DNA from: Streptomyces sp. IMTB 2501
GTDB taxonomy: Bacteria > Actinomycetota > Actinomycetes > Streptomycetales > Streptomycetaceae
Direction: 5' to 3'
Length of the DNA stretch: 64,000 nt
NCBI RefSeq assembly: GCF_001953885.1
Contig: NZ_MQUS01000003.1
Span: 62,001-126,000, forward strand
Part shown: positions 1 to 64,000 of the stretch, piece by piece
Numbering within the stretch: position 1 is the stretch's first letter
How the letters are laid out: each line of letters begins with the position of its first letter
Notes under the pieces: generated by a model
What the model was told of the DNA's origin: nothing
Database searches by the model: none
Seen by the model: the letters and a program-made list of their open reading frames with translations, nothing else
Position numbers and translations under genes: made by a program

Positions 1-2897
1 CGCCACCAGCCCCAGCAGGCGAACGCCAGCACCGAGCCGGCCAGCAGCACCCGGGTGTACAGCACCAGTTTGTGCGTGGAACTGCCGCCCTGGATACGGC
101 CGGAGACGGAGGTGGAGACATTGCTGCCGACCCCGCCGACCCCGCCGAACAGGTCGTTGAAGTGCCCGGACCAGTACGGCTCGGCCATGAAGCCCACCCA
201 CACCGCGACCAGCACCGCGCAGAGCAACGGCAGCCCGCGCAGTTCGGACCGGCCGAACAGGACCAGGGCCGCGAGCACGCCGAGCATGATGAACGGGGTG
301 AGCTGGTGCGCGGGCACGCTCGCCACGTACAGGCCGATCAGCACCAGGAGCAGGACCGCACGCTGGCGCCGGTCCGTCGGCTCCACCTCCGCCTCGCCCG
401 GACGGAACTTCGTCCAGATCACGCGCGGCGGGCGGAACCAGACCAGCAGGATCGCCACGAACATCAGATACAGCAGATAGGTGAAGCCCTGCGGCGAGAA
501 GTAGTCCTGGCCGACCCAGCCGCACAGCACGAAGAGCCAGACGCCGGTCCACTTCGCCCGCCAGCTCGCCCGCATCGACCGGGTGAGCAGGAACATCGGT
601 GCCAGATAGGCGAGTTGGATCGCCGTCGGCCACCAGCGGATGACCTCGGTGAAGTCGGTGACCCCGCAGGCCCGGCCGACGAACGCGGCCACCGCGAAGA
701 AGCCCGGCCAGCTCCAGCGGGCGTCCAGGCCCGGTACGGCGGAGCCGGTGCGGTCGATGTAGTCGATGAAGCCGAGATGCTGCCAGGCCGTCGGGAACCG
801 TGGCTGGGTCTCGATCACGGCGGGCAGCGCGTGCAGTGACACGACCGTCGCCAGCAGGGTGAGCAGCAGCAGCGCCCGGTGCTCACGGCGCAGCCAGAGC
901 AGCGCGGTGAAGGCGGCGACCAGCAGCCCCGCTCCGACGAGGGTGGGCAGCGGCAGCACCGAGATCAGCCCGAGGCCGCCCATCCGGTCCAGATCGGCCT
1001 CGCCGAGCCGCAGCGCGGGCACCCAGTACAGCAGCAGTGCGGCGATCAGCAGGCAGCCGAGGACGACTCCGGAGCGGGTGGGCAGCAGCCGCCGGTGGGG
1101 GGATACGGGTGCCGCTGGTTCCTCGGGCCCGGCTTCGTCAGGTACGGCGGGCTCGGGCGAGAGTGCGTCGCGCTTGGCCAGGGACGCGTCCAGCTCCTCC
1201 GTCGTGAACGGCGCGTCGACCTCCGCCGCCTCGGCCTCGCGCAGCAGTCGGGCCTCGGCCGGGCCCAGCGAGGTCTCGCTGCCGGGCTCTCTCTCCTCCA
1301 CCGGAAGCCCCACCGGGAGCCCGGCCCGAAGCACCGGAGGGGGCGCCGGTGTACCGGCGGGTGGGGTGCCCGGGCCCGGGCGGACGTCCGGGCGGCGCTC
1401 CACATGGTCGAAGTCGACATGGATGCCGAGGGCCAGTGTGTCGGTGTCCAGCGCCCAGGCCGGGCTGTGCCGGTGGGCCGAGGGAGGGGACGGGATCTCG
1501 GGCGCCCCCAGGTCGGCGAGGTCCCCGTCGGCCGCGGCCGTGTCGGGCACGGCGTCGGAGGCGGTTCGGATCGTCTTCCACAGCCGCGGCGCGGCGATCG
1601 CCGCGATCACCGCGAGGCTGCCGGCCTCGGCGATGCCCGCGCCGGTCAGCCCCATCCGGGGCAGGAGCAGCAGGGTCAGACCCAGCGTCAGCACACACAA
1701 CAGGCCCTGGAACAGGGCGAGTCCGGCGGTGCGGCTGCGGGCCCGCAGCACCGCGAAGTACGTCTCGATGACGACCCGCAGCATCGAGCCGACCGCGAGC
1801 CAGCGCAGCAGCGGGGTCGCGGCGGACGCGTAGCCCGCGCCGAACACGCCGAGGATCCAGGGCGCGCCGGTGATCAGCAGGGCCGCGATCGGAAGCATGA
1901 TCCGGGCCATCCGCCGCAGCGCGGCACGGGTGTTGGCGGCCAGGCGGTCCGGGTCGTGCGAGCCCTCGACGGTGAGGGACGCGCCCATGTTGATGGCGAG
2001 CAGGTCGGTCGTACCGCCGATGGTGGTGGCGATGTAGAAGTAGGCGTTCTCGGCGGAGCTGACCTGCGAGGCGACGAGCACCGGCACGAGGTAGATCACG
2101 GCGAGCGAGAACAGCGAGCCGGTGTAGTCCCCGGCCAGGAACCGGCCGACCTGCTTCAGCGTGGGCGGCTGGGCGCGGCCCTCGGTCGCCTTGATGTGCC
2201 GGGGCACCAGCCGCCGGAACACCAGCCAGCCCAGCGGCACCACCGAGGTGGCGATGGCGGCCACCCAGGAGACGAAGACACCGGCGGTCGGGATGGCGAC
2301 GGCGAGCGCGACGAGCAGGGCCAGCTTCACGGCCGAGAACACGGTGTTGCCCACCGGCACCCAGGTCGCGCTGCGCAGCCCGGTCAGCACCCCGTCCTGC
2401 AGGGTGAGCAGGTTCCAGGCGACGACGGCCACGATGAAGCCGAGCCCGTTGACCGTGCCGTGCAGGAACCGGTACGACGGCCCCCAGGTGTCCAGGGTGA
2501 GCAGGAAGCCGCCCGCCGCGAGCGCAACGACCAGGGAACTGCCCGCGTAGGTACGGAAGATGAGCGTGCCGGTGCGTTTCCCGGACACCGGGATGAAGCG
2601 GGCCAGGGCACCGGTCAGGGTCACCGCGGTCAGCCCGGCGAGGAACTTCATCGCGGCGATGGCGGCCGAGCCCTGCCCGACCGCCGACTCGGAGTAGTAG
2701 CGCGCCGCGGCCAGCCAGAAGCCGAGCCCGAGGACGGCGCTGATACCCGTGTTGAGCATCAGCGCATAGGCGTTGCGGAACAGCGGGCTGCCGTCGGCGG
2801 ACCGGCCCGTGCCGGGCAGCCGGAGGCGCCGCCCGGACTTCTCGGGCGCCTCGGCGTCGGGCGTCGCGGCCTCGGTTGTTGTGGTCGTGTCAGACAC
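1..2897 (-). CDS. Flippase-like / polytopic membrane fusion protein (3' end beyond window)
   Basis: An uninterrupted frame of 965 codons runs off the left edge, so the C-terminus is missing. Residues about 20-444 form a multi-helix region resembling MOP/Wzx-type polysaccharide flippases. A proline- and acid-rich linker of about 150 residues (445-600) follows. After it comes a second polytopic part starting with helix-rich sequence near residue 605 and resembling large Streptomyces membrane glycosyltransferase or polymerase-like proteins. The GTG start overlaps the end of the upstream deacetylase gene by 8 nt, which indicates translational coupling. Inferred role: export, and possibly extension, of the glycan made by the neighbouring glycosyltransferases. 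The flippase assignment is fairly secure; the function of the second half is not. Confidence 0.8.
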   Translation of the reverse strand, partial: MSDTTTTTEAATPDAEAPEKSGRRLRLPGTGRSADGSPLFRNAYALMLNTGISAVLGLGFWLAAARYYSESAVGQGSAAIAAMKFLAGLTAVTLTGALARFIPVSGKRTGTLIFRTYAGSSLVVALAAGGFLLTLDTWGPSYRFLHGTVNGLGFIVAVVAWNLLTLQDGVLTGLRSATWVPVGNTVFSAVKLALLVALAVAIPTAGVFVSWVAAIATSVVPLGWLVFRRLVPRHIKATEGRAQPPTLKQVGRFLAGDYTGSLFSLAVIYLVPVLVASQVSSAENAYFYIATTIGGTTDLLAINMGASLTVEGSHDPDRLAANTRAALRRMARIMLPIAALLITGAPWILGVFGAGYASAATPLLRWLAVGSMLRVVIETYFAVLRARSRTAGLALFQGLLCVLTLGLTLLLLPRMGLTGAGIAEAGSLAVIAAIAAPRLWKTIRTASDAVPDTAAADGDLADLGAPEIPSPPSAHRHSPAWALDTDTLALGIHVDFDHVERRPDVRPGPGTPPAGTPAPPPVLRAGLPVGLPVEEREPGSETSLGPAEARLLREAEAAEVDAPFTTEELDASLAKRDALSPEPAVPDEAGPEEPAAPVSPHRRLLPTRSGVVLGCLLIAALLLYWVPALRLGEADLDRMGGLGLISVLPLPTLVGAGLLVAAFTALLWLRREHRALLLLTLLATVVSLHALPAVIETQPRFPTAWQHLGFIDYIDRTGSAVPGLDARWSWPGFFAVAAFVGRACGVTDFTEVIRWWPTAIQLAYLAPMFLLTRSMRASWRAKWTGVWLFVLCGWVGQDYFSPQGFTYLLYLMFVAILLVWFRPPRVIWTKFRPGEAEVEPTDRRQRAVLLLVLIGLYVASVPAHQLTPFIMLGVLAALVLFGRSELRGLPLLCAVLVAVWVGFMAEPYWSGHFNDLFGGVGGVGSNVSTSVSGRIQGGSSTHKLVLYTRVLLAGSVLAFACWGWW

Positions 2898-3690
2898 GGG
2901 AACGGATGGCCTTCCGGCGGACCTGGCGGGCTCTGCGGACGAGGGCGTACCCCTTGGTGAGGGCACGGTCCCTGGCGAAGGCGCGGGTGACGGCACGGCC
3001 CTGCAGCAGCCGCTCGAACTCCTCGGCACCCGTGGCGCGCCGCACCGTGACCCGTTCGAGCGCGTACGGCCCCTGGCGGCGGCGGGCGAGCGCGTTGCCG
3101 ACGGCGAGCGCCTGGGCGTAGCCGTCCGCGCGCACGGCCTGGCGGACCCTGCGGCTGGAGTAGCCGTAGGGATAGGCGAACGACACCGGGCGGCCGCCGA
3201 GTTCGTCCGTGACGATCTCCGTGCAGCGGGTCAGCTCCGTGCGCAGGGCGTCGTCGTCGAGCTGGTCGAGCTGCGGGTGGGTATGGCTGTGTCCGCCGAT
3301 CTCGACGCCGGCGGCGGCCAGTTCGCGCACCTGCCGCCAGTCGAGCATGGTGTCCAGGCCGCCTCCGGTGTCGTACGCGCCCCTGATCCAGCCGGTGGAG
3401 ACGAACAGCGTGGCGGGGAAGCCGTGCTTGGCGAGCACGGGCAGCGCGTGCCGGTGCACGCCCTCGTAGCCGTCGTCGAAGGTGATCAGCACCGGCCGGG
3501 CGGGCAGCGGGGCGCCGGTGCGCCAGCGGTCCGCGAGGTCGGCGGTGGTGACCGGGGTCAGGCCCAGGTCACCGATGAGCGCCATCTGCTCCGCGAACGC
3601 CTCCGGCGCGACCGACAGGGCGCGGGTGGCGTCGTTGGGCGCGGTCGCCACGGAGTGGTACATGAGGATGGGGACGGGAGTGTCACTCAT
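2890..3690 (-). CDS. Polysaccharide deacetylase (NodB homology, CE4-type)
   Basis: 266 aa. The protein opens with a PILMYHSV stretch typical of these enzymes. It carries the three NodB landmarks: TFDDGYEG (catalytic/metal-binding Asp pair), GGHSHTHPQL (H-x3-H metal motif) and FAYPYGYSS. The family removes N-acetyl groups from cell-surface polysaccharides using a divalent metal. No signal peptide is evident, so it may be cytoplasmic or anchored through its partners. ATG start; the gene overlaps the upstream glycosyltransferase by 8 nt and the downstream flippase fusion by 8 nt. It therefore belongs to one coupled glycan operon and probably tailors that glycan. Confidence 0.9.
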   Translation of the reverse strand: MSDTPVPILMYHSVATAPNDATRALSVAPEAFAEQMALIGDLGLTPVTTADLADRWRTGAPLPARPVLITFDDGYEGVHRHALPVLAKHGFPATLFVSTGWIRGAYDTGGGLDTMLDWRQVRELAAAGVEIGGHSHTHPQLDQLDDDALRTELTRCTEIVTDELGGRPVSFAYPYGYSSRRVRQAVRADGYAQALAVGNALARRRQGPYALERVTVRRATGAEEFERLLQGRAVTRAFARDRALTKGYALVRRARQVRRKAIRSRV

Positions 3691-4702
3691 GGGTGCCCCC
3701 TTCGGAACCGGTGCGGGCCTCGGGGCTCTCCGGGATCGGCGCCGACGAGAACGACGTACCACTGCGCCGCGCCCGCACGCTTCCCACCGCATAGCCGCCC
3801 GCCGCGGTGAGGACACCGGCGACGATCGCGCCCGCGCGGCCCGCGCCGCCCGGCCGGGCCAGCAGGGCGTCCCGCAGGCCACGGGCGACCCCTGCGGGCA
3901 ACACCCTTGTGGTGTACCGGCGTTCGGACTGCAGCCCCTCGCCGGCGCCCACGCTGCGGGCGACCAGCGCCTTGGACAGGCCCTCGGCGTAGGTGCGGGT
4001 GCGGAAGTAGGCGAAGTGCTCGCGGGGTGCGGGCACCCGGTGGTGGATGACCGCGCGGTCGTCGATGAGCAGGACGGCGTCGGGGCGGGCCCGGGTGAGC
4101 CGGATGCACAGCTCCGTCTCCTCGCACCCCAGCGGACGGCGGTCGCCGTCGCGGCCGATGCCGGTGGCGAAGCCGCCCGCCGCGTCGAACGCCGTACGCC
4201 GGAAGGAAGCGTTTCCTCCGAGCACATTGCGGACCCGGACCCGGCCCGGCGGCAGCCCCTTGTAGGTGCAGCCGACCACCCAGTCGAACTCCTCCGGGAA
4301 CCAGGCCGGCCGCCGGCCCGACGCCCAGACGGGTTCGGTGCGGCCGCCGACCGCCATGACGCGCGGGTCGGCGTACCCCTCGGCGAAGCGGCGCAGCCAG
4401 TCGCGTTCGGCCACGGCGTCGTCGTCCAGGAAGGCGATGACCTCGCCGTGGGAGGCGGCGATGCCGGTGTTGCGGCCGGCGGACAGGCCGCGCGGGCCCG
4501 CGTTGTCCAGCACACGGACGCCCTCGGTCTCCTTGTACTCGCGGGCCAGCCGGTCCCTCAGGGCCGGGTTGTGGTCCACAACCAGGAGCGTCTCCAGCGC
4601 CGGATACGACTGCGCGCGCACCGAGGAGACCGCCGCGAGGATGTCCTCCCAGCGGTCCTCGGTGTACACGCAGATCACGACGGAGATGCCGGGATCTGTC
4701 AA
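3683..4702 (-). CDS. Family 2 glycosyltransferase
   Basis: 339 aa. The N-terminus has the GT-A nucleotide-binding beginning ISVVICVYTEDRW. LSAGRNTGIA is followed by the metal/sugar-nucleotide motif AFLDDDA, and an acidic GCEETEL motif lies further on, as in GT2 inverting transferases. The chosen start is a TTG that overlaps the stop of the upstream gene (TTGA), with a GGGGAGAG ribosome-binding site about 8 nt before it. A downstream GTG would cut into the first beta strand. Donor and acceptor cannot be read from sequence. The context is synthesis of a surface glycan with the neighbouring glycosyltransferase, deacetylase and flippase fusion. Confidence 0.85.
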   Translation of the reverse strand: MTDPGISVVICVYTEDRWEDILAAVSSVRAQSYPALETLLVVDHNPALRDRLAREYKETEGVRVLDNAGPRGLSAGRNTGIAASHGEVIAFLDDDAVAERDWLRRFAEGYADPRVMAVGGRTEPVWASGRRPAWFPEEFDWVVGCTYKGLPPGRVRVRNVLGGNASFRRTAFDAAGGFATGIGRDGDRRPLGCEETELCIRLTRARPDAVLLIDDRAVIHHRVPAPREHFAYFRTRTYAEGLSKALVARSVGAGEGLQSERRYTTRVLPAGVARGLRDALLARPGGAGRAGAIVAGVLTAAGGYAVGSVRARRSGTSFSSAPIPESPEARTGSEGGTHE

Positions 4703-5523
4703 GACAGCTCTCCCCGGACCGTGTCGAGCATCGGCGAGTGCTGTTCCTGGCGGCGCAGCTCGCGCCGGTTGGAGCGCTCCCCGAGGATGACCTTGAGCAC
4801 CCGGAACCCGTCGCGCACGGCCCGCAGATTGCTGGTGCCGTGGATGCGGAGGTACTCGTGGCTCGGGATCTCCTGGACCTTCAGACCGGCCTTGACCACT
4901 CTGATGTTCATCAGCGTCTCGACCTCGAAGCCGGTGCAGTCGAGGTCGATCTTGTCCAGGCAGTGCCGCCAGAACGCGTTGTAGCCATAGCACAGGTCGG
5001 TGTAGCGGGCGCCGAACTTGCGGTTGACGACCGTGCACAGCGCCCAGTTGCCGAGCTTGCGGATGAAGGTCATGTCGTCGGTGCCGCCGCCGTTGGCGAA
5101 GCGCGAGCCCTTGGCGAAGTCTGCGCCGGAGACCAGCGCGGAGACGTAACTGACGATCTCGCCGCCGTCGGCCGAGCCGTCCGCGTCGACCATGACGATG
5201 ATGTCGCCGCTGCAGGCCTCGAACCCGGTGATCAGGGCATCCCCTTTGCCCTTGCCGTGCTGTTCGACGACCTTGACGCCCGGCCACAGGGAACGGGCCA
5301 CTTCGACGGTGTCGTCGGTGGAATTGCCGTCCACCAGCACGACTTCGTGTATCCAGTGCGGAAGTGTCTTGAAGACGTACGGAAGATTCTCCGCCTCGTT
5401 CATGGCGGGAATCACCACGCTCACCGGCGGAGTGATCGCCAGGTGAGAGGAGATCGGCCGATAGTGTGCGGCGATCGACGGATCTTGTTGCCCTGAACTG
5501 GGCGGTCGCAGAACGGAACTCAT
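4699..5523 (-). CDS. Family 2 glycosyltransferase (polyprenyl-phosphate sugar transferase-like)
   Basis: 274 aa. The layout matches dolichol/polyprenyl-phosphate mannosyltransferase-like GT2 enzymes: VSVVIPAMNEAENLP at residues about 33-48, VLVDGNSTDDT, then the DxD motif in MVDADGSADGGE. A conserved GSRFANGGGTDDM stretch follows, and no C-terminal transmembrane helices are seen. It is the first gene of the coupled glycan operon; a GAGGGA ribosome-binding site lies about 9 nt before the ATG. Likely role is charging a lipid carrier with a sugar or adding an early residue. The exact sugar is unknown. Confidence 0.85.
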   Translation of the reverse strand: MSSVLRPPSSGQQDPSIAAHYRPISSHLAITPPVSVVIPAMNEAENLPYVFKTLPHWIHEVVLVDGNSTDDTVEVARSLWPGVKVVEQHGKGKGDALITGFEACSGDIIVMVDADGSADGGEIVSYVSALVSGADFAKGSRFANGGGTDDMTFIRKLGNWALCTVVNRKFGARYTDLCYGYNAFWRHCLDKIDLDCTGFEVETLMNIRVVKAGLKVQEIPSHEYLRIHGTSNLRAVRDGFRVLKVILGERSNRRELRRQEQHSPMLDTVRGELS

Positions 5524-5961
5524 GAGTCTTTTCCCTCTCGTCCGGTGGACCGCCCACCCCCGGGCGGCCCGGCTCTGTGTCCGGTTCGAAAGGGGGGTTT
5601 CTCATCTTCGGCACGGCGAATTGATCGCCGATGGTTCGATCCCTGCTGAATCGATCTCCGGCGAATTGATCTCCGTATCCCCAGATGAGCTGGCAAAGCT
5701 GGCCGGTCTGCCGGAGAAAAATGGCAGCCGGTCGCGCGGCACGACTCGGTCACAGTTGCGGTCACCGAGCACGGCACCCCCCTACCGCGCCCCGCACCGG
5801 TGAACGTCGCGGCCCTGAGCCCTCCCCTGGAGCCGTGTGCCGACGTGCCGGTGCGGGTGAGTTGTATGACGGTATTGACGATTGAACCCGAAAGGCAACC
5901 CCTGGAAGGCTGCCTCACGCTTTTGTTGGTTTGGCCGTTACACAACTTTGGCCGCTCTTAG
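5524..5961. other. Non-coding gap upstream of the glycan operon
   Basis: About 440 bases with no convincing gene. Short frames exist on both strands but have no recognisable domains. The stretch is less GC-rich than its surroundings. It contains two near-identical copies of CGGCGAATTGATC followed by a G/C-rich tail, starting about 44 nt apart (near 5615 and 5659), with a related GAATCGATC between them. It presumably carries the operon promoter and leader. No specific promoter could be assigned. Confidence 0.5.
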
Positions 5962-6336
5962 TCAGTGTTGTGCGCGTTTTCCGGAAATTTGTTCCCGGAG
6001 TGACACCAGAAACAGAAGCAGCACACTCAGCACGGTCACCGCGACCACCCCGCCGTGGACCGACCAGCGATGGACCGCGAGCATGCCCTGGGTCACCAGC
6101 ATGTTGACGACGACCGAGCCCGCGAGCGCACAGAGCGCCCGCCCGAAGGGATCCAGCCCGCGCAGTGCCGCGGCGATCGCCACGGCCGGCGCCGCCAGCA
6201 GGAAGAAGAGGGTGCACGGGCCGCGCAGCGGAGAGGCCGAGTCGATGAGGGCGAGCAGCGCGCCGACGGCTGCCACGGCGGTCCCGGCCCCCGCGAGCAG
6301 CGGCAATGAAGATGTCTTGATGCGTAAGGTCTGCAT
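5962..6336 (-). CDS. Small polytopic membrane protein
   Basis: 124 aa from the ATG at 6336, encoding about four hydrophobic helices (LPLLAGAGTAVAAVGALLAL, FFLLAAPAVAIAAAL, ALAGSVVVNMLVTQGML, VVAVTVLSVLLLFLVSL) and ending in a charged tail. No enzymatic motif is seen. Codon 4 is TTA (plus-strand taa at 6325-6327), which in Streptomyces usually means dependence on the bldA leucyl-tRNA. The frame stays open upstream, but that part looks like leader sequence. It lies upstream of the glycan operon on the same strand, separated by a long gap, so membership is uncertain. Function unknown. Confidence 0.7.
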   Translation of the reverse strand: MQTLRIKTSSLPLLAGAGTAVAAVGALLALIDSASPLRGPCTLFFLLAAPAVAIAAALRGLDPFGRALCALAGSVVVNMLVTQGMLAVHRWSVHGGVVAVTVLSVLLLFLVSLREQISGKRAQH

Positions 6337-6500
6337 TGGCGACTTTGCCCCCCGACGCGCCGGATGCCGGGCTTCAATGTGGCGCAGTCCAAGCGGCGCC
6401 GTCAAGACGACGGTTGTCGAACCGTCACCAGAGGTGACATGTACGCGCAATAGATGAACGGTGAATGTTTCTGGTTGATCCTGTTGAGACCCTAAAAGTC

Positions 6501-6541
6501 TTGGCATGGACACTTCCCGTCAACACGCGTAGTTGCTACGA
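6501..6541 (+). promoter_or_regulatory. Candidate promoter/conserved leader of the secreted lipase
   Basis: A block beginning TTGGCATGGACACTTCCC and ending in AGTTGCTACGA lies 36-76 nt before the lipase start codon. TTGGCA resembles a -35 hexamer, but no clear -10 at 17-18 nt is evident. The author recalls similar blocks before other Streptomyces secreted-protein genes but cannot verify this here. The ribosome-binding site GGGAGG follows at about 6563-6570. Confidence 0.35.
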
Positions 6542-6576
6542 CAGTTGCGGCAGAGATCCTGCTAAAGGGAGGTTCC

Positions 6577-7383
6577 ATGAGACGTTCCCGACTTACCGGA
6601 CTCGTTACCTCACTCCTCCTCGCCGCCGGCCTCGGACTCACCGGAGCCGCGTCGGCGCAGGCCTCCTCGACAGCCGCGACCGGCGGTTATGTCGCCCTCG
6701 GCGACTCCTACTCGTCCGGAGTCGGCTCGGGCAGCTACATCAGCTCCAGCGGCAGCTGCGACCGCAGCACGAAGGCGTACCCGTACCTGTGGAACGCCGC
6801 CCACGGCCCGTCCTCGTTCGCCTTCGACGCCTGCTCCGGCGCCACGACGGACGACGTGATGGCCAATCAGCTCGGCTCGCTGAACTCCTCCACCTCACTG
6901 GTGTCCCTCACCATCGGCGGCAACGACGCCGGCTTCTCCGACGTCATGACGACCTGTGTGATCCAGTCCGACAGCGCCTGTCTCTCCCGCATCGACACCG
7001 CCAAGGCGTACGTCGACTCCACGCTCCCCGGCAAACTGGACACCGTCTACGACGCGATCACCGCCAAGGCCCCCGACGCCGAGGTGGTCGTCCTCGGCTA
7101 CCCCCGCTTCTACCTGCTCGGCCAGACCTGTCTCGGCCTCTCCGACACCAAGCGGTCCGCGATCAACGGCGCGGCCGACTACATCGACGCCGCCATCCAG
7201 AAGCGCGCCCAGGCCCACGGGTTCGTCTTCGGTGACGTCCGCTCCGCGTTCTCCAGCCACGAGATCTGCTCCGGAGACTCCTGGCTGCACAGCGTCAACT
7301 GGCTCGACATCAGCGAGTCGTACCACCCCACCGCGGCCGGCCAGTCCGGCGGCTATCTGCCGGCGCTCACGAACAACGCGTGA
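6577..7383 (+). CDS. Secreted SGNH/GDSL lipase-esterase
   Basis: 268 aa. Signal peptide at residues 1 to about 30 (MRRSR, hydrophobic core, ASAQAS cleavage region). Block I is GDSYSSG with nucleophile Ser44, block III is GGND at 114-117, and the catalytic His is His250 in SYHPTAAGQ. Six cysteines (61, 86, 127, 135, 185, 231) fit the three disulfides of the Streptomyces extracellular lipase family that includes the S. rimosus GDSL lipase. It acts outside the cell, hydrolysing ester bonds in lipids. The GGGAGG ribosome-binding site is well placed. It is a single-gene unit, convergent with the downstream kinase gene. Confidence 0.93.
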   Translation: MRRSRLTGLVTSLLLAAGLGLTGAASAQASSTAATGGYVALGDSYSSGVGSGSYISSSGSCDRSTKAYPYLWNAAHGPSSFAFDACSGATTDDVMANQLGSLNSSTSLVSLTIGGNDAGFSDVMTTCVIQSDSACLSRIDTAKAYVDSTLPGKLDTVYDAITAKAPDAEVVVLGYPRFYLLGQTCLGLSDTKRSAINGAADYIDAAIQKRAQAHGFVFGDVRSAFSSHEICSGDSWLHSVNWLDISESYHPTAAGQSGGYLPALTNNA

Positions 7384-7421
7384 CCCGAACGGGCTCGCCC
7401 CCGGGGTGAGCTTTCCCGCCC

Positions 7422-9050
7422 TCAGGGTGAACTCCCCGGTGAGCCCGACGCCGAAGCGGAGGCCCCGCCCGTCGGGGTCTCCGTCGCCGTCTGCGAGCAA
7501 CTCACCGAGAACGGCACGGAGTTCGACGCCATCCGCACCGGGCCGCGCACCTTCACACTGATCTGGTCCTCGGTCGTCCCGCTGCCCGAGTACACCGTCA
7601 GGGTCACCCGCACCTTCTGCGTCCTGCCTCCGCCGGCCGGGAAGGGCAGCGTCCGCCACCCCGGGTCCGACACCGACCCGCGCGTCGACACCCAGCGGTA
7701 CTCCACCCGCGCCGGCAGCCGCCCCACCGTGAACGTCGCCGTGAAGGCCGGCGTCTGCGCGGCCGGCGGGGGACAGGTCCCGGAGTGCGTGGTGTGCGCG
7801 CCGGCCACGGTGACCTGCACGGACTGCGCCGGCTGCGTGCTCGGTGACGCGCTGGTGCTCGCGGCCGACGGCGTCCCGGTGTTCGAGTCGGTGCTGTCGC
7901 GCGCGGTCGGCGCGTGCGCGCTGTCGCTCGCCGAGGCGCCGCCCGCGTTCCCCCGGCCGCCGCCGTTGTCGCGGTGCAGCAGCGCGTACGTCAGCCCCGC
8001 CAGCGCGAGCAACACCGCGAGCAGGCCCGCCACCAGCACCACACCGGCCCGCCGGGGTCGTCCCGGCGCCGCGGACGTCGTCGTGCCGGACAGCGCCGGC
8101 GGGGTGGGAGAGGGCGGTTGGGGGTAGGCGGTGGCGTACTCCCGGTCCACGGCCGTCGGGGCGATGTACGGCGGCGGCAGTGGCATCGTGGCCGCGCGGG
8201 GCGTTCCTTCCCCGGAGAGGGCGCCCCCAGCCGCGACGATCCGCAGCTCGTGTTCCGCCCGCTCGGCATCCAGCCGCTCGGCGGGGTCCTTGCGCAGCAG
8301 CCCCTCGATGACCGGGGCGAGCGGCCCGGCCCGGCGCGGTGGCGGCAACTCCTCGTCCACCACGGCACGCAGGGTGCTGATCGGGGTGTCGTACCGGAAC
8401 GGCGAGACGCCCTCCACCGCCGCGTACAGCAGCACCCCCAGTGACCACAGATCGGACTCCGGCCCCGGTGTCCGCCCCAACGCCCGCTCCGGGGCGAGGA
8501 ATTCGGGGGAGCCGACCACCTCGCCGGTCATGGTCAGCGCGGAGCTGCCCTCGACCGAGGCGATGCCGAAGTCGGTCAGCACCACCCGGCCGTCGTTCGC
8601 GAGCAGCACATTGGCCGGCTTCACGTCCCGGTGCAGCACTCCGACGGCGTGCGCGGCACGCAGCGCGGACAGCACCTCGGCACCGATGTGCGCCGCCCGC
8701 TGCGGCGTCGGCGGACCCTCCGCCTCCAACTGGTCGGCGAGCGACAGCCCGCGCACCAGCTCCATCACGATCCACGGCCGGCCGCCCTCCAGCGCCACGT
8801 CGTACACCGTGACCACATTGCGGTTCGAGACCCGGGCCGCCGCCCACGCCTCGCGCTCCAGGCGTGCGTACATCCGCTCCACATCGGCGGCTGGCAGCCC
8901 GGCAGGGGCCCGCACCTCCTTGACGGCCACTTCGCGGTGCAGCACCTCGTCCCGGGCGCGCCACACCGTGCCCATGCCGCCCTCACCCAGCGCGGACAGC
9001 AGACGGTAGCGGCCCGCGATCACACGTTCACGGCCCGGCTCTTCGGACAC
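7422..9050 (-). CDS. Membrane Ser/Thr protein kinase (Hanks type)
   Basis: 542 aa from the GTG at 9050, preceded by GGGGG; an in-frame TTG at 9062 is a weaker alternative. The kinase domain occupies residues 1 to about 270. It has glycine loop GEGGMG (22-27), Lys44 in VAVKEV, catalytic HRDVKPANVL with Asp142, DFG Asp160 and SPEFLAPE. A Pro-rich juxtamembrane stretch follows, then one helix at about 336-358, a Ser/Thr/Pro linker and an extracellular domain of about 130 residues without PASTA repeats. That domain ends in a Ser/Gly/Pro tail. It probably senses an external signal and phosphorylates cytoplasmic proteins. Targets are unknown and it is not obviously in an operon. Confidence 0.92.
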   Translation of the reverse strand: MSEEPGRERVIAGRYRLLSALGEGGMGTVWRARDEVLHREVAVKEVRAPAGLPAADVERMYARLEREAWAAARVSNRNVVTVYDVALEGGRPWIVMELVRGLSLADQLEAEGPPTPQRAAHIGAEVLSALRAAHAVGVLHRDVKPANVLLANDGRVVLTDFGIASVEGSSALTMTGEVVGSPEFLAPERALGRTPGPESDLWSLGVLLYAAVEGVSPFRYDTPISTLRAVVDEELPPPRRAGPLAPVIEGLLRKDPAERLDAERAEHELRIVAAGGALSGEGTPRAATMPLPPPYIAPTAVDREYATAYPQPPSPTPPALSGTTTSAAPGRPRRAGVVLVAGLLAVLLALAGLTYALLHRDNGGGRGNAGGASASDSAHAPTARDSTDSNTGTPSAASTSASPSTQPAQSVQVTVAGAHTTHSGTCPPPAAQTPAFTATFTVGRLPARVEYRWVSTRGSVSDPGWRTLPFPAGGGRTQKVRVTLTVYSGSGTTEDQISVKVRGPVRMASNSVPFSVSCSQTATETPTGGASASASGSPGSSP

Positions 9051-9094
9051 GGGCGCCCCCAAGGCATGTCACGTGATTTCTCCACAAAAGTAGC

Positions 9095-10657
9095 TCAGCC
9101 CAGCGCGGATACGGCCCCCCTGAGCACCAATCCGGCACCCAGGGCCATGACGACCAGCGCGGACACGAGCGGCACCGACCGGCGTACCAGCGTGGCCACC
9201 GGATGGGCGGTCCAGCGCGGACGCCGCTCCAGCACCCGGGTCACCCCCGAGCCCAGCCGGACCACGGCGAACCCGGCCGCCGTGAGCGTCAGCGCGAGCC
9301 CGGCACCGTAGGCCACGACGAGCAGCAGCCCGAACCAGGCCTTCCCGAGCGCGGCGGCACCGACGAGGACGACCACGGCGGACGGACTGGGCACGAGCCC
9401 ACCGGCGAACCCGAGCAGGATCGTGCCGCGGAGGGTGGGGGCGGCGGGGTGGGTGTGGGTGTGACCGCCATGGGTGTGTGCGCCACCGTGGTGCTCGCCA
9501 TGGGTGTGCCCACCATGGTCGTGTTCACCATGGGTGTGCTCGCCATGGTCGTGTTCACCATGGGTGTGCTCGCCATGGTCGTGTTCACCATGGGTGTGCT
9601 CGCCATGGGTGTGCTCGCCATGGTGAACGGGGTGATGGTGGCGGGCGGACCACACCCTTCGTACGAGGCCGGCGCCGGTCGCGAGGACCAGTGCGCCGCC
9701 GGCGATGCCCAGCCAGGCGATCACCGAGGGCGTGGCGGCGGAACCGGCCGTGACGAGCAGGCCCAGAGCGACCACGCCGAGGGTGTGGGTCACCGTGACC
9801 GAGGCCGCCAGCGGCAGCACGTCCCGGGGCCGGGCCCGGCCCCCGCGCGCCGCCGCGGCCGCGGCCATCAGGGTCTTGCCGTGGCCCGGCGCGAGCGCGT
9901 GCAGCGCGCCGAGCACGACCGCGATGAGCAGCGCGAGCGCGGCGAAGCCGACGGTGAGGTCATGGCGGGCCACGAGGTCGTCCAGCGCACGGGTCCAGCG
10001 GTCGGCGCCGCGCGGCAGGACGGCGGCTCCCGGTTCCGCCCGCGGCTCCTCGGTGAGGGCCGGACCGCCGGGGCGCAGCCGTACGGAGGCGGCGGTGGTG
10101 TCGGCCGGGGAGGACAGCAAGTCCCTCGGATATGTGGTCAGTTCGTGCGAGACCGACGTCCTCGGTACGTCCGTCGCGGTGAGCGTCATACGGTCGCCGC
10201 GCGCGGTGATCTCCCGCCAGCCGGGCCCGGACCAGTTCGTCGCGCTGCGAAAGCCGAGGGCGACCGAGCCGGCCCGGGGAAGCGGCGCCGTCCAACGGCA
10301 CTCCACCCGCAGGGTGTTGAGACCCGCCTGCCCGGGGCGCAGGGCGGCCCGGCTGTCCCGCACGGTGAGGGGGACCTTACGACCGTTCACGGTCGCCTCG
10401 CTGCCCCGGGCGGCCTGCGCGCAGCGCTGCCGGGCCCACTCCGCCGTGCCCAGCCGCGCCATGTCCGGCTTGGCCTGGGTCGCCGGAATCTCGGCCAGGT
10501 CCTCGACATGGTCGACCCGTAGCCGGCCGGGCGCGGCGACGAGGCCGTCGTACCGGTTGACGGTGAAGTTGCCGAGGGGATGCGCGCTCGCCCCGGTGGC
10601 GGGCAGGAGCACGAGGGCGCACACGGCGCCGAGGACGAACGCGGGACGCAGCCTCAC
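9095..10657 (-). CDS. NicO/HupE-type metal transporter with extracytoplasmic N-domain
   Basis: 520 aa. A signal sequence ends at SAHPLGNFTVN, the start of a soluble extracytoplasmic domain (about 25-230) typical of actinobacterial HupE/UreJ-type proteins. The membrane part follows with HALAPGHGKTLMAA, the NicO-type His motif, and GFAGGLVPSPSAVVV. A cytoplasmic or external loop at about 340-400 is a His/Gly/Asp repeat (HTHGEHDHGE) suited to binding Ni, Co or Zn. The GTG start overlaps the stop of the TPR gene (GTGA), so the two are coupled. Direction and metal of transport are not determinable; nickel/cobalt is the family norm. Confidence 0.85.
   Translation of the reverse strand: MRLRPAFVLGAVCALVLLPATGASAHPLGNFTVNRYDGLVAAPGRLRVDHVEDLAEIPATQAKPDMARLGTAEWARQRCAQAARGSEATVNGRKVPLTVRDSRAALRPGQAGLNTLRVECRWTAPLPRAGSVALGFRSATNWSGPGWREITARGDRMTLTATDVPRTSVSHELTTYPRDLLSSPADTTAASVRLRPGGPALTEEPRAEPGAAVLPRGADRWTRALDDLVARHDLTVGFAALALLIAVVLGALHALAPGHGKTLMAAAAAARGGRARPRDVLPLAASVTVTHTLGVVALGLLVTAGSAATPSVIAWLGIAGGALVLATGAGLVRRVWSARHHHPVHHGEHTHGEHTHGEHDHGEHTHGEHDHGEHTHGEHDHGGHTHGEHHGGAHTHGGHTHTHPAAPTLRGTILLGFAGGLVPSPSAVVVLVGAAALGKAWFGLLLVVAYGAGLALTLTAAGFAVVRLGSGVTRVLERRPRWTAHPVATLVRRSVPLVSALVVMALGAGLVLRGAVSALG
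9511..9600. repeat. Three tandem 30-bp units encoding the His-rich loop
   Basis: Three head-to-tail 30-bp copies at 9511-9540, 9541-9570 and 9571-9600 differ at one position in the first copy. A partial copy continues to about 9622. Each unit encodes ten residues of the HTHGEHDHGE type on the minus strand. The 30-nt length keeps frame, so slippage would change loop length without breaking the gene. Confidence 0.9.
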
Positions 10658-12129
10658 TTCGCGGCCTCCAGCGCCTTACGGGCCCGGGCGACGCCCAAGG
10701 GGGAGAAGCCCGGGTTCAGCTTCAGAGCCGAGGTCAGCGAGGCGCGGCCCGCCGTCCGGTGGCCCGTGGCCAGCTCGATCATGCCGCGGTGGTACAGGAA
10801 GGCGGCGTTTCGGTAACCGGTGGCGGTGGCCCGGCGGGCGTATGCCAGGGCCTCCGTGTCACGGCCGTTGACGTGCAGCGCCCAGGCCAGCGCGTCCGCG
10901 GTGTGCACGGTGTGCCGCCGGGCCCATTCGGCGCGGGCCGCGCGCAGGGCGGCCCCCTTGTCGCCGTGGTCGGCGGCGGCCAGCGCGGTGTCGAGGTCGG
11001 CGTTGACGCCGTTGGCGCGGGCCAGAGTGATCCAGGTGTCCACGAGGGCGTACTGCCGCCGTGCCCTGGCCCGGTCGCCGGCCGCGCCCCGCGCCTCGTA
11101 CAGCTCGCCCAGCTCGACGAGTGGGCCGGGCAGCGGATAACGGGACACCACCGTCTCCATCCCCTTGATCGCCGCCGCGCGGTCGCCGCTCGCCGCCTGC
11201 GCCCTTGCCCGGCCCTCCAGCGCCGGGAGGTAGGTGTCGTCGGCGGCGAGGGCACGGGCGTAGGAGGCGAGAGCGGTTCTGTAGTCGCCCTGGTTCCAGG
11301 CGAGTTGGCCGAGCTGGGCGGCCACGTACGCGATGTCGCCCGGCGAAGCCGCACTCGCCAGGGCCTGCTGCAGGACCCGGCGTGCCGTCGTCACGTCGCC
11401 GCGCAGCTCGTGCACGTACGCGTACCGCGTGAAAACGGGTACGCCCGGCTTGCGGGCGTCGGCGGTCTCGGCGGCCTTGGCCGCCTCGGCGTACCGGCCG
11501 AGTTCGACCAGGGCGTCGATACGGGAGGACAGGGCGCGCTCGCTGTACGGGTTCTGCCGCAGCGCCGCGTCCGCGTAGGTCAGGGCGCCGGTGAAGTCGT
11601 GCCGGGCGGCGGCGAGGGCGGCGCGGCCGGCCAGCGCCTGGTCGCTGTCCGGGGCCAGCGACAGGGACCGCTTCAGCGCCTGCTCCGCCTGCGGGTAGCG
11701 GCCGGGGTCGCCGTTGGTCCGCGCCTGCTCGACGTAGGCCAGGCCCAGGGTGGCCCAGCTGCCGGAGTCGTTGGGCTGGGTGCGCAGATGCGCCTGGAGC
11801 GCGGCGACCGAGGCGTCCAGGTTGCCGCCGCCCAGCACACCGGGGTCCACGGCACTGGAGGCGACCGGAACCTGGTCCGGCGCCCGACTCGCACCGACGG
11901 CGATCGCCCCACCGGTCAGCGCGACGGCCAACAGGGCCGCACACCCGGCGAGTCGCCCGGCCCGCCAGCGCCGCCCCGCGGCGGCGAACCGCCGGAAGGC
12001 GGCCACGCGAGTGTCGGAGGCGCAGGGTCCTTCAGAGCCCGGCGCCGTCCCGGTCGGCGGTGCCGTCCCGTCATGCTCCGGGTGCACCTGCCGCTCGTCC
12101 GCCTCGTCGTCGTTCGTACGCGGAGACAT
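10654..12129 (-). CDS. Membrane-anchored tetratricopeptide-repeat protein
   Basis: 491 aa from the ATG at 12129, with GAGGAG just upstream; the longer frame to 12288 lacks support. The N-terminal tail is acidic. One transmembrane helix (AGRLAGCAALLAVALTGGAIAV) is followed by repeated TPR-like helix pairs, for example SWATLGLAYVEQAR, ALAGRAALAAARHDFTGAL and AFLYHRGMIELATGHRTAG. TPR domains mediate protein-protein contacts, here probably outside the membrane. The gene lies between the DUF4331 gene and the transporter and is translationally coupled to the latter, so it may be an assembly partner. No enzymatic motif is seen. Confidence 0.82.
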   Translation of the reverse strand: MSPRTNDDEADERQVHPEHDGTAPPTGTAPGSEGPCASDTRVAAFRRFAAAGRRWRAGRLAGCAALLAVALTGGAIAVGASRAPDQVPVASSAVDPGVLGGGNLDASVAALQAHLRTQPNDSGSWATLGLAYVEQARTNGDPGRYPQAEQALKRSLSLAPDSDQALAGRAALAAARHDFTGALTYADAALRQNPYSERALSSRIDALVELGRYAEAAKAAETADARKPGVPVFTRYAYVHELRGDVTTARRVLQQALASAASPGDIAYVAAQLGQLAWNQGDYRTALASYARALAADDTYLPALEGRARAQAASGDRAAAIKGMETVVSRYPLPGPLVELGELYEARGAAGDRARARRQYALVDTWITLARANGVNADLDTALAAADHGDKGAALRAARAEWARRHTVHTADALAWALHVNGRDTEALAYARRATATGYRNAAFLYHRGMIELATGHRTAGRASLTSALKLNPGFSPLGVARARKALEAAK

Positions 12130-12238
12130 GGCCTCTCCTCGGTCGCCTGCTACTGGTCGGAAGGGGAAGGCGCGGCCCGCCGTGGGGGAGGGGAAGGTAC
12201 GGGCCGCGCCGGTCTGGGGTGGGGGCGGGGTTGGGGCC

Positions 12239-12362
12239 TGTCCGACGATTCGCGTCTGTCCCGCGACGCCTGGCACGCGCTCCCCCACGCTCGGCTTCGC
12301 TCGCGCGGGGAGCCCCCATCGCCGCGGGGCCCGCCCTCCGGGCGGACGGGAATCGTCGGACT
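12239..12362. repeat. Long inverted repeat enclosing a palindromic Streptomyces repeat
   Basis: GTCCGACGATTC at 12239-12250 and its exact complement GAATCGTCGGAC at 12350-12361 bracket about 100 bases. The enclosed stretch at about 12276-12321 is a palindromic element. It starts CGCTCCCCCACGCTCG and ends CCCCCATCG. A second copy of that element occurs at 23174-23218 inside hmgA. The structure lies between the DUF4331 and TPR genes and may act as a transcript attenuator or processing site. Confidence 0.7.
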
Positions 12363-12366
12363 GGCT

Positions 12367-13923
12367 CTAGTACGGGCGGCGGATGCGGCGGCGCCACCAG
12401 CCCACGGCGGTGCCGAGCAGCAGGATCCCGGCCGCGCCCGAGGCCGCCGACGCGGCGATCAGCACCGTGTTGCCGGAACCGCCCGAGCCGGAGCCGGCCG
12501 GCTGGAGGGCGTCACCGAGCTGGCTGCGCACGTCCGTGCCCGCGGTCGTGCCCTTGGCGAGCGGGCCGTGCGAACCGGAGTCGGGTTCGGCGACGTACGG
12601 GAAGGACTTCTCGAAGGTCCCGTCGGCCTTGTCGACCCCGTCGCTCAGGCCGGTCTTCTGGCCGACCAGTGCGCCCTCCATCACCTGGAGCGCCTCGTCC
12701 ACCACGTCGTCGGTGAGACGACGGCCGTTCGGGAAGCCCGCTTTGTCCCCGTCCAGGACGCCGAGCCGCTTGGGATGCATGCTCGGCTTGATCGAGGTGT
12801 TCAGGCGCAGTTCCTCCGAAGGACGCACGTTCGGCGGCTGGTTGAGGCCCTTCACGCCCTTCAGGAACACGTCGACCAGGTCGTTGCGGGGCTCACTGGG
12901 CGCCTTGATCTTGTAGATCGACTCGATGAGCTTGGGCAGCTCGGGGTTGGTGACGTTCTTCAGGAACTGGGCGTCGTAGGCGGGTTGGGACGCGTTGAAC
13001 TTGTCCTTGTCCTTCTGCGGGTTCACGACCTCGTTGACCAGCGGGTTGCCCAGCCGCGAGACCTGGGTGTAGTAGCCCTGGGCGTTGCGGCGCTGGGTGG
13101 TGGACCAGATGCCGACGACCGGCTGCTTCGACGACTCGCGGATCAGGTCGTTGGGCACCTGGAGGGCGATGGTGTTGACGTTGTAGCCCTTGAGGGTGTC
13201 GTTGCCGACCTCGCTGAGGTTGCCGCCGTACAGCAGGTCGAAGACGCGCAGGTCGGCGAAGAACGGGTCGGCCGCCTGCCCGGCGAAGGTCGTGGCGCCG
13301 CCCGCCGTCTTGTACAAGGCCTGCGCGCGCAGCTTGCCGTAGTCCGGCATGGACGCCTTGCCGACGTCCGACGGCGCGACCGGCACCTTGTCCGCGACCC
13401 TGGTCCTGTACACCTCGCGCCCGTGCTTCAGCCGGATCAGATCGATGTCGTACGTCTGCGTGATGTTGAGGTTGGGGTCGTCGAGGCTCTTCACGACGCC
13501 CGTGTTGTACAGGAACGTGTTGCCGTTCCTCGTGTGCGTCTTGAAGGTGTAGCGGAACAACAGGTCGTCCTGCGCGTCACCGTTGCTGTCGATGTGGATG
13601 TCGTACTGGGCGTCGTCGGCGAACGTGTAGAAGTTCGGTCCGCCCGCCGGTTCCTCGAACGGGATCCAGTTGGCCACGATCGTCGTCGTGTCGGGCTTGT
13701 CCGGGCTGGCGAACGCGTACAGGTCGGTGTTGTCGTACTGCGGCGTCCCCGAGATCAGCGGGGCCTCCCGGTGGGAGGAGGCGGAGGCCGCCTGGGGTGC
13801 CAGCGCGGTGACGCCGGCGGCGGTGAGCGCTCCGGCGGCCACCGCCCCGCAGATGAGCGTGACCAGGCCGGTGCGTCCCGGGCCGCGCCCGGAGAAGGGA
13901 CCCCTGGAGAAGAGAGGTGTCAT
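12367..13923 (-). CDS. DUF4331 family surface-exposed protein
   Basis: 518 aa. Start is the ATG at 13923 with GAGGA upstream; an in-frame ATG at 14019 would add 32 residues before the signal peptide. The signal sequence ends at PQAASASSHREAP, and SHREAP is the family's N-terminal signature. A beta-rich domain rich in Asp and Asn follows, with repeated motifs such as YDNTDLYAFASPD and DAQYDIHIDSNGD. The C-terminus has a Gly/Ser linker, a helix (NTVLIAASAASGAAGILLLGTAV) and a basic tail, as in membrane- or wall-retained proteins. No activity is established for the family. It is the first gene of the minus-strand trio, divergent from the sigma factor. Confidence 0.85.
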   Translation of the reverse strand: MTPLFSRGPFSGRGPGRTGLVTLICGAVAAGALTAAGVTALAPQAASASSHREAPLISGTPQYDNTDLYAFASPDKPDTTTIVANWIPFEEPAGGPNFYTFADDAQYDIHIDSNGDAQDDLLFRYTFKTHTRNGNTFLYNTGVVKSLDDPNLNITQTYDIDLIRLKHGREVYRTRVADKVPVAPSDVGKASMPDYGKLRAQALYKTAGGATTFAGQAADPFFADLRVFDLLYGGNLSEVGNDTLKGYNVNTIALQVPNDLIRESSKQPVVGIWSTTQRRNAQGYYTQVSRLGNPLVNEVVNPQKDKDKFNASQPAYDAQFLKNVTNPELPKLIESIYKIKAPSEPRNDLVDVFLKGVKGLNQPPNVRPSEELRLNTSIKPSMHPKRLGVLDGDKAGFPNGRRLTDDVVDEALQVMEGALVGQKTGLSDGVDKADGTFEKSFPYVAEPDSGSHGPLAKGTTAGTDVRSQLGDALQPAGSGSGGSGNTVLIAASAASGAAGILLLGTAVGWWRRRIRRPY

Positions 13924-14013
13924 GCCGTCCGTCCTCAGTGCCGACTTGCCTCTGACGGACGGGTCTTCGGAGCCGGCCGGCCGCTCGGATTGGTCGGCCG
14001 GAGAAAAACTTTT

Positions 14014-14023
14014 GGACATGTCC
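14014..14023. promoter_or_regulatory. Palindrome in the divergent DUF4331/sigma intergenic region
   Basis: A perfect 10-bp palindrome, GGACATGTCC, lies in the 210-base region between the DUF4331 gene (minus) and the sigma gene (plus). It could be part of a divergent promoter or operator. An ECF -35/-10 pair could not be assigned by eye. Confidence 0.3.
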
Positions 14024-14133
14024 CGACCCGCGTTTTCGGCCCGCTGATCCGTATCACCGGCCGGAGGTGTGCGTTCGTGCGGATGCGTGGAGTGCGCGGA
14101 GGGGCCGGATGCGGCCACGGAGAGGGGGCCCGC

Positions 14134-14676
14134 ATGCAGGCGGACGAGCTGCTGGTGCTCGTCGCGGGCGGCGACCAGAGAGCGTTCGAGGACCTGTACG
14201 CACTGGTGTCCGGGCCGGTGTACGGGCTCGTCCGGCGGGTGGTGCGCGACCCCGCCCAGTCCGAGGAGGTCGCCCAGGAGGTGCTGCTGGAGATGTGGCG
14301 TTCGGCCGCCCGGTTCGACCCCGGCCGGGGCAGCGCGCTGTCCTGGATCCTCACCCTCGCCCACCGCCGTGCCGTGGACCGGGTGCGCAGCGCCCGCGCG
14401 GCCGGCGAACGCGAGCAGCGGGAGGCCCTGCGCGCCGGGGAGCCCGCCTTCGACCAGGTCGCCGAGGAGGTCGAGGCCGGTCTGGAACGCGAATGGGTGC
14501 GCCGCTGTCTGCACCGGCTCACGGCCCTGCAACGCCAGTCCGTGACCCTCGCCTACTACGACGGCTACACCTACCGTGAGGTGGCGGAGCGGCTCGCGCT
14601 GCCGCTGGGCACGGTCAAGACACGGATGCGCGACGGACTCACCCGGCTGCGCGAGTGCCTGGGAGGAGCGGCATGA
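14134..14676 (+). CDS. sigK: ECF RNA polymerase sigma factor, SigK-like
   Basis: 180 aa. Region 2 runs from AFEDLYALVSGPVYGLV through EEVAQEVLLEMWRSAARFDPGRGSALSWILTLAHRRAVDRVRS. Region 4 is LTALQRQSVTLAYYDGYTYREVAERLALPLGTVKTRMRDGL, a helix-turn-helix. The ATG at 14134 has GGAGAGGGGG upstream; an in-frame ATG at 14083 is the alternative. The downstream anti-sigma gene overlaps by 4 nt. The family directs transcription of stress or envelope genes and is held inactive by its membrane anti-sigma factor. The divergent DUF4331-TPR-transporter operon is the obvious candidate target. Confidence 0.9.
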   Translation: MQADELLVLVAGGDQRAFEDLYALVSGPVYGLVRRVVRDPAQSEEVAQEVLLEMWRSAARFDPGRGSALSWILTLAHRRAVDRVRSARAAGEREQREALRAGEPAFDQVAEEVEAGLEREWVRRCLHRLTALQRQSVTLAYYDGYTYREVAERLALPLGTVKTRMRDGLTRLRECLGGAA

Positions 14677-15497
14677 GCATCCTGGGCAGGCTGCTGCGCC
14701 GCGAGGACCCGCACTCCCTCGCCGCGCCCTACGCGCTCGACGCCCTCGAACCGGACGAGCGGCGCCGCTTCGAGAAACATCTGCGGGGCTGCGACCGCTG
14801 TGCCGCCGAGGTGCGGGAGCTGGCCGAGGACGCCGTGCGCCTCGCCTGGTCCACGGCGGCCCCGCCGCCCGCCGCCCTGCGCGAGCGGGTGCTGGCCGCC
14901 GTGCGCACCACCGCGCAGGACCAGGCCCCGGACCGGACGCCGGCCCGGGAGCGCACGCCCCAGCTGCCGCCGCACGTCTGGGGCACCCAGCCCCCGCCGC
15001 GACGCACCCGTACGCCCCGCACGCGCCCGCTCTTCGTGCCGTTCGCCACGGCCACCGCGGCGGCGGCCCTCGTCGTCGCCTCCCTCTTCGCCGTCCAGGC
15101 GCACCGCACCCAGGACCGGCTCGACGCCGAGCGGTCCCGGGCACGTGAGATCGCCCACGTTCTGGCCGCGCCCGACGCCCGCACCGTCACCAGCGAGGAC
15201 GCGCGGGGCCGCGGTATCGGAGTGATCGCTTCCGCCTCGCAGCGGGAAGCCGTCGTCACCCTCAGCGGATACGGCACCCCGCCCGACGGCCGCGTCCGCC
15301 AGCTCTGGCTCATGCGCCCCCGCGTGCAACCGCGCTCCCTCGGGCTCTTCGCGGGCGACACGCCCTTGGTCGCGAAGGGTCTGGACTCCTCCTCGACGTC
15401 ACTCGCCGTAACCGTCGAGCCTGATGGCGGCTCAGCGCAGCCCACCGGCCAGCCCATTGTCCAACTCACCCTGAAATCGGTCGGATTCGGAGAGTAG
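14673..15497 (+). CDS. RskA-type zinc-binding membrane anti-sigma factor
   Basis: 274 aa, ATG overlapping the sigma stop (ATGA). The N-terminal ZAS-like anti-sigma domain has H-x3-C-x2-C at His36, Cys40 and Cys43 (HLRGCDRC). A Pro/Arg linker is followed by a single helix (LFVPFATATAAAALVVASLFAV) and an extracytoplasmic RskA C-domain (ITLSGYG-like VVTLSGYGTPPDGRVRQLWLM). Known members bind the cognate sigma factor and release it after regulated proteolysis. The overlap with the sigma gene gives stoichiometric expression. Confidence 0.9.
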   Translation: MSILGRLLRREDPHSLAAPYALDALEPDERRRFEKHLRGCDRCAAEVRELAEDAVRLAWSTAAPPPAALRERVLAAVRTTAQDQAPDRTPARERTPQLPPHVWGTQPPPRRTRTPRTRPLFVPFATATAAAALVVASLFAVQAHRTQDRLDAERSRAREIAHVLAAPDARTVTSEDARGRGIGVIASASQREAVVTLSGYGTPPDGRVRQLWLMRPRVQPRSLGLFAGDTPLVAKGLDSSSTSLAVTVEPDGGSAQPTGQPIVQLTLKSVGFGE

Positions 15498-15623
15498 TCA
15501 AAGTGGGACGGTCAACAGCCTTATGGAGAAGGTGAATCCTGTGCCCGAGATACCCGCGTGCCCCGGTGGGGCGATAGGGTTACCCTGCCCGGGCCGGGTG
15601 GACTCGTACGGGTGGGGAGTGAC

Positions 15624-15893
15624 ATGGATCAGATAACAATGCGCAGCAGGGCCAGGGTCCCTGCGATCACCTGCGGGAGCAGCGCGACCAGTTCGCGTCT
15701 GGACCGCCATCTCTCGGTGCTGGCGGGCCCCGCCATACCGCAGCGGGAGACGGTCGAGGCGACCTCGCTGATGCGCGAGCTGACGGCGCGTGACACCGCA
15801 CACCAGCGCAGTGACCGGGGCAGGCGGGTCAGCCGCGTCTCCCTGTTCGCACCGCTGCGCCGACTGCGGCGCTCGCTGTTCGGCGGCCACTGA
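15624..15893 (+). CDS. Small conserved Streptomyces protein
   Basis: 89 aa from an ATG preceded by GGGGAG. The protein is basic and ends in RVSRVSLFAPLRRLRRSLFGGH, an amphipathic Arg-rich tail. The middle, RLDHRHLS-like SSRLDRHLSVLAGPAIPQRETVEATSLMRELTARD, looks like a conserved actinomycete family the author recognises only by pattern. No function is known. The longer frame from 15558 lacks a ribosome-binding site. Confidence 0.65.
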   Translation: MDQITMRSRARVPAITCGSSATSSRLDRHLSVLAGPAIPQRETVEATSLMRELTARDTAHQRSDRGRRVSRVSLFAPLRRLRRSLFGGH

Positions 15894-15907
15894 ACGGCCA
15901 CTGAGCA

Positions 15908-15928
15908 GCCGTCGACCCGGTCGACGGC
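15908..15928. terminator. Hairpin between convergent genes
   Basis: A perfect 10-bp stem, GCCGTCGACC and GGTCGACGGC, with a 1-nt centre, sits between the small plus-strand gene and the CoA-transferase gene end. It can act as a bidirectional Streptomyces-type terminator without a U tract. Confidence 0.6.
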
Positions 15929-15957
15929 CCCCCAGGAGTCCTCCGGGGTGCCCGTGC

Positions 15958-17154
15958 TCAGGCCGCCGCACCGTCCTGGCGCATCGCTGCGATCTCGTCG
16001 TCCGTCATCCCCACGGCACGCAGCAGCGCCCCGGTGTGCTGTCCGAGCGCGGGCACATCACCCATCCGCGCCTCGTCCCCGCCCGGCAGTGTGATGGGAG
16101 GCAGCAGCGCCTGCAACGGTCCGACCGGCGACCCCACCGCACGCCACCGCTCCCGGGCCGCGAGCTGCGGATGCGCGGCCAGTTCGTGCAGATCCCGCAG
16201 CCGGGCACAGGCGATGCCCGCCTTCTCCAGCCGGTTCAGTGCCTCCTCGGCATCCAGCGCCCCGAGCGCCCGTGCCACCAGCTCGTCCGTCTTCTCCCGG
16301 TTCGCGACCCGTGACGCGTTCGTCGCATACGCCGGATCTGTCCCCAATTCCGGGCGTCCTATGACCTGTTCGGCCAGCCGCCGCCACTCCCGGTCGTTCT
16401 GCACGGACAGCAGCACCCGCCCGCCGTCCGCCGTCGGATAGGCGTCGTACGGCGCGATGACGGCGTGCGCGAGGCCCGTGCGCGCCGGGGGCTCACCCCC
16501 ATGCATCGCATGGTGCAGCGGATGCCCCAGCCACTCGGCGAGCGCCTCCAGCATCGACACCTCCACCGGCCCGCCCCGCCCGGTCGTCCCGCGCCGCACG
16601 AGAGCCGCCAGGACACCCGAGAACGCGTACATGGCCGCCGCGATGTCCGCCGCCGGAACCCCCGCCTTCACCGGCTGCTCCGGCGTCCCGGTCACCGACA
16701 CGAGACCCGCCTCGCACTGCACGAGCATGTCGTACGCCCGCCTGTCCGCGTACGGCCCGAAGGAGCCGTATCCGGAGATGTCCACGGCGATCAGCCGCGG
16801 ATGCGCCGCGCACAGCGTGGCCGCGTCAAGGCCGAGCCGGGCCGCCGCCCCGTGCGCCAGGTTCTGCACGAACACGTCCGCGTCCGCGATCAGCCGCCGC
16901 ACGGCCTCCAGGGCGCGCGGGTCCTTCAGGTCCAGTGCGAGGGACTCCTTGCCGCGGTTGCACCACACGAAGTGCGAGGCGAGACCGCGGGCCGCCGTGT
17001 CGTAGCCGCGCGCGAAGTCGCCGCCGTCGACCCGCTCCACCTTGATGACCCGGGCGCCCAGGTCGGCGAGCTGCCGGGTCGCGAAGGGAGCGGACACGGC
17101 CTGTTCGACGGCGACGACGGTGATGCCCGCAAGAGGCAGGGGCTGCTTGTCCAT
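15958..17154 (-). CDS. CaiB/BaiF family (type III) CoA-transferase
   Basis: 398 aa from the ATG at 17154, preceded by AGGTG; an in-frame ATG at 17178 is possible. Typical family sequence includes LAGITVVAVEQAVSAPFATRQLADLGARVIKVERVDGGDFAR. It also has ESLALDLKDPRA, a catalytic-Asp region in RRAYDMLVQCEAGL, and GRGGPVEVSMLEA. The family moves CoA between carboxylic acids through a mixed anhydride on Asp. The gene follows the DrrAB-type exporter by 69 nt on the same strand, so it may be cotranscribed. The substrate is not inferable. Confidence 0.9.
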   Translation of the reverse strand: MDKQPLPLAGITVVAVEQAVSAPFATRQLADLGARVIKVERVDGGDFARGYDTAARGLASHFVWCNRGKESLALDLKDPRALEAVRRLIADADVFVQNLAHGAAARLGLDAATLCAAHPRLIAVDISGYGSFGPYADRRAYDMLVQCEAGLVSVTGTPEQPVKAGVPAADIAAAMYAFSGVLAALVRRGTTGRGGPVEVSMLEALAEWLGHPLHHAMHGGEPPARTGLAHAVIAPYDAYPTADGGRVLLSVQNDREWRRLAEQVIGRPELGTDPAYATNASRVANREKTDELVARALGALDAEEALNRLEKAGIACARLRDLHELAAHPQLAARERWRAVGSPVGPLQALLPPITLPGGDEARMGDVPALGQHTGALLRAVGMTDDEIAAMRQDGAAA

Positions 17155-17223
17155 GGGCTGACACCTGGGCTGATCCATGCAGGGATCATGCCCCTGAGCG
17201 GCGGTTTTGTCAGCAGTGCGGAT

Positions 17224-18003
17224 TCAGTCGCCGCGGCTGTACCGGTGCACGGCCAGCGGCAGGAAGACGGCGACGAGGACCAGGCTCCAGACGAGCGCCC
17301 CGGCGACCGGGTGGGCCACCGGCCAGGAGGAGTCAGGCGGTACGGGCGCGTTGCCGAAGAGATCGCGCAGGGCGGTCGTCACCGCGCTGATCGGGTTCCA
17401 CTCGGCGAGCGTGCGCAGCCAGCCGGGCAGGTTGACCGTGGGGATGTAGGCGTTGGACAGCAGGGGCAGCACGAAGGAGGAGGCGCCGAGCTGTCCGGCG
17501 GCGTCCTCGCTGCGGGTGAGCAGCCCGAGGAAGATCCCGGCGCAGGTGCAGGCGAACCGGAAGAGCAGCAGCAGTCCCACGGCGCCGGCCGCGTCGATCG
17601 CGGACCCCTCGACTCGCCAGCCCACCGCGAGCCCGGCCAGCAGCAGCGGCACCGTGCCGACGGCCGTCACGACCAGGTCGGCGACCGCCTGCCCGAGCGG
17701 TACGGCGGCCCGGCTCACCGGCATCGTGCGGAACCGGTCCATCACACCCCGGTGGGTGTCCGCGGCGGCCTGGAACATGCCGGTCATCAGCCCGCCGGCC
17801 GCGGTCGCGGCCAGCAGCCCCGGTACCAGGAAGGCCCGGTACTCGCGGCCGGGCATCGCCAGCGCGCTGCCGAACACATAGCCGAAGAACAGCAGCATGT
17901 TGACCGGCATCATCTGGGTCAGGATCGCCAGGCCCGGACTGTTGCGGACCCGGCGCAGCTGCCGGCCCGTCATCGCCATGCCGTCGTAGGCCAACGCGCT
18001 CAT
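17224..18003 (-). CDS. ABC-2 type permease (DrrB-like)
   Basis: 259 aa. Six predicted helices; MMPVNMLLFFGYVFGSAL begins the ABC-2 core, and DRFRTMPVSRAAVPLGQAVADLVVT is the conserved loop of daunorubicin-type exporters. It also has NPISAVTTALRDLFGN near the C-terminus. It pairs with the ATPase encoded just upstream, with which it overlaps by 4 nt (ATGA). Together they likely export a hydrophobic compound. The substrate is unknown; no biosynthetic cluster is next to it. Confidence 0.92.
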   Translation of the reverse strand: MSALAYDGMAMTGRQLRRVRNSPGLAILTQMMPVNMLLFFGYVFGSALAMPGREYRAFLVPGLLAATAAGGLMTGMFQAAADTHRGVMDRFRTMPVSRAAVPLGQAVADLVVTAVGTVPLLLAGLAVGWRVEGSAIDAAGAVGLLLLFRFACTCAGIFLGLLTRSEDAAGQLGASSFVLPLLSNAYIPTVNLPGWLRTLAEWNPISAVTTALRDLFGNAPVPPDSSWPVAHPVAGALVWSLVLVAVFLPLAVHRYSRGD

Positions 18004-18956
18004 GCGGCAAGCTCCTTGGTCGGTGCCGGCGCTCCGGTGAGCCGCAGGAAGACGTCGTCGAGTGTGGGCGGGCGCAGGCCTGCGTCCAGCAACGGCACGC
18101 CCGCCGCGTCGAGTTCGCGCACCAGGCGCGGCAAGGTCAGGGTGGGGTCGGTGGAGAGGGCGCCGACTGCGCCGCGTTCGTGGTCGAACACGGGCTCGCT
18201 GCCGGTGAGTTGATCGAGCACGGCCGCCGCCTTCGGCAGCGCGTCGACGTCCGTGACCACGGCCTCCGCGTACGACCCGACGAGCGCCTTGAGCTCGGCG
18301 GGCGAGCCGGTGTGCGAGACCCGGCCCCGCTCCACCAGGGCGATGCCGTCCGCGAGTTGGTCGGCCTCCTCCAGATACTGGGTGGTCAGCAGCACGGTCG
18401 TACCGTCCGCCTTCAGATCGCGCACCGCCTGCCAGATGCGGGCGCGGCTGGCCGGGTCGAGGCCGGTGGTCGGCTCGTCGAGGAAGAGGACGTCGGGGGC
18501 GCGGACGAGACTCGCCGCGAGGTCCAGCCGGCGCCGCATGCCGCCCGAGTAGGTCGAGGCCCTGCGGCCGGCGGCCTCGGCCAGGCCGAAGCGCTCCAGC
18601 AGCTCGTCGGCCCGCGCGGCCGGCCCGCGCACCCGGTGCAGCCGGGCGAACAGCCGCAGGTTCTCACGGCCGGTGAGATCACCGTCGACCGAGGCGTACT
18701 GCCCCGTGACCCCGATCCGGCTCCGCACGGCGGCGGCCTCCCGAACCAGGTCGTGCCCGGCGACCCGCGCGGAACCGGCGTCCGGTCGCAGCAGCGTGGT
18801 CAGCAGCCGTACAGCCGTCGTCTTGCCGGCGCCGTTCGGGCCCAGCAGCCCGCACACCGTGCCCTCGGCCACGGCCAGATCCAGCCCGCGGAGGGCGGGT
18901 ACGGCGCCGAAGCGCTTCTCCAGACCCTCACTAAGTACAGCGTACGTAGTAGTCAT
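18000..18956 (-). CDS. ABC transporter ATPase (DrrA-like)
   Basis: 318 aa from the ATG at 18956. Walker A is GPNGAGKTT, the Q-loop region is IGVTGQYASVD, the signature is YSGGMRRRLDLAASL, and Walker B is VLFLDEPTTGLD. The C-terminal extension of about 90 residues is typical of DrrA-type exporters. The gene is first in a drrAB-like operon. It starts inside a TetR-type operator that separates it from a divergent tetR gene, so induction by an exported compound is likely. Confidence 0.93.
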   Translation of the reverse strand: MTTTYAVLSEGLEKRFGAVPALRGLDLAVAEGTVCGLLGPNGAGKTTAVRLLTTLLRPDAGSARVAGHDLVREAAAVRSRIGVTGQYASVDGDLTGRENLRLFARLHRVRGPAARADELLERFGLAEAAGRRASTYSGGMRRRLDLAASLVRAPDVLFLDEPTTGLDPASRARIWQAVRDLKADGTTVLLTTQYLEEADQLADGIALVERGRVSHTGSPAELKALVGSYAEAVVTDVDALPKAAAVLDQLTGSEPVFDHERGAVGALSTDPTLTLPRLVRELDAAGVPLLDAGLRPPTLDDVFLRLTGAPAPTKELAA

Positions 18957-18991
18957 GTCGTGACCATATCGCACTACGTACGCTGTACGTA
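18932..18991. promoter_or_regulatory. Twin dyad operator between drrAB-like operon and tetR
   Basis: A perfect palindrome, TACGTAC-GCT-GTACGTA, lies at 18975-18991. A second copy at 18932-18948 (TAAGTAC-AGC-GTACGTA) has one mismatch. The copies are inverted relative to each other and share 16 identical bases (18935-18950 and 18973-18988). The left copy overlaps the first codons of the ATPase gene. The site is almost certainly bound by the divergent TetR protein. Confidence 0.8.
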
Positions 18992-19019
18992 ACTAGGATG
19001 GTGGCCGAGGTGATGATCG

Positions 19020-19730
19020 ATGGCAGTCCGAGGGGCCGTCCCCGAGGTGATCTGGGCGCGCCCCGAGCGCACCGGCCGGGGCCCGAAACCGGCGTACACC
19101 CGCGACGACATCGCGGCCGCCGCCGTCCGCATCGCCGACGAGCGGGGGCTCGACGCGGTGTCGATGCGGCATGTCGCGGCCGAGCTGGGCTGCGGCACCA
19201 TGTCGCTCTACAACTACGTCCCCCGCAAGGAGGACCTGTACGAGCTGATGGTGGACGCGATCAGCGCGGAGCACGAGCTGTGGGAGCCGAGCGGCGACTG
19301 GCGGGCCGACATGCTCCGGGTGGCACGGCAGACGCGTGAGCTGATGCGCCGGCACCCCTGGCTGCCGCGCCTGATGTCACCCGTGTACGGCATCAGCCCG
19401 CACGCTCTGCGCTACCTGGAGCACTGTCTGGCCTGCCTGGACCCCCTGGAGGCGTCCTACGGCACCAAGCTGGAGCTGATCGCGATGCTGAACGGCATCG
19501 TGACGACGTACGTCCGCAATGAGCTCGACACCGCCGAGCGGGTGCGGGCGCTGCCGTGGTCCGAGGACGAGGAGAACGCGGTGCGCGGGACCTACCTCGG
19601 CCGTCAGGTGGCCTCCGGTGCGTATCCGAGGATGGCCGCGGCGTTCGGGGAGGACGCGGGGCCGATTGATCTGGAGGCGGTGTTCGAGCGGGCGCTGGGG
19701 CGGCTTCTGGACGCGTTCTCGCCGCGCTAG
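19020..19730 (+). CDS. TetR family regulator of the adjacent exporter
   Basis: 236 aa. The N-terminal helix-turn-helix covers residues about 24-75 (TRDDIAAAAVRIADERGLDAVSMRHVAAELGCGTMSLYNYVPRKEDL). A TetR_C-like ligand-binding region follows. AGGTGA lies before the ATG. It is divergent from the drrAB-like genes, with twin dyads between them. By family practice it should repress both transcripts and release on binding the exported compound. Confidence 0.9.
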   Translation: MAVRGAVPEVIWARPERTGRGPKPAYTRDDIAAAAVRIADERGLDAVSMRHVAAELGCGTMSLYNYVPRKEDLYELMVDAISAEHELWEPSGDWRADMLRVARQTRELMRRHPWLPRLMSPVYGISPHALRYLEHCLACLDPLEASYGTKLELIAMLNGIVTTYVRNELDTAERVRALPWSEDEENAVRGTYLGRQVASGAYPRMAAAFGEDAGPIDLEAVFERALGRLLDAFSPR

Positions 19731-19743
19731 CTTCGCTGTTTCG

Positions 19744-19785
19744 GCGGGTGCGGGTGCGGGTGCGGGTGCGGGTGCGGGTGCGGGC
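19744..19785. repeat. GCGGGT hexamer microsatellite
   Basis: Six perfect GCGGGT units plus a final GCGGGC, just after the tetR stop and before the end of the convergent gene. No coding role is seen. Confidence 0.9.
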
Positions 19786-19807
19786 GCGTCGCGGCTGGTC
19801 GCTGCCG

Positions 19808-20962
19808 TCAGATCAGGGCGAACTGGCCTTCCGGGCCCTCCTCGTGGTGGTCCAGGACCGACGCGGGGCGGCGGGACGCCTCCGGCGCCGGGAGGACGCC
19901 CGCCGCCCGCAGGTCCGTCGCCGTGATCGGTGATGTCACCTTCAACTCAGCCCGCTGCGGGCGCAGTTCGGCCAACAGAGCCAGGACCGTGATCAGCTCC
20001 AGCAGTTCCGAGGTCCAGGTCTGCGACCAGGTCGCCGGGCGGATCGCGGCGAGGGTGCCCGCCTCGGGCGGGGCCGTGCGGGCCGTGAACCAGGACTCCA
20101 GAACCCGGGCCCCGGCCAGCTCATAGTCCCAGGCGTCCGGCGGGACGGGGGAGATGCGGCCCTCGTCGAGGTGCAGGGTCTCCTCGTCCTCGTCGTAGTG
20201 CAGGGTGAGGGGCCGGGCCGGCAGGGGTGCGCGGACGTAGGGGCGGCGGCCGCCGGGCAGCTTGGGACGCTCGCCGTCGCGGCGCATCAGCCACAGCATG
20301 CGGCGGCCCAGTTCGACACCGGCCGACCACAGGGCGGGGTCGTCGGTGAGCGGGACGGTGAGGTTGGGGCCGGTGGCCACCAGGATCCAGGACAGGACGT
20401 CCGCCGGAGCGGGGGCGGCCCCCAGACGGTCGGCCAGGTGGGCCGTCAGGCCCGGCGCGAGGTTGGGCTCCGTGCCGCCGGGGCGGCGGTACAGCGGGCG
20501 GACGCGGCCCGTGCGGAGGGTGGGGAGCAGGGAGCTGACCAGCAGGGGGTCGTCCTCGGCTCCCGTCTCCACCGTGAAGACCTGGTGTGCGTCCGCCACC
20601 CGCCACAGCTCCGGCCGCGCGGTGTCGATCAGCCGGTGGTCCGGGATCAGCCACTGCTCGTCGAAGGGGGCCGCGAGGACGCGCACGGGATCCGCGCAGG
20701 GCCCCTCGGCGCGGGCCAGCCGCTGGGTGCCGGTGGACTGGCCGGGCAGCTGGCCCACCGCCGAGCCGGTCGTACGGGCACGGGTCGGCTCGAACAGGGC
20801 CTCCCGGTCCGGTCCTTCGGCCTTCAGCAGGGCGTCCCAGCGGGCCTTCAGGGAGCCGGCGTCGGGTGCCGTCGGCCAGGCGCGGCCAGGCCGCAGCGGT
20901 GCGACGGACCACGGCATGAGGTCCGCCAGCAGCGGAGCGTCGTCGTACGTCACGCAGGGCAT
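19808..20962 (-). CDS. Stand-alone Type ISP restriction enzyme specificity-domain protein
   Basis: 384 aa. The author recognises this as the Streptomyces family annotated as type ISP restriction/modification enzyme. It has only the C-terminal domain of LlaBIII-like proteins: VTYDDAPLLADLMPWSVAPLRPGRAW, WLIPDHRLIDTARPELW, RPLYRRPGG, and the C-terminus ASVLDHHEEGPEGQFALI. There are no nuclease, helicase or methyltransferase motifs and none in the neighbouring genes. Its length suits an independent conserved protein rather than a fresh truncation. Whether it still binds DNA is unknown. No ribosome-binding site is visible before the ATG. Confidence 0.75.
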   Translation of the reverse strand: MPCVTYDDAPLLADLMPWSVAPLRPGRAWPTAPDAGSLKARWDALLKAEGPDREALFEPTRARTTGSAVGQLPGQSTGTQRLARAEGPCADPVRVLAAPFDEQWLIPDHRLIDTARPELWRVADAHQVFTVETGAEDDPLLVSSLLPTLRTGRVRPLYRRPGGTEPNLAPGLTAHLADRLGAAPAPADVLSWILVATGPNLTVPLTDDPALWSAGVELGRRMLWLMRRDGERPKLPGGRRPYVRAPLPARPLTLHYDEDEETLHLDEGRISPVPPDAWDYELAGARVLESWFTARTAPPEAGTLAAIRPATWSQTWTSELLELITVLALLAELRPQRAELKVTSPITATDLRAAGVLPAPEASRRPASVLDHHEEGPEGQFALI

Positions 20963-20993
20963 GCTACGGCCTGCCGGGCAAGGCGGCGCCTCG

Positions 20994-21028
20994 AAGGGGC
21001 GCGGGGAACTGCGCGACCAGCCACGACG
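20994..21028. repeat. Streptomyces intergenic repeat
   Basis: Core GGGGCGCGGGGAACTGCGCG followed by ACCAGCCACGACG. Related sequence on the other strand occurs at 47514-47550 and in part at 41061-41136. This is a dispersed intergenic sequence common in the genus. Confidence 0.75.
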
Positions 21029-21075
21029 CGTCCGCGGACGTTCGACGACGCATCGCGGCCGAACCAGCGGAGCGC

Positions 21076-21822
21076 CTACGCATCCAGAGTCACCGTGAAC
21101 GAGAACCGGTCCCCCCGGTAGTGGATCACCGCCACGTCCAGCACCCTGCCCTCGGTGTCGTACGTGACACCTGTGTAGTGCAGGATCGGGCTGAGCAGCG
21201 GTACCTGGAGGAGGCGGGCGGTCTCCGGGTCGGCGAGGCGGGCCTCCACCGTGTCCGTGATCCGGCTGATGTCCGCCTTGACGACATCGCGCAGCACCTT
21301 GGTCATCGGCCAGCGGACCAGGTCGTCCAGGTCGACCCGCGCGGCGAGTTCGGGGCGGATGTGGTTGACCGCGTGGTTCGTCGGCTCGCCGGTCTTCTCG
21401 TCACGGCGCAGGCGGTGGTACGCCGCCACTTCGGCGAGGCCGGGGAAGTACTCGGCGAGCCCGGCCGGCACGGGCACCGGGCCGTGGTCCAGCAGCTCGG
21501 TCGTCATCCCGGACTGCTGGGCCACGATCGCGTCCACCGAGCCCAGCAGCCGCACGGGCGCCCCGCGCCGCACCCCGGGCTCGATGAACGTGCCGCGCCG
21601 CCGGTGGCGGCTGATCAGCCCCTCGTCCTCCAGCTCCTTCAGCGCCTGCCGCATCGTCAGCACGCTCACGCCGTAGTGCTCCGCCAGCTGCTCCTCCGTG
21701 GGCAGCCGCAACGGGTCCTCGGGGGAGCGGCCGAGTATCGAGGCGCGCAGCGACTGCGACACCTGGTACCACAGCGGCAGCTTGCGGTTCAGGACGATCG
21801 AATCCGGAGCGAAGGAGGTCAC
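21076..21822 (-). CDS. GntR family regulator, HutC subfamily (UTRA domain)
   Basis: 248 aa, GTG start. The winged helix is at residues about 15-80 (PLWYQVSQSLRASILGRSPEDPLRLPTEEQLAEHYGVSVLTMRQALKELEDEGLISRHRRRGTFI). The UTRA effector domain is at about 95-240. It lies 45 nt downstream of hmgA on the same strand, so it probably is cotranscribed and responds to an aromatic-acid intermediate. The short dyad upstream of hmgA is a candidate site. Confidence 0.9.
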   Translation of the reverse strand: MTSFAPDSIVLNRKLPLWYQVSQSLRASILGRSPEDPLRLPTEEQLAEHYGVSVLTMRQALKELEDEGLISRHRRRGTFIEPGVRRGAPVRLLGSVDAIVAQQSGMTTELLDHGPVPVPAGLAEYFPGLAEVAAYHRLRRDEKTGEPTNHAVNHIRPELAARVDLDDLVRWPMTKVLRDVVKADISRITDTVEARLADPETARLLQVPLLSPILHYTGVTYDTEGRVLDVAVIHYRGDRFSFTVTLDA

Positions 21823-21867
21823 GCGGCTATCCGTACCTGTCGATGAACGTCAGGCGCAACAGAGGCG

Positions 21868-23223
21868 TCAGGCGTGGAAATGGCGCTGGAGCCCCTGCCA
21901 CACGTCGTCGTAGCGCTGCTGGAGGTGCTCGGCGCGGGCCGCGAGCGGAGCGAGCGTCACCGGCCAGCGGGTCTCGAACATGAACGCCAGCCCGTCGTCG
22001 ATCTTCTGCGGCTTCAGCTCCGCCGTGCTCGCCCTGTCGAAGGTCTCCCGGTCCGGGCCGTGTGCCGACATCATGTTGTGCAGCGAGCCGCCGCCCGGGA
22101 CGAAGCCCCCTGGACCGGCAGTCTTGGCGTCGTACGCGCCCTCGATCAGGCCCATGTACTCGCTCATCACGTTCCGGTGGAAGTACGGCGGCCGGAACGT
22201 GTCCTCGCCCACCAGCCAGCGCGGGGCGAAGACCACGAAGTCGACGCCGGCCAGCCCCGGGGTGTCCGAGGGCGAGGTCAGCACCGTGAAGATCGACGGG
22301 TCCGGGTGGTCGTACGAGATGGAGCCGATCACATTGAAACGGCGCAGGTCATAGCTGTACGGCACATGGTTGCCATGCCAGGCGACCACGTCCAGGGGCG
22401 AGTGGTCGTACGTCGCCGTCCAGAGGTTGCCGCAGAACTTGTTCACCACCTCCACCGGGCCGGTCACGTCCTCGTACGCCGCGACCGGCGCCCGGAAGTC
22501 CCGGGCGTTGGCAAGCCCGTTGGCACCGATCGGGCCGAGATCGGGCAGCTGGAACGGCGCCCCATAGTTCTCGCACACATAGCCCCGGGCGGACTCGTCC
22601 AGCAGCAACACACGGAAGCGCACCCCACGTGGGATCAACGCCACGTGGGAGGGCTCCACATGCAGCAGGCCGAACTCGGTGTGCAGCAGCAGTCCGCCGC
22701 GCTCCGGCACGATCAGCAGCTCGCCGTCGGCGTCGGAGAAGACGCGCTCCATCGAGGCGTTGGCGTGGTACAGGTGCACGGCCATGCCGGTGCGCTGGGT
22801 GGCGTCGCCGTTGCCGCCGAGCGTCCACAGACCGGCCAGGAAGTCGGTGCCGGCCGGCGGCTCGGGCAGCGGGTTCCAGCGCAGCCGGTTGGGGTCGGGC
22901 ACGGTCTCGCTGAACGGGGCCGTACGGATCGCGCCGTTGTCGGCGCGGGTGAACGCCGGGTGCGCGGCCGACGGGCGGATGCGGTACAGCCAGGAGCGGC
23001 GGTTGTGTGCGCGCGGCTCGGTGAACGCCGAACCGCTCAGCTGCTCCGCGTACAGCCCGAGCGGCGCCCGCTGCGGCGAGTTGCGGCCCGCGGGCAGGGC
23101 GCCCGGCACCGCCTCGGAGGCGTGTTCATTGCCGAACCCGGTCAGATACGACAGTCCCGCGGCGGTCTTCCGCGCTCCCCCACGCTCGAATTCGCTCGCG
23201 CGCGAGGTACCCCCATCGCTCAT
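21868..23223 (-). CDS. hmgA: Homogentisate 1,2-dioxygenase
   Basis: 451 aa, AAGGGAG before the ATG. Family landmarks are [42 protein letters not shown], then [20 protein letters not shown]. The C-terminal Fe-binding region is [18 protein letters not shown]...[16 protein letters not shown]. It opens the homogentisate ring in tyrosine and phenylalanine breakdown, giving maleylacetoacetate. The N-terminus is odd: residues 3-18 come from a palindromic Streptomyces repeat (23174-23218) inserted in frame just after the start codon. No in-frame start lies between that repeat and the conserved core. Confidence 0.95.
23174..23218. repeat. Palindromic repeat copy translated as HmgA N-terminus
   Basis: The sequence starts GCTCCCCCACGCTCGAATTC and ends CCCCCATCG on the plus strand. 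It matches the element at about 12276-12321 with a few changes in the loop and right arm. Here it lies wholly inside the coding frame of hmgA, encoding residues 3-17. Confidence 0.8.
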
Positions 23224-23266
23224 GATCGCTCCCTTGCGCTCCCGGTGCGCACCTGATGCGCTCCTC

Positions 23267-23290
23267 ATTCCTATGTATCACCGTAGGAAT
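23267..23290. promoter_or_regulatory. Inverted repeat upstream of hmgA
   Basis: ATTCCTA, ten bases, TAGGAAT. This perfect 7-bp dyad is about 45-65 nt before the hmgA start and less GC-rich than its surroundings. It is a plausible operator for the co-located GntR or another regulator. Confidence 0.45.
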
Positions 23291-23406
23291 AGCTCGGGGT
23301 GTGCGCAAGAGGGACCGGGTACTCCGCCCGGCGGACTGCGCGGGGTGGCCGGAACCAGACCTCAGACGGATTCGCGGGACCGGAGCGTTGTTCTACTCTC
23401 CCGGGC

Positions 23407-23964
23407 ATGCCCATGACGCCGTGGACCCGCAGGACGCTCGCCGCGCTCGCGGTGTGCGTCCTGCTGCCGCTCGGCGCGGCGGACTGTGCGACCGGACACG
23501 CCCACGGCGGCACGGTCTCGCCCTCGCCGGTCGGCAAGGTGCTGGACGGCACCGACGAGACCGGCCGGCATCTGCGCGAGGTCGGCAAGAGGAACGCGCC
23601 CGAGGTCGGGGTCGAGGTGACCCCGCACACCGGCGGCGGCTGGGACGTCCGGCTGACCTTCCGTCACTTCCGCTGCTCGGCACCCGGCGCCACGCCGACG
23701 GCGGTGACCGGGCGCGGGCTCGTGCACCTCCTCGTCGACGGCCACCAGGTCACCGGGCTGCGCACCCGCGCATACCACCTGCCCGACCGCCTCGTCCCGC
23801 ACGGCACCCACCACGTCACCGCGCGCCTGTACGCCGACGACGGCACCGTCTGGGCCGTCCACGGCAGACCCGTGCAGAGCACCGCCGACATAACGGTGTC
23901 CGACGTGGGGACGGCGACGGCCGGGCCCCCGACCGGTACGGAGGCCCCGGTCGCCGGGAAATGA
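23407..23964 (+). CDS. Predicted secreted protein of unknown function
   Basis: 185 aa from the ATG at 23407 (a second in-frame ATG is at 23413). A Tat/Sec-like signal peptide has TRRTLAALAVCVLLPLGAADCATG. The mature part begins with GTDETGRHLREVGK and has a predicted beta-sandwich-like stretch with several His residues (LRTRAYHLPDRLVPHGTHHVTARLY). No catalytic motif is seen. TACTCT, a possible -10, lies about 10 nt before the start, so the message may be nearly leaderless. It is followed by a tetR on the same strand. Confidence 0.65.
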   Translation: MPMTPWTRRTLAALAVCVLLPLGAADCATGHAHGGTVSPSPVGKVLDGTDETGRHLREVGKRNAPEVGVEVTPHTGGGWDVRLTFRHFRCSAPGATPTAVTGRGLVHLLVDGHQVTGLRTRAYHLPDRLVPHGTHHVTARLYADDGTVWAVHGRPVQSTADITVSDVGTATAGPPTGTEAPVAGK

Positions 23965-24028
23965 GTGCATCCGCCACTCTTCTCCGTACGGGAGGGCGAG
24001 GTTCACCGGACCCCGGGGGAGAGGCATC

Positions 24029-24646
24029 ATGAAGTCCGTGCCCCATGCGACATCGCTCCGCCGCGCGCCCGTTCAGCGGCGCAGCGCCGAACGGCTGACC
24101 AGGATCCTCGACGCCTGCGCCGAACTCCTCGACGAGGTCGGCTACGACGCCCTGAGTACCCGCGCCGTCGCCCTGCGCGCCGGTGTCCCCATCGGCTCCG
24201 TCTACCGGTTCTTCGGCAACAAGCGGCAGATGGCCGACGCCCTCGCCCAGCGCAACCTGGAGCGGTACACCGAGCGCGTCACCGAGCGGCTGAAGGCGGC
24301 GCACAAGGGAGACTGGCGGGCGGCGATGGACGCCGTCCTCGACGAGTACCTGGCCATGAAGCGCACCGCGCCCGGCTTCTCCCTGGTCGACTTCGGCAAC
24401 CAGATACCGGTCGGCGCCCGTCACACCGAGCCCAACACCCGCGTCGCCGACCGGCTCACCAAGCTGCTCTCCGGCTACCTCGACCGCACGCCCGACGACG
24501 AGCTGCGCCGGGTCTTCCTGGTCGCCGTGGAGACCGCGGACACCCTCGTCCAGCTGGCCTTCCGGACCGACCCGGACGGGGACGAGGCGATCATCACCGA
24601 GACACGGGAGCTGCTGCGGGTGTATCTGGGGCGCGTCCTCGACTGA
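24029..24646 (+). CDS. TetR family regulator
   Basis: 205 aa. The N-terminal helix-turn-helix is at residues about 18-65 (RRSAERLTRILDACAELLDEVGYDALSTRAVALRAGVPIGSVYRFFGNKRQMAD). A divergent C-domain follows. The next gene on the strand, a molybdopterin oxidoreductase, has a perfect palindrome upstream, the likely target. GGGGGAGAGGC before the ATG serves as ribosome-binding site. Confidence 0.9.
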   Translation: MKSVPHATSLRRAPVQRRSAERLTRILDACAELLDEVGYDALSTRAVALRAGVPIGSVYRFFGNKRQMADALAQRNLERYTERVTERLKAAHKGDWRAAMDAVLDEYLAMKRTAPGFSLVDFGNQIPVGARHTEPNTRVADRLTKLLSGYLDRTPDDELRRVFLVAVETADTLVQLAFRTDPDGDEAIITETRELLRVYLGRVLD

Positions 24647-24680
24647 ACGGTCACCCGACCGAATCCGAACAGTCACCCGA
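24645..24680. repeat. Two direct repeats, 22 nt apart
   Basis: GAACGGTCACCCGA at 24645-24658 and GAACAGTCACCCGA at 24667-24680, one mismatch, starting 22 nt (about two helical turns) apart. They lie after the tetR stop and before the oxidoreductase operator. Confidence 0.6.
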
Positions 24681-24695
24681 AGGACTCCCCTCCAT

Positions 24696-24713
24696 GCATA
24701 CCGGTCGGTATGC
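24696..24713. promoter_or_regulatory. Palindromic TetR-type operator
   Basis: GCATACCG-GT-CGGTATGC, perfect 8-bp arms with a 2-nt centre, about 95 nt before the oxidoreductase start. The form is typical of TetR operators, and a tetR gene lies directly upstream. Confidence 0.7.
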
Positions 24714-24805
24714 TCGCTCCGAGACCCACGCTCGGCCAGAGCCCTCCGTGCTCGCCCCGGGCCCCGCGCTCGCCCGGCATCGCCGCCGACCCTCCGGGAG
24801 GACCC

Positions 24806-27037
24806 GTGTCCCGCACCGCCCTGCGTATCTGCCCCCTGTGCGAGGCCACCTGCGGGCTGACCCTCACCCTCGAAGGCACCCGTGTCACCGGCGCCCGCGG
24901 TGACCGCGAGGACGTCTTCAGCAAGGGCTTCATCTGCCCCAAAGGTGCCTCCTTCGCGGCCGTCGACTCCGACCCCGACCGGCTGCGCACCCCGCTCGTC
25001 CGCAGGGACGGCGAACTGCGCGAGGCCACCTGGGCGGAGGCCTTCGACGCAGTCGCCGCCGGTCTGCGCCCGGTCGTGGAGGGCCACGGCCCGGACTCGG
25101 TCGGCGTGGTCCTCGGCAACCCCAACGTGCACACCGTGGCCGGCGCCCTCTATCCGCCGGTCCTCCTCGCGGGCCTGCGCACCCGCAGCCTGTTCACCGC
25201 CTCCACGGTCGACCAGATGCCCAAGCACGTCTCCAGCGGGCTGCTCTTCGGCGACGCGAACGCCATCCCCGTGCCGGACCTGGACCACACCGACCATCTG
25301 CTGCTCATCGGCGCCAACCCCCTGGAGTCCAACGGCAGTCTGTGCACCGCCCCCGACTTCCCCGGCAGGCTCAAGGCGCTCAAGGCCCGCGGCGGACACC
25401 TGACCGTGGTCGACCCGCGCCGCACCCGCACCGCGAAGCTCGCCGACCGGCACCTGGCGATCCGCCCCGGCACCGACGCCCTGCTGCTCGCGGCGATGGC
25501 ACACACCCTCTTCGCGGAGGACCTGGCCGACCTCGCCCACCTCGCCCCGCACGTCCAGGGGCTCGACGAACTCCGGGAAGCGATGGAGGACTTCACCCCC
25601 GAAGCCGTGTCCGAGGCCTGTGACCTGGACGCCGACGTCATCCGCACCCTCGCCCGCGAACTCGCCGCCGCCCCCACCGCCGCCGTCTACGCCCGCATCG
25701 GCAGCTGCACCGTCCCGCACGGCACCCTCGCCAGCTGGCTGGTGGACGTCCTCAACATCCTCACCGGCAACCTGGACCGGCCCGGCGGCGCCCTCTTCCC
25801 GCAGGCCGCCACCGACAGGACGCCCCGCCCGGCGGGCCCCGGGCGTGGCTTCGCGCTGGGCCGCTGGCACTCCCGGGTTCGGCAACTTCCCGAGGCGAAG
25901 GGCGAGTTGCCGCTCTCCGCGCTCGCCGAGGAGATCGACACCGCCACCGCCGAGGGCGAGCCGGTCCGCGCGCTGATCGTCGTGGCCGCCAACCCGGTGC
26001 TGTCCGCACCCGACGGCGACCGCCTCGACAAGGCCCTGGACTCCCTGGACTTCATGGTCAGCGTCGACCCGTACCTCAACGAGACCTCGCGCCACGCCGA
26101 TGTCGTACTGCCCCCGCCCCCGCCCTCCCAGAGCCCGCACCACGACTTCGCCTTCAACACCCTCGCCGTGCGCAACCAGGTCCGCTACACCCGCCCCGCC
26201 GTCCCGCTGGAGCCCGGCCGGATGGCCGAGAGCGAGATCCTCGCCCGGCTGGTCCTCGCGGCCACCGGCATGCACGGCGCCGACCCGGCCGCCGTGGACG
26301 CGATGGTCGTCGACCAGACCCTCGGCAAGGCCGTGCAGGAGAAGCACTCGCCCGTGCACGGCCGCGACCCGCGCGAACTCGCCGCACAGCTCACCGGCGA
26401 GACCGGTCCCGAGCGGCGGCTGGACATGATGCTCCGCCTCGGCCCGTACGGCGACGGCTTCGGCGCCCGGCCCGACGGGCTCACCCTGGCCCTGCTGCTC
26501 GCCCACCCGCACGGCATCGACCTGGGCCCGCTGCGCCCCCGGCTGCCGCAGCCGCTGAAGACCGTGAGCGGCAAGGCCGAGCTGCTGCCGGAGCCCATCG
26601 CCGCCGACCTGCCCCGGCTGCGCCAGGCCCTGCGCGACCGGCCCGAGGGCCTTGTGCTCGTGGGCCGACGCCATCTGCGCTCCAACAACAGCTGGATGCA
26701 CAACGTGCCCGCCCTCACCGGCGGTTCCAACCGCTGCACCCTGCACATCCACCCCGAGGACGCGGCCCGGCTCGGCGTCCGGGACGGGGCGGAGGTACGG
26801 GTGAAGGGCGCCGGGGGAGAGGTGGTGGCGCCCGCCGAGATCACCGACGCCGTGCGGCCCGGTGTGGTGAGCCTGCCGCACGGCTGGGGCCACGACCGGC
26901 CCGGCACCCGCCTCGGCCACGCCGCCACGGCCCCCGGCGTCAACGTCAACCAGCTCCTCGACGGCAGCCTGCTCGACCCGCTCTCGGGCAACGCGGTCCT
27001 CAACGGCGTCCCCGTCCAGCTCGCCGCAAGCCTGTGA
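24806..27037 (+). CDS. Molybdopterin oxidoreductase with Fe-S cluster
   Basis: 743 aa from GTG at 24806 with GGGAGGA upstream. A 4Fe-4S motif, Cys9-x2-Cys12-x3-Cys16-x27-Cys44, opens the protein. It has the bis-MGD dinucleotide features VDPRRTRTAKLADRHLAIRPGTDALLL and the C-terminal molydopterin-dinucleotide-binding domain beginning near RSNNSWMHNVPALTGGSNRC. Members of this group are formate dehydrogenase, nitrate reductase and related. Which substrate is used cannot be told; the 743-aa size and lack of neighbouring subunits suggest a cytoplasmic monomeric oxidoreductase. Likely controlled by the upstream TetR. Confidence 0.85.
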   Translation: MSRTALRICPLCEATCGLTLTLEGTRVTGARGDREDVFSKGFICPKGASFAAVDSDPDRLRTPLVRRDGELREATWAEAFDAVAAGLRPVVEGHGPDSVGVVLGNPNVHTVAGALYPPVLLAGLRTRSLFTASTVDQMPKHVSSGLLFGDANAIPVPDLDHTDHLLLIGANPLESNGSLCTAPDFPGRLKALKARGGHLTVVDPRRTRTAKLADRHLAIRPGTDALLLAAMAHTLFAEDLADLAHLAPHVQGLDELREAMEDFTPEAVSEACDLDADVIRTLARELAAAPTAAVYARIGSCTVPHGTLASWLVDVLNILTGNLDRPGGALFPQAATDRTPRPAGPGRGFALGRWHSRVRQLPEAKGELPLSALAEEIDTATAEGEPVRALIVVAANPVLSAPDGDRLDKALDSLDFMVSVDPYLNETSRHADVVLPPPPPSQSPHHDFAFNTLAVRNQVRYTRPAVPLEPGRMAESEILARLVLAATGMHGADPAAVDAMVVDQTLGKAVQEKHSPVHGRDPRELAAQLTGETGPERRLDMMLRLGPYGDGFGARPDGLTLALLLAHPHGIDLGPLRPRLPQPLKTVSGKAELLPEPIAADLPRLRQALRDRPEGLVLVGRRHLRSNNSWMHNVPALTGGSNRCTLHIHPEDAARLGVRDGAEVRVKGAGGEVVAPAEITDAVRPGVVSLPHGWGHDRPGTRLGHAATAPGVNVNQLLDGSLLDPLSGNAVLNGVPVQLAASL

Positions 27038-27074
27038 CCCGGACTTCCGCGCCTATTGCTCACACGTCAACATC

Positions 27075-27557
27075 TTGACCGCCTTCGGCTCCGCCACGAT
27101 CGCCTGCCGGCTGGTCCTCACCCCGCTGCTCCGGCTGCTCGGCCGGCCCGCGCTGCTCACCCTGACCTGCTTCCTGGCCGCGCTCCTGTGCGCGGGCCTC
27201 GCGCTGCCGGTGCCGGTGTGGGCGCTGGGCGCGATGCTCACAGCCCTGGGCTTCTGCCTGGGCGTGGGCCAGCCGCTGTCGATGACGACGGTGGTGCAGG
27301 CGGCGCCGGCGGAGGCTCGCTCCACGGCGCTGGCGCTGCGGCTGACCGGCAACCGGCTCGGCCAGGTCGCCGCCGCGGCCGCCGCGGGGCTGGTCGCGGG
27401 CCTGGCGGGGGTGGCGGCGCCGTTCGTGATGCTGGGGGCGTTGCTGCTGCTGTCGTCGGTGGCGGGCCTGCGCTCGCCGGGGCGGCCCGAGGGGGCCGGA
27501 CGGGTGGCGGGGAAGCGGGCGCGCCGCTCGGGATTGCGCCGCATGAGCGATCTCTGA
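27075..27557 (+). pseudogene. 5'-truncated MFS transporter remnant
   Basis: 160 aa corresponding to only the C-terminal third to half of an MFS permease. Helices include LLRLLGRPALLTLTCFLAALLC, VWALGAMLTALGFCLGVGQPLSMTTVVQAAP and GLVAGLAGVAAPFVMLGALLLL. The start is a TTG with no ribosome-binding site, 37 nt after the oxidoreductase stop, and no upstream frame continues the homology. The most likely reading is a deletion that removed the 5' half. Expression as a short membrane protein cannot be excluded. Confidence 0.7.
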
Positions 27558-27620
27558 CGGCGCGCCCGGCGTCGCTGCCGCGGGTCGAGGCCTCCATCGC
27601 GCAGAGTTCAGGCGAAAGAG

Positions 27621-27638
27621 CGATTTGTATGAAAATCG
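27621..27638 (+). promoter_or_regulatory. Small hairpin before surface-protein gene
   Basis: CGATTT, six bases, AAATCG: a 6-bp dyad in an AT-richer stretch just upstream of the GGAGG ribosome-binding site. It may be an operator or leader structure. Confidence 0.3.
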
Positions 27639-27658
27639 TCTGACTCGGAGGATTGCTC

Positions 27659-28393
27659 ATGGCCACCCCGACACTCCCACGTCCCCTCCGAACCCGAGCG
27701 GGCGCCACTGTCGCCCTCACCGCCCTGGCTGCGGTGGGTGCGTCGTGGGTGGCGGCGCCGCAGGCGGCGGCCCAAGGGGAGAACGGCGACATCAGGGTGC
27801 ACAGCGTGGGCGTGCCCTACGGTGTGACGAGGGACGAGCCGACGGTCTGCAGGTTCTACCTCGACGCCGTCAACTTCGACATCCTGCCCAACATCGCCTA
27901 CATCATCCAGGCCCAGCCCCCGCTGCCCAGCGCCGCCACCATCACCGGCATCATCCAGCTCGCCGGCGGCGCCGGACACACGGATCCGATCGGCCTGACC
28001 GACGGGCAGTACAAGCTCACCTGGGTCGCGGCGGGTGCCGTCAAGGAGAAGCTCTTCCGCGTCAACTGCCACGACGGCCGGCACGACCACGACCACGATC
28101 ACGATCACGATCACGACCATGACGGGCAGAACGGCCCGGGGCAGATCGAGGACCACGACCATCAGGACCACGGGGACCACCGCGAGGACCACGACCACGA
28201 CCGGCAGGACGCCCCGGGCTGGGGCAGGAGAGACGATCCCCCGAGGGGCGGGGTGCACGCGGGCGGCGGCGGGCTCATCGACACGGCGGCCGCGTACGCT
28301 CCGGTGGCCGCCGCGGGTGCCGTGGGCCTGATCGCGCTCGGCGGCACCGTGTACATCCGGCGAAACCGCCGACGGCCTCATGGCGTCGCGTAG
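27659..28393 (+). CDS. His/Asp-rich surface protein with C-terminal anchor, candidate sortase substrate
   Basis: 244 aa; ATG at 27659 with GGAGG. The signal peptide ends near APQAAAQG (residue 40). A small domain with two Cys (64, 137) spans about 45-137. A metal-binding-like DH repeat at 142-155 and further His/Asp clusters extend to 182. The C-terminus has a Gly stretch, LIDTA (206-210), a helix (about 212-233) and a basic tail RRNRRR, the layout of sortase sorting signals though LPxTG is absent. It overlaps the downstream sortase gene by 14 nt. Confidence 0.8.
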   Translation: MATPTLPRPLRTRAGATVALTALAAVGASWVAAPQAAAQGENGDIRVHSVGVPYGVTRDEPTVCRFYLDAVNFDILPNIAYIIQAQPPLPSAATITGIIQLAGGAGHTDPIGLTDGQYKLTWVAAGAVKEKLFRVNCHDGRHDHDHDHDHDHDHDGQNGPGQIEDHDHQDHGDHREDHDHDRQDAPGWGRRDDPPRGGVHAGGGGLIDTAAAYAPVAAAGAVGLIALGGTVYIRRNRRRPHGVA

Positions 28394-29066
28394 GCGCAGA
28401 CGCAGGCCCTGGCACCGGACCCGCGCCTACCGCCTCACCAGGACGGCCGTGCTGGTGACCGTCCTGGTGACGGTGGGGCACCGGTGCGGGGGCTGGCACG
28501 CCGGGCCCGGCAGGGCGGGGGACCCGGACGCGGCGGCGGCCGCCGGCGGACCGGGCGCGAGCGGGGAGGAATCCTGCGAGGCCCCCACCGGGCCCCCGCC
28601 CCCACCGCTGTCCCGGTCCCGGCCGACGTCCTTCCGCGTCCCCTCCCTGGGTATCGACGCCCCGGTCGCGGCCCTCGGGCTCGACCGGCAACGAGAGCTG
28701 GAGACCCCGCCCGTCGACAAGCCCAGGCTGGTCGGCTGGTACGAGGGCGGCCCCACACCTGGCGAGCCCGGCACCGCGATCGCCGTCGGCCACCGGGACA
28801 CCCTGACCGGCCCGGCCGTCTTCGCCGGGCTCGCCCAGGTCAAACCCTGCAAGGTCATCGAGGTCGGGCGCGCCGACGGCCGTACCGCCGTCTACACCGT
28901 GGACCGGATGAAGGTCTACGACAAGGCGGGCTTCCCGGACAAGGAGGTCTACGGCCCGGTCCGGCGACCGGAACTGCGCGTGCTGACCTGCGGCGGCCTC
29001 TACAGCCGGCGGACGGGCTACACCAGCAACGTGGTGGTCTTCGCCCACCTGTCCGCGACCAAGTGA
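28380..29066 (+). CDS. Class F-like sortase
   Basis: 228 aa. Basic N-terminus and one helix (AVLVTVLVTVG), then a Pro/Ser-rich linker and the sortase beta barrel from about residue 84 (FRVPSLGIDAPV). The catalytic residues are His138 (AVGHRDT), Cys204 (LRVLTCGG) and Arg211 (SRRTGY). Sortases cleave a C-terminal sorting motif and link the protein to the cell wall. The overlap with the His/Asp-rich protein gene suggests a dedicated pair. Confidence 0.9.
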   Translation: MASRRRRRRPWHRTRAYRLTRTAVLVTVLVTVGHRCGGWHAGPGRAGDPDAAAAAGGPGASGEESCEAPTGPPPPPLSRSRPTSFRVPSLGIDAPVAALGLDRQRELETPPVDKPRLVGWYEGGPTPGEPGTAIAVGHRDTLTGPAVFAGLAQVKPCKVIEVGRADGRTAVYTVDRMKVYDKAGFPDKEVYGPVRRPELRVLTCGGLYSRRTGYTSNVVVFAHLSATK

Positions 29067-29128
29067 TGGGACGGGCCGCGCCATCCCTTCCCCCGGCCCA
29101 CCACATTCCGTTAACTTCCGTGACCCAC

Positions 29129-29154
29129 AGGCCCCGTTCGACCCGCCGGGGCCT
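29129..29154 (+). terminator. Hairpin after the sortase gene
   Basis: AGGCCCCG, ten bases, CGGGGCCT: a perfect 8-bp GC-rich stem without a U tract. It lies between the sortase gene and the ABC ATPase gene. Confidence 0.6.
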
Positions 29155-29202
29155 CAGGCCACGGAGCAGCGGCGCTCCGGACAGCCCCCGGGGGCAGCAG
29201 TC

Positions 29203-30543
29203 ATGACACGCGCCATCTCACTGCACGACGTGAGCAAGTCCTACGCACGCGGCCCGCGTGTGGTCGACCGGCTCTCGCTGGACATCGCGCCCGGGGAGTT
29301 TCTGGTCCTGCTCGGCCCGTCCGGCTGCGGCAAGTCCACCGTGCTGCGGATGATCGCCGGTCTGGAGGACATCGACGAGGGCGAGCTGCTGCTCGACGGC
29401 GAGTACGCCAACGACTGGCAGCCCGCCGAGCGGCAACTCGCCATGGTCTTCCAGAACTTCGCCCTCTATCCGAGCATGACGAGCCGCGACAACATCGGCT
29501 TCCCGCTGCGCATCGAGGACCCCGGCGCCGACCCCGCCGCGCGCGTCACCGCCACCGCCCGCATGCTGGGCATCGAGGACCTCCTCGACCGCTTCCCGAG
29601 CCAGCTCTCCGGCGGCGAGCGCCAGCGGGTCGCCATGGGCCGGGCCATCGCCCGGCACCCCTCGGCATTCCTGATGGACGAGCCGCTGTCCAACCTCGAC
29701 GCCAAGCTGCGCAACCGTCTGCGCGCCGAGATATCCCAGCTCACCCGCGAGTTGGGGGTCACCACGGTGTACGTCACCCACGACCAGGCCGAGGCGATGT
29801 CCCTCGGCGACCGGGTCGCCGTGCTGCGCGGCGGAGCGCTCCAGCAGGTCGGCACCCCGCGCGAGGTCTACGCCCTGCCCCGCAACGTCTTCGTCGCCGC
29901 CTTCATCGGCATCCCGCGCATCAACCTGCTGCGCGGCCTGGTCCTCGCCCCGCTGGACGGCGCCATGACCATCAGCCTGGGCAAACAGGCCCTGCGGCTG
30001 CCCGAACCCCTCTGCCTGGACCACCAGTTACTGCGGGTGCAGCAGGGCCGCGAGGTGATCGTGGGGCTGCGCTCGGAGGCGGTGCGCATCGCCAGGCACA
30101 GCTCCGCCCGGCCGGGCGAGGTGGCCATCACCGGGCTCGTGGAGCATGTGGAGTTCCAGGGCCACGAGATCCTCGTCCACTTCACCACCGGCTCCTGCCC
30201 CGCCGTCGTACCCGAACTGGAGGCCCCGCGTCCGGCGGACCGGCCGCCGCGCCGGCGGCGCAGGGAGGGGCCGACGGTACTGAACCGGCTGCGGGAGCGG
30301 GCCGGTGCGTGGCGTGCCGGGCCGGTGGTGGTGCTCGCGCACCCCGGGGACGCCGAACCGGGGCACGTGCCCCCGGAGGGCCGGCTCCCCGGCGACCTGG
30401 TGGTCCGCACCACCCCCGACCTCCGGCTGCACCACGGCATGCAGGTCCCGCTCCTCGTCGACCTCGCCCATCTCTTCGTCTTCGACCAGCAGGGCGACCG
30501 CATCTGCCCGTCCCCCGACCGGCTGCCCGACCTGGACGAGTGA
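29203..30543 (+). CDS. Orphan ABC sugar-import ATPase (UgpC/MsiK-like)
   Basis: 446 aa. Walker A GPSGCGKST, Q-loop FQNFALYPSM, signature LSGGERQRVAMGRA, Walker B AFLMDEPLSNLD and the TOBE-type C-terminal half with VGLRSEAVRIA. This layout fits multi-sugar ATPases shared among several permeases. No permease or binding protein is next to it, as with MsiK of Streptomyces. The C-terminal region carries an Arg/Pro-rich insertion (about 340-370). Codon 276 is TTA (30028-30030), suggesting bldA control. Confidence 0.88.
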   Translation: MTRAISLHDVSKSYARGPRVVDRLSLDIAPGEFLVLLGPSGCGKSTVLRMIAGLEDIDEGELLLDGEYANDWQPAERQLAMVFQNFALYPSMTSRDNIGFPLRIEDPGADPAARVTATARMLGIEDLLDRFPSQLSGGERQRVAMGRAIARHPSAFLMDEPLSNLDAKLRNRLRAEISQLTRELGVTTVYVTHDQAEAMSLGDRVAVLRGGALQQVGTPREVYALPRNVFVAAFIGIPRINLLRGLVLAPLDGAMTISLGKQALRLPEPLCLDHQLLRVQQGREVIVGLRSEAVRIARHSSARPGEVAITGLVEHVEFQGHEILVHFTTGSCPAVVPELEAPRPADRPPRRRRREGPTVLNRLRERAGAWRAGPVVVLAHPGDAEPGHVPPEGRLPGDLVVRTTPDLRLHHGMQVPLLVDLAHLFVFDQQGDRICPSPDRLPDLDE

Positions 30544-30619
30544 GCACCGGCCCGCCCGGCGATGATGTCCGGGAACGTCTGCCAAGGTCTGGCGACGTCC
30601 GGCAACGTCTGGCGCCGAA

Positions 30620-30638
30620 AAACTATCGCCGCTAGTTT
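30620..30638. promoter_or_regulatory. TetR-type operator, first of a matching pair
   Basis: AAACTA, seven bases, TAGTTT. Perfect 6-bp arms, 40 nt before the aldehyde dehydrogenase start. A near-identical site sits at 35612-35630 between a tetR and an acyl-CoA dehydrogenase gene. Confidence 0.7.
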
Positions 30639-30677
30639 GTGTCCCGGACGACGCGGACCCCGCCGGGAGGAAGCAGC

Positions 30678-32066
30678 ATGAAGGCACATGACGGCCTGTA
30701 CATCGACGGCGCCTGGCGCCCCGCCGCGAGCACGGATGTCATCGAGGTCGTGAACCCGGCCGACGAGCATGTCATCGCCCGTGTCCCGGCGGCCGGCGCC
30801 CTGGACGTCGACACAGCCGTCCGCGCGGCCCGAGCCGCCCTGCCCGGCTGGGCGGCCACACCGCCCGCCGAGCGCGCGGCGCGCCTGGCCGCCCTCCGCG
30901 ACGTCCTCGTGGCCCGCAAGGACGAGATCGCCGAGACGGTCACCGAAGAGCTGGGCTCCCCGCTGCAGTTCTCCCAGGCCGTGCACGCGGCCGTGCCTAT
31001 CGCGGTCGCCGGCTCCTACGCCGAGCTGGCCGCCACCCACCCCTTCGAGGAGAAGGTCGGCAACTCCACCGTCCTGCACGAGCCGGTCGGCGTGGTCGGC
31101 GCGATCACCCCCTGGAACTACCCGCTCCACCAGATCGTCGCCAAGGTCGCCCCGGCGCTCGCCGCGGGCTGCACGGTCGTCCTCAAGCCCGCCGAGGACA
31201 CCCCGCTCACCGCCCAGCTCTTCGCCGAGGCCGTCGACGAGGCGGGCGTACCGGCCGGCGTGTTCAACCTGGTCACCGGCCTCGGCCCGGCAGCCGGCCA
31301 GGCCCTCGCCGAGCATCCCGGCGTGGACCTGGTCTCCTTCACCGGCTCCACGGCGGTCGGCAAGCAGATCGGCGCGGTGGCCGGCGCTGCCGTCAAGAGG
31401 GTGGCCCTCGAACTCGGCGGCAAGTCCGCCAACGTCATCCTGCCGAGCGCCGACCTCGCCAGGGCGGTCAACGTCGGCGTGGCCAACGTGATGTCCAACT
31501 CCGGCCAGACGTGCAGCGCCTGGACCCGCATGCTGGTCCACCGCGACCGCTACGACGAGGCCGTCGAGCTGGCCCGGACGGCGGCCGCCAAGTACGGCGA
31601 CCGGATCGGCCCGGTGGTCAGCGCCAAGCAGCAGGCCCGGGTGCGCGGCTACATCGAGAAGGGCATCGCCGAGGGCGCCCGCCTCGTCGCCGGTGGCCCC
31701 GAATCCCCGCACGAGAAGGGCTACTTCATCAGTCCGACCGTCTTCGCCGACGTGACGCCCGGGATGACCGTCGCCCAGGAGGAGATCTTCGGCCCGGTCC
31801 TGACCATCCTGCGTTACGAGGACGAGGAGGACGCCCTGCGCATCGCCAACGGCACGGTGTACGGCCTCGCCGGCGCCGTCTGGGCCGCCGACGAGGCGGA
31901 GGCCGTCGCCTTCGCGCGCCGTATGGACACCGGCCAGGTGGACATCAACGGCGGCCGGTTCAACCCCCTCGCCCCCTTCGGCGGCTACAAGCAGTCCGGG
32001 GTGGGCCGCGAACTCGGCGCGCACGGACTCACCGAGTACCTCCAGACCAAGTCCCTCCAGTTCTAA
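30678..32066 (+). CDS. NAD(P)-dependent aldehyde dehydrogenase
   Basis: 462 aa; ATG with GGGAGGAAG upstream. Cofactor-binding sequences VGVVGAITPWNYPLHQIVAKVAPALAAGC and FTGSTAVGK are present. The catalytic Glu region is LELGGKSANVIL and the catalytic Cys is in SNSGQTCSAWTRM. The family oxidises aldehydes to acids. It is followed 15 nt on by an alcohol dehydrogenase gene, so the pair probably converts an alcohol via the aldehyde to the acid. A TetR-type dyad precedes it. Confidence 0.93.
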   Translation: MKAHDGLYIDGAWRPAASTDVIEVVNPADEHVIARVPAAGALDVDTAVRAARAALPGWAATPPAERAARLAALRDVLVARKDEIAETVTEELGSPLQFSQAVHAAVPIAVAGSYAELAATHPFEEKVGNSTVLHEPVGVVGAITPWNYPLHQIVAKVAPALAAGCTVVLKPAEDTPLTAQLFAEAVDEAGVPAGVFNLVTGLGPAAGQALAEHPGVDLVSFTGSTAVGKQIGAVAGAAVKRVALELGGKSANVILPSADLARAVNVGVANVMSNSGQTCSAWTRMLVHRDRYDEAVELARTAAAKYGDRIGPVVSAKQQARVRGYIEKGIAEGARLVAGGPESPHEKGYFISPTVFADVTPGMTVAQEEIFGPVLTILRYEDEEDALRIANGTVYGLAGAVWAADEAEAVAFARRMDTGQVDINGGRFNPLAPFGGYKQSGVGRELGAHGLTEYLQTKSLQF

Positions 32067-32081
32067 GGAAGTACCCGACCC

Positions 32082-33164
32082 ATGGCCGTACGAGCCGCCG
32101 TCCTGCCCGCCATCGGCGCCCCCCTGGAGATCACCGGCATCGACCTGCCCGACCCGGGCCCCGGCCAGGTCCGGGTCCGCCTCGCCGCCGCCGGTGTCTG
32201 CCACTCCGACCTGTCGCTGTCCGACGGCACCATGCGCGTCCCGGTCCCGGCCGTCCTCGGCCACGAGGGCGCGGGCACCGTCGTGGCAGTCGGGGAGGGC
32301 GTCACCCATGTCGCCGTAGGCAGCCCCGTCGTCCTCAACTGGGCCCCGTCCTGCGGCAGTTGCCACGCCTGCACACTCGGCGAGGTCTGGCTGTGCGCCA
32401 ACGCCCTGACCGGCGCGGCCGACGTCTACGCCCGCACCACCGACGGCACCGGCCTACACCCCGGCCTGAACGTGGCCGCGTTCGCCGAGGAGACGGTCGT
32501 GTCGGCGTCCTGTGTGCTCCCGCTCCCCGAGGGCGTACCCCTGGTGGACGCCGCCCTCCTCGGCTGCGCCGTCCTCACCGGCTACGGCGCCGTCCACCAC
32601 GCGGCGAAGGTCCGCGAGGGCGAGACGGTGGCCGTCTTCGGCGTCGGCGGAGTAGGCCTCGCCACCCTCCAGTCGGCCCGCATCGCGGGCGCGTCCCGGA
32701 TCATCGCCGTGGACGTGTCGCCGGAGAAGGAAGAGCTGGCACGGACGGCCGGCGCCACCGACTACGTCCTGGCCTCCGACACCACCCCCCGGGAGATCCG
32801 CGCCCTCACCGGCAAGCAGGGCGTCGACGTCTCGATCGAGTGCGTGGGCCGCGCGGTGTCGATCCGCGCGGCCTGGGACTCCACCCGCCGGGGCGGCCGT
32901 ACGACGGTCGTCGGCATCGGCGGCAAGGACCAGGAGGTCACCTTCAACGCCCTGGAGATCTTCCACTGGGGCCGCACCCTGTCCGGCTGCGTCTACGGCA
33001 ACTCCGACCCGGCCCGCGATCTGCCGGTGCTCGCCGAGCACGTACGGGAGGGCCGCCTGGACCTCTCCGCGCTCGTCACCGAGCGGATCGCCCTCGAAGG
33101 CATCCCGGCCGCCTTCGAGAACATGCTCGCCGGCAAGGGCGGCCGCGCGCTGGTGGTGTTCTGA
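32082..33164 (+). CDS. Zinc-dependent alcohol dehydrogenase
   Basis: 360 aa. Catalytic zinc region AGVCHSDLSLSDG, GHEGAGTVVAVGE, and the structural zinc four-Cys motif in CGSCHACTLGEVWLC. The Rossmann motif is VAVFGVGGVGLATLQSARIAG. Medium-chain dehydrogenase of the class III-like group. It forms an operon with the aldehyde dehydrogenase gene and ends 3 nt before the convergent EamA gene. Confidence 0.93.
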   Translation: MAVRAAVLPAIGAPLEITGIDLPDPGPGQVRVRLAAAGVCHSDLSLSDGTMRVPVPAVLGHEGAGTVVAVGEGVTHVAVGSPVVLNWAPSCGSCHACTLGEVWLCANALTGAADVYARTTDGTGLHPGLNVAAFAEETVVSASCVLPLPEGVPLVDAALLGCAVLTGYGAVHHAAKVREGETVAVFGVGGVGLATLQSARIAGASRIIAVDVSPEKEELARTAGATDYVLASDTTPREIRALTGKQGVDVSIECVGRAVSIRAAWDSTRRGGRTTVVGIGGKDQEVTFNALEIFHWGRTLSGCVYGNSDPARDLPVLAEHVREGRLDLSALVTERIALEGIPAAFENMLAGKGGRALVVF

Positions 33165-33167
33165 GGC

Positions 33168-34106
33168 TCACCGGACCTTCTCGGGTCGCGGCTCTTCTCC
33201 GGCCGCGACCCGAACCGTACGGCCACCGCGCGTCCGGGACCGCGACACCGCCACACCCGCGAGACACAGCACACCGCCGGCCAGCGTGAACACGCCCGGC
33301 ACCTCGCCGAGTACCAGCCACGACATCAGCACCACCAGCGCGGGCACGGCGTACGTCGTCGCGCCCATCCGGCTGGCGGTGGTGCGGGCCAGGGCGTAGG
33401 CCCAGGTGGTGAAGGCGAGCGCGGTCGGGAAGACGCCGAGGTAGACCATGCCGACGGTGGCCGACACGGGTGCCCGCGCGGCCTGGTGCACCAGTTGCCC
33501 GGCGAACGGCAGACACGCCACCGCCCCGACCAGACACCCGAACGTCGTCACCTGCAGTGCGCTCGCCTGCCCCAGGGCCGGCTTCTGCGCCACGACACCG
33601 GCGGCGTACGCGACCGCCGCGAGCAGACACAGGACCACGCCGAGAACGGAGGATCCGCCGCCGCCCGACATCGACAGCCCCACGGTCACCGCACCCGCGA
33701 ACGACACGGCCATGCCCGCCAGCAGCCGCGGCGGCATCGGATCACCGAGCAGCCGGGCGCCGAGCAGGGCGATCAGCAGCGGGCCGACGTTCACGACGAG
33801 CGCGGCCGTACCGGCATCCACCTCCTGCTCACCCCAGTTCAGGGCGACCATGTAGAACCCGAACCACAGCACCCCGGACAGCAGGATCCCGCGCCATGCG
33901 GCCCGGGGCGGCAGTCCTTCCCGGCGTACGGCCCATATGACGCCCAGCACGAGGGCGCCCGAAGCCAGCCGCCCCAGGGCCAGCGCGCCGGGGGAGTACT
34001 CCTGTCCCGCACTCCGGATCGCCACGAAGGCCGACGCCCAGAGGACGACGGTGACGACGGCTGCGCCGGCGGGCAGCAGGCGGTGGCGTGGAACGGTGTT
34101 CATCAT
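33168..34106 (-). CDS. EamA/DMT superfamily permease
   Basis: 312 aa with about ten hydrophobic helices in two EamA halves; typical sequence VVLWASAFVAIRSAGQEYSPGALALGRL and LGVFPTALAFTTWAYALARTTASRMG. These proteins export amino acids or metabolites. Substrate unknown. The downstream end nearly abuts the convergent alcohol dehydrogenase; the ArsR-type gene lies just upstream on the same strand. Confidence 0.9.
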   Translation of the reverse strand: MMNTVPRHRLLPAGAAVVTVVLWASAFVAIRSAGQEYSPGALALGRLASGALVLGVIWAVRREGLPPRAAWRGILLSGVLWFGFYMVALNWGEQEVDAGTAALVVNVGPLLIALLGARLLGDPMPPRLLAGMAVSFAGAVTVGLSMSGGGGSSVLGVVLCLLAAVAYAAGVVAQKPALGQASALQVTTFGCLVGAVACLPFAGQLVHQAARAPVSATVGMVYLGVFPTALAFTTWAYALARTTASRMGATTYAVPALVVLMSWLVLGEVPGVFTLAGGVLCLAGVAVSRSRTRGGRTVRVAAGEEPRPEKVR

Positions 34107-34188
34107 GCTCCCGAGGCTAGGTATCGGTGGTGGTCCGGGCTGGCGGAAATCGGACGGGGAAGCGCCCCCGAGGGGCCGGTAGCCGCCA

Positions 34189-34908
34189 TCAGCACAGCTC
34201 TTCCGGTGAAATGCCGAGCAGGTCCGACAACTCCCGCTCCCCCGAAGGAGTCACCTTCACCGCCCGCTCGGACCCGATCCGCACACACCACCCCGCATCC
34301 AGCGCATGCCGGCACAACGCGGCCCCCGCCGCCCCCGCGAGATGAGGCCGCCGCTCGGTCCAGTCCAGGCACGCCCGGGCCAGCGGACGCCGACTGGAGA
34401 CGTCCAGCGGAATACCCGCCGCCCCGAACCACGCCACCCCCGCATCCGTGAGCGCGAACCCCGTGTCCTGCCGCAGCAGCCCCCGGAGGGTCAGCGCGTC
34501 CGTGAGCGCCATTCCGAGGCGCCCCGCGAGATGGTCGTAACAGGTACGCCCCCGGGCCATCGCGGACCTCGCGCTCGACTCCCTCAGCGAACGCGGCCGT
34601 ACACCCGCCGCGGGCACATGCGCCGCGAGTTCCTCGACCAGCCCCGCCGCACGTGCGTCGGCCAGCCGCACATACCGATGGCGGCCCTGCCGTTCCTCCG
34701 TGAGCAGGCCTGCGGCCACCAGCTTGCCCAGATGCTCGCTGAGCGTCGACGCGGCGACCCCAGCGTGCCGGGCCAACTCACCGGCGGTCCAGGCCCGTCC
34801 GTCGAGCAGCGCCAGCAGACACGCGGCCCGTGTCTCGTCGGCCAGCAGGGAGGCGAGCGCGGCGAGACCGGCGGCCCGGGAGTCCTTCGCGGTCATGCAG
34901 CACAGCAT
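34189..34908 (-). CDS. ArsR-like winged-helix regulator
   Basis: 239 aa from the ATG at 34908 (an in-frame ATG at 34896 is equally possible). HTH in residues about 15-90: LASLLADETRAACLLALLDGRAWTAGELARHAGVAASTLSEHLGKLVAAGLLTEERQGRHRYVRLAD. The long C-terminal half has conserved CYDHLAGRLG and LTDALTLRGLL, found in extended ArsR-like proteins of Streptomyces. It precedes the EamA gene on the same strand, the likely target. Confidence 0.85.
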   Translation of the reverse strand: MLCCMTAKDSRAAGLAALASLLADETRAACLLALLDGRAWTAGELARHAGVAASTLSEHLGKLVAAGLLTEERQGRHRYVRLADARAAGLVEELAAHVPAAGVRPRSLRESSARSAMARGRTCYDHLAGRLGMALTDALTLRGLLRQDTGFALTDAGVAWFGAAGIPLDVSSRRPLARACLDWTERRPHLAGAAGAALCRHALDAGWCVRIGSERAVKVTPSGERELSDLLGISPEELC

Positions 34909-34937
34909 GCGCCACGGACTCTTCGGCCCCCACCGAA

Positions 34938-35585
34938 TTATCGCTGCGCGCTCTCCCGTACCTGCTCGTACTGCTGGGCCAAGCCGTCCAGCAGGGCCGT
35001 CAGCCCCGTCTCGAAGGCCCGCTCGTCGATCTTCTCCTGCTGCTCTGCGAGCAGATGGGCCCGGCCGAGGTGGGGATAGTCGGCGGGGTCGTATGCGCTC
35101 GCGTCGTCCACGAAGCCGCCGGCGAACGAACCGAGCGCGGAGCCCATGATGAAGTACCGCATCAGCGCGCCGATGGAGGTCGCCTGGGCGGGCGGCCAGC
35201 CGGCGTCGACCATCGCGCCGTACACCGCGTCGGCCAGTCGCAGTGCGGCCGGCCGGCGCCCCGGACCCCTGGCCAGCACCGGGACGACGTTCGGGTGGTC
35301 GCGCAGTGCGGCCCGGTAGGAGACGGCCCAGTCGTGCAGCGCGGTCCGCCAGTCGCGGCCGTCCTCGAACATCGACAGATCGACCAGCCCGCTCACCGAG
35401 TCGGCGACCACCTCCAGGATCTCGTCCTTGGTGCGGAAGTGGTTGTAGAGCGAGGGCCCGCTCACCCCCAGCTCGGCGGCGAGCCGGCGGGTGGACACGG
35501 CTGCCAGCCCCTCCCGGTCCACGAGGTCCCGGGCCGTCTCGACGATCCGGTCGGTGCTGAGGAGGGGCTTGCGTGGTCGGGCCAT
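34938..35585 (-). CDS. TetR family regulator of dehydrogenase genes
   Basis: 215 aa from ATG at 35585 (in-frame ATG at 35594 possible). HTH in RPRKPLLSTDRIVETARDLVDREGLAAVSTRRLAAELGVSGPSLYNHFRTKDEIL; a TetR_C_1-like ligand domain follows. Divergent from an acyl-CoA dehydrogenase gene with an AAACTA-N7-TAATTT dyad between, and a close match of that dyad sits before the aldehyde dehydrogenase gene about 5 kb away. Infer repression of both operons. Confidence 0.88.
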   Translation of the reverse strand: MARPRKPLLSTDRIVETARDLVDREGLAAVSTRRLAAELGVSGPSLYNHFRTKDEILEVVADSVSGLVDLSMFEDGRDWRTALHDWAVSYRAALRDHPNVVPVLARGPGRRPAALRLADAVYGAMVDAGWPPAQATSIGALMRYFIMGSALGSFAGGFVDDASAYDPADYPHLGRAHLLAEQQEKIDERAFETGLTALLDGLAQQYEQVRESAQR

Positions 35586-35611
35586 GGCGCACATAGTAGG
35601 GCTGCGGACAG

Positions 35612-35630
35612 AAACTAGCAGTGCTAATTT
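35612..35630. promoter_or_regulatory. TetR-type operator, second of the pair
   Basis: AAACTA, seven bases, TAATTT; one mismatch between arms. In the divergent tetR/acyl-CoA dehydrogenase region. It shares the arm pattern with 30620-30638. Confidence 0.7.
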
Positions 35631-35702
35631 AAATGTACGGCTTTCAAGATCCGCCGTGTCTGTCGTGTCTGTCGTCTCTGTCGTCTTCTGTGGGGTGATC
35701 GC

Positions 35703-36857
35703 GTGGTGAACCTGGAGCTGAGCGAGGAGCAGGCCGCCGTACGGCAGCTCGCCCGGGACTTCGTGGAGCGCGAGATCGCCCCGCACGTAGTGGAGTGGGA
35801 CCGGAGCGAGGAGGTCGACCGGGGGATCGTGAAGAAGCTCGGCGAGGTCGGCTTCCTCGGGCTGACCGTCGCCGAGGAGTACGGCGGCTCCGGTGGCGAC
35901 CATCTCGCGTACTGCCTGGTCACCGAGGAGCTGGGGCGCGGCGACTCCTCCGTCCGCGGCATCGTGTCCGTGTCCCTCGGGCTCGTCGCCAAGACGATCG
36001 CCGCCTGGGGTGACGAGGAGCAGAAGCGGCGCTGGCTGCCGGGGCTGACGGCGGGCGAACACGTCGGCTGCTTCGGCCTCACCGAGCCGGGCACCGGCTC
36101 CGACGCGGGCAACCTCACCACCCGTGCCGTACGGGACGGCGACGACTACGTCGTCAACGGCACGAAGATGTTCATCACGAACGGGACCTGGGCGGACGTC
36201 GTCCTGCTCTTCGCCCGCTCCACCGACGCCCCCGGCCACAAGGGCGTCAGTGCCTTCCTCGTCCCCACCGACATCCCCGGTCTGACCCGCCGCACCATCC
36301 ACGGCAAGCTCGGCCTGCGCGGCCAGGCCACCGCCGAACTCGTCTTCGAGGACGTGCGGGTGCCCGCGTCGGCGCTGCTGGGGGAGGAGGGCAAGGGCTT
36401 CTCGGTGGCCATGTCCGCGCTGGCCAAGGGGCGGATGTCGGTGGCCGCGGGCTGCGTCGGCATAGCCCAGGCCGCGCTGGACGCGGCCGTGCGGTACGCC
36501 GGTGAGCGCGAGCAGTTCGGCAAGCCGATCGCCCGGCACCAGCTGGTGCAGGAGCTGATCAGCGACATCGCCGTCGACGTGGACGCGGCCCGGCTGCTCA
36601 CCTGGCGGGTCGCCGGTCTGATCGACCGCGGGCAGCCGTTCGCCGTCGAGTCCTCCAAGGCCAAGCTGTTCGCCTCCGAGGCCGCCGTCCGAGCCGCCAA
36701 CAACGCCCTGCAGGTCTTCGGCGGCTACGGATACATCGACGAGTACCCGGCCGGCAAACTCCTGCGCGACGCCCGCGTGATGACCCTCTACGAGGGCACC
36801 AGCCAGATCCAGAAACTGCTCATCGGCCGTGCCCTGACCGGGGTTTCGGCGTTCTGA
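35703..36857 (+). CDS. Acyl-CoA dehydrogenase
   Basis: 384 aa; GTG start with GGGGTGA. Family motifs CFGLTEPGTGSDAGNLTTRAV (FAD/substrate), catalytic-base region ALQVFGGYGYIDEYPAGKLLRDARVMTLYEGTSQIQKLLIGRAL. FAD-dependent oxidation of acyl-CoA to enoyl-CoA in fatty-acid or branched-chain catabolism. Directly upstream are imperfect repeats of GTCTGTC (35654-35692). Controlled by the divergent TetR. Confidence 0.95.
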   Translation: MVNLELSEEQAAVRQLARDFVEREIAPHVVEWDRSEEVDRGIVKKLGEVGFLGLTVAEEYGGSGGDHLAYCLVTEELGRGDSSVRGIVSVSLGLVAKTIAAWGDEEQKRRWLPGLTAGEHVGCFGLTEPGTGSDAGNLTTRAVRDGDDYVVNGTKMFITNGTWADVVLLFARSTDAPGHKGVSAFLVPTDIPGLTRRTIHGKLGLRGQATAELVFEDVRVPASALLGEEGKGFSVAMSALAKGRMSVAAGCVGIAQAALDAAVRYAGEREQFGKPIARHQLVQELISDIAVDVDAARLLTWRVAGLIDRGQPFAVESSKAKLFASEAAVRAANNALQVFGGYGYIDEYPAGKLLRDARVMTLYEGTSQIQKLLIGRALTGVSAF

Positions 36858-36933
36858 GCACGTGTACGACTGAGTACCTGCCTGAGTACCTCGGCGGATG
36901 TGGCGCGGGCCGTGTCCGCCGATGCTCGTCCCC

Positions 36934-37221
36934 ATGAGTGAGACACCCGTCAAGCAGCAGAGCACGGCCGCGTTCCACGGGCAGGCCGTCGCCTCCTTCG
37001 CGGTCGCCATGTCCGCCACCGCCATCGGCATCTACCAGCTGGACACCGACGCCTGGGTCCGGGGCTTCCTCGCGATCGCGGTCCTCTATCTCGTCACCTC
37101 CGCCTTCACCCTGGCGAAGGTGATCAGGGACCGGCAGGAGGCGGGGCAGATCGTGAGCCGGGTCGACCAGGCACGCCTCGAGAAGCTCCTCGCCGAGCAC
37201 GACCCCTTCGAGAAGATCTGA
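36934..37221 (+). CDS. YiaA/YiaB-like two-helix membrane protein
   Basis: 95 aa. Two hydrophobic helices (AVASFAVAMSATAIGIYQL and GFLAIAVLYLVTSAFTLAKVIRD) joined by a short loop, as in the YiaA/B family, with a charged C-tail. Function unknown. No clear ribosome-binding site at the ATG. Confidence 0.8.
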   Translation: MSETPVKQQSTAAFHGQAVASFAVAMSATAIGIYQLDTDAWVRGFLAIAVLYLVTSAFTLAKVIRDRQEAGQIVSRVDQARLEKLLAEHDPFEKI

Positions 37222-37230
37222 GCCGGCGCT

Positions 37231-37246
37231 CTAAGCGCTCGCTCAC
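37231..37246. promoter_or_regulatory. TetR-type operator, divergent copy
   Basis: CTAAGCG-CT-CGCTCAC. Matches in form the perfect site at 38418-38433; lies about 50 nt before the tetR start. Confidence 0.6.
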
Positions 37247-37294
37247 CTTCGGCGGTATGGTGGTGCTCCTGTCACGGAGAGGGGCGAGCGAGCG

Positions 37295-37918
37295 ATGAGT
37301 ACGGCGGAGGAGACGACCGGCGGCGAAGTGGAGCCGTGGGAAGAGGTCACCCCGGACGCGGCGCGGCGGCTGCTCGTCGCCGCCGTGGAGGCCTTCGCCG
37401 AGCGCGGCTACCACGCGACGACCACCCGCGACATCGCCGGCCGCGCCGGCATGAGCCCGGCCGCGCTCTACATCCACTACAAGACCAAGGAAGAGCTGCT
37501 TCACCGGATCAGCCGCATCGGCCACGACAAGGCGCTCGACATCCTGCGCACCGCGGCGCGGCGCGAGGGCACGGCCAAGGAGCGGCTCGCCGACGCGGTC
37601 AGCTCCTTCGTCCGCTGGCACGCGGGGCGGCGCACCACCGCGCGGGTCGTGCAGTACGAACTCGACGCCCTGGGTCCCGAGGCCCGCGCCGAGATCGTCG
37701 CGCTGCGCCGCCAGGTCGACGCCGAGGTGCAGGGGATCATCGAGGACGGTGTGGCCTCGGGCGAGTTCGACGTACTGGACGTCAAGGGCACCACGCTCGC
37801 CGTGCTGTCGCTGTGCATCGACGTGGCCCGCTGGTTCACTGTGGACGGCCCGCGCACCCCCGAGGAGGTCGGCGCGCTCTACGCCGACCTCGTGCTCCGG
37901 ATGGTCGGGGCGAAGTAA
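37295..37918 (+). CDS. TetR family regulator
   Basis: 207 aa. HTH in AARRLLVAAVEAFAERGYHATTTRDIAGRAGMSPAALYIHYKTKEELLH; a C-domain resembling KstR2/FadR-like regulators of CoA metabolism. A TAAGC-N6-GCTTA-type dyad lies before it and another before the convergent MaoC hydratase gene. It therefore probably controls itself and that gene. Confidence 0.9.
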   Translation: MSTAEETTGGEVEPWEEVTPDAARRLLVAAVEAFAERGYHATTTRDIAGRAGMSPAALYIHYKTKEELLHRISRIGHDKALDILRTAARREGTAKERLADAVSSFVRWHAGRRTTARVVQYELDALGPEARAEIVALRRQVDAEVQGIIEDGVASGEFDVLDVKGTTLAVLSLCIDVARWFTVDGPRTPEEVGALYADLVLRMVGAK

Positions 37919-37931
37919 CCGGCCCCAGGGC

Positions 37932-38393
37932 TCAGAGGTAGTACCGGGACACCGACTCCGCGACACACACCGGCTTGTCGCCGCCCTCGCGCTCCACCGT
38001 GAAGGCGACGGTCACCTGGATGCCGCCGGTGACGTCCTCGACGCCGGTGATCTTCGCGCTGGCGCGCAGCCGGGAGCCGACGGGGACGGGGGAGGGGAAG
38101 CGGACCTTGTTCGTGCCGTAGTTCACGCCCATCTTCACGCCCTCGACCCGGATCAGCTGCGGGCCGAAGAGCGGGAGCAGGGAGAGCGTGAGGTATCCGT
38201 GCGCGATGGTGGTCCTGAACGGCCCCGCCGCCGCCTTCTCCGGGTCCACATGGATCCACTGGTGGTCGCCGGTGGCCTCGGCGAACAGATCGATGCGCTT
38301 CTGGTCGACCTCCAGCCAGTCGGTGTACCCCAGCTGCTCGCCGACGGCCGCCTTCAGCTCGTCGGGGGAGGTGAAGGTCCTCGGTTCTGCCAT
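37932..38393 (-). CDS. MaoC-like (R)-enoyl-CoA hydratase
   Basis: 153 aa, a single hot-dog domain. The catalytic pair is Asp43 and His48 in ATGDHQWIHVDPEKAAAG, followed by TIAHGYLTLSLLP. Hydrates enoyl-CoA in fatty-acid-type metabolism. The promoter region has a perfect TetR-type dyad. Convergent with the tetR gene, 13 nt apart. Confidence 0.92.
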   Translation of the reverse strand: MAEPRTFTSPDELKAAVGEQLGYTDWLEVDQKRIDLFAEATGDHQWIHVDPEKAAAGPFRTTIAHGYLTLSLLPLFGPQLIRVEGVKMGVNYGTNKVRFPSPVPVGSRLRASAKITGVEDVTGGIQVTVAFTVEREGGDKPVCVAESVSRYYL

Positions 38394-38417
38394 GATCCCG
38401 GCCTCTCGCTCGCGTCT

Positions 38418-38433
38418 CTAAGCAACTGCTTAG
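38418..38433. promoter_or_regulatory. TetR-type operator before MaoC gene
   Basis: CTAAGCA-AC-TGCTTAG, perfect 7-bp arms with 2-nt centre. 25 nt before the hydratase ATG. Same form as 37231-37246. Confidence 0.75.
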
Positions 38434-38521
38434 CATGGTCGGCCGAGGGGCACCTGTCAACGCACCGGACGCCGCACCTTGACGGGCAGACGTTGCCTGC
38501 CGCGGCACTAGGCTCTGAGGA

Positions 38522-38980
38522 GTGCCCCAGATTCCCGACAAGATCCATGAGCTGACCGTCGGCCAGTTGGCCGCGCGCAGCGGCGCCGCGGTCTCCGCCC
38601 TGCACTTCTATGAGTCCAAGGGCCTGATCAGCAGCCGCCGCACGTCCGGCAACCAGCGACGCTACGGCCGTGACACCCTGCGGCGGGTCGCGTTCGTCCG
38701 CGCGGCACAGCGGGTGGGCATCCCGCTGGCGACGATCCGGGACGCCCTCGCGGAACTTCCGGAGGAGCGGACGCCCACGCGGGAGGACTGGGCGCGGTTG
38801 TCCGAGACATGGCGCTCGGAGCTCGACGAACGCATCAAGCAGCTGAACCGTTTGCGCGACCACCTCACCGACTGCATCGGATGCGGGTGCCTCTCCCTGG
38901 AGAACTGCGTCCTCTCCAACCCGGACGACGTGTTCGGCGAACGGCTCACGGGGTCACGGCTGTTGGCAGAGCCGCGCTGA
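38522..38980 (+). CDS. soxR: Redox-sensing transcriptional activator SoxR
   Basis: 152 aa; GTG start with GAGGA adjacent. MerR-type HTH in [42 protein letters not shown]. The 2Fe-2S ligands are Cys118, 121, 123 and 129 ([12 protein letters not shown]). Streptomyces SoxR responds to redox-active compounds, including its own pigments, rather than general oxidative stress. Its targets are not adjacent here. Confidence 0.95.
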
Positions 38981-39012
38981 GCGCTGCGCGGCTGCAACCG
39001 TCGGGAGCCGGT

Positions 39013-39049
39013 GCGCTGCGGCCCCCGCGCTCCTGGGGAACCGCAGCGC
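39013..39049. terminator. Hairpin between soxR and the RNA ligase gene
   Basis: GCGCTGCGG and CCGCAGCGC, perfect 9-bp arms, with an inner CCCC/GGGG pairing. Between convergent genes. Confidence 0.65.
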
Positions 39050-39056
39050 CGTTGCC

Positions 39057-40124
39057 CTATTCGTACTCCGTGCCGCCCTTACGCGTCAGGTACGCCGGGC
39101 TCACCGCCTTGGCGATGGCCCGCCCCCCGGTCACCGCGCTGTACCGCTCGACCGCGGGGCGTATGACCACACCCTCCCGCAGATGCAGCGCCCGCCCGGA
39201 CACCGTCTCCCGCCCGCTCGCGAACTCCAGCACCCGCTCGATGTCGTACGGCCCCGCATACAGCCGGGGCACCACCGGCAGCTCCCCCTCCAGCGACTCC
39301 GCCGCGTCCAGCCACCGCACGGCGCCGTCCACCTCGACCGAGACGTCGAACGCCGCGTACCCCAGCGTCTCCCGCCGCCCGTCGGCGCCGTACGACAGAT
39401 CCTGCACCCCCGCGCCGTACACCTCCCCGAAGATGCCGACCCGGCGTGCACCCAGCCGCTCGGCCAGCCGCGCCGCCGCCTCCGCGACGCCATGGCCCCG
39501 CACCGCCCGCCAGTACAGGTTCCGTGGATCCTCCTTCAAGGCAAGGGACTTGGCGCCGAAACCCTTCGAGGACACGTACACCCGCCCCTCGTCGGCGACA
39601 TACGTCAAAAGGCACGCCGAACCATGCAGCTTCTCCGTCAGGACGACCGGCTCGCCCGGCGCGAAGATGTCCGGGTAGCGCTGGATGTTCTCGATGTCGA
39701 CCCACGGCAGCAGATCGGGAGCGGACTCCACGTCGCCGTTCATGGTCGGCGGGATCGGCGGCACCCACTTGGTGATGCCGAGCCGCTCGGCGAAGTCCGT
39801 CCCCTCGGCCGCCGCCCGCGCCAGATCGACGTCCGCCAGCGTGTTCGGCCGGCACACGATGCCCTGGGACAGCTCGCCACGCAGCCGCACCGCCTTGACC
39901 CGGTTGGCCTCGCCGCCCGCCAGCCGTCCGGTCAGCCCCAGTTCCTCGATCAGAGCGGGCGGGAGCAAGGACTGCTCGGGGATGTAGACGGCGGCCTCAC
40001 CGGTGCGGTACGCGCCCTTGGCGACGACGGCTCGGTACAGGCCCACCTGGGCCAGTTCGAGCGCGTCGGCGTTCGGATGCTCATGGACGGTCAGCACTTC
40101 GGCGGTGACGCGCAGCGTCGACAT
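39057..40124 (-). CDS. Rnl5-type RNA ligase (DRB0094 family)
   Basis: 355 aa from the ATG at 40124 with GAGGAG upstream. An N-terminal OB-like domain (about 1-120) precedes the nucleotidyltransferase domain, as in Deinococcus radiodurans RNA ligase. Motif I is LTEKLHGSA with predicted adenylated Lys165. GIFGEVYG is like motif IIIa and LREGVVIRP like motif IV; KAVSPAYL near the end fits motif V. Seals 3'-OH/5'-phosphate ends using ATP. No tRNA or repair partner is next to it. Confidence 0.85.
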   Translation of the reverse strand: MSTLRVTAEVLTVHEHPNADALELAQVGLYRAVVAKGAYRTGEAAVYIPEQSLLPPALIEELGLTGRLAGGEANRVKAVRLRGELSQGIVCRPNTLADVDLARAAAEGTDFAERLGITKWVPPIPPTMNGDVESAPDLLPWVDIENIQRYPDIFAPGEPVVLTEKLHGSACLLTYVADEGRVYVSSKGFGAKSLALKEDPRNLYWRAVRGHGVAEAAARLAERLGARRVGIFGEVYGAGVQDLSYGADGRRETLGYAAFDVSVEVDGAVRWLDAAESLEGELPVVPRLYAGPYDIERVLEFASGRETVSGRALHLREGVVIRPAVERYSAVTGGRAIAKAVSPAYLTRKGGTEYE

Positions 40125-40278
40125 CACAACTCCTCGGGTGTGCGGGCACAGGGATGCCCGTCAGATGTGTTTCATCGCCTCCAACTGTCCGCACGGGAAA
40201 GCGGTGGAGCGACCGGATTCGGGTCTGCTAGCGTCACGCCCTTCGCCCGGCGGCAAGGCCCCGGCTCGCCGGTCCGTC

Positions 40279-41004
40279 CTACGAGGAACGCTGGAACGAC
40301 CCGTACTGGAGCAGTCCGTCGGCCACCAACTGAGCGTTGTCGGCCGCCCGTTCGCCGTCCGGGCGGAACAGGGTGTCCTCCAGGCCGATCCGCGTCGCGA
40401 GGCCCAGCCGGCCGGCCAGGCGCAGCACCGGCCAGGTGCCGCCCTCCTCGCCGTGCAGCAGGACCGGCCGCGTGAACGCCTCGCCGAGGTCCGCCAGCAG
40501 GGCCCGCGCCGTGGCCTCGGCGGTCGCCGGGTCCGGGTCGGTCACTTCCGCCAGCACGCGCAGCACTCTCGGCCCGAGGGGCGAGTCCGCGAACCGGGCC
40601 GCGCCGTCGGTGCCGGACCAGATGCCCGCCTCGACGTCCACGCCCATCGCGAGCAGCTGCTCGGCCACCGCTTCGGCGCCCGGCTCATGCCAGTTGACCG
40701 AGGCGAAGTCGGGCAGCACCGACCAACTGCGCACCCGGGCCGGCCGGGCCGCCGGATCGGGCTCCGCCCAGGCGCCGGTCGTCACTCCGACCGGCACCGA
40801 CACCCGTGCCCGGATCGCCTCCAGCGTCGGTGCCAGCACGCGCGGGGAGAGGCTGTCGTGCCCGCACGGTGTCTTCGGGTGAATGTGCACCGCCGTGGCC
40901 CCGGCCGCGACCGCCTTCGCTGCGCAACGGGCGATGTCCTCGGGTGACATCGGCACGGCCGCGCTGTCCGCCGGCGATCGGCGGCCGTTCAGGCAAGCCT
41001 GCAC
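40279..41004 (-). CDS. BKACE family beta-keto acid cleavage enzyme
   Basis: 241 aa, GTG start with GGAG. AVHIHPK is the His-x-His zinc motif, PVGVTTGAW the substrate loop, and GLEDTLF the C-terminal signature of the DUF849/3-keto-5-aminohexanoate cleavage family. The family condenses a beta-keto acid with acetyl-CoA. At 241 aa it is shorter than the usual 270-310 and has no pathway genes around it. Substrate unknown. Confidence 0.8.
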   Translation of the reverse strand: MQACLNGRRSPADSAAVPMSPEDIARCAAKAVAAGATAVHIHPKTPCGHDSLSPRVLAPTLEAIRARVSVPVGVTTGAWAEPDPAARPARVRSWSVLPDFASVNWHEPGAEAVAEQLLAMGVDVEAGIWSGTDGAARFADSPLGPRVLRVLAEVTDPDPATAEATARALLADLGEAFTRPVLLHGEEGGTWPVLRLAGRLGLATRIGLEDTLFRPDGERAADNAQLVADGLLQYGSFQRSS

Positions 41005-41060
41005 AAAAGGGCTCCGTTGGAAGGGTCGTCATGCCGTACAGCCATGATATGCCGTCGGAC

Positions 41061-41136
41061 GGCTGCGGCTCCGTCGTGGCTGGTCGCGCCCACGCGGCGG
41101 AGCCGCATATCGATACAGCCCCGCGCCCCTCGGGGG
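41061..41136. repeat. Streptomyces intergenic repeat with long stem
   Basis: TGCGGCTCCG and CGGAGCCGCA form a 10-bp stem; it includes GTGGCTGGTCGCGC and CCCCGCGCCCCT, parts of the same repeat family as 20994-21028 and 47514-47550. It lies between the BKACE gene and a hypothetical gene. Confidence 0.65.
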
Positions 41137-41220
41137 TTGCCCAGCCCCCGCTGAAAAGCGCCCCGAGCCGACAGGGGTGCGGCATCCCCCTACGCACCCC
41201 CCAGGAAATCCCCCCAACCA

Positions 41221-41823
41221 TCAGGCCGACATCAGCAGTTGCCCCCGCCTGGCCGTTGCCAGCGCTTGTGGTGTGAGCACGGGGCGCGGGACGAGTATCC
41301 CGCAGGCCGTGCAGACCGGGCCGGACGACGGTTCGTGGTCCAGGCCGTACCGCCAGATCAGGCGGTCCTCTCCGCATACCGGGCAGCCCCCGCCCGGTTC
41401 CCGCTCCAGGGCGGCGATCAGCCGGCGCAGCACCTCGGCCAGCTGCTCGCCGGGGTGGACGCGCGGGTCGTCGCACCAGGCGACTCCGAAGCCGCCCCAG
41501 GTCAGCCGGTGCCAGTCGTCCACACTGCCCGGCCGGCGCAGCCCGTCGTGCTTCTCCTTCCTGCGCCGCTCGGTGAAGTCGGTCTCATAGGCGAGCCAGA
41601 CGGACCGTGCCTCCTCCAGCTCCTCCAGCGCGGCCACGAGCCGCACCGGGTCGGGGGAGCGGTCCTCGGGGCCGAAGCCCGCCCGGGAGCACAGATGGTC
41701 CCAGGTCGCCCGATGCCCGTAAGGGGCGAACTTCTCAAGGCACTTACGCAGTGAGTATCGCCGCAGTGCCAGATCGCAGCCCGGATCGCGTACCTGTCTC
41801 GCCAGACTCCGGAAACCGGCCAT
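41221..41823 (-). CDS. Conserved hypothetical zinc-ribbon protein
   Basis: 200 aa; GGAGG before ATG. The N-terminal half is helical and charged (LRKCLEKFAPYGHRATWDHLCSRAGFGPEDR). The C-terminal half has CPVCGEDRL and VCTACG, a four-Cys zinc ribbon. No enzymatic motif is known. Role unclear, possibly nucleic-acid or protein binding. Confidence 0.7.
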   Translation of the reverse strand: MAGFRSLARQVRDPGCDLALRRYSLRKCLEKFAPYGHRATWDHLCSRAGFGPEDRSPDPVRLVAALEELEEARSVWLAYETDFTERRRKEKHDGLRRPGSVDDWHRLTWGGFGVAWCDDPRVHPGEQLAEVLRRLIAALEREPGGGCPVCGEDRLIWRYGLDHEPSSGPVCTACGILVPRPVLTPQALATARRGQLLMSA

Positions 41824-42044
41824 CGCCCTGCACCTCCGTCACACCTGCACCTGTACTTCGGTCACTTCGGCGTCGTCGCACGGACGTCGCCGAATAGACG
41901 TATCGACAGGCGATTCGGCTCCATCTCTTCGTGGGCTCTTCTCTTCGTTCTGCTTGCGGACTCCAGAAACTGACGCATGTTCATCTTTAAAGCTGGGGAT
42001 ACCGGCGGTAACGTTCGGCCACCCCTGTCGCTAGGAGCTGCCAC

Positions 42045-44831
42045 ATGCCACGGCGAACCCCACGTACCGCCCTTGACAGATTGAGAACGTCCCGCCGCTT
42101 CCCCGGGTTCCTGAAGACCGCGTCGATATGCGTTCTCGTCGCCGGACTTCTCTCCCCCCTCACCCAGCAGGCGGCCGCCGCCCAGGCCACCGCCTCGAAC
42201 GACTACTGCGGCGGCCAGTGCTCGGACATCCTGCCGCCCGGCGAGAACGGCAACGCGACGCTGGCGCAGATCCTGCTCAACCAGGCCTTCGGCACCCAGC
42301 CCTCGCACGCCGAGGACCAGCTCGGGCCGTACGCCGGTCTGGCCGGCGGTTATTCGGGCGTGACCGATTCGACGATCAACAACTTCTTCAACGACTCCTC
42401 GTTCGGCGTCGCGTCCGACCAGGTCGCCTCCACCGAGAAACCGAGCGGCCGCAGCGATGTGACCATCGTCCGGGACAAGAAGACCGGTGTGCCGCACATC
42501 ACCGGCACCACCCGGTACGGCACCGAGTACGGTGCCGGTTATGCGGCGGCCGAGGACCGGCTGTGGCTGATGGACGTCTTCCGGCACGTCGGCCGCGGCC
42601 AGCTGACCTCCTTCGCCGGCGGCGCCGCCGCCAACCAGGGCCTGGAGCAGGAGTTCTACCGCGACGCGCCGTACACCGAGGCCGACCTGCAGGCGCAGAT
42701 CGACAACGCGGTGGCCAGGAACGGCGCCCGCGGCCAGCAGGCCCTCACCGACGCCAATGCCTACCTCGACGGTATCAACGCCTATATCGACGCCTCGGAC
42801 AGCGGCCGCTACTTCCCCGGCGAATACGATCTGACCGGCCACAAGGACGCGATCACCAACGCCGGGACCATAGACCACTTCAAGATCACCGACCTGGTGG
42901 CGCTGGCCTCCGTGATCGGCTCGCTGTTCGGCTCCGGCGGTGGCGGCGAGGTCAACAACGCCCTCTCGCTGATCGCCGCGCAGTCCAAGTACGGTGTCGA
43001 GGAGGGCACCAAGGTCTGGGAGTCCTTCCGTGAGCGCAACGACCCCGAGGCCGTCCTGACCGTCCACAACGGCGAGAGCTTCCCGTACGGCACCAAGCCC
43101 GCCGACGCCAAGGGCGAGGCGCTGCCCGACCCCGGCACGGTCACCCAGGAACCGCTCGTCTACGACCGCACGGGCAGCGCGTCCGGCGCGGCCGCCAAGA
43201 GCACCTCCGCCTCGGCCGCGAAGGCCACGCTCAGCTCGGCCCACCGAGGGATGTCCAACGCCCTCGTCGTGAGCGGCAAGTACACCGCGAGCGGGCATCC
43301 GGTCGCCGTCTTCGGGCCGCAGACCGGCTACTTCGCCCCGCAGCTGCTCATGCTCCAGGAGATCCAGGGCCCGGGAATCAGCGCGCGCGGCGCCTCCTTC
43401 GCGGGCCTGAGCATGTACGTCGAGCTGGGCCGCGGCCAGGACTACTCCTGGAGCGCGACCACCTCCGGCCAGGACATCATCGACACCTACGCCGTCGAAC
43501 TGTGCCAGGACGACTACCACTACCTGTATCACGGCACCTGTACGGCCATGGACAAGGTCGAGCAGAAGAACGCCTGGTCGCCGACCACGGCCGACAGCAC
43601 GCCGGCGGGGTCGTACACCATGCGGGTCTGGCGCACGAAATACGGTCCGGTGGAGTACCGCGCGACCGTCGGCGGCAAGAAGGTCGCCTACACCACGCTG
43701 CGCTCCTCGTATCTGCACGAGGCCGACTCGATCATCGGCTTCCAGATGCTGAACGATCCCGGTTACGTCAAGGGTCCTCAGGACTTCCAGAGCGCGGCCC
43801 AGCACATCAACTACACGTTCAACTGGTTCTACGCCGACTCGCAGCACACCGCGTACTACAACAGCGGGGACAACCCGGTCCGGGCGGCCGGCGTCGACTC
43901 CGAGTTCCCGGTCTGGGCACAGTCCGCGTACGAGTGGCAGAACTGGGACCCGGCCACCAACACCGCCGACTACACCCCGGCCTCCGCCCACCCCAACTCC
44001 GTCGACCAGGACTACTACGTCTCCTGGAACAACAAGCAGGCCAAGGACTACACGACCGCGTCCTGGGGCGACGGCTCGGTGCACCGGGGCAACCTGCTGG
44101 AGGACCGGGTGAAGAAGCTGGTCGCGGCCGGCGGGGTGACCCGTACCAAGCTGGTGCAGGCCATGGCGGACGCGGCCCTCGCCGATCTGCGCGCCGAGGA
44201 CGTGCTGCCGAAGCTGCTCAAGGTGATCAACTCCTCGCCGGTGACCGACTCCACGGCCGCCGACGCGGTGAAGAAGCTCCAGGCGTGGGTGGACGCGGGC
44301 GCGAGGCGCACGGAGACGTCCGCCGGTTCGAAGACGTACGCCGACGCCGACGCGATCCGCATCCTGGACGCCTGGTGGCCGCTGCTGGTCAAGGCCGAGT
44401 TCGAACCGGGCCTCGGCAGCGATCTGTACACCGCGCTCACCAGCAACCTGTCGATCGACGAGGCCCCGTCCGCCGGACACGGCCCGACCGGCTCGCACGC
44501 CGGAAGCTCCTTCCAGTACGGCTGGTGGAGCTATGTCGACAAGGACATCCGGGCGGTGCTCGGGGAGAACGTGGGGGGCGGGCTCGCCGAGAGGTACTGC
44601 GGCGGCGGTGACCTCGGCTCCTGCCGGGACATCCTGATCAGCACCCTGAAGACGGCGGCCGGCACCGGCGCGTCGACGGTCTACCCCGGGGACTCCCTGT
44701 GCTCGGCGGGCGACCAGTGGTGCGCCGACTCGATCGTCCAGCGCACCCTGGGCGGCATCAAGCACTACAACATCAGCTGGCAGAACCGGCCGACCTTCCA
44801 GCAGGTCGTCGAGTACACCTCACACCGGTAG
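42045..44831 (+). CDS. Penicillin acylase family secreted Ntn hydrolase
   Basis: 928 aa; GGAGC before ATG. Signal peptide residues 1 to about 46 (ICVLVAGLLSPLTQQAAAAQA). The alpha chain is about 47-403 with YGTEYGAGYAAAEDRLWLMDV. Autocleavage is expected before Ser404 in HRGMSNALVVSG; the beta chain with YVELGRGQDYSWSATTSGQDIIDTY follows. Family hydrolyses amide bonds, for example acyl-homoserine lactones, beta-lactams or lipopeptides. Substrate not predictable. The gene stands alone. Confidence 0.92.
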   Translation: MPRRTPRTALDRLRTSRRFPGFLKTASICVLVAGLLSPLTQQAAAAQATASNDYCGGQCSDILPPGENGNATLAQILLNQAFGTQPSHAEDQLGPYAGLAGGYSGVTDSTINNFFNDSSFGVASDQVASTEKPSGRSDVTIVRDKKTGVPHITGTTRYGTEYGAGYAAAEDRLWLMDVFRHVGRGQLTSFAGGAAANQGLEQEFYRDAPYTEADLQAQIDNAVARNGARGQQALTDANAYLDGINAYIDASDSGRYFPGEYDLTGHKDAITNAGTIDHFKITDLVALASVIGSLFGSGGGGEVNNALSLIAAQSKYGVEEGTKVWESFRERNDPEAVLTVHNGESFPYGTKPADAKGEALPDPGTVTQEPLVYDRTGSASGAAAKSTSASAAKATLSSAHRGMSNALVVSGKYTASGHPVAVFGPQTGYFAPQLLMLQEIQGPGISARGASFAGLSMYVELGRGQDYSWSATTSGQDIIDTYAVELCQDDYHYLYHGTCTAMDKVEQKNAWSPTTADSTPAGSYTMRVWRTKYGPVEYRATVGGKKVAYTTLRSSYLHEADSIIGFQMLNDPGYVKGPQDFQSAAQHINYTFNWFYADSQHTAYYNSGDNPVRAAGVDSEFPVWAQSAYEWQNWDPATNTADYTPASAHPNSVDQDYYVSWNNKQAKDYTTASWGDGSVHRGNLLEDRVKKLVAAGGVTRTKLVQAMADAALADLRAEDVLPKLLKVINSSPVTDSTAADAVKKLQAWVDAGARRTETSAGSKTYADADAIRILDAWWPLLVKAEFEPGLGSDLYTALTSNLSIDEAPSAGHGPTGSHAGSSFQYGWWSYVDKDIRAVLGENVGGGLAERYCGGGDLGSCRDILISTLKTAAGTGASTVYPGDSLCSAGDQWCADSIVQRTLGGIKHYNISWQNRPTFQQVVEYTSHR

Positions 44832-44833
44832 AT

Positions 44834-44845
44834 CGACGGCCGTCG
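44834..44845. terminator. Palindrome between convergent genes
   Basis: CGACGGCCGTCG, a perfect 12-bp palindrome, 3 nt after the acylase stop and before the convergent hydrolase end. A weak terminator candidate. Confidence 0.3.
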
Positions 44846-44859
44846 GCGGTGGGCCGGTA

Positions 44860-46155
44860 TCAGGTGATGCGGCCCGCCGCCAGCACCACGCGCGCCAGTT
44901 CGGGGTGCACGATGTCGCTGTGTGCCCCGGCCGGCGGGCCGCCGTGGCAGACGACCGCGGCCGCGTCGACGTTCACGCATCCCGACGCGGGCAGCGGTCC
45001 CCTCAGGGCCGCCGCGAGGTCCAGCCGGGCGGTCCCCGGCACCGCCTGCACCCCGTCGTGCCCCATGGCGCCCCACTCCGGCCCCAGCACGGCCGCGATC
45101 TCGCTGCCCACACATGAGCGGTTGTCCCCGGAGAGCCGGGAGGCCAGTGGATAGAACGTGCCGAGTGCCGTGTCGAAGTGCGAGTAGCAGCACACCAGCG
45201 GCCCGTCGATGCGCCGCTGCTGGTCCTTGAGCGCCCCCGCCTTGTCCGGGGCCTGCGGCACCCGCTCCGCGAACGCGAAATGCGAGAAGGCGCCTTGCAG
45301 GAGGGTCACGGACTTCACCGTGCGCACCCCGTCCGGGAGCCCGCGCAGCGCGAACGACACGAGCCGTCCGCCGAAGCTGTGCCCCATCAGATGCACCCGC
45401 ACCCCGGGCGCCGCGCCGGCCAGTGTGCCGAGCACCGGCCCGAGACCCTGCTCGCCGACCGTCCCGGCACGCCGTTTCATCGTGTAGTACGCCGCCTGCC
45501 GCAGCAGTTCCTTGGCGCCGTCCCAGGGGTTCGGGATGCTGAATGCCTCGGACGGTGTGCCGGCGGACCGCACCGCCGCGAGCGCCTCCGCGAACTCCTC
45601 GCACGCGGCCGCCGGGTCCATGGTGAACACGCCCGGCTCGCCCTCCTCCTCCGTGTCGGCCACGCCGGGCCCCCGCTCGCCGTCGATCAGCTGCCGCACC
45701 AGCCGCCCGAACTCCGTCAACCCCTGGGCACCGCCCGGCCGTTCGTCCAGCATCCGGCCCAGCTGGCCGATCAGGTCCGCGCGGTCCGGGAAGACCGCCA
45801 CCAGGGCCCGCCGGGTGTCCGCGTCCAGGGCCGCCGTAGGGGGCGACGCGGCCGCCACCGACTTCGGGAAGTCCGGGATCGGCTCGTCGCTGAACCGCAT
45901 CGACGGCCAGATCACGCCCACGTACCCGATGCGGGCCCTCGGGGCGAGCCCCGGGACCGGGGCGAAGAAACGGCGGTACAGCGCGGTCGCGGCCGAGCGG
46001 TCGTCGTTCCAGCCGTGCGCGAAGACGATCAGGTCACGGACGCCGTCCTCCGCCACCCGCGCCACCAGCTGGTCGCGTTCGCGGCCGTCCACGTCTCCGT
46101 CCGCGTCGAAGGTCAGCTCCCAGTAGGGAGTCACGCTCATCCCAGGATCCGCCAT
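44860..46155 (-). CDS. Predicted alpha/beta-hydrolase-fold protein
   Basis: 431 aa from ATG at 46155 with GAGGGAG. LIVFAHGWNDDRS resembles an oxyanion-hole loop, VHLMGHSFGGRLVSFAL carries the nucleophile motif G-H-S-F-G, and the C-terminal AHSDIVHPELARVV provides His. No signal peptide or membrane anchor. Serine hydrolase of unknown substrate; the closest named families are esterases and DUF900-like. Not obviously in an operon with the muramidase gene upstream (101 nt). Confidence 0.8.
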   Translation of the reverse strand: MADPGMSVTPYWELTFDADGDVDGRERDQLVARVAEDGVRDLIVFAHGWNDDRSAATALYRRFFAPVPGLAPRARIGYVGVIWPSMRFSDEPIPDFPKSVAAASPPTAALDADTRRALVAVFPDRADLIGQLGRMLDERPGGAQGLTEFGRLVRQLIDGERGPGVADTEEEGEPGVFTMDPAAACEEFAEALAAVRSAGTPSEAFSIPNPWDGAKELLRQAAYYTMKRRAGTVGEQGLGPVLGTLAGAAPGVRVHLMGHSFGGRLVSFALRGLPDGVRTVKSVTLLQGAFSHFAFAERVPQAPDKAGALKDQQRRIDGPLVCCYSHFDTALGTFYPLASRLSGDNRSCVGSEIAAVLGPEWGAMGHDGVQAVPGTARLDLAAALRGPLPASGCVNVDAAAVVCHGGPPAGAHSDIVHPELARVVLAAGRIT

Positions 46156-46256
46156 GCCGGGCTCCCTCGTCCTCCCGGAAACGATGCGTAACGATGCGTC
46201 GCGCACGTATCGTCCTGCTCCAGGGTGAAGTTGGCCATACACCGCGCCTCACCTCC

Positions 46257-47477
46257 TCACCTGTAGAGGAGGTATTCCTTGCGAACCCGCCGGAACGCGG
46301 CCAGCTCGTCCTGCCAGGCTCCGGTCACCTCGTCGGTGGCCGCGCCCGCGTCGATCATCGTGCGCACCCGGGTGGAGCCGGTGAGCCTGTCGATCCAGTT
46401 GTCCGGGCGCCACGCGAAGCCGGGCCAGACCCTCCGCACGGTCACCAGCAGCGCGATCCCGGTGCGTACGGGGTCGTAGGCGGCCCGGTCGTGCACATGG
46501 ATCTGCACCCCGCCGACCGTCTTGCCCGCGAACTTGGAGAACGTGGGCGCGAAGTACGCCTCCCTGAACCGCACCCCGGGCAGCCCGAGTTCGTTCACGG
46601 CGGCGGCCCAGCGGCCGTCGAGGCCCTCGGCGCCGAGCAGTTCGAAGGGGCGGGTCGTGCCCCGGCCCTCCGAGACGTTCGTGCCCTCGAACATGCAGGT
46701 ACCGGAGTAGACGAGAGCCGTGTCCGGGGTCGGCATGTTCGGGCTCGGCGGCACCCACGGCAGCACGGAGGTGTCGTACCAGTCCGAGCGCCGCCACCCG
46801 GTCATCAGGACGGTGTCCAGTGTGACCGGCTTGCTCAGGAACTCCTTGTTGAACAGCCGGGCCAGCTCCGCGACGGTCATCCCGTGCGCCTGCGCGATCG
46901 GCTGCCGCCCGACGAACGTGGCGAACTCCTTGTGCAGCACGGGTCCTTGGGCGGCGCGGCCGGTGACCGGGTTCGGGCGGTCCAGGACCACGAAGCGCTT
47001 GCCGGCCGGCTGGGCCGCCTCCATGCAGTCGTAGAGCGTCCAGATGTACGTGTAGAAGCGGGCGCCGACGTCCTGGATGTCGAAGACGACCGTGTCGACA
47101 CCGGCGGTGGTGAAGATGTCGGAGAGTTGCTTCCCGCTCTTGAGGTACGTGTCGTAGACCGGCAGGCCGGTCGCGGGGTCGGTGGAGCGGCCCTCGGAGC
47201 CGCCCGCCTGTGCGGTGCCTCTGAAGCCGTGTTCGGGGCCGAAGACCGCCGTCAGCTTCACGCGGGGGTCTTTGTGCATGACGTCGACGATGTGGGAGGC
47301 GTCTGTGGCGATGCCGGTCGGGTTGGTGACGATGCCGATGCGCTGGCCGCTCAGTGCCGAGTAACCGTCGGCTGCGAGCCTTTCGAACCCTGTGCGGAGT
47401 TGTTCGCGGTGCTGGGGTGGGACTGGAAGGGTTGCCATCGTGGCCGAAGCGAGCAGGTTGCGTCGGGACAGGTGCAT
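46257..47477 (-). CDS. DUF1343 exo-beta-N-acetylmuramidase (NamZ-like)
   Basis: 406 aa from ATG at 47477. A Tat-like RR motif (HLSRRNLLASATM) lies at the N-terminus. Family motifs: GIVTNPTGIATDASHIVDVMHKDPRVKLTAVFGPEHGFRG, VFDIQDVGARFYTYIWTL, VLDRPNPVTG and FEGTNVSEGRGTTRPFELLGA. Characterised members remove terminal MurNAc from peptidoglycan fragments. Suggests cell-wall recycling outside the membrane. Confidence 0.9.
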   Translation of the reverse strand: MHLSRRNLLASATMATLPVPPQHREQLRTGFERLAADGYSALSGQRIGIVTNPTGIATDASHIVDVMHKDPRVKLTAVFGPEHGFRGTAQAGGSEGRSTDPATGLPVYDTYLKSGKQLSDIFTTAGVDTVVFDIQDVGARFYTYIWTLYDCMEAAQPAGKRFVVLDRPNPVTGRAAQGPVLHKEFATFVGRQPIAQAHGMTVAELARLFNKEFLSKPVTLDTVLMTGWRRSDWYDTSVLPWVPPSPNMPTPDTALVYSGTCMFEGTNVSEGRGTTRPFELLGAEGLDGRWAAAVNELGLPGVRFREAYFAPTFSKFAGKTVGGVQIHVHDRAAYDPVRTGIALLVTVRRVWPGFAWRPDNWIDRLTGSTRVRTMIDAGAATDEVTGAWQDELAAFRRVRKEYLLYR

Positions 47478-47513
47478 GGGGGTGGCCTCCGTCGTGGGTG
47501 ACGTGCACGCCGT

Positions 47514-47550
47514 CAGTGGTTGCTCGCGCAGTTCCCCGCGCCCCTTGAGG
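47514..47550. repeat. Streptomyces intergenic repeat
   Basis: Contains GCGCAGTTCCCCGCGCCCCT, the complement-strand form of the 20994-21028 repeat. Lies upstream of the muramidase gene. Confidence 0.7.
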
Positions 47551-47576
47551 TTGGTGCAGTCCCCCTTCCTTTTACA

Positions 47577-47593
47577 CATACCGACTGGTTAGT
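47577..47593. promoter_or_regulatory. TetR-type half-palindromic site
   Basis: CATACCGACTGGTTAGT, imperfect dyad, about 55 nt before the SDR start. Shares CATACCGAC with 53051-53070 (read on the opposite strand). Confidence 0.55.
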
Positions 47594-47647
47594 CTGGATC
47601 GAACCAGAGCCGATGCGCGCCGCGCGAAGTCGTGTCGAAGGAGACCG

Positions 47648-48421
47648 ATGGTGGAAGCCGTGCAGGATGCGGGAGTGGTCGTCACGGGGGCGGGCGGGGG
47701 GATCGGGGCCGCGTTGGCCCGGCGGTTCGCCGCCGCGGGTGCGCGGGTCGTCGTCAATGACCTGGATGCCGGGAAGGCGAAGGCGGTGGCCGAGGAGATC
47801 GGCGGGACCGCCGTGCCCGGCGACGCCTCCGCGGTCGTCCGCGACGCCCGTGACGCGCTCGGCGGCACCGTCGACGTGTACTGCGCGAACGCCGGTGTCG
47901 CCTTCGAGGCCGCGGGCGCGGGCGAGCCGCTCGACGAGAAGTCCTGGGCGGTGTCGTGGGACGTGAACGTCATGGCGCATGTCCGGGCGGCGCACGAGCT
48001 GCTGCCGGGGTGGCTGGAGCGTGGCGCCGGGCGGTTCGTGTCCACCGTGTCGGCCGCCGGGCTGCTCACCATGATCGGCGCCCCCTCCTACAGCGTCACC
48101 AAGCACGGTGCCTACGCCTTCGCCGAGTGGCTGTCGCTCACCTACCGCCACCGGGGTCTGAAGGTGCACGCGATCTGTCCGCAGGGCGTGCGCACGGACA
48201 TGCTGGACGCGACCGGCAGCGCAGGCGAGCTGGTGCTCCAGTCGACCGCGATCGAGCCGGAGGCCGTCGCCGAGGCGCTGTTCCGGGGTATCGAGGAGGA
48301 CCGCTTCCTGATCCTGCCGCACCCCGAGGTGGCCGAGTACTACCAGGCGCGGGCCGCCGATCCAGGCCGCTGGCTGAGCGGTATGAACCACATCCAGCGC
48401 AAGTGGGAGGAGGCCCGGTGA
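47648..48421 (+). CDS. Short-chain dehydrogenase/reductase
   Basis: 257 aa. Rossmann motif VTGAGGGIGAALARRFA, NDLDA, and the Ser-Tyr-Lys active site in VSAAGLLTMIGAPSYSVTKHGA. NAD(P)-dependent. The downstream acyl-CoA synthetase gene overlaps by 4 nt (GTGA), so they form an operon, probably with a catabolic role on a hydroxy-acid CoA ester. Confidence 0.92.
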   Translation: MVEAVQDAGVVVTGAGGGIGAALARRFAAAGARVVVNDLDAGKAKAVAEEIGGTAVPGDASAVVRDARDALGGTVDVYCANAGVAFEAAGAGEPLDEKSWAVSWDVNVMAHVRAAHELLPGWLERGAGRFVSTVSAAGLLTMIGAPSYSVTKHGAYAFAEWLSLTYRHRGLKVHAICPQGVRTDMLDATGSAGELVLQSTAIEPEAVAEALFRGIEEDRFLILPHPEVAEYYQARAADPGRWLSGMNHIQRKWEEAR

Positions 48422-50082
48422 GCGCGTCCCGGTACGCGGACCGGCCCTGGCTGGCGCTGCTCAACGACGTCCAGCGCGGTCCGGTCGAGCCCGCCGGCTC
48501 CCTGGTGCACGCGCTGCGCGCCGCCGTCGCCGAGGCGCCCGAGCGCACCTTCCTCGCCTACTTCGACGCCCGGCTGAGCTATCGCGAGGTGGACGAGATG
48601 AGCGACTCGGTCGCCGCCCGTCTCGCCGCGCGCGGGCTGGAGCGCGGTGACCGGGTGGCCGTGCTGCTGCAGAACTCCCCGCACTTCGTGCTCGCCGTCC
48701 TCGGGGCCTGGAAGGCCGGCGCGACCGTCGTCCCGGTCAATCCCATGTACAAGTCGGGCGAGGTGGGGCACGTCCTGCGGGACGGCGAGGTGGCCGCGCT
48801 GGTCTGCTCCGACCGGGCCTGGGAGTCGTATCTCAGGGACACCGCCGCCGACTCGCCGGTGCGGATCGTGCTCACCGGGTGTGAGCTGGACTTCCAGATG
48901 CGCAACGACGCGCGCGTGCTCGGATTCGAGCGGCTGCCCCAGGCGCCGGACGCCGAGGACCTGGTCACCGTGGCCCGGCAGGGCGGTACGGCGCCCGAGG
49001 GCCGCGAGCCACGCCCGGACGACATCGCGCTGATCAGCTACACCTCGGGTACGAGCGGCACGCCCAAGGGCGCCACCAACACGCACGGCAACATCATGCA
49101 CAACGCCGAGCGGCAGCGGACCGGGCTCGCGCTGCCCGAGGCGCCCGTGTACTACGCGCTCGCGCCGCTGTTCCACATCACCGGCATGGTCTGCCAGTTC
49201 GGCGCCTGCCTGAACAGCGCCGGCACCCTGGTGCTCGCCTATCGCTTCGAGCCCGGACTCGTCCTGGAGGCCTTCGCCGAACACCGTCCGCACTACACGG
49301 TCGGCCCGTCCACCGCCTTCATGGCGCTGGCCGCCCACCCGGACGCCACCCCTGAGCACTTCGCCTCCTTCGTGAACCTGTCCTCCGGCGGCGCGCCCGT
49401 GCCTCCGGCCCTGGTGGAGAAGTTCCGCGGGCTCTTCGGGCCGTACATCCGCGTCGGCTACGGCCTCACCGAGTGCTCCGGCCCGTGCGCCGCCGTCCCG
49501 CCCGGACTGGAGGCACCGGTGGACCCCGTCTCCGGGACGCTGTCGGTGGGGGTGCCCGGCGCCGACACGCTCGTGCGGATCGTGGACGAGCGTGGCGCGG
49601 AGGTGCCGTTCGGGGAGCAGGGCGAGATCGTCGTACGCGGCCCGCAGGTGATCCCCGGCTACTGGCGGCGCCCGGACGCCACCGCCGAGACCTTCCCCGA
49701 CGGCGAGCTGCGCACCGGCGACATCGGCTTCATGGACACCCAGGGCTGGCTGTACGTCGTCGACCGCAAGAAGGACATGATCAACGCGTCCGGCTTCAAG
49801 GTGTGGCCCCGTGAGGTCGAGGACGTGCTGTACACCCACCCGGCGGTGCGCGAGGCGGCCGTCGTCGGCGTTCCCGACGGCTATCGCGGCGAGACGGTCA
49901 AGGCCTTCATCAGCCTGCGACCGGGCGCCGATGCGGACCCGGACGAACTCGCGGTGTACTGCAAGGAGAGACTGGCCGCCTACAAATACCCGCGTCAGGT
50001 GGAGATCCTGCCCGACCTGCCCAAGACGGCGAGTGGCAAGATCCTCCGTCGGGAACTGCGTTCCCGGACCGACGACAACTAA
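48418..50082 (+). CDS. Acyl-CoA synthetase (AMP-forming)
   Basis: 554 aa. P-loop YTSGTSGTPKG, GYGLTECSG, TGDIGFMDTQGWLYVVDRKKDMINASGFKVWPREVE, and C-terminal Lys in KTASGKILRRELR. Activates a carboxylic acid with ATP and CoA. GTG start overlaps the SDR stop. Downstream is the tetR (28 nt). Confidence 0.95.
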   Translation: MSASRYADRPWLALLNDVQRGPVEPAGSLVHALRAAVAEAPERTFLAYFDARLSYREVDEMSDSVAARLAARGLERGDRVAVLLQNSPHFVLAVLGAWKAGATVVPVNPMYKSGEVGHVLRDGEVAALVCSDRAWESYLRDTAADSPVRIVLTGCELDFQMRNDARVLGFERLPQAPDAEDLVTVARQGGTAPEGREPRPDDIALISYTSGTSGTPKGATNTHGNIMHNAERQRTGLALPEAPVYYALAPLFHITGMVCQFGACLNSAGTLVLAYRFEPGLVLEAFAEHRPHYTVGPSTAFMALAAHPDATPEHFASFVNLSSGGAPVPPALVEKFRGLFGPYIRVGYGLTECSGPCAAVPPGLEAPVDPVSGTLSVGVPGADTLVRIVDERGAEVPFGEQGEIVVRGPQVIPGYWRRPDATAETFPDGELRTGDIGFMDTQGWLYVVDRKKDMINASGFKVWPREVEDVLYTHPAVREAAVVGVPDGYRGETVKAFISLRPGADADPDELAVYCKERLAAYKYPRQVEILPDLPKTASGKILRRELRSRTDDN

Positions 50083-50110
50083 CGACAGGACCGAAAGGCA
50101 GGTGGCGGCA

Positions 50111-50704
50111 GTGCCCAGGACGACGGACGGAGACGGGACGCCCGTCCCGCAGCGGCTCTTGGCCGCCGCCACCCGGCTCTTCGCCGAGCAGGGCTACGAC
50201 CGCACCTCCGTGCAGGAGATCGTGGAGGCGGCCGGCGTCACCAAGGGGGCGCTGTACCACTACTTCGGCTCCAAGGACGACCTCCTGCACGAGGTGTACG
50301 CGCGCGTGCTGCGCGTCCAGATGGAGCGGCTCGATCACTTCGCGGACATGGACGCGCCGGTCGAGCAACGGCTGCGGGGCGCGGCGGCGGACGTGGTCGT
50401 CACGACGATCGAGAACCTCGACGACGCGATGATCTTCTTCCGCTCGATGCACCATCTGAGCCCGGAGAAGAACAAGCAGGTCCGCGCCGAGCGCCGGCGC
50501 TACCACGAACGGTTCCGCGCGCTCATCGAGGAGGGCCAGAAGAAGGGCGTCTTCTCCACGGCGACCCCGGCCGACCTGGTCGTGGACTACCACTTCGGCT
50601 CCGTCCACCACCTGTCGACCTGGTACCGCCCCGACGGCCCCCTCACCCCGCAGGAGGTCGCCGACCACCTCGCCGACCTGCTGCTGCGAGCCCTGCGCCC
50701 GTAG
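50111..50704 (+). CDS. TetR family regulator of the CoA-ester locus
   Basis: 197 aa from GTG at 50111. HTH in RLLAAATRLFAEQGYDRTSVQEIVEAAGVTKGALYHYFGSKDDLLHEVY; a ligand domain with KNKQVRAERRRYHERFRALI follows. Third gene of the SDR-synthetase operon. Similar sites before the operon (47577) and before the phosphotransferase-dehydrogenase operon (53051) suggest it controls both. Confidence 0.92.
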   Translation: MPRTTDGDGTPVPQRLLAAATRLFAEQGYDRTSVQEIVEAAGVTKGALYHYFGSKDDLLHEVYARVLRVQMERLDHFADMDAPVEQRLRGAAADVVVTTIENLDDAMIFFRSMHHLSPEKNKQVRAERRRYHERFRALIEEGQKKGVFSTATPADLVVDYHFGSVHHLSTWYRPDGPLTPQEVADHLADLLLRALRP

Positions 50705-50727
50705 CCCCGGCCCGCTGTGCTGTGCAA

Positions 50728-50754
50728 GGGGCGGTCACCCCGGGTGACCGCCCC
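50728..50754. terminator. Bidirectional terminator
   Basis: GGGGCGGTCACCC-C-GGGTGACCGCCCC, perfect 13-bp stem between the convergent tetR and acyl-CoA dehydrogenase genes. Confidence 0.8.
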
Positions 50755-50768
50755 TCACCTGTGTTCCT

Positions 50769-51983
50769 CTACAGGTACTTCTTCAGCTCCCGTCGCGCCA
50801 GCGACCGCTGGTGCACCTCGTCCGGGCCGTCGGCCAGCATCAGGGTGCGGGCGCTCGCGTACAGCTCGGCCAGGGGGAAGTCCTGGCTGACGCCGCCCGC
50901 GCCGTGCAGCTGGATGGCGCGGTCCAGGATGCCGACCACCGCGCGCGGAGTGGCGATCTTGATGGCCTGGATCTCCGTGTGGGCGCCCTTGTTGCCGACG
51001 GTGTCCATCAGCCAGGCCGTCTTCAGCACCAGCAGCCGCAGCTGCTCGACGGTGACCCGGGCGTCGGCGATCCAGTTCTGGACGACACCCTGCTGGGCCA
51101 GCGCCTTGCCGAAGGCCGTACGGGACACCGCCCGCCGGCACATCAGCTCGATCGCCCGCTCGGCCATGCCGATCAGCCGCATGCAGTGGTGGATCCGGCC
51201 GGGGCCGAGCCGGGCCTGAGCGATGGCGAAGCCGCCGCCCTCCTCGCCGATCAGGTTCGCCACCGGCACGCGCGCGTGGTCGAAGACCACCTCGGCGTGG
51301 CCGCCGTGCGAGTGGTCCTCGTACCCGAAGACCTGCATCGCGCGCTTGACGGTCACACCCGGCGTGTCGCGCGGCACCAGGACCATCGACTGCTGCCGGC
51401 GGATGTCGGCGCCGTCCGGGTCCGTCTTGCCCATCACGATGAAGATCCTGCAGTCGGGGTTCATCGCGCCGGAGATGTACCACTTGCGGCCGGTGATGAC
51501 GTACTCGTCGCCGTCCCGCTGGATGTGCGTGGTGATGTTGGTGGCGTCCGAGGAGGCCACCTCCGGCTCGGTCATCGCGAACGCCGAGCGGATCTCGCCG
51601 GCCAGCAGCGGCTCCAGCCACTGCTTCTTCTGCTGCTCGTTGCCGAACTGCGCCAGCACCTCCATGTTCCCGGTGTCGGGCGCGGCGCAGTTCGTCGCGG
51701 TGGGCGCGAGATGCGGGGAGCGGCCGGTGATCTCGGCCAGCGGCGCGTACTGCAGGTTCGTCAGCCCGGCGCCGTACTCGGCGTCGGGCAGGAAGAGGTT
51801 CCACAGGCCCTGCCTGCGGGCCTCGGCCTTCAGCTCCTCGACCACCGCCGGGGTGTCCCACGGGGAGGCCAGCGCGGCCCGCTGCTCCTCGGCGACCGGC
51901 TCGGCCGGGTGGACGTACTCGTCCATGAAGGCGAGCAGCTTGGCGCGCAGCTCCTCGGTGCGCGCGTCGAACGCGAAGTCCAT
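50769..51983 (-). CDS. Acyl-CoA dehydrogenase (ACAD10/11-like)
   Basis: 404 aa; AGGAAGG upstream of ATG. FAD-binding AFAMTEPEVASSDATNITTHI, WYISGAMNPDCRIFIVMGKTDP, and the C-terminal HGAGGVSQDFPLAELYASARTLMLADGPDEVHQRSLARREL. Partner of the phosphotransferase 6 nt upstream, as in ACAD10/11-type pathways for 4-hydroxy acids. Confidence 0.94.
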   Translation of the reverse strand: MDFAFDARTEELRAKLLAFMDEYVHPAEPVAEEQRAALASPWDTPAVVEELKAEARRQGLWNLFLPDAEYGAGLTNLQYAPLAEITGRSPHLAPTATNCAAPDTGNMEVLAQFGNEQQKKQWLEPLLAGEIRSAFAMTEPEVASSDATNITTHIQRDGDEYVITGRKWYISGAMNPDCRIFIVMGKTDPDGADIRRQQSMVLVPRDTPGVTVKRAMQVFGYEDHSHGGHAEVVFDHARVPVANLIGEEGGGFAIAQARLGPGRIHHCMRLIGMAERAIELMCRRAVSRTAFGKALAQQGVVQNWIADARVTVEQLRLLVLKTAWLMDTVGNKGAHTEIQAIKIATPRAVVGILDRAIQLHGAGGVSQDFPLAELYASARTLMLADGPDEVHQRSLARRELKKYL

Positions 51984-51989
51984 GACCGG

Positions 51990-53012
51990 TCAGCCTTCCT
52001 GAAGAGTGGTCAGTCCGTGGTCGATGAAGACGGGTACGAGATCGCCGATCCGGTCGAAGCCGCGCCCGACCGTCTGGCCCAGCGTGTACCGGTAGTGGAT
52101 GCCCTCCAGGATCACGGCGAGCTTGAACCAGGCGAACGCCGTGTACCAGGAGACGGCGGACACGTCGCGCCCCGAGCGCGCGGCGTACCGCTCGATCAGC
52201 TCCTGCGGGGAGGGGTGGCCCGGGGCCTCGGCGGTGGTGGAGACGGGGGAGTGGGCCATGCCCAGCGGCTGGCTGTACATCACCAGCAGGCCCAGGTCGG
52301 TGAGCGGATCGCCGAGAGTCGACATCTCCCAGTCGAGGATCGCCTTGATCCGGTCGTCGTCACCGATCAGCACGTTGTCGAGCCGGTAGTCGCCGTGGAC
52401 CACGGCGGGCGCGGGGGAGGTGGGCAGGGCGCGTCCGAGAGCCGCGTGCAACTCGTCGATGCCGGCCAGCTCACGGTTGCGGGAGGCGTCCAGCTGCTTG
52501 CCCCAGCGGCGCAGCTGCCGGTCCAGGAAGCCCTCGGGCCGGCCGAAGTCCGCGAGGCCCACCGCGGCGGGGTCCACCGCGTGCAGCTCGACCAGCGTGT
52601 CCACCAGGGACAGCACCGCGTTCCGGGTGCGCTCCGCACCGAGCGGGGCGAGCTGCTGGGCGGTGCGGTACGGGGTGCCCTCGACGAACTCCATGACGTA
52701 GAACGGAGCCCCGAGCACCTCCTCGTCGTCGCACAGCAGGACTGGACGCGGGACCGGCACCTGGGTCGGGTGCAGCGCGCTGATCACACGGTGCTCGCGC
52801 TTCATGTCGTGCGCGGTGGCCAGCACATGGCCGAGCGGGGGCCGTCGTACGACCCACTGCGCGGTGCCGTCGGAGACCGCGTAGGTGAGGTTCGACCGTC
52901 CGCCCTCGATCAGCCGGCCGGTGAGGGGGCCGGTCACCAGACCGGGGCGCTCGCGGTCGAGCAGGGCGCGCAGCCGGTCCAGGTCGAGTCCGGGCGGGTG
53001 GTCGGCGCTCAT
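51990..53012 (-). CDS. Aminoglycoside-phosphotransferase-fold kinase, ACAD10/11-type
   Basis: 340 aa. Brenner motif VVHGDYRLDNVLIGDDDRIKAILDWEMSTLGDPLTDLG. Kinase-like fold; in eukaryotic ACAD10/11 this domain phosphorylates 4-hydroxyacyl-CoA so the dehydrogenase can eliminate phosphate. Antibiotic resistance is unlikely. First gene of a two-gene operon. Two dyads precede it. Confidence 0.9.
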   Translation of the reverse strand: MSADHPPGLDLDRLRALLDRERPGLVTGPLTGRLIEGGRSNLTYAVSDGTAQWVVRRPPLGHVLATAHDMKREHRVISALHPTQVPVPRPVLLCDDEEVLGAPFYVMEFVEGTPYRTAQQLAPLGAERTRNAVLSLVDTLVELHAVDPAAVGLADFGRPEGFLDRQLRRWGKQLDASRNRELAGIDELHAALGRALPTSPAPAVVHGDYRLDNVLIGDDDRIKAILDWEMSTLGDPLTDLGLLVMYSQPLGMAHSPVSTTAEAPGHPSPQELIERYAARSGRDVSAVSWYTAFAWFKLAVILEGIHYRYTLGQTVGRGFDRIGDLVPVFIDHGLTTLQEG

Positions 53013-53025
53013 ACATGACTCCTAC

Positions 53026-53048
53026 GAACGGGTGAACAGGACCCGTTC
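53026..53048. promoter_or_regulatory. Inverted repeat close to phosphotransferase start
   Basis: GAACGGGT, seven bases, ACCCGTTC, perfect 8-bp arms, 14 nt upstream of the phosphotransferase ATG. Possibly a second operator. Confidence 0.6.
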
Positions 53049-53050
53049 AT

Positions 53051-53070
53051 GATGCCGACCGGTCGGTATG
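53051..53070. promoter_or_regulatory. Palindromic TetR-type operator
   Basis: GATGCCGACCGGTCGGTATG with perfect core CCGACCGGTCGG at 53055-53066. The complement strand reads CATACCGAC..., matching 47577-47593. Likely site of the TetR at 50111. Confidence 0.7.
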
Positions 53071-53179
53071 TCGTCCAGTGCGCGGGGCCAACATCAGGCC
53101 GAACGTGACCGGAGCCACGATAGGCCGACGGCTCCCCGGAGCGCTGCCCGGGGAGCCGCGGCCCGTGTTCCGTGCGCGG

Positions 53180-53479
53180 TCAGTGGTCGTCCCAGTGGCC
53201 GTCGTGCTCGGCGTGCCGGTGTCCGTCGTGCAGATAGTCGACGTGGTCGCCGTGCCGCACCTGGGCGTGCCCGCACTCGTCGTAGTGCACATGGTCATGG
53301 CCCTCGTGGACGGTGTGCCCGGCGGGTTCGCACTCGTCCCAGTGGCCGTCGTGCTCGCGGTGCAGATGTCCGTCGTGGGCGTAGTCCAGATGGTCGCCGT
53401 GCCGCACGGCGTCGTGCCCGCAGCCCGGACCGTGGCTGTGCGTGCCGTGTGCGGTGTGTTCCTGGTGAAGGGTGGTCAT
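53180..53479 (-). CDS. Histidine-rich duplicated small protein
   Basis: 99 aa; AAGGTGAG before ATG. Roughly a quarter His, with Asp, Gly and Glu. Two repeats: GCGHDAVRHGDHLDYAHDGH and ECGHAQVRHGDHVDYLHDGH, each followed by HREHDGHWDEC or HAEHDGHWDDH. No signal peptide. It looks like a metal-binding or storage protein; relatives are sometimes mis-annotated as zinc transporter. No transporter neighbour. Confidence 0.82.
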   Translation of the reverse strand: MTTLHQEHTAHGTHSHGPGCGHDAVRHGDHLDYAHDGHLHREHDGHWDECEPAGHTVHEGHDHVHYDECGHAQVRHGDHVDYLHDGHRHAEHDGHWDDH

Positions 53480-53588
53480 GGTGCTCACCTTCGGGGGTAC
53501 GGGGGGTCTGACGGCGGACAGGCTACGCGCGAACCGTGACATATCGGTGCATACCGCCAGCGTGGCGTCCGAGTGACCTGAGTGAGAG

Positions 53589-53903
53589 TCAGACGATCAG
53601 AAGGGTCGCGCACATCGCCAGTGCCACCGCGTACAGCACCGCCGCCGTCGCGTGCCGGGGAGCGAGCGCGGGCGGCCGGACCTCGGCGGCCAGGGCGTGT
53701 ATCCGGTGGTGGGCCACCCACAGGAACCCCAGGAAGAGCGCACAGCACAGGGCGCAGACGGTCACTCCGGTGGCCGACGCGCCACCGTGCACAGCGGCCC
53801 GGACGGCGAGTACGGCGGCCACGGCGGCCGAGAGGGTCGTACGCCGCCAGGCCAGCCGGGTGCGCTCCGGTTGCAGCCCCGGATCGCGCCCGGCCGCGCT
53901 CAC
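53589..53903 (-). CDS. DUF202 membrane protein
   Basis: 104 aa from GTG at 53903, which overlaps the stop of the upstream DUF202 gene (GTGA); an ATG at 53912 is an alternative. PGLQPERTRLAWRRTTLSAAVAAVLAVRAAV is the DUF202 beginning, followed by two more helices. Function unknown; pairs with the next gene. Confidence 0.85.
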   Translation of the reverse strand: MSAAGRDPGLQPERTRLAWRRTTLSAAVAAVLAVRAAVHGGASATGVTVCALCCALFLGFLWVAHHRIHALAAEVRPPALAPRHATAAVLYAVALAMCATLLIV

Positions 53904-54292
53904 CCCGCCCATCCGGCCAGCACCACCACGACCATCACCACGGCCACCACCGCGATGACCAGGCTCAGCAGCGCCGGGAACCGGGACGCAGGCAGATCGT
54001 CGCCGCGCCGCATCGCCCGCTCGCAGCGCACCCAGTGGTTCACCGCGCGCAGCGAGCACAGCACACCGGCGCCCAGGAGCGCCAACGCAAGCCCGACCCT
54101 CCAGGCCCAGGGCAGGGCCGGCAGGAACTGATCCACCGCGAATCCGCCGCCGATCAACGCGAGCGCGGTGCGCAGCCAGGCCAGAAAGGTGCGCTCGTTG
54201 GCCAGCGAGAACCGGTAGTCGGGCGTACCGCCCTCGTTCCGCACCAGCTCCGGTGCGAACCACAGCCGGATGTTCCGTACGAATTCGCTCAC
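53900..54292 (-). CDS. YidH-like DUF202 membrane protein
   Basis: 130 aa. YRFSLANERTFLAWLRTALALIGGGFAVDQF is the family signature, followed by two helices. Coupled to the second DUF202 gene. Function unknown. Confidence 0.9.
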   Translation of the reverse strand: MSEFVRNIRLWFAPELVRNEGGTPDYRFSLANERTFLAWLRTALALIGGGFAVDQFLPALPWAWRVGLALALLGAGVLCSLRAVNHWVRCERAMRRGDDLPASRFPALLSLVIAVVAVVMVVVVLAGWAG

Positions 54293-54313
54293 GTGGCCGA
54301 CCCTACCGGCGTC

Positions 54314-54829
54314 TCACCGGCCGTCCCGGAACGCCTTCAGCCGCTCGTACGCCGCCAGCCCGTCCGGCACCCACTCCCAAGTGCCGAGCCGTCGCTCGAC
54401 CTCCTCGTCGGCCAGGAAGTCGTGCCACTGGACCTCCTCCACCTGAGGCCGTACGGGCAGCTCGCAGCGCACCTCGTACACCGCCGACCACCAGCTGTTC
54501 CCGGCCCCGTCGGCGTACAGGAACTTGAACAGGTACGTCGGCCGGGGCAGGCCCGTCACCCCCAGCTCCTCCTCGGCCTCCCGCAGCGCGGCCTCGTCGT
54601 AGGACTCGCCCGCCCCGACGACCCCGCCGACGAACATGTCGTACAGGGCGGGGAAGACCAGCTTGGTGGCCGTGCGCCGGTGCACGAAGAGCCGGCCGGC
54701 CTCGTCCCGGGCCTGGATGAACACGCAGCGGTGGCGCAGTCCGCGGGCGTACACCTCGCCGCGCGGGTACTGGGCGACGACCTGGTCGTTCTCGTCGACG
54801 ACGTCGAGGATCTCGTCAGCAGGATTCAT
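54314..54829 (-). CDS. NUDIX hydrolase
   Basis: 171 aa from ATG at 54829 (in-frame TTG at 54841). The Nudix box is GGVVGAGESYDEAALREAEEELGV, fitting Gx5Ex7REUxEExGU. FVHRRTATKLVFPALYDMFV suggests an IPP-isomerase-like or nucleotide-sugar hydrolase-like member. Substrate unknown. Confidence 0.92.
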   Translation of the reverse strand: MNPADEILDVVDENDQVVAQYPRGEVYARGLRHRCVFIQARDEAGRLFVHRRTATKLVFPALYDMFVGGVVGAGESYDEAALREAEEELGVTGLPRPTYLFKFLYADGAGNSWWSAVYEVRCELPVRPQVEEVQWHDFLADEEVERRLGTWEWVPDGLAAYERLKAFRDGR

Positions 54830-54862
54830 GCCGGTATCCAAGCAGGAACCCCGGCGGCGGGC

Positions 54863-55777
54863 TCAGCGGCGCTGGAGGTCCCGGGCCGACGGCTCCGCCT
54901 CGGCCGTGCCGCACGGCATCGCCGGGTGCAGCCCGAGCAGCATGATGCCCGCGACCACGGCCGCGAGCCCGGCCGCCTCCCAGGCCAGCGCCCCGGTGTC
55001 GGTGCGCAGCCGGTCGCCGAGGAAGCCGACACCGCACAGGATCCCGGCGAGCGGCTCGGCGGCGGTCAGCGCGGGCAGCGACATGCGCAGCGGGGCCGTC
55101 TCGAACGCGCTCTGCACCAGAAGCAGCCCGGTGGCCCCGCACACCAGCACGCCGTACGGCTGCCAGCCGGTGAACAGCTCGCTGAAGCCGCCTTCGGAGA
55201 ACCGGGTGCCGCTCACCCGGGTCAGCGCGTCCTGCACGCCGTACAGCAGCCCGGCCGCCGTGGCCAGTAACACCGGGCCCCAGCTCAGCCGGGAGCGCTT
55301 GCCGTACGTCGTGAGCACCAGGGCCGCGCCGACCATCGCGCCGATGATCAGCCAGTGCCGCAGTGGATCGGACACGGCGTGGCCGGCGCGCGGTTCGCCC
55401 GCCGTGATGAACGCGCTCACCCCGCCCGCGAGCAGCAGCAGCCCCGCCCAGCCCTGGCGGCCCAGGGGCTGCCTGGTCTGGTGGCGGGAGAGGGCGAGCG
55501 CGAACAGCAGGTTGGTCGCGAGCAGCGGCTCGACCAGGGAGATCTCGCCCTTGCCGAGAGCGATCGCGCCGAGCACCATGCCGGCCACCATCAGGCCGAG
55601 CCCGCCCAGCCAGCGCGGCACGCGCATCAGGTCCAGCAGCAGCCGGAAGGACAGGAAGTCGCTGAGCGGTGCCTTCTGCGCGGCGTTCTGCTGGAGCACG
55701 AACCCGAAACCCAGACAGCAGGCCGCACTCACGGCGAGAAGGAGAACCAGAACGGACACGCTGCGTACCTCGATCAT
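54863..55777 (-). CDS. DMT-family transporter
   Basis: 304 aa with about nine to ten helices; VLLLAVSAACCLGFGFVLQQNAA and LAWEAAGLAAVVAGIMLLGLHP at the ends. Possibly amino-acid or Mg/drug transport. It carries a TTA codon (plus-strand taa 55268-55270), so bldA dependence is possible. Weak ribosome-binding site. Confidence 0.82.
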   Translation of the reverse strand: MIEVRSVSVLVLLLAVSAACCLGFGFVLQQNAAQKAPLSDFLSFRLLLDLMRVPRWLGGLGLMVAGMVLGAIALGKGEISLVEPLLATNLLFALALSRHQTRQPLGRQGWAGLLLLAGGVSAFITAGEPRAGHAVSDPLRHWLIIGAMVGAALVLTTYGKRSRLSWGPVLLATAAGLLYGVQDALTRVSGTRFSEGGFSELFTGWQPYGVLVCGATGLLLVQSAFETAPLRMSLPALTAAEPLAGILCGVGFLGDRLRTDTGALAWEAAGLAAVVAGIMLLGLHPAMPCGTAEAEPSARDLQRR

Positions 55778-56043
55778 CCGGCCGGACCACGGGCGCGTAG
55801 TGGCCGACTGTAGCGCTCCCGGGACACCGTTGACCCGGAAGTACGCGGAACAGGGCAGTTGACCCGCCATGCTCCGTGGCCGGGCCGCCCGGCGCCATGG
55901 CGTAGGCCACAGCCGCCCACCGGGCGCCCTGTCCGGGCACCGGCCCACCTGCGCGGAGTTCCCCAAGTTCCCTGTGGGAAGCGGTAGTTGAACCCGGAAT
56001 CAGCACCGTTCCGCTTGACGCGATCCATGGCTGAGGGTTTGCT

Positions 56044-57075
56044 GTGCGTGATCGGCCGATGGCAGCCCGAGAAACAGGAAGTCCCGCGGTGCCCCCTCTC
56101 CCACCCCTGCTCGGCGCACGCCTGGCCGTCACGGCCCCGTCCGGCGACACCGCCCCGGACGACTCCGGCGCCTTCGACGGCGCCCTCGACGACGCCGAAC
56201 TGCGCACCGCACGCGCCGCGTTGGCGCAGGGCCGGCGACAGGCCGCCCGCTCCCTGCTGCTGCACACGGGTGACGACTGGGACCGCCGCGGCCACCGCCT
56301 GACCGTGCTCGCCCAGGAGCCGTACGCCGCGGCCTGGGCGAGCGACTGGCTGCAGGCCGAACCCGGCTCCGCCGACGCCGCCACGCTGTACGCCCTCGCC
56401 CAGGTCCAGCGCGCCCTGCGCGGCAAGGAGGACCCCGACCTGGCCCGCGAGGCCTGCGCCAGTGCCGCGGCGCGTGCCCCCGCCGACCCCACCCCCTGGC
56501 TGGGACTGCTCCGGCTGGCCCGCACGCTCGGCCCCGAGCACGAGGTCCTCGGCGCCTTCGCCGAGCTGCGCGGCCGCCACGCCGAGCACCATCACGCCCA
56601 CCATCTGCTGGTCGCCCGTCTCGCCGAACGGCCCGCCGCCGGCCGGGCGGCCGGGGATCACGAGGTGTACGACCTCGCCGAGCTGGCCGCCGCCGAGGCT
56701 CCGGCCGACTCCCCGCTGGCCGTGCTGCCGGTCGTCGCCTACGCCGAGCGCTACCGGGTCCTCGCCGCCACCGGTCTCGCCCCCGCCGATCCCGCCGCCT
56801 GCGGACACTGGTCCGGCCCCAGGGCCCGCCGGATCCTGAGCGCCGCCTTCGACTGGTGGCTGGAGTGGGAGCACGACGAGCACCCCCGCCACCACCTCGA
56901 CCTCAACCACCTCGCCTTCGCGCTGTCCTGCGCCGGCCGCCCGGCCGAGGCGGCGGCCCTGTTCCGGCGCATCGGCCGGCACGCCACCCCGGCACCCTGG
57001 TCCTACGCACACCGCGACCCCCGGGCGGCCTTCCAGGCGGCTCGCACTCGCGCGCTGAACGGCACAGCCCACTGA
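56044..57075 (+). CDS. Hypothetical protein with TPR-like helices
   Basis: 343 aa; GTG start with GAGGG. Alanine-rich helices such as AELRTARAALAQGRRQAARSLLL and CASAAARAPADPTPWLGLLRLARTLGPEHEVLGAFAEL suggest helical repeats. A conserved AFDWWLEWEHDEHPRHHLDLNHLAFALSCAGRPAEAA region lies near the C-terminus. No catalytic motif. Common in Streptomyces; function unknown. Confidence 0.72.
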   Translation: MRDRPMAARETGSPAVPPLPPLLGARLAVTAPSGDTAPDDSGAFDGALDDAELRTARAALAQGRRQAARSLLLHTGDDWDRRGHRLTVLAQEPYAAAWASDWLQAEPGSADAATLYALAQVQRALRGKEDPDLAREACASAAARAPADPTPWLGLLRLARTLGPEHEVLGAFAELRGRHAEHHHAHHLLVARLAERPAAGRAAGDHEVYDLAELAAAEAPADSPLAVLPVVAYAERYRVLAATGLAPADPAACGHWSGPRARRILSAAFDWWLEWEHDEHPRHHLDLNHLAFALSCAGRPAEAAALFRRIGRHATPAPWSYAHRDPRAAFQAARTRALNGTAH

Positions 57076-57176
57076 GCCGTACTGCTTTCCGAGATGCGCG
57101 TAAGAAGTGATTACGGAAGTCTGACCGCCGGCCCGATCCCCTGGTCCCACCGGGCCCCGAGTGCTCGAATGAATAC

Positions 57177-57905
57177 GTGAACTCTGAACAATCCGGGGAG
57201 CAGGACGGCAAGCCCGTCGGCCGCCGTGTCTTCCTCGGCACGCTCGGCCTGGGCGCGCTCGGCGTCGTCGCCGCGCCCACGCTGCAACGCGGCCTGGAGG
57301 GCTTCCTCGGTACCGTCGCCGGCAAGGACCCCACGGGTCTGACCGGCCTGCTGCCCAACGGCGGCGGCTTCCGCTACTACTCCGTCGCCGCGTCGGTGCC
57401 CCGCAAGAACGCCACGGACTACCAGCTGAAGATCGACGGCCTGGTCGACCGCCCGCGTACCTACACCCTCGCCGACCTGCGAGCCCTCCCGCAGACCCGG
57501 CTGGTCAAGGACGTCCAGTGCGTGACCGGCTGGCGCGTCCCCGGCACCCCTTTCCAGGGTGTGCGCCTCTCCCACCTGCTGGACCTGGCCGGGGTTCGCG
57601 GCACCGCGAAGGCGATCCGCTTCACCTGCTTCGACGGCACCTACTCCGAGAGCCTCACCCTCGACCAGGCCCGCCGTCCGGACATCCTGGTGGCCCTGCG
57701 CATGCAGGACAAGGACATCTCCTACGAACACGGCGGCCCGGTCCGCCTCTATGTCGCCCCCATGTACTTCTACAAGTCGGCCAAGTGGCTCTCCGGGATC
57801 ACGGTCACCGACCGGGTCGAGCCCGGCTACTGGGAGAACCTCGGTTACGACGTCGACGCCTGGGTCGGCAAGTCGAATGGACGCACCGATGTCCCTACGA
57901 GCTGA
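57177..57905 (+). CDS. Molybdopterin oxidoreductase (YedY/sulfite-oxidase-like)
   Basis: 242 aa; GTG start. Tat signal GRRVFLGTLGLGALGVV. Mo-ligand Cys115 in KDVQCVTGW; YYSVAASVPRKNATDYQLKIDGLV and GGPVRLYVAPMYFYKSAKWLSGI. A periplasmic-type Mo enzyme like MsrP (methionine sulfoxide reductase). The next gene encodes a cytochrome b561 partner, overlapping by 17 nt. Confidence 0.9.
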   Translation: MNSEQSGEQDGKPVGRRVFLGTLGLGALGVVAAPTLQRGLEGFLGTVAGKDPTGLTGLLPNGGGFRYYSVAASVPRKNATDYQLKIDGLVDRPRTYTLADLRALPQTRLVKDVQCVTGWRVPGTPFQGVRLSHLLDLAGVRGTAKAIRFTCFDGTYSESLTLDQARRPDILVALRMQDKDISYEHGGPVRLYVAPMYFYKSAKWLSGITVTDRVEPGYWENLGYDVDAWVGKSNGRTDVPTS

Positions 57906-58515
57906 CACCCCGGCCCCGCCCAGCGCCCGTGTCCACCGCTTCAGCCGGGCCGAACGCTGGGTCCACCGCACCACGGCCGCGCTGATGGGCGTCTGCGTGG
58001 CCACGGCGGCCGTCCTGTACATCCCCCAGCTGGCGGTCATGGTCGGCCGCCGGGAACTGGTCGTCCGCATCCACGAGTGCGCCGGGCTCGCGCTCCCCGT
58101 CCCGGTCCTGCTCGGCCTCGCCTCCCGCGCCTTCCGCGCCGATCTGCGCTTCCTCAACCGCTTCGGCCCGCACGACCGGCTCTGGCTGCGCGCCGCACTG
58201 GTCCGCGACAAGCGGCGCTCGTCCCGTCCGGCGGGCAAGTTCAACGCCGGACAGAAGATCTACGCCGCCTGGATCGCCGGCGCCACGCTGGTCATGCTCG
58301 GCACCGGCCTGCTGATGTGGTTCACCCATCTCGCCCCGCTGGTGTGGCGCACCTCGGCGACCTTCGTCCACGACTGGCTCGCCCTGACGATCGGCGTGGT
58401 CCTGGCGGGTCACATCGGCATGGCACTCGGCGACCCGGAGGCGAGACGGGGCCTGCGCACGGGGAAGGTGAGCAGGGAGTGGGCGGATCAGGAACACCCC
58501 TTGTGGCGTCCCTGA
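57889..58515 (+). CDS. Cytochrome b561-type membrane partner
   Basis: 208 aa from ATG at 57889 (in-frame ATG at 57877). Four helices with His in RAERWVHRTTAAL, VVRIHECAGLALP, TFVHDWLAL and VLAGHIGMALG as heme ligands. It should pass quinone electrons to the upstream Mo enzyme, as MsrQ does. Confidence 0.88.
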   Translation: MSLRADTPAPPSARVHRFSRAERWVHRTTAALMGVCVATAAVLYIPQLAVMVGRRELVVRIHECAGLALPVPVLLGLASRAFRADLRFLNRFGPHDRLWLRAALVRDKRRSSRPAGKFNAGQKIYAAWIAGATLVMLGTGLLMWFTHLAPLVWRTSATFVHDWLALTIGVVLAGHIGMALGDPEARRGLRTGKVSREWADQEHPLWRP

Positions 58516-58521
58516 TCCCGG

Positions 58522-59541
58522 TCAGAACTCCAGCAGCACCTTGCAGGACCGCCCCCGGTCAGCGGCCAGCTCGAACCCCGACTCGGCCTCCCGCACGGGA
58601 ACGACCGCACTGATCAGCCCGTCGAACTCGCCCCGCGCGGCGAGCAGTTCCAGTGCGTCGTCGAACTCCGCGTCGAACCGGAACGCCCCGCGCAGCTCGA
58701 TCTCCCGGCTCACCACGAGATTTCCGGCGAACGGCGAATGCCCTGGCGGGAGCATCCCGAGCTGGACGACCACACCACCGCGCCGCACATGCCGCAAACA
58801 CGTGTCCAGCCCGGCCGCGACCCCCGACGCCTCGACGGCCACATCGACCTCCTCGGGCCACCCGGCATCACCCGGATCATCGGCCCGTACGAGCGTGTCG
58901 GCCCCGGTGACGGCCGCGTACCCGAGAGCCTCGGGCACCAGGTCGGTCGCCGTCACCCGTGCCGCGCCGGCCGCCTTCGCCGCCGCGACCACCAGACACC
59001 CGATCGGCCCCGCCCCGGTCACCAGTACATGCCGGCCGGAGACGTCCCCGGCCCGCCGCACCGCGTGCAGTGCCACCGACAGCGGCTCGGTGAGCGCGGC
59101 CCGCCGCAGCCCGAGCCCGTCGGGCAGCGCCCGCAGCTGCCCGGCCGGTACGGCGACATGGGACGCGAACCCGCCCTGGACATGCGGAAAGCGGGCCGCG
59201 CTGCCCAGATAGCGGCTGTCCCGGCACACGTTCGCCCGCCCGTCGGCGCACTCCGGGCAGCGCCCGCACGGGGTGGCGGGGTGCACGGCGACCGGCGTGC
59301 CCGGCACGGGACCCGCGGCCCCCGCGCCGTAGGACACCACCGTGCCCACCACCTCGTGCCCGAGCACCATCGGCTCCCGGAGCCGGAAGTCCCCGACCTC
59401 GCCGAGCCGCCAGTAGTGCAGATCCGACCCGCAGATCCCGCCGTAGCGGACGGCCACCAGGGCCTCGCCCGGCCCGGGTTCGGGTACCGGCAGCTCCGTC
59501 ACGCGCAGATCGCCCGCGCCGTGGATCACACAGCCCAGCAT
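58522..59541 (-). CDS. L-idonate 5-dehydrogenase-like (zinc MDR)
   Basis: 339 aa; AAGGAG before ATG. Catalytic Cys in YGGICGSDLHYWRLGEVGDFRLREPMVLGHEVVGTV matches L-idonate/sorbitol dehydrogenases. Structural zinc Cys in CGRCPECADGRANVC. Likely oxidises L-idonate to 5-keto-gluconate. Last gene of the gluconate operon. Confidence 0.9.
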   Translation of the reverse strand: MLGCVIHGAGDLRVTELPVPEPGPGEALVAVRYGGICGSDLHYWRLGEVGDFRLREPMVLGHEVVGTVVSYGAGAAGPVPGTPVAVHPATPCGRCPECADGRANVCRDSRYLGSAARFPHVQGGFASHVAVPAGQLRALPDGLGLRRAALTEPLSVALHAVRRAGDVSGRHVLVTGAGPIGCLVVAAAKAAGAARVTATDLVPEALGYAAVTGADTLVRADDPGDAGWPEEVDVAVEASGVAAGLDTCLRHVRRGGVVVQLGMLPPGHSPFAGNLVVSREIELRGAFRFDAEFDDALELLAARGEFDGLISAVVPVREAESGFELAADRGRSCKVLLEF

Positions 59542-59555
59542 TCCCGTAGCTCCTT

Positions 59556-60317
59556 TCAGAGCACGCTCGTCATGCCGCCGTCGACGTACAGGATCTGCCC
59601 GCCCACGAAGTCCGCCGCGGGCGAGGCGAGGAAGAGCAGGGCGCCGACCAGGTCCTCGGTGCGGCCCCAGCGGCCGGCCGGGGTGCGCCGGCGGACCCAG
59701 GCGCTGAACTCCTCGTCCGCCACGAGCGGCCGGGTCAGCTCGGTCTCGATGTAACCGGGGCCGAGCCCGTTGACCTGGACGCCGTACGGACCCCAGTCCG
59801 CGCACATGCCCTTGGTGAGCATCTTCAGCGCGCCCTTGGTGGCGGCGTAGGGCGCGATGCCCGGCCGGACGACCTCGCTCTGCAGCGAGCAGATGTTGAC
59901 GATCTTGCCGTGTCCCCGCCCGGTCATCCGCCGGGCCGCCTCCCGGCCGACGAGGAACGCGCTGGTGAGGTTGGTGTCCAGGATCCGGTGCCAGTCGGCG
60001 TCGGCGAACTCCAGCAAAGGCGCACGCAGTTGCATGCCCGCGTTGTTCACCAGGATGTCGAGCGGGCCCACCCGCTCCTCGACGTCGGCGATCCCGGCGG
60101 CCACCGAGGCGCCGTCGGTCACGTCGAACACCGCCGTGTGGATCCGGTCCCCGGGGAGTGCCGCGGCCGCGCCGGCCAGCCGGCCGCCGTCACGTCCGTT
60201 GAGGACCACCGTGCAGCCGGCCTCGGCCAGGCCCCGGGCCAGCGCGTGGCCGATGCCCCGGCTGGAGCCGGTGACCAGGGCCGTACGGCCGCTGATGTCG
60301 AAGAGCGGGTGACTCAT
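59556..60317 (-). CDS. SDR gluconate 5-dehydrogenase-like
   Basis: 253 aa. Rossmann motif TGSSRGIGHALARGLAEAG, NNAG, Ser-Tyr-Lys in CSLQSEVVRPGIAPYAATKGAL. Resembles IdnO, which interconverts 5-keto-gluconate and gluconate. Sits 15 nt after the idonate dehydrogenase-like gene in the same transcript. Confidence 0.9.
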   Translation of the reverse strand: MSHPLFDISGRTALVTGSSRGIGHALARGLAEAGCTVVLNGRDGGRLAGAAAALPGDRIHTAVFDVTDGASVAAGIADVEERVGPLDILVNNAGMQLRAPLLEFADADWHRILDTNLTSAFLVGREAARRMTGRGHGKIVNICSLQSEVVRPGIAPYAATKGALKMLTKGMCADWGPYGVQVNGLGPGYIETELTRPLVADEEFSAWVRRRTPAGRWGRTEDLVGALLFLASPAADFVGGQILYVDGGMTSVL

Positions 60318-60327
60318 CGCCGTACCC

Positions 60328-61725
60328 CTAGAGGATCAGTGAGAGGAGCAGGACCAGGCCGCCGGCGACCACCGAGAGGATCGTCTCCATGATCGACCAG
60401 GTCTTGACGGTCTGCCCGACGCTCAGCCCGAAGTACTCCTTCACGAGCCAGAAGCCGGCGTCGTTGACGAAGCTGAAGAAGAGCGAGCCGGCGCCGATGG
60501 CCAGGACGAGCAGGGCGGTGTGGGTGGTCGATGTGCCTGCCGCGAGCGGCGCGACCAGACCGGCCGCCGAGACCGTCGCCACCGTCGCCGAGCCGGTCGC
60601 CAGCCGGATCACCACGGCGATCAGCCAGGCGAGCAGCACCGCCGGGATCGACCAGTTCTTGGAGATGTCCAGGATCATCCGGCCCACCCCGGAGTCGATC
60701 AGGGTCTGCTTGAAGCCGCCGCCCGCGCCGACGATCAGCAGGATGCCGGCGATCGGCATCAGGCCCTTCTCGACGGTCTGCTGGAGCCGTTCCTTGCTGA
60801 ACCCGGCGGGCCGGCCCAGCGTGAAGAAGCCGACGAGCACCGCGGCGAGCAGCGCGATCAGCGGGGAGCCGATGACGTCGAAGACCCGCTGGGTGCGGTT
60901 CGCCGGGTCGTCGACGACTATGTCCACCAGCGCCTTGGCCAGCATCAGCACCACCGGCAGCAGCACGGTGGCGAGCGTCGCGCCGAAGCCCGGACGGCTC
61001 CGCAGCTCCTCGGAGGAGCGCTGCGGCAGCATCCGCTCGGGGGCCGGGACGTCCACCCAGCGGGCCGCGACCTTCGAGAACAGCGGACCGGCGACGATCA
61101 CCGTCGGGATCGCGACCAGGATGCCGAGCGCCAGGGTCACGCCCAGGTTGGCCTTGAGCGCGTCGATCGCGACCAGCGGGCCGGGGTGCGGGGGGATCAG
61201 GCCGTGCATCACGGACAGACCGGCGAGGGCCGGGATGCCGATGCGCATCAGGGAGTAGTTGCCGCGCTTGGCGACCATCAGCACGACCGGGATCAGCAGC
61301 ACGATGCCGACCTCGAAGAACAGCGGCAGACCGATCACCGAGGCGATCAGCACCATCGCCCAGGGCATCGCGCGCCCGCCGGCCTTGGCGAGGATCGTGT
61401 CGACGATCTGGTCGGCGCCGCCGGAGTCGGCGAGCAGCTTGCCCAGGATCGCCCCGAGCGCGATCAGGACGCCGACGCCGGCCACCGTGGAGCCGAGTCC
61501 GGTGGTGAAGCTGGTGATCGCCTTGTCGAGCGGTGCCCCGGCGGCCGCCCCGAGCGCCAGTGACCCGATGGTCAGCGCCAGGAAGGCATGGAGCTTGAAC
61601 TGGGTGATGAGCAGGACGATCAGGGCGATGCCCACCAGGACGGCGATGCCCAGCTGGGCGTGTCCGGCGGAGGTGATCGGCGCAGGCGCGTCCGCTGCCA
61701 GCATCTCGACGCTGAGTCTGGTCAC
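60328..61725 (-). CDS. GntP family gluconate permease
   Basis: 465 aa, GTG start, about 12 helices; motif HGLIPPHPGPLVAIDALKANLG and SLFFSFVNDAGFWLVKEYFGLS. Imports gluconate or a related sugar acid with protons. 11 nt to the SDR gene. Confidence 0.92.
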   Translation of the reverse strand: MTRLSVEMLAADAPAPITSAGHAQLGIAVLVGIALIVLLITQFKLHAFLALTIGSLALGAAAGAPLDKAITSFTTGLGSTVAGVGVLIALGAILGKLLADSGGADQIVDTILAKAGGRAMPWAMVLIASVIGLPLFFEVGIVLLIPVVLMVAKRGNYSLMRIGIPALAGLSVMHGLIPPHPGPLVAIDALKANLGVTLALGILVAIPTVIVAGPLFSKVAARWVDVPAPERMLPQRSSEELRSRPGFGATLATVLLPVVLMLAKALVDIVVDDPANRTQRVFDVIGSPLIALLAAVLVGFFTLGRPAGFSKERLQQTVEKGLMPIAGILLIVGAGGGFKQTLIDSGVGRMILDISKNWSIPAVLLAWLIAVVIRLATGSATVATVSAAGLVAPLAAGTSTTHTALLVLAIGAGSLFFSFVNDAGFWLVKEYFGLSVGQTVKTWSIMETILSVVAGGLVLLLSLIL

Positions 61726-61765
61726 GGGGGTTCCCTTGCGGTTACGGGGATGAGGGGAGGGGGTG

Positions 61766-62284
61766 CTACTCGGTGGTGTCGGGAAGCGCCTTGAGTGCCT
61801 TCACGGCGCGTTCGGTGATCTCCTCGGGGCTGCCGCCGACGTCCACGGCGACTCCCGCCTCGTCCGCCTGAAGGGGCTGCAACGTGGCGAACTGGGAGTC
61901 CAGCAGCGCGGTCGGCATGAAGTGCCCCTGCCGGTGGGACATCCGGTCCTCGATGAGCTTCCGGTCGCCGGTGAGGTGCACGAACACGATTCCGGGGGCG
62001 GTGGCCCTGAGCCGGTCGCGGTACGACCGCTTCAGCGCCGAGCTGCTGACCACCCCGCCCAGCCCGGCCCGACCGTGCGCCCAGTGACCTATGGCGTCCA
62101 GCCAGGGCCGGCGGTCGCTGTCGTCGAGCGGGATCCCGGCCGACATCTTGTCGATGCTGGCCTGCGGGTGGAAGTCGTCGCCCTCGGCGTACGGGACGCC
62201 CAGCCGCGCGGCGAGCAGGGGACCGATCGTGGTCTTGCCCGTCCCCGCGACGCCCATCACGACGACGACCTGGGGGGTTCGCAT
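61766..62284 (-). CDS. Gluconokinase
   Basis: 172 aa from ATG at 62284 (GAGG upstream). P-loop GVAGTGKTTIG; EGDDFHP, SSSALKRSYRDRLR and GHFMPTALLDSQFATLQPL are gluconokinase landmarks. Phosphorylates gluconate to 6-phosphogluconate. First gene of the operon. Confidence 0.94.
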   Translation of the reverse strand: MRTPQVVVVMGVAGTGKTTIGPLLAARLGVPYAEGDDFHPQASIDKMSAGIPLDDSDRRPWLDAIGHWAHGRAGLGGVVSSSALKRSYRDRLRATAPGIVFVHLTGDRKLIEDRMSHRQGHFMPTALLDSQFATLQPLQADEAGVAVDVGGSPEEITERAVKALKALPDTTE

Positions 62285-62311
62285 GAACTGCCTCGCTGTC
62301 TTCCTCGACAT

Positions 62312-62425
62312 CCGACGCCGCATCGGCGTCGCCACACTGAAACCCATTAGGTACGACGAATTCAAGAGTCTATGACATATAAGTCTGACTTTTTGCGTCA
62401 GTGATCCACGCCGTAGGCTGAGTGC
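62312..62425. promoter_or_regulatory. AT-richer divergent promoter region of the gluconate locus
   Basis: Between the gluconokinase gene and the divergent GntR gene. Contains AGTCTATGAC and AGTCTGACTT as near-direct repeats (17 nt apart) and TATGACATATAAG, much less GC-rich than surroundings. Probable GntR operator and promoters; precise elements not assigned. Confidence 0.45.
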
Positions 62426-63127
62426 ATGACCACACCGGGCCGGGGGCTGCACGGCCGTGTACTGGACACCCTCGGCCCCGCGATCACCGCGGGCGAGTAC
62501 CCGCCGGGCAGCGTGCTGCGCACCGACGAACTCGCCCAGCACTTCGAGGTGTCACGCTCCGTGATGCGCGAGGCGGTCCGTGTGCTGGAGTCCATGCATC
62601 TGGTCGAGTCCCGCCGCCGGGTGGGCGTGACGGTGCGTCCCAAGGCCGAGTGGAACGTCTACGACCCACAGGTCATCCGCTGGCGTCTCGCGGGCGCCGA
62701 CCGCCCCCACCAGCTGCGCTCACTGACCGTGCTGCGCTCGGCGGTCGAACCGGTCGCGGCCGGCCTCGCCGCCAAGCACGCCACGGCCGAGCAGTGCGCC
62801 GAACTCACCGAGTGCGCGCTCGGCATGGTGGCCAACTCACGTGGCCACAGGCTGGAGGCGTACCTGATCCACGACATCGCCTTCCACCGCGTCATCCTGA
62901 ACGCGTCGGGCAACGAGATGTTCGCCAGGCTCGGCGACGTCGTCGCGGAGGTCCTGGCCGGCCGCACCCATCACGAGGTGATGTTCGAGGACCCCGACCC
63001 GGCGGCGGTCACCTTGCATGTGCGGGTCGCGGAGGCGGTCCGCGCGGGCGACGCGACCCGCGCCGAACAGCTGACCAGGGAGATCACCGAGGGCGCACTC
63101 CAGGAGCTGGACATCCTGGCGCCCTGA
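62426..63127 (+). CDS. GntR family regulator, FadR subfamily (FCD domain)
   Basis: 233 aa. Winged helix in VLDTLGPAITAGEYPPGSVLRTDELAQHFEVSRSVMREAVRVLESMHLVESRRRVGVTV; C-terminal FCD with IHDIAFHRVILNASGN. Divergent from the gluconokinase operon; presumably represses it in the absence of gluconate. Confidence 0.93.
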   Translation: MTTPGRGLHGRVLDTLGPAITAGEYPPGSVLRTDELAQHFEVSRSVMREAVRVLESMHLVESRRRVGVTVRPKAEWNVYDPQVIRWRLAGADRPHQLRSLTVLRSAVEPVAAGLAAKHATAEQCAELTECALGMVANSRGHRLEAYLIHDIAFHRVILNASGNEMFARLGDVVAEVLAGRTHHEVMFEDPDPAAVTLHVRVAEAVRAGDATRAEQLTREITEGALQELDILAP

Positions 63128-63137
63128 CCGACGTATG

Positions 63138-63512
63138 TCAGTCGAGGAAGTCCCCGTCCACGTACACCCACGCCCCGTCCACCCGCTCGAAGCGGCTGCG
63201 CTCGTGCAGCGAACCGCCCCGGTAGGAGGCGCGGAAGGTCACCGTGCCCGTGGTGTGGAAGGCGGACCCGTCGGTGGTGTCCAGGATCTCCAGCCCCGTC
63301 CATTTCATCCGCGCGTCGAGGTCCAGGCTTTCGGGCCGGGTCCGTGGATGCCAGGTGCGCAGCAGATACCCCGCGTCCCCCGTCACGAACGCGCTGTACC
63401 GGGACCGCATCAGCAGCTCGGCGGTAGGCGCGCTCACGGATCCGGCATGGAGACGGCCACAACAGGCGTCGTAGGGCTGGGGGAGTCCGCAGGGGCAGGC
63501 GCGCGAGGTCAT
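63138..63512 (-). CDS. YchJ-like protein with zinc-binding N-terminus
   Basis: 124 aa from ATG at 63512. N-terminal SEC-C-like CPCGLPQPYDACCGRLH; the NTF2-like part has ELLMRSRYSAFVTGDAGYLLRTWHPRTRP and FERVDGAWVYVDGD. Function unknown. Confidence 0.88.
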   Translation of the reverse strand: MTSRACPCGLPQPYDACCGRLHAGSVSAPTAELLMRSRYSAFVTGDAGYLLRTWHPRTRPESLDLDARMKWTGLEILDTTDGSAFHTTGTVTFRASYRGGSLHERSRFERVDGAWVYVDGDFLD

Positions 63513-63601
63513 GGGCCCATTCTGCCCGCGGCAGGAGAGGCGTCGGCCTCGGGCCGGATGCACAGTGGAAGGGCAGCGCGGCACAGTGAGGAGGAACGGC
63601 C

Positions 63602-63913
63602 ATGACCCGACCCGTGAGGAGCCGTCCTCCTGCCGTCAAGGAGTGGCGGCTGAACCTGTATCTCTCCGAGCACGACCCGGACACCACGGCCCGGATCGTC
63701 CTGGACACCGGGGACAACGTGCTGGAGAGCTGCGCCGAGGCCCGCCGCAGCCCGTACGACCCCGACGTACCGGAGATCGGCGACGAACTCGCGGCCGGGC
63801 GGGCGCTCATCGCCATGGGCCGGATCCTGTTGCGCGCCGCCGACGGGGACATGAAGGCGGTGGGGTCGAACGAGACGGACGGCCCGTCGCCGCTGTGGCC
63901 GACGGAGGAATGA
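63602..63913 (+). CDS. DUF1876 small protein
   Basis: 103 aa; GAGGAGG before ATG. WRLNLYLSEHDPDTTARIVLDTGDNVLESCAEARRSPYDPDVPEIGDELAAGRAL fits the actinobacterial DUF1876 family. Function unknown. Confidence 0.85.
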   Translation: MTRPVRSRPPAVKEWRLNLYLSEHDPDTTARIVLDTGDNVLESCAEARRSPYDPDVPEIGDELAAGRALIAMGRILLRAADGDMKAVGSNETDGPSPLWPTEE

Positions 63914-63955
63914 CCCTGACCGGAGACGAATGACCCCGGCCGGGAATGACGCCCC

Positions 63956-64000
63956 TCACCTTCCCTTGCGCAGGAACTCGCGCAGCCGGGTCAGCGGCCA
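63956..64000 (-). CDS. C-terminal end of a gene cut by the window edge
   Basis: The last 14 codons on the minus strand (WPLTRLREFLRKGR) then TGA. Too short to identify. Confidence 0.4.
   Translation of the reverse strand, partial: WPLTRLREFLRKGR

Follow-up and report, generated by a model that had tools for sequence, protein, structure and literature searches.

The available text of PMC12537917 describes His1 “anglerase” domains that are fused to HupE/UreJ-2 permeases and bind Cu2+ with a Kd of 62-74 nM. Metal capture for the permease, with uptake, is proposed there, and the same work is the source of 9GCE, a Cu-bound Ang-1 domain (PMC12537917). Here we describe a locus in which a permease of a different family, NicO, carries a predicted outer domain of this kind, and is accompanied by a DUF4331 protein, a TPR protein and an ECF sigma factor with its anti-sigma factor. 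The locus lies in a stretch of 64,000 nucleotides, which we refer to as the window.

Layout of the locus

A previous reading of the DNA, made from the sequence alone, had placed five genes at positions 9095-15497. All five were recovered by open reading frame (ORF) calls and profile matches, and the locus contains the following features:

9095-10657, minus strand: NicO-family permease, 520 aa (PF03824, 37.8 bits, cut-off 27.7)
10654-12129, minus strand: TPR protein, 491 aa (several TPR models above their cut-off)
12135-12366, minus strand: spacer between the DUF4331 and TPR genes, with a strong hairpin (z -3.1)
12367-13923, minus strand: DUF4331 protein, 518 aa (PF14224, 537 bits)
13966-13993, minus strand: promoter-like motif CCAATCC-N16-CCGAA directed at the DUF4331 gene (from the alignment and motif counts)
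14134-14676, plus strand: ECF sigma factor SigK (NF007228, 290 bits, cut-off 226)
14673-15497, plus strand: anti-sigma factor RskA, with an H-x3-C-x2-C motif (RskA_C 106.7, RskA_N 32.5 and NF052375 186 bits)

The sigK-rskA pair is divergent from the minus-strand trio of DUF4331, TPR and NicO genes. As in SigK/RskA pairs of the ECF18/19 type, SigK scores above the cut-off of the SigK model, and the adjoining ORF of the RskA family overlaps sigK by 4 bp. The best named matches to the locus are from Streptomyces. The sequence motifs noted previously were also there: HPLG in the NicO protein, SSHREAP in the DUF4331 protein, and H-x3-C-x2-C in the anti-sigma factor, in the form HLRGCDRC.

The trio had been taken for one coupled minus-strand unit. 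This description fits the TPR and NicO genes, which overlap by 4 bp (10654-10657), but DUF4331 and TPR are 237 nt apart with the strong hairpin between them, which makes a single DUF4331-TPR-NicO unit uncertain for this strain. Searched across the genome, the hairpin arms gave six matches with up to three mismatches, of which two were the arms themselves and four were other sites. The DUF4331 gene likely starts at 13923, since an alignment of 58 Streptomyces-type intergenic regions, that of the window among them, shows conservation of this start region with GAGGACGG ahead of it.

Conservation of the gene order

Conservation of the five-gene order in actinobacteria had been put forward as a check on the linkage of these genes. 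Other genera preserve the order, and for the trio this extends to other phyla, where the permease is of the HupE type. We compared 100 DUF4331 loci: 20 stretches from phylum genomes, and 80 named loci that were the best of 594 confirmed stretches and are therefore biased to Streptomyces. Seventy of them were Streptomyces-type and 29 were others, including a second Streptomyces copy (L036); one locus, L037, stands outside the 29. Overall, 38 of the 198 phylum genomes had DUF4331 matches (above cut-off in 37), as had 92 of 150 family genomes.

Most Streptomyces-type loci contained the trio (64/70), and 55 of the 70 contained all five genes. Nine had the trio without a SigK/RskA match in the stretch, and six gave no match for part of the trio, several of these stretches being short. 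The usual order was RskA< SigK< DUF4331> TPR> NicO>; it was often followed by a kinase gene and preceded by a small ORF. Many of the 29 other actinobacterial loci are relatives (Actinomadura, Nocardioides), and their counts are not independent events; DUF4331 and TPR were on one strand in 27 of them, and all three trio genes were on one strand in 19. NicO had no match in nine of the 29, for which contig ends or divergence may account. Clustering of the ORFs in these 29 loci recovered the trio and a sigma/anti-sigma cluster spanning 15 loci. The clustering also gave a cluster of six loci, in which some members resembled ABC-type ATPases and others resembled out-of-frame ORFs, and a cluster of three loci with RskA-like members.

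We also used a plasmid collection with 33 records matching DUF4331, 11 of which were inspected. The order DUF4331 > TPR-like > HupE/UreJ was found in alpha-, beta- and gamma-proteobacteria: Lichenicola (two plasmids), a Comamonadaceae, Marinobacter and Pseudoalteromonas. Two of the four TPR-like proteins scanned were above a TPR-type cut-off and two were weak, and HupE_UreJ_2 was confirmed in both permeases scanned. Some of these loci have a small ORF between genes. In Pseudoalteromonas, an ECF sigma > RskA_C anti-sigma pair is located ahead of DUF4331 > TPR-like > HupE. DUF4331 > TPR was also seen in Adhaeribacter (Bacteroidota) and Miltoncostaea. A Streptomyces anulatus plasmid carries DUF4331 > TPR > nickel transporter > DUF4331 > sortase > fasciclin, and the annotation of this stretch lists no sigma gene. 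Finally, in three Rhodobacterales DUF4331 is located among type II secretion genes, and neither a TPR nor a permease gene is annotated alongside.

A promoter-like motif and a probable link to SigK

The alignment of the 58 intergenic regions showed conserved blocks, one of which is CCAATCC-N15/16-CCGAA. In its strict form, this motif was directed at DUF4331 in 39 of the 58 regions (missing in 19) and towards sigK in none, and shuffles that kept base composition only gave 0.005 per set. The relaxed form was directed at DUF4331 in 52 regions and towards sigK in four. We considered autoregulation of SigK through the motif, and rejected it on these counts towards sigK. A slightly wider form, settled on once a looser version had been tried, was present in 43 of the 70 Streptomyces-type loci (missing in 27) and in seven of the 29 distant loci (missing in 22), where the remaining sequence of these loci gave an expectation of 0.08. 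Three of the seven are Nocardioides loci without a SigK match in the stretch. The 9.99-Mb genome has three copies of the strict motif, and one of those outside the locus precedes a different anti-sigma-like gene, near another ECF gene. The window motif resembles what we take to be the mycobacterial SigK consensus, CCATCC...CCGAAT. SigK may read CCAATCC-N15/16-CCGAA.

Beyond the Streptomyces-type loci, an ECF sigma gene was located at 1.5 kb or less from the trio in 13 of the 29 loci. About 1.4 would be expected from 775 sigma-70 region-4 matches over about 63.6 Mb in 15 genomes, a density that is possibly too low for the largest genomes, in which no more than 150 candidates were scored. Relative to the trio, the ECF gene was upstream on the same strand in five loci, upstream on the opposite strand in four, downstream on the opposite strand in three and downstream on the same strand in one. 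Re-association of ECF genes with the trio in different arrangements argues for function rather than an inherited neighbourhood. A simple density model, in which every locus counts as independent, gave P of about 3e-10, which is too small given the related loci.

The sigma pair could instead be an independent neighbour without control of the trio, as may be suggested by the 16 of 29 other loci with no ECF gene within 1.5 kb and by the nine Streptomyces-type loci that have the trio without SigK/RskA. This explanation has to face both the recurrent adjacency in four arrangements and a conserved motif directed at DUF4331, and we consider it highly improbable.

The NicO permease and its outer domain

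The NicO protein consists of a signal peptide (residues 1-25, with TGASA before and HPLGNF after the predicted cleavage point), an outer domain (about residues 26-205), a His-rich HGEHTHGEHDHG loop and the NicO membrane domain. The His-rich region has 28 His within a stretch of 75 residues. HPLG was present in the NicO protein of all 84 loci with a NicO match, and the residue before it was Ala in 83 and Gly in one. NicO is split across two frames in locus L067. Cleavage of the predicted signal peptide would leave His1 as the first residue. In an alignment of 42 NicO outer domains, H1, P2, L3, G4, D28, A30, E31, E124 and other positions were invariant; since the rows were picked by HPLG, the invariance of H1-G4 is by choice, but that of the acidic residues is not.

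The AF2 model of the outer domain had a pLDDT of 92.3. Its first Foldseek match was 9GCE (E 2.3e-4), with modest TM-scores of 0.37/0.40, and 9GCE was also at the top with VIA-align (Z 8.5, 138 residues, rmsd 3.7), followed by 7bgo (Z 7.1). Through the match to 9GCE, at these modest TM-scores (0.37-0.40), the domain can be placed with the Ig-like beta-sandwich that characterizes anglerases. The model suggests that the window permease applies the anglerase logic, a His1 outer domain, to a different permease family, NicO.

NicO/RcnA proteins include exporters, and the main rival on transport direction combines metal export with protein maturation: NicO would pump Ni, Co or Cu out, and the TPR protein would help to load DUF4331, itself a metalloenzyme or a surface metalloprotein. 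The only NCBIfam match of NicO was the RcnA Ni/Co efflux model NF007454 (110.9 bits, below the cut-off of 195). Also below cut-off, NicO matched DsbD_2, and the TPR protein, which has an apparent N-terminal membrane anchor when inspected by eye, matched the CcmH/CycH TPR model; both models come from cytochrome c biogenesis. In addition, the DUF4331 genes without a permease in type II secretion loci may indicate that DUF4331 is an end product. On the other side, the outer domain of NicO resembles a capture domain found on permeases for which the available text of PMC12537917 proposes uptake, and the structural comparisons of DUF4331 given below count against this rival. We regard this rival as somewhat unlikely, and uptake is favoured because of the anglerase precedent.

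The N terminus of DUF4331 proteins

The DUF4331 protein matches PF14224 over its full length (positions 1-421 of 421), above cut-off. It has a signal peptide ending in ASA, followed by SSHREAPLISG and the DUF4331 domain, and its C-terminus shows, by eye, a hydrophobic segment and a basic tail. SSHREA was invariant in an alignment of 20 phylum-wide DUF4331 sequences (20/20), and its His was the sole His invariant across them. The R, E and A after this His were invariant too, which exceeds the needs of an ATCUN site. ATCUN copper/nickel sites have the form H2N-X-X-His and use the N-terminal amine and His3.

SHREA was present in 99 of the 100 loci (L031-L130), the exception being a signal-less paralogue (L037). 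We also collected 119 distinct DUF4331 proteins by means of the motif, in which only the flanks count as evidence: Ala was at position -1 before SSHREA in 117 of them, and position -3 was mostly a small residue, as at a signal peptidase I site. This motif filter lost L120, with SSHREA after Ala, and L099, with ASHREA after Ala. Two single proteins deserve mention: L026 has a Met and then SSHREA right after a stop, possibly a frameshift, and L138 has Ser at -1.

More distant members, picked by HMM and not by motif, numbered 32 (12 lower-scoring phylum-genome matches and 20 among the family-genome matches listed), with start codons assigned from sequence alone. The near-identical L148 and L150 were both counted, and L158 was dropped, being below cut-off and having no homologous reading. 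In 26 of the 32, ATG, GTG or TTG directly preceded S/A-X-His (SHH, SDH, SNH, ADH), where removal of the initiator Met would expose X-X-His. Five had a signal sequence ending in QA or EA followed by Gly-Gly-His, and one (L156) was without clear assignment. The residues after the His varied (HLD, HLS, HFD, HFT, HIS), and the His stayed at predicted mature position 3. The mature N terminus of DUF4331 proteins is thus predicted to expose X-X-His, either through signal peptidase or through a signal-less start in which Met precedes S/A-X-His. The residues around the His differ from branch to branch, but the His keeps a constant distance from the predicted mature end. A site that relies on the N-terminal amine and His3 would require this, and we read this N terminus as an ATCUN-type Cu/Ni pattern and a putative metal site.

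The AF2 model of DUF4331 was of middling quality (pLDDT 67.8, pTM 0.71), with low confidence at the N terminus. It is beta-rich and had no confident match in PDB (best Foldseek E 0.05), and a sequence search against PDB gave no match either. The best fold match by Z, a weak one, was the starch-adherence protein Sas6 (Z 8.7). Structure comparison of this model recognised no catalytic fold, which speaks, for a model of this quality, against the rival of export and maturation. No paper on DUF4331, PF14224 or SHREAP was found in the literature searched, whose coverage excludes most subscription journals and preprints.

Rather than a metal site, the processed N terminus may be structural, or a docking tag that is recognised by, e.g., the TPR protein or an export machine; the module would then be a surface or adhesion system that envelope stress switches on. 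The invariance of R, E and A after the His could be explained in this way, and adhesion would agree with the beta-rich fold, with the weak similarity to Sas6, and with the sortase and fasciclin genes that follow in the S. anulatus plasmid. A docking tag is harder to reconcile with the distant members, which change the following residues and keep the His at predicted mature position 3, and with the His of SSHREA being the only invariant one in the 20-sequence alignment. We find this alternative unlikely, a little more so than metal export.

Co-occurrence with metal proteins

The sequence-only reading had suggested a complex for Ni, Co or another metal. We compared, among 198 phylum genomes, the 31 with a full-length DUF4331 with the 167 others (which include seven genomes with partial matches). 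Ni-SOD was found in 24/31 against 38/167, and CopC in 26/31 against 77/167. Urease was found in 12/31 against 26/167, a difference that is not significant without the own genus, and hydrogenase in 11/31 against 67/167. The comparison is confounded by oxygen use, since COX1 was present in all 31 DUF4331 genomes; within the 115 COX1-positive genomes (sets read off by hand), Ni-SOD was present in 24/31 against 35/84. Co-occurrence is therefore positive for both Ni-SOD and CopC, and does not separate Cu from Ni. The CopC matches listed for the own genome are on other contigs (C34 and C5). Cu fits the idea of metal handling as well as Ni/Co does, and the idea itself is strengthened by the His1 anglerase-like domain of NicO together with the predicted N-terminal X-X-His of DUF4331.

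Proposed mechanism and implications

We give about even chances to the reading that the locus encodes an envelope module, switched by SigK/RskA, for extracellular capture of Cu(II) or Ni(II) on behalf of the His1 permease. It starts from the computed gene order, motif, folds and histidine positions, and proposes cleavage, metal binding, hand-over, direction of uptake and SigK control as follows. RskA would hold SigK until a signal frees it; the two cysteines of SigK (Cys125 and Cys175) suggest that this signal is perhaps redox. Freed SigK would transcribe DUF4331 and perhaps, or even probably, TPR-NicO too. Signal peptidase would expose Ser-Ser-His on the surface-anchored DUF4331 protein, forming an ATCUN-type site, and this processed N terminus would bind Cu(II) or Ni(II) and pass the metal to His1 of the permease. 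NicO, exposing His1 on its anglerase-like domain above the membrane channel, would take the metal on, and the TPR protein may scaffold the DUF4331/NicO pair.

A broader proposal, which we make tentatively and a little short of even confidence, is that the DUF4331 superfamily as a whole constitutes a metalloprotein class that has gone unrecognised and is defined by an obligatory processed S/A/G-X-His N terminus. Its secreted members would work together with a His1 permease, which is NicO in Actinomycetota and HupE in Pseudomonadota, in protein-based extracellular Cu or Ni acquisition under ECF control, and its signal-less members would form an intracellular branch. Metal systems with a His1 permease are already known; within this one, DUF4331 is possibly a new metalloprotein family.

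If this is correct, a widespread domain of unknown function gains a concrete and cheaply testable hypothesis, namely that His3 of the processed N terminus binds Cu/Ni. The anglerase idea of 2025 would come to cover a second permease family, one that has a likely surface partner and a switch in the form of a sigma factor, and SigK outside mycobacteria would have a testable target and signal. The argument from histidine position could also be applied to other DUFs, with searches keyed on His3 instead of His1.

Comparison with known systems

As in Ang-1/Ang-2 in the available text of PMC12537917, the window NicO has a predicted His1, exposed by signal peptidase, on a beta-sandwich outer domain that comes before a metal permease. 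Unlike in Ang-1/Ang-2, the membrane domain is NicO (PF03824) and not HupE/UreJ-2 (PF13795), so we do not file the protein as either of them. Also unlike anglerases as they are described there (PMC12537917), the window permease is accompanied by DUF4331, a TPR protein and an ECF sigma factor. Closer to anglerases are five proteobacterial DUF4331 loci, in which permeases annotated as HupE/UreJ (two confirmed with Pfam) have a His after Ala at the apparent end of the signal peptide. CopC-type copper proteins, which have an N-terminal His and are named in PMC12537917, share the His1 logic and belong to a different Pfam family.

The predicted mature N termini of DUF4331 proteins (SSH, GGH, SHH, SDH, SNH, ADH) are like those of ATCUN peptides; unlike in these peptides, the motif is nearly family-wide, belongs to a large folded domain and is predicted to arise by two routes of processing. 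With regard to the sigma pair, the relevant gene in Mycobacterium tuberculosis is mpt70, whose product is a fasciclin-domain protein. In the available text of PMC7509140 and PMC4821874, mpt70 is a known target of M. tuberculosis SigK; the neighbour of SigK in the window is the DUF4331/TPR/NicO trio. The sigma and anti-sigma factors of the window belong to the same families as M. tuberculosis SigK/RskA, and the two SigK cysteines, compared by spacing, are 50 residues apart, like Cys133 and Cys183 of the mycobacterial protein (PMC7509140, PMC4821874).

Neighbourhood of the five genes

At many loci of the Streptomyces type, the DUF4331, TPR and NicO trio and the divergent SigK/RskA pair are together bordered by a Ser/Thr kinase gene and a small ORF, the latter without a Pfam match in the window.

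Features in the window
7422-9062, Ser/Thr kinase gene, flanking
12237-12364, long inverted repeat in the gap that separates DUF4331 from TPR
15624-15893, small ORF (89 aa), flanking

The arms of the inverted repeat resemble four further genome sites, two of which again form an inverted pair (C9:60954-61092), and the repeat may therefore be a small mobile palindromic element.

Promoter-like motif at other loci

We found no SigK/RskA match in the stretches of nine Streptomyces-type loci that keep the trio (L092, L097, L102, L103, L106-L108, L110 and L111), six of which also lack the promoter-like motif. A second strict copy (CCAATCC-N15-CCGAA) lies elsewhere in the same genome, at C1:189755-189781 (6756-6782 of stretch L145). 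It precedes an anti-sigma-like gene, with another ECF sigma gene nearby; this copy suggests cross-talk or a shared promoter type.

DUF4331 in other contexts

One DUF4331 branch (L159-L163) has a signal sequence containing RR, possibly a Tat signal, followed by the classic Gly-Gly-His start.

In plasmids of Sulfitobacter, Jannaschia and Paracoccus (L137, L140, L141), DUF4331 is enclosed in a type II secretion gene cluster and adjoins a prepilin peptidase gene, and thus may be cargo of a dedicated secretion system. Five proteobacterial loci have a small lipoprotein-like ORF after DUF4331, one of them with a bacterial Ig domain.

Small lipoprotein-like ORFs after DUF4331
L134, 8499-8804
L135, 8431-8676
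L136, 8532-9044
L140, 8542-8772
L141, 8570-8794

An S. anulatus plasmid (L132) carries DUF4331, TPR and nickel transporter genes in this order, plus a second DUF4331, a sortase gene and a fasciclin gene. The mpt70 product is a fasciclin protein. In the mycobacterial SigK system, mpt70 is a known SigK target (PMC7509140, PMC4821874).
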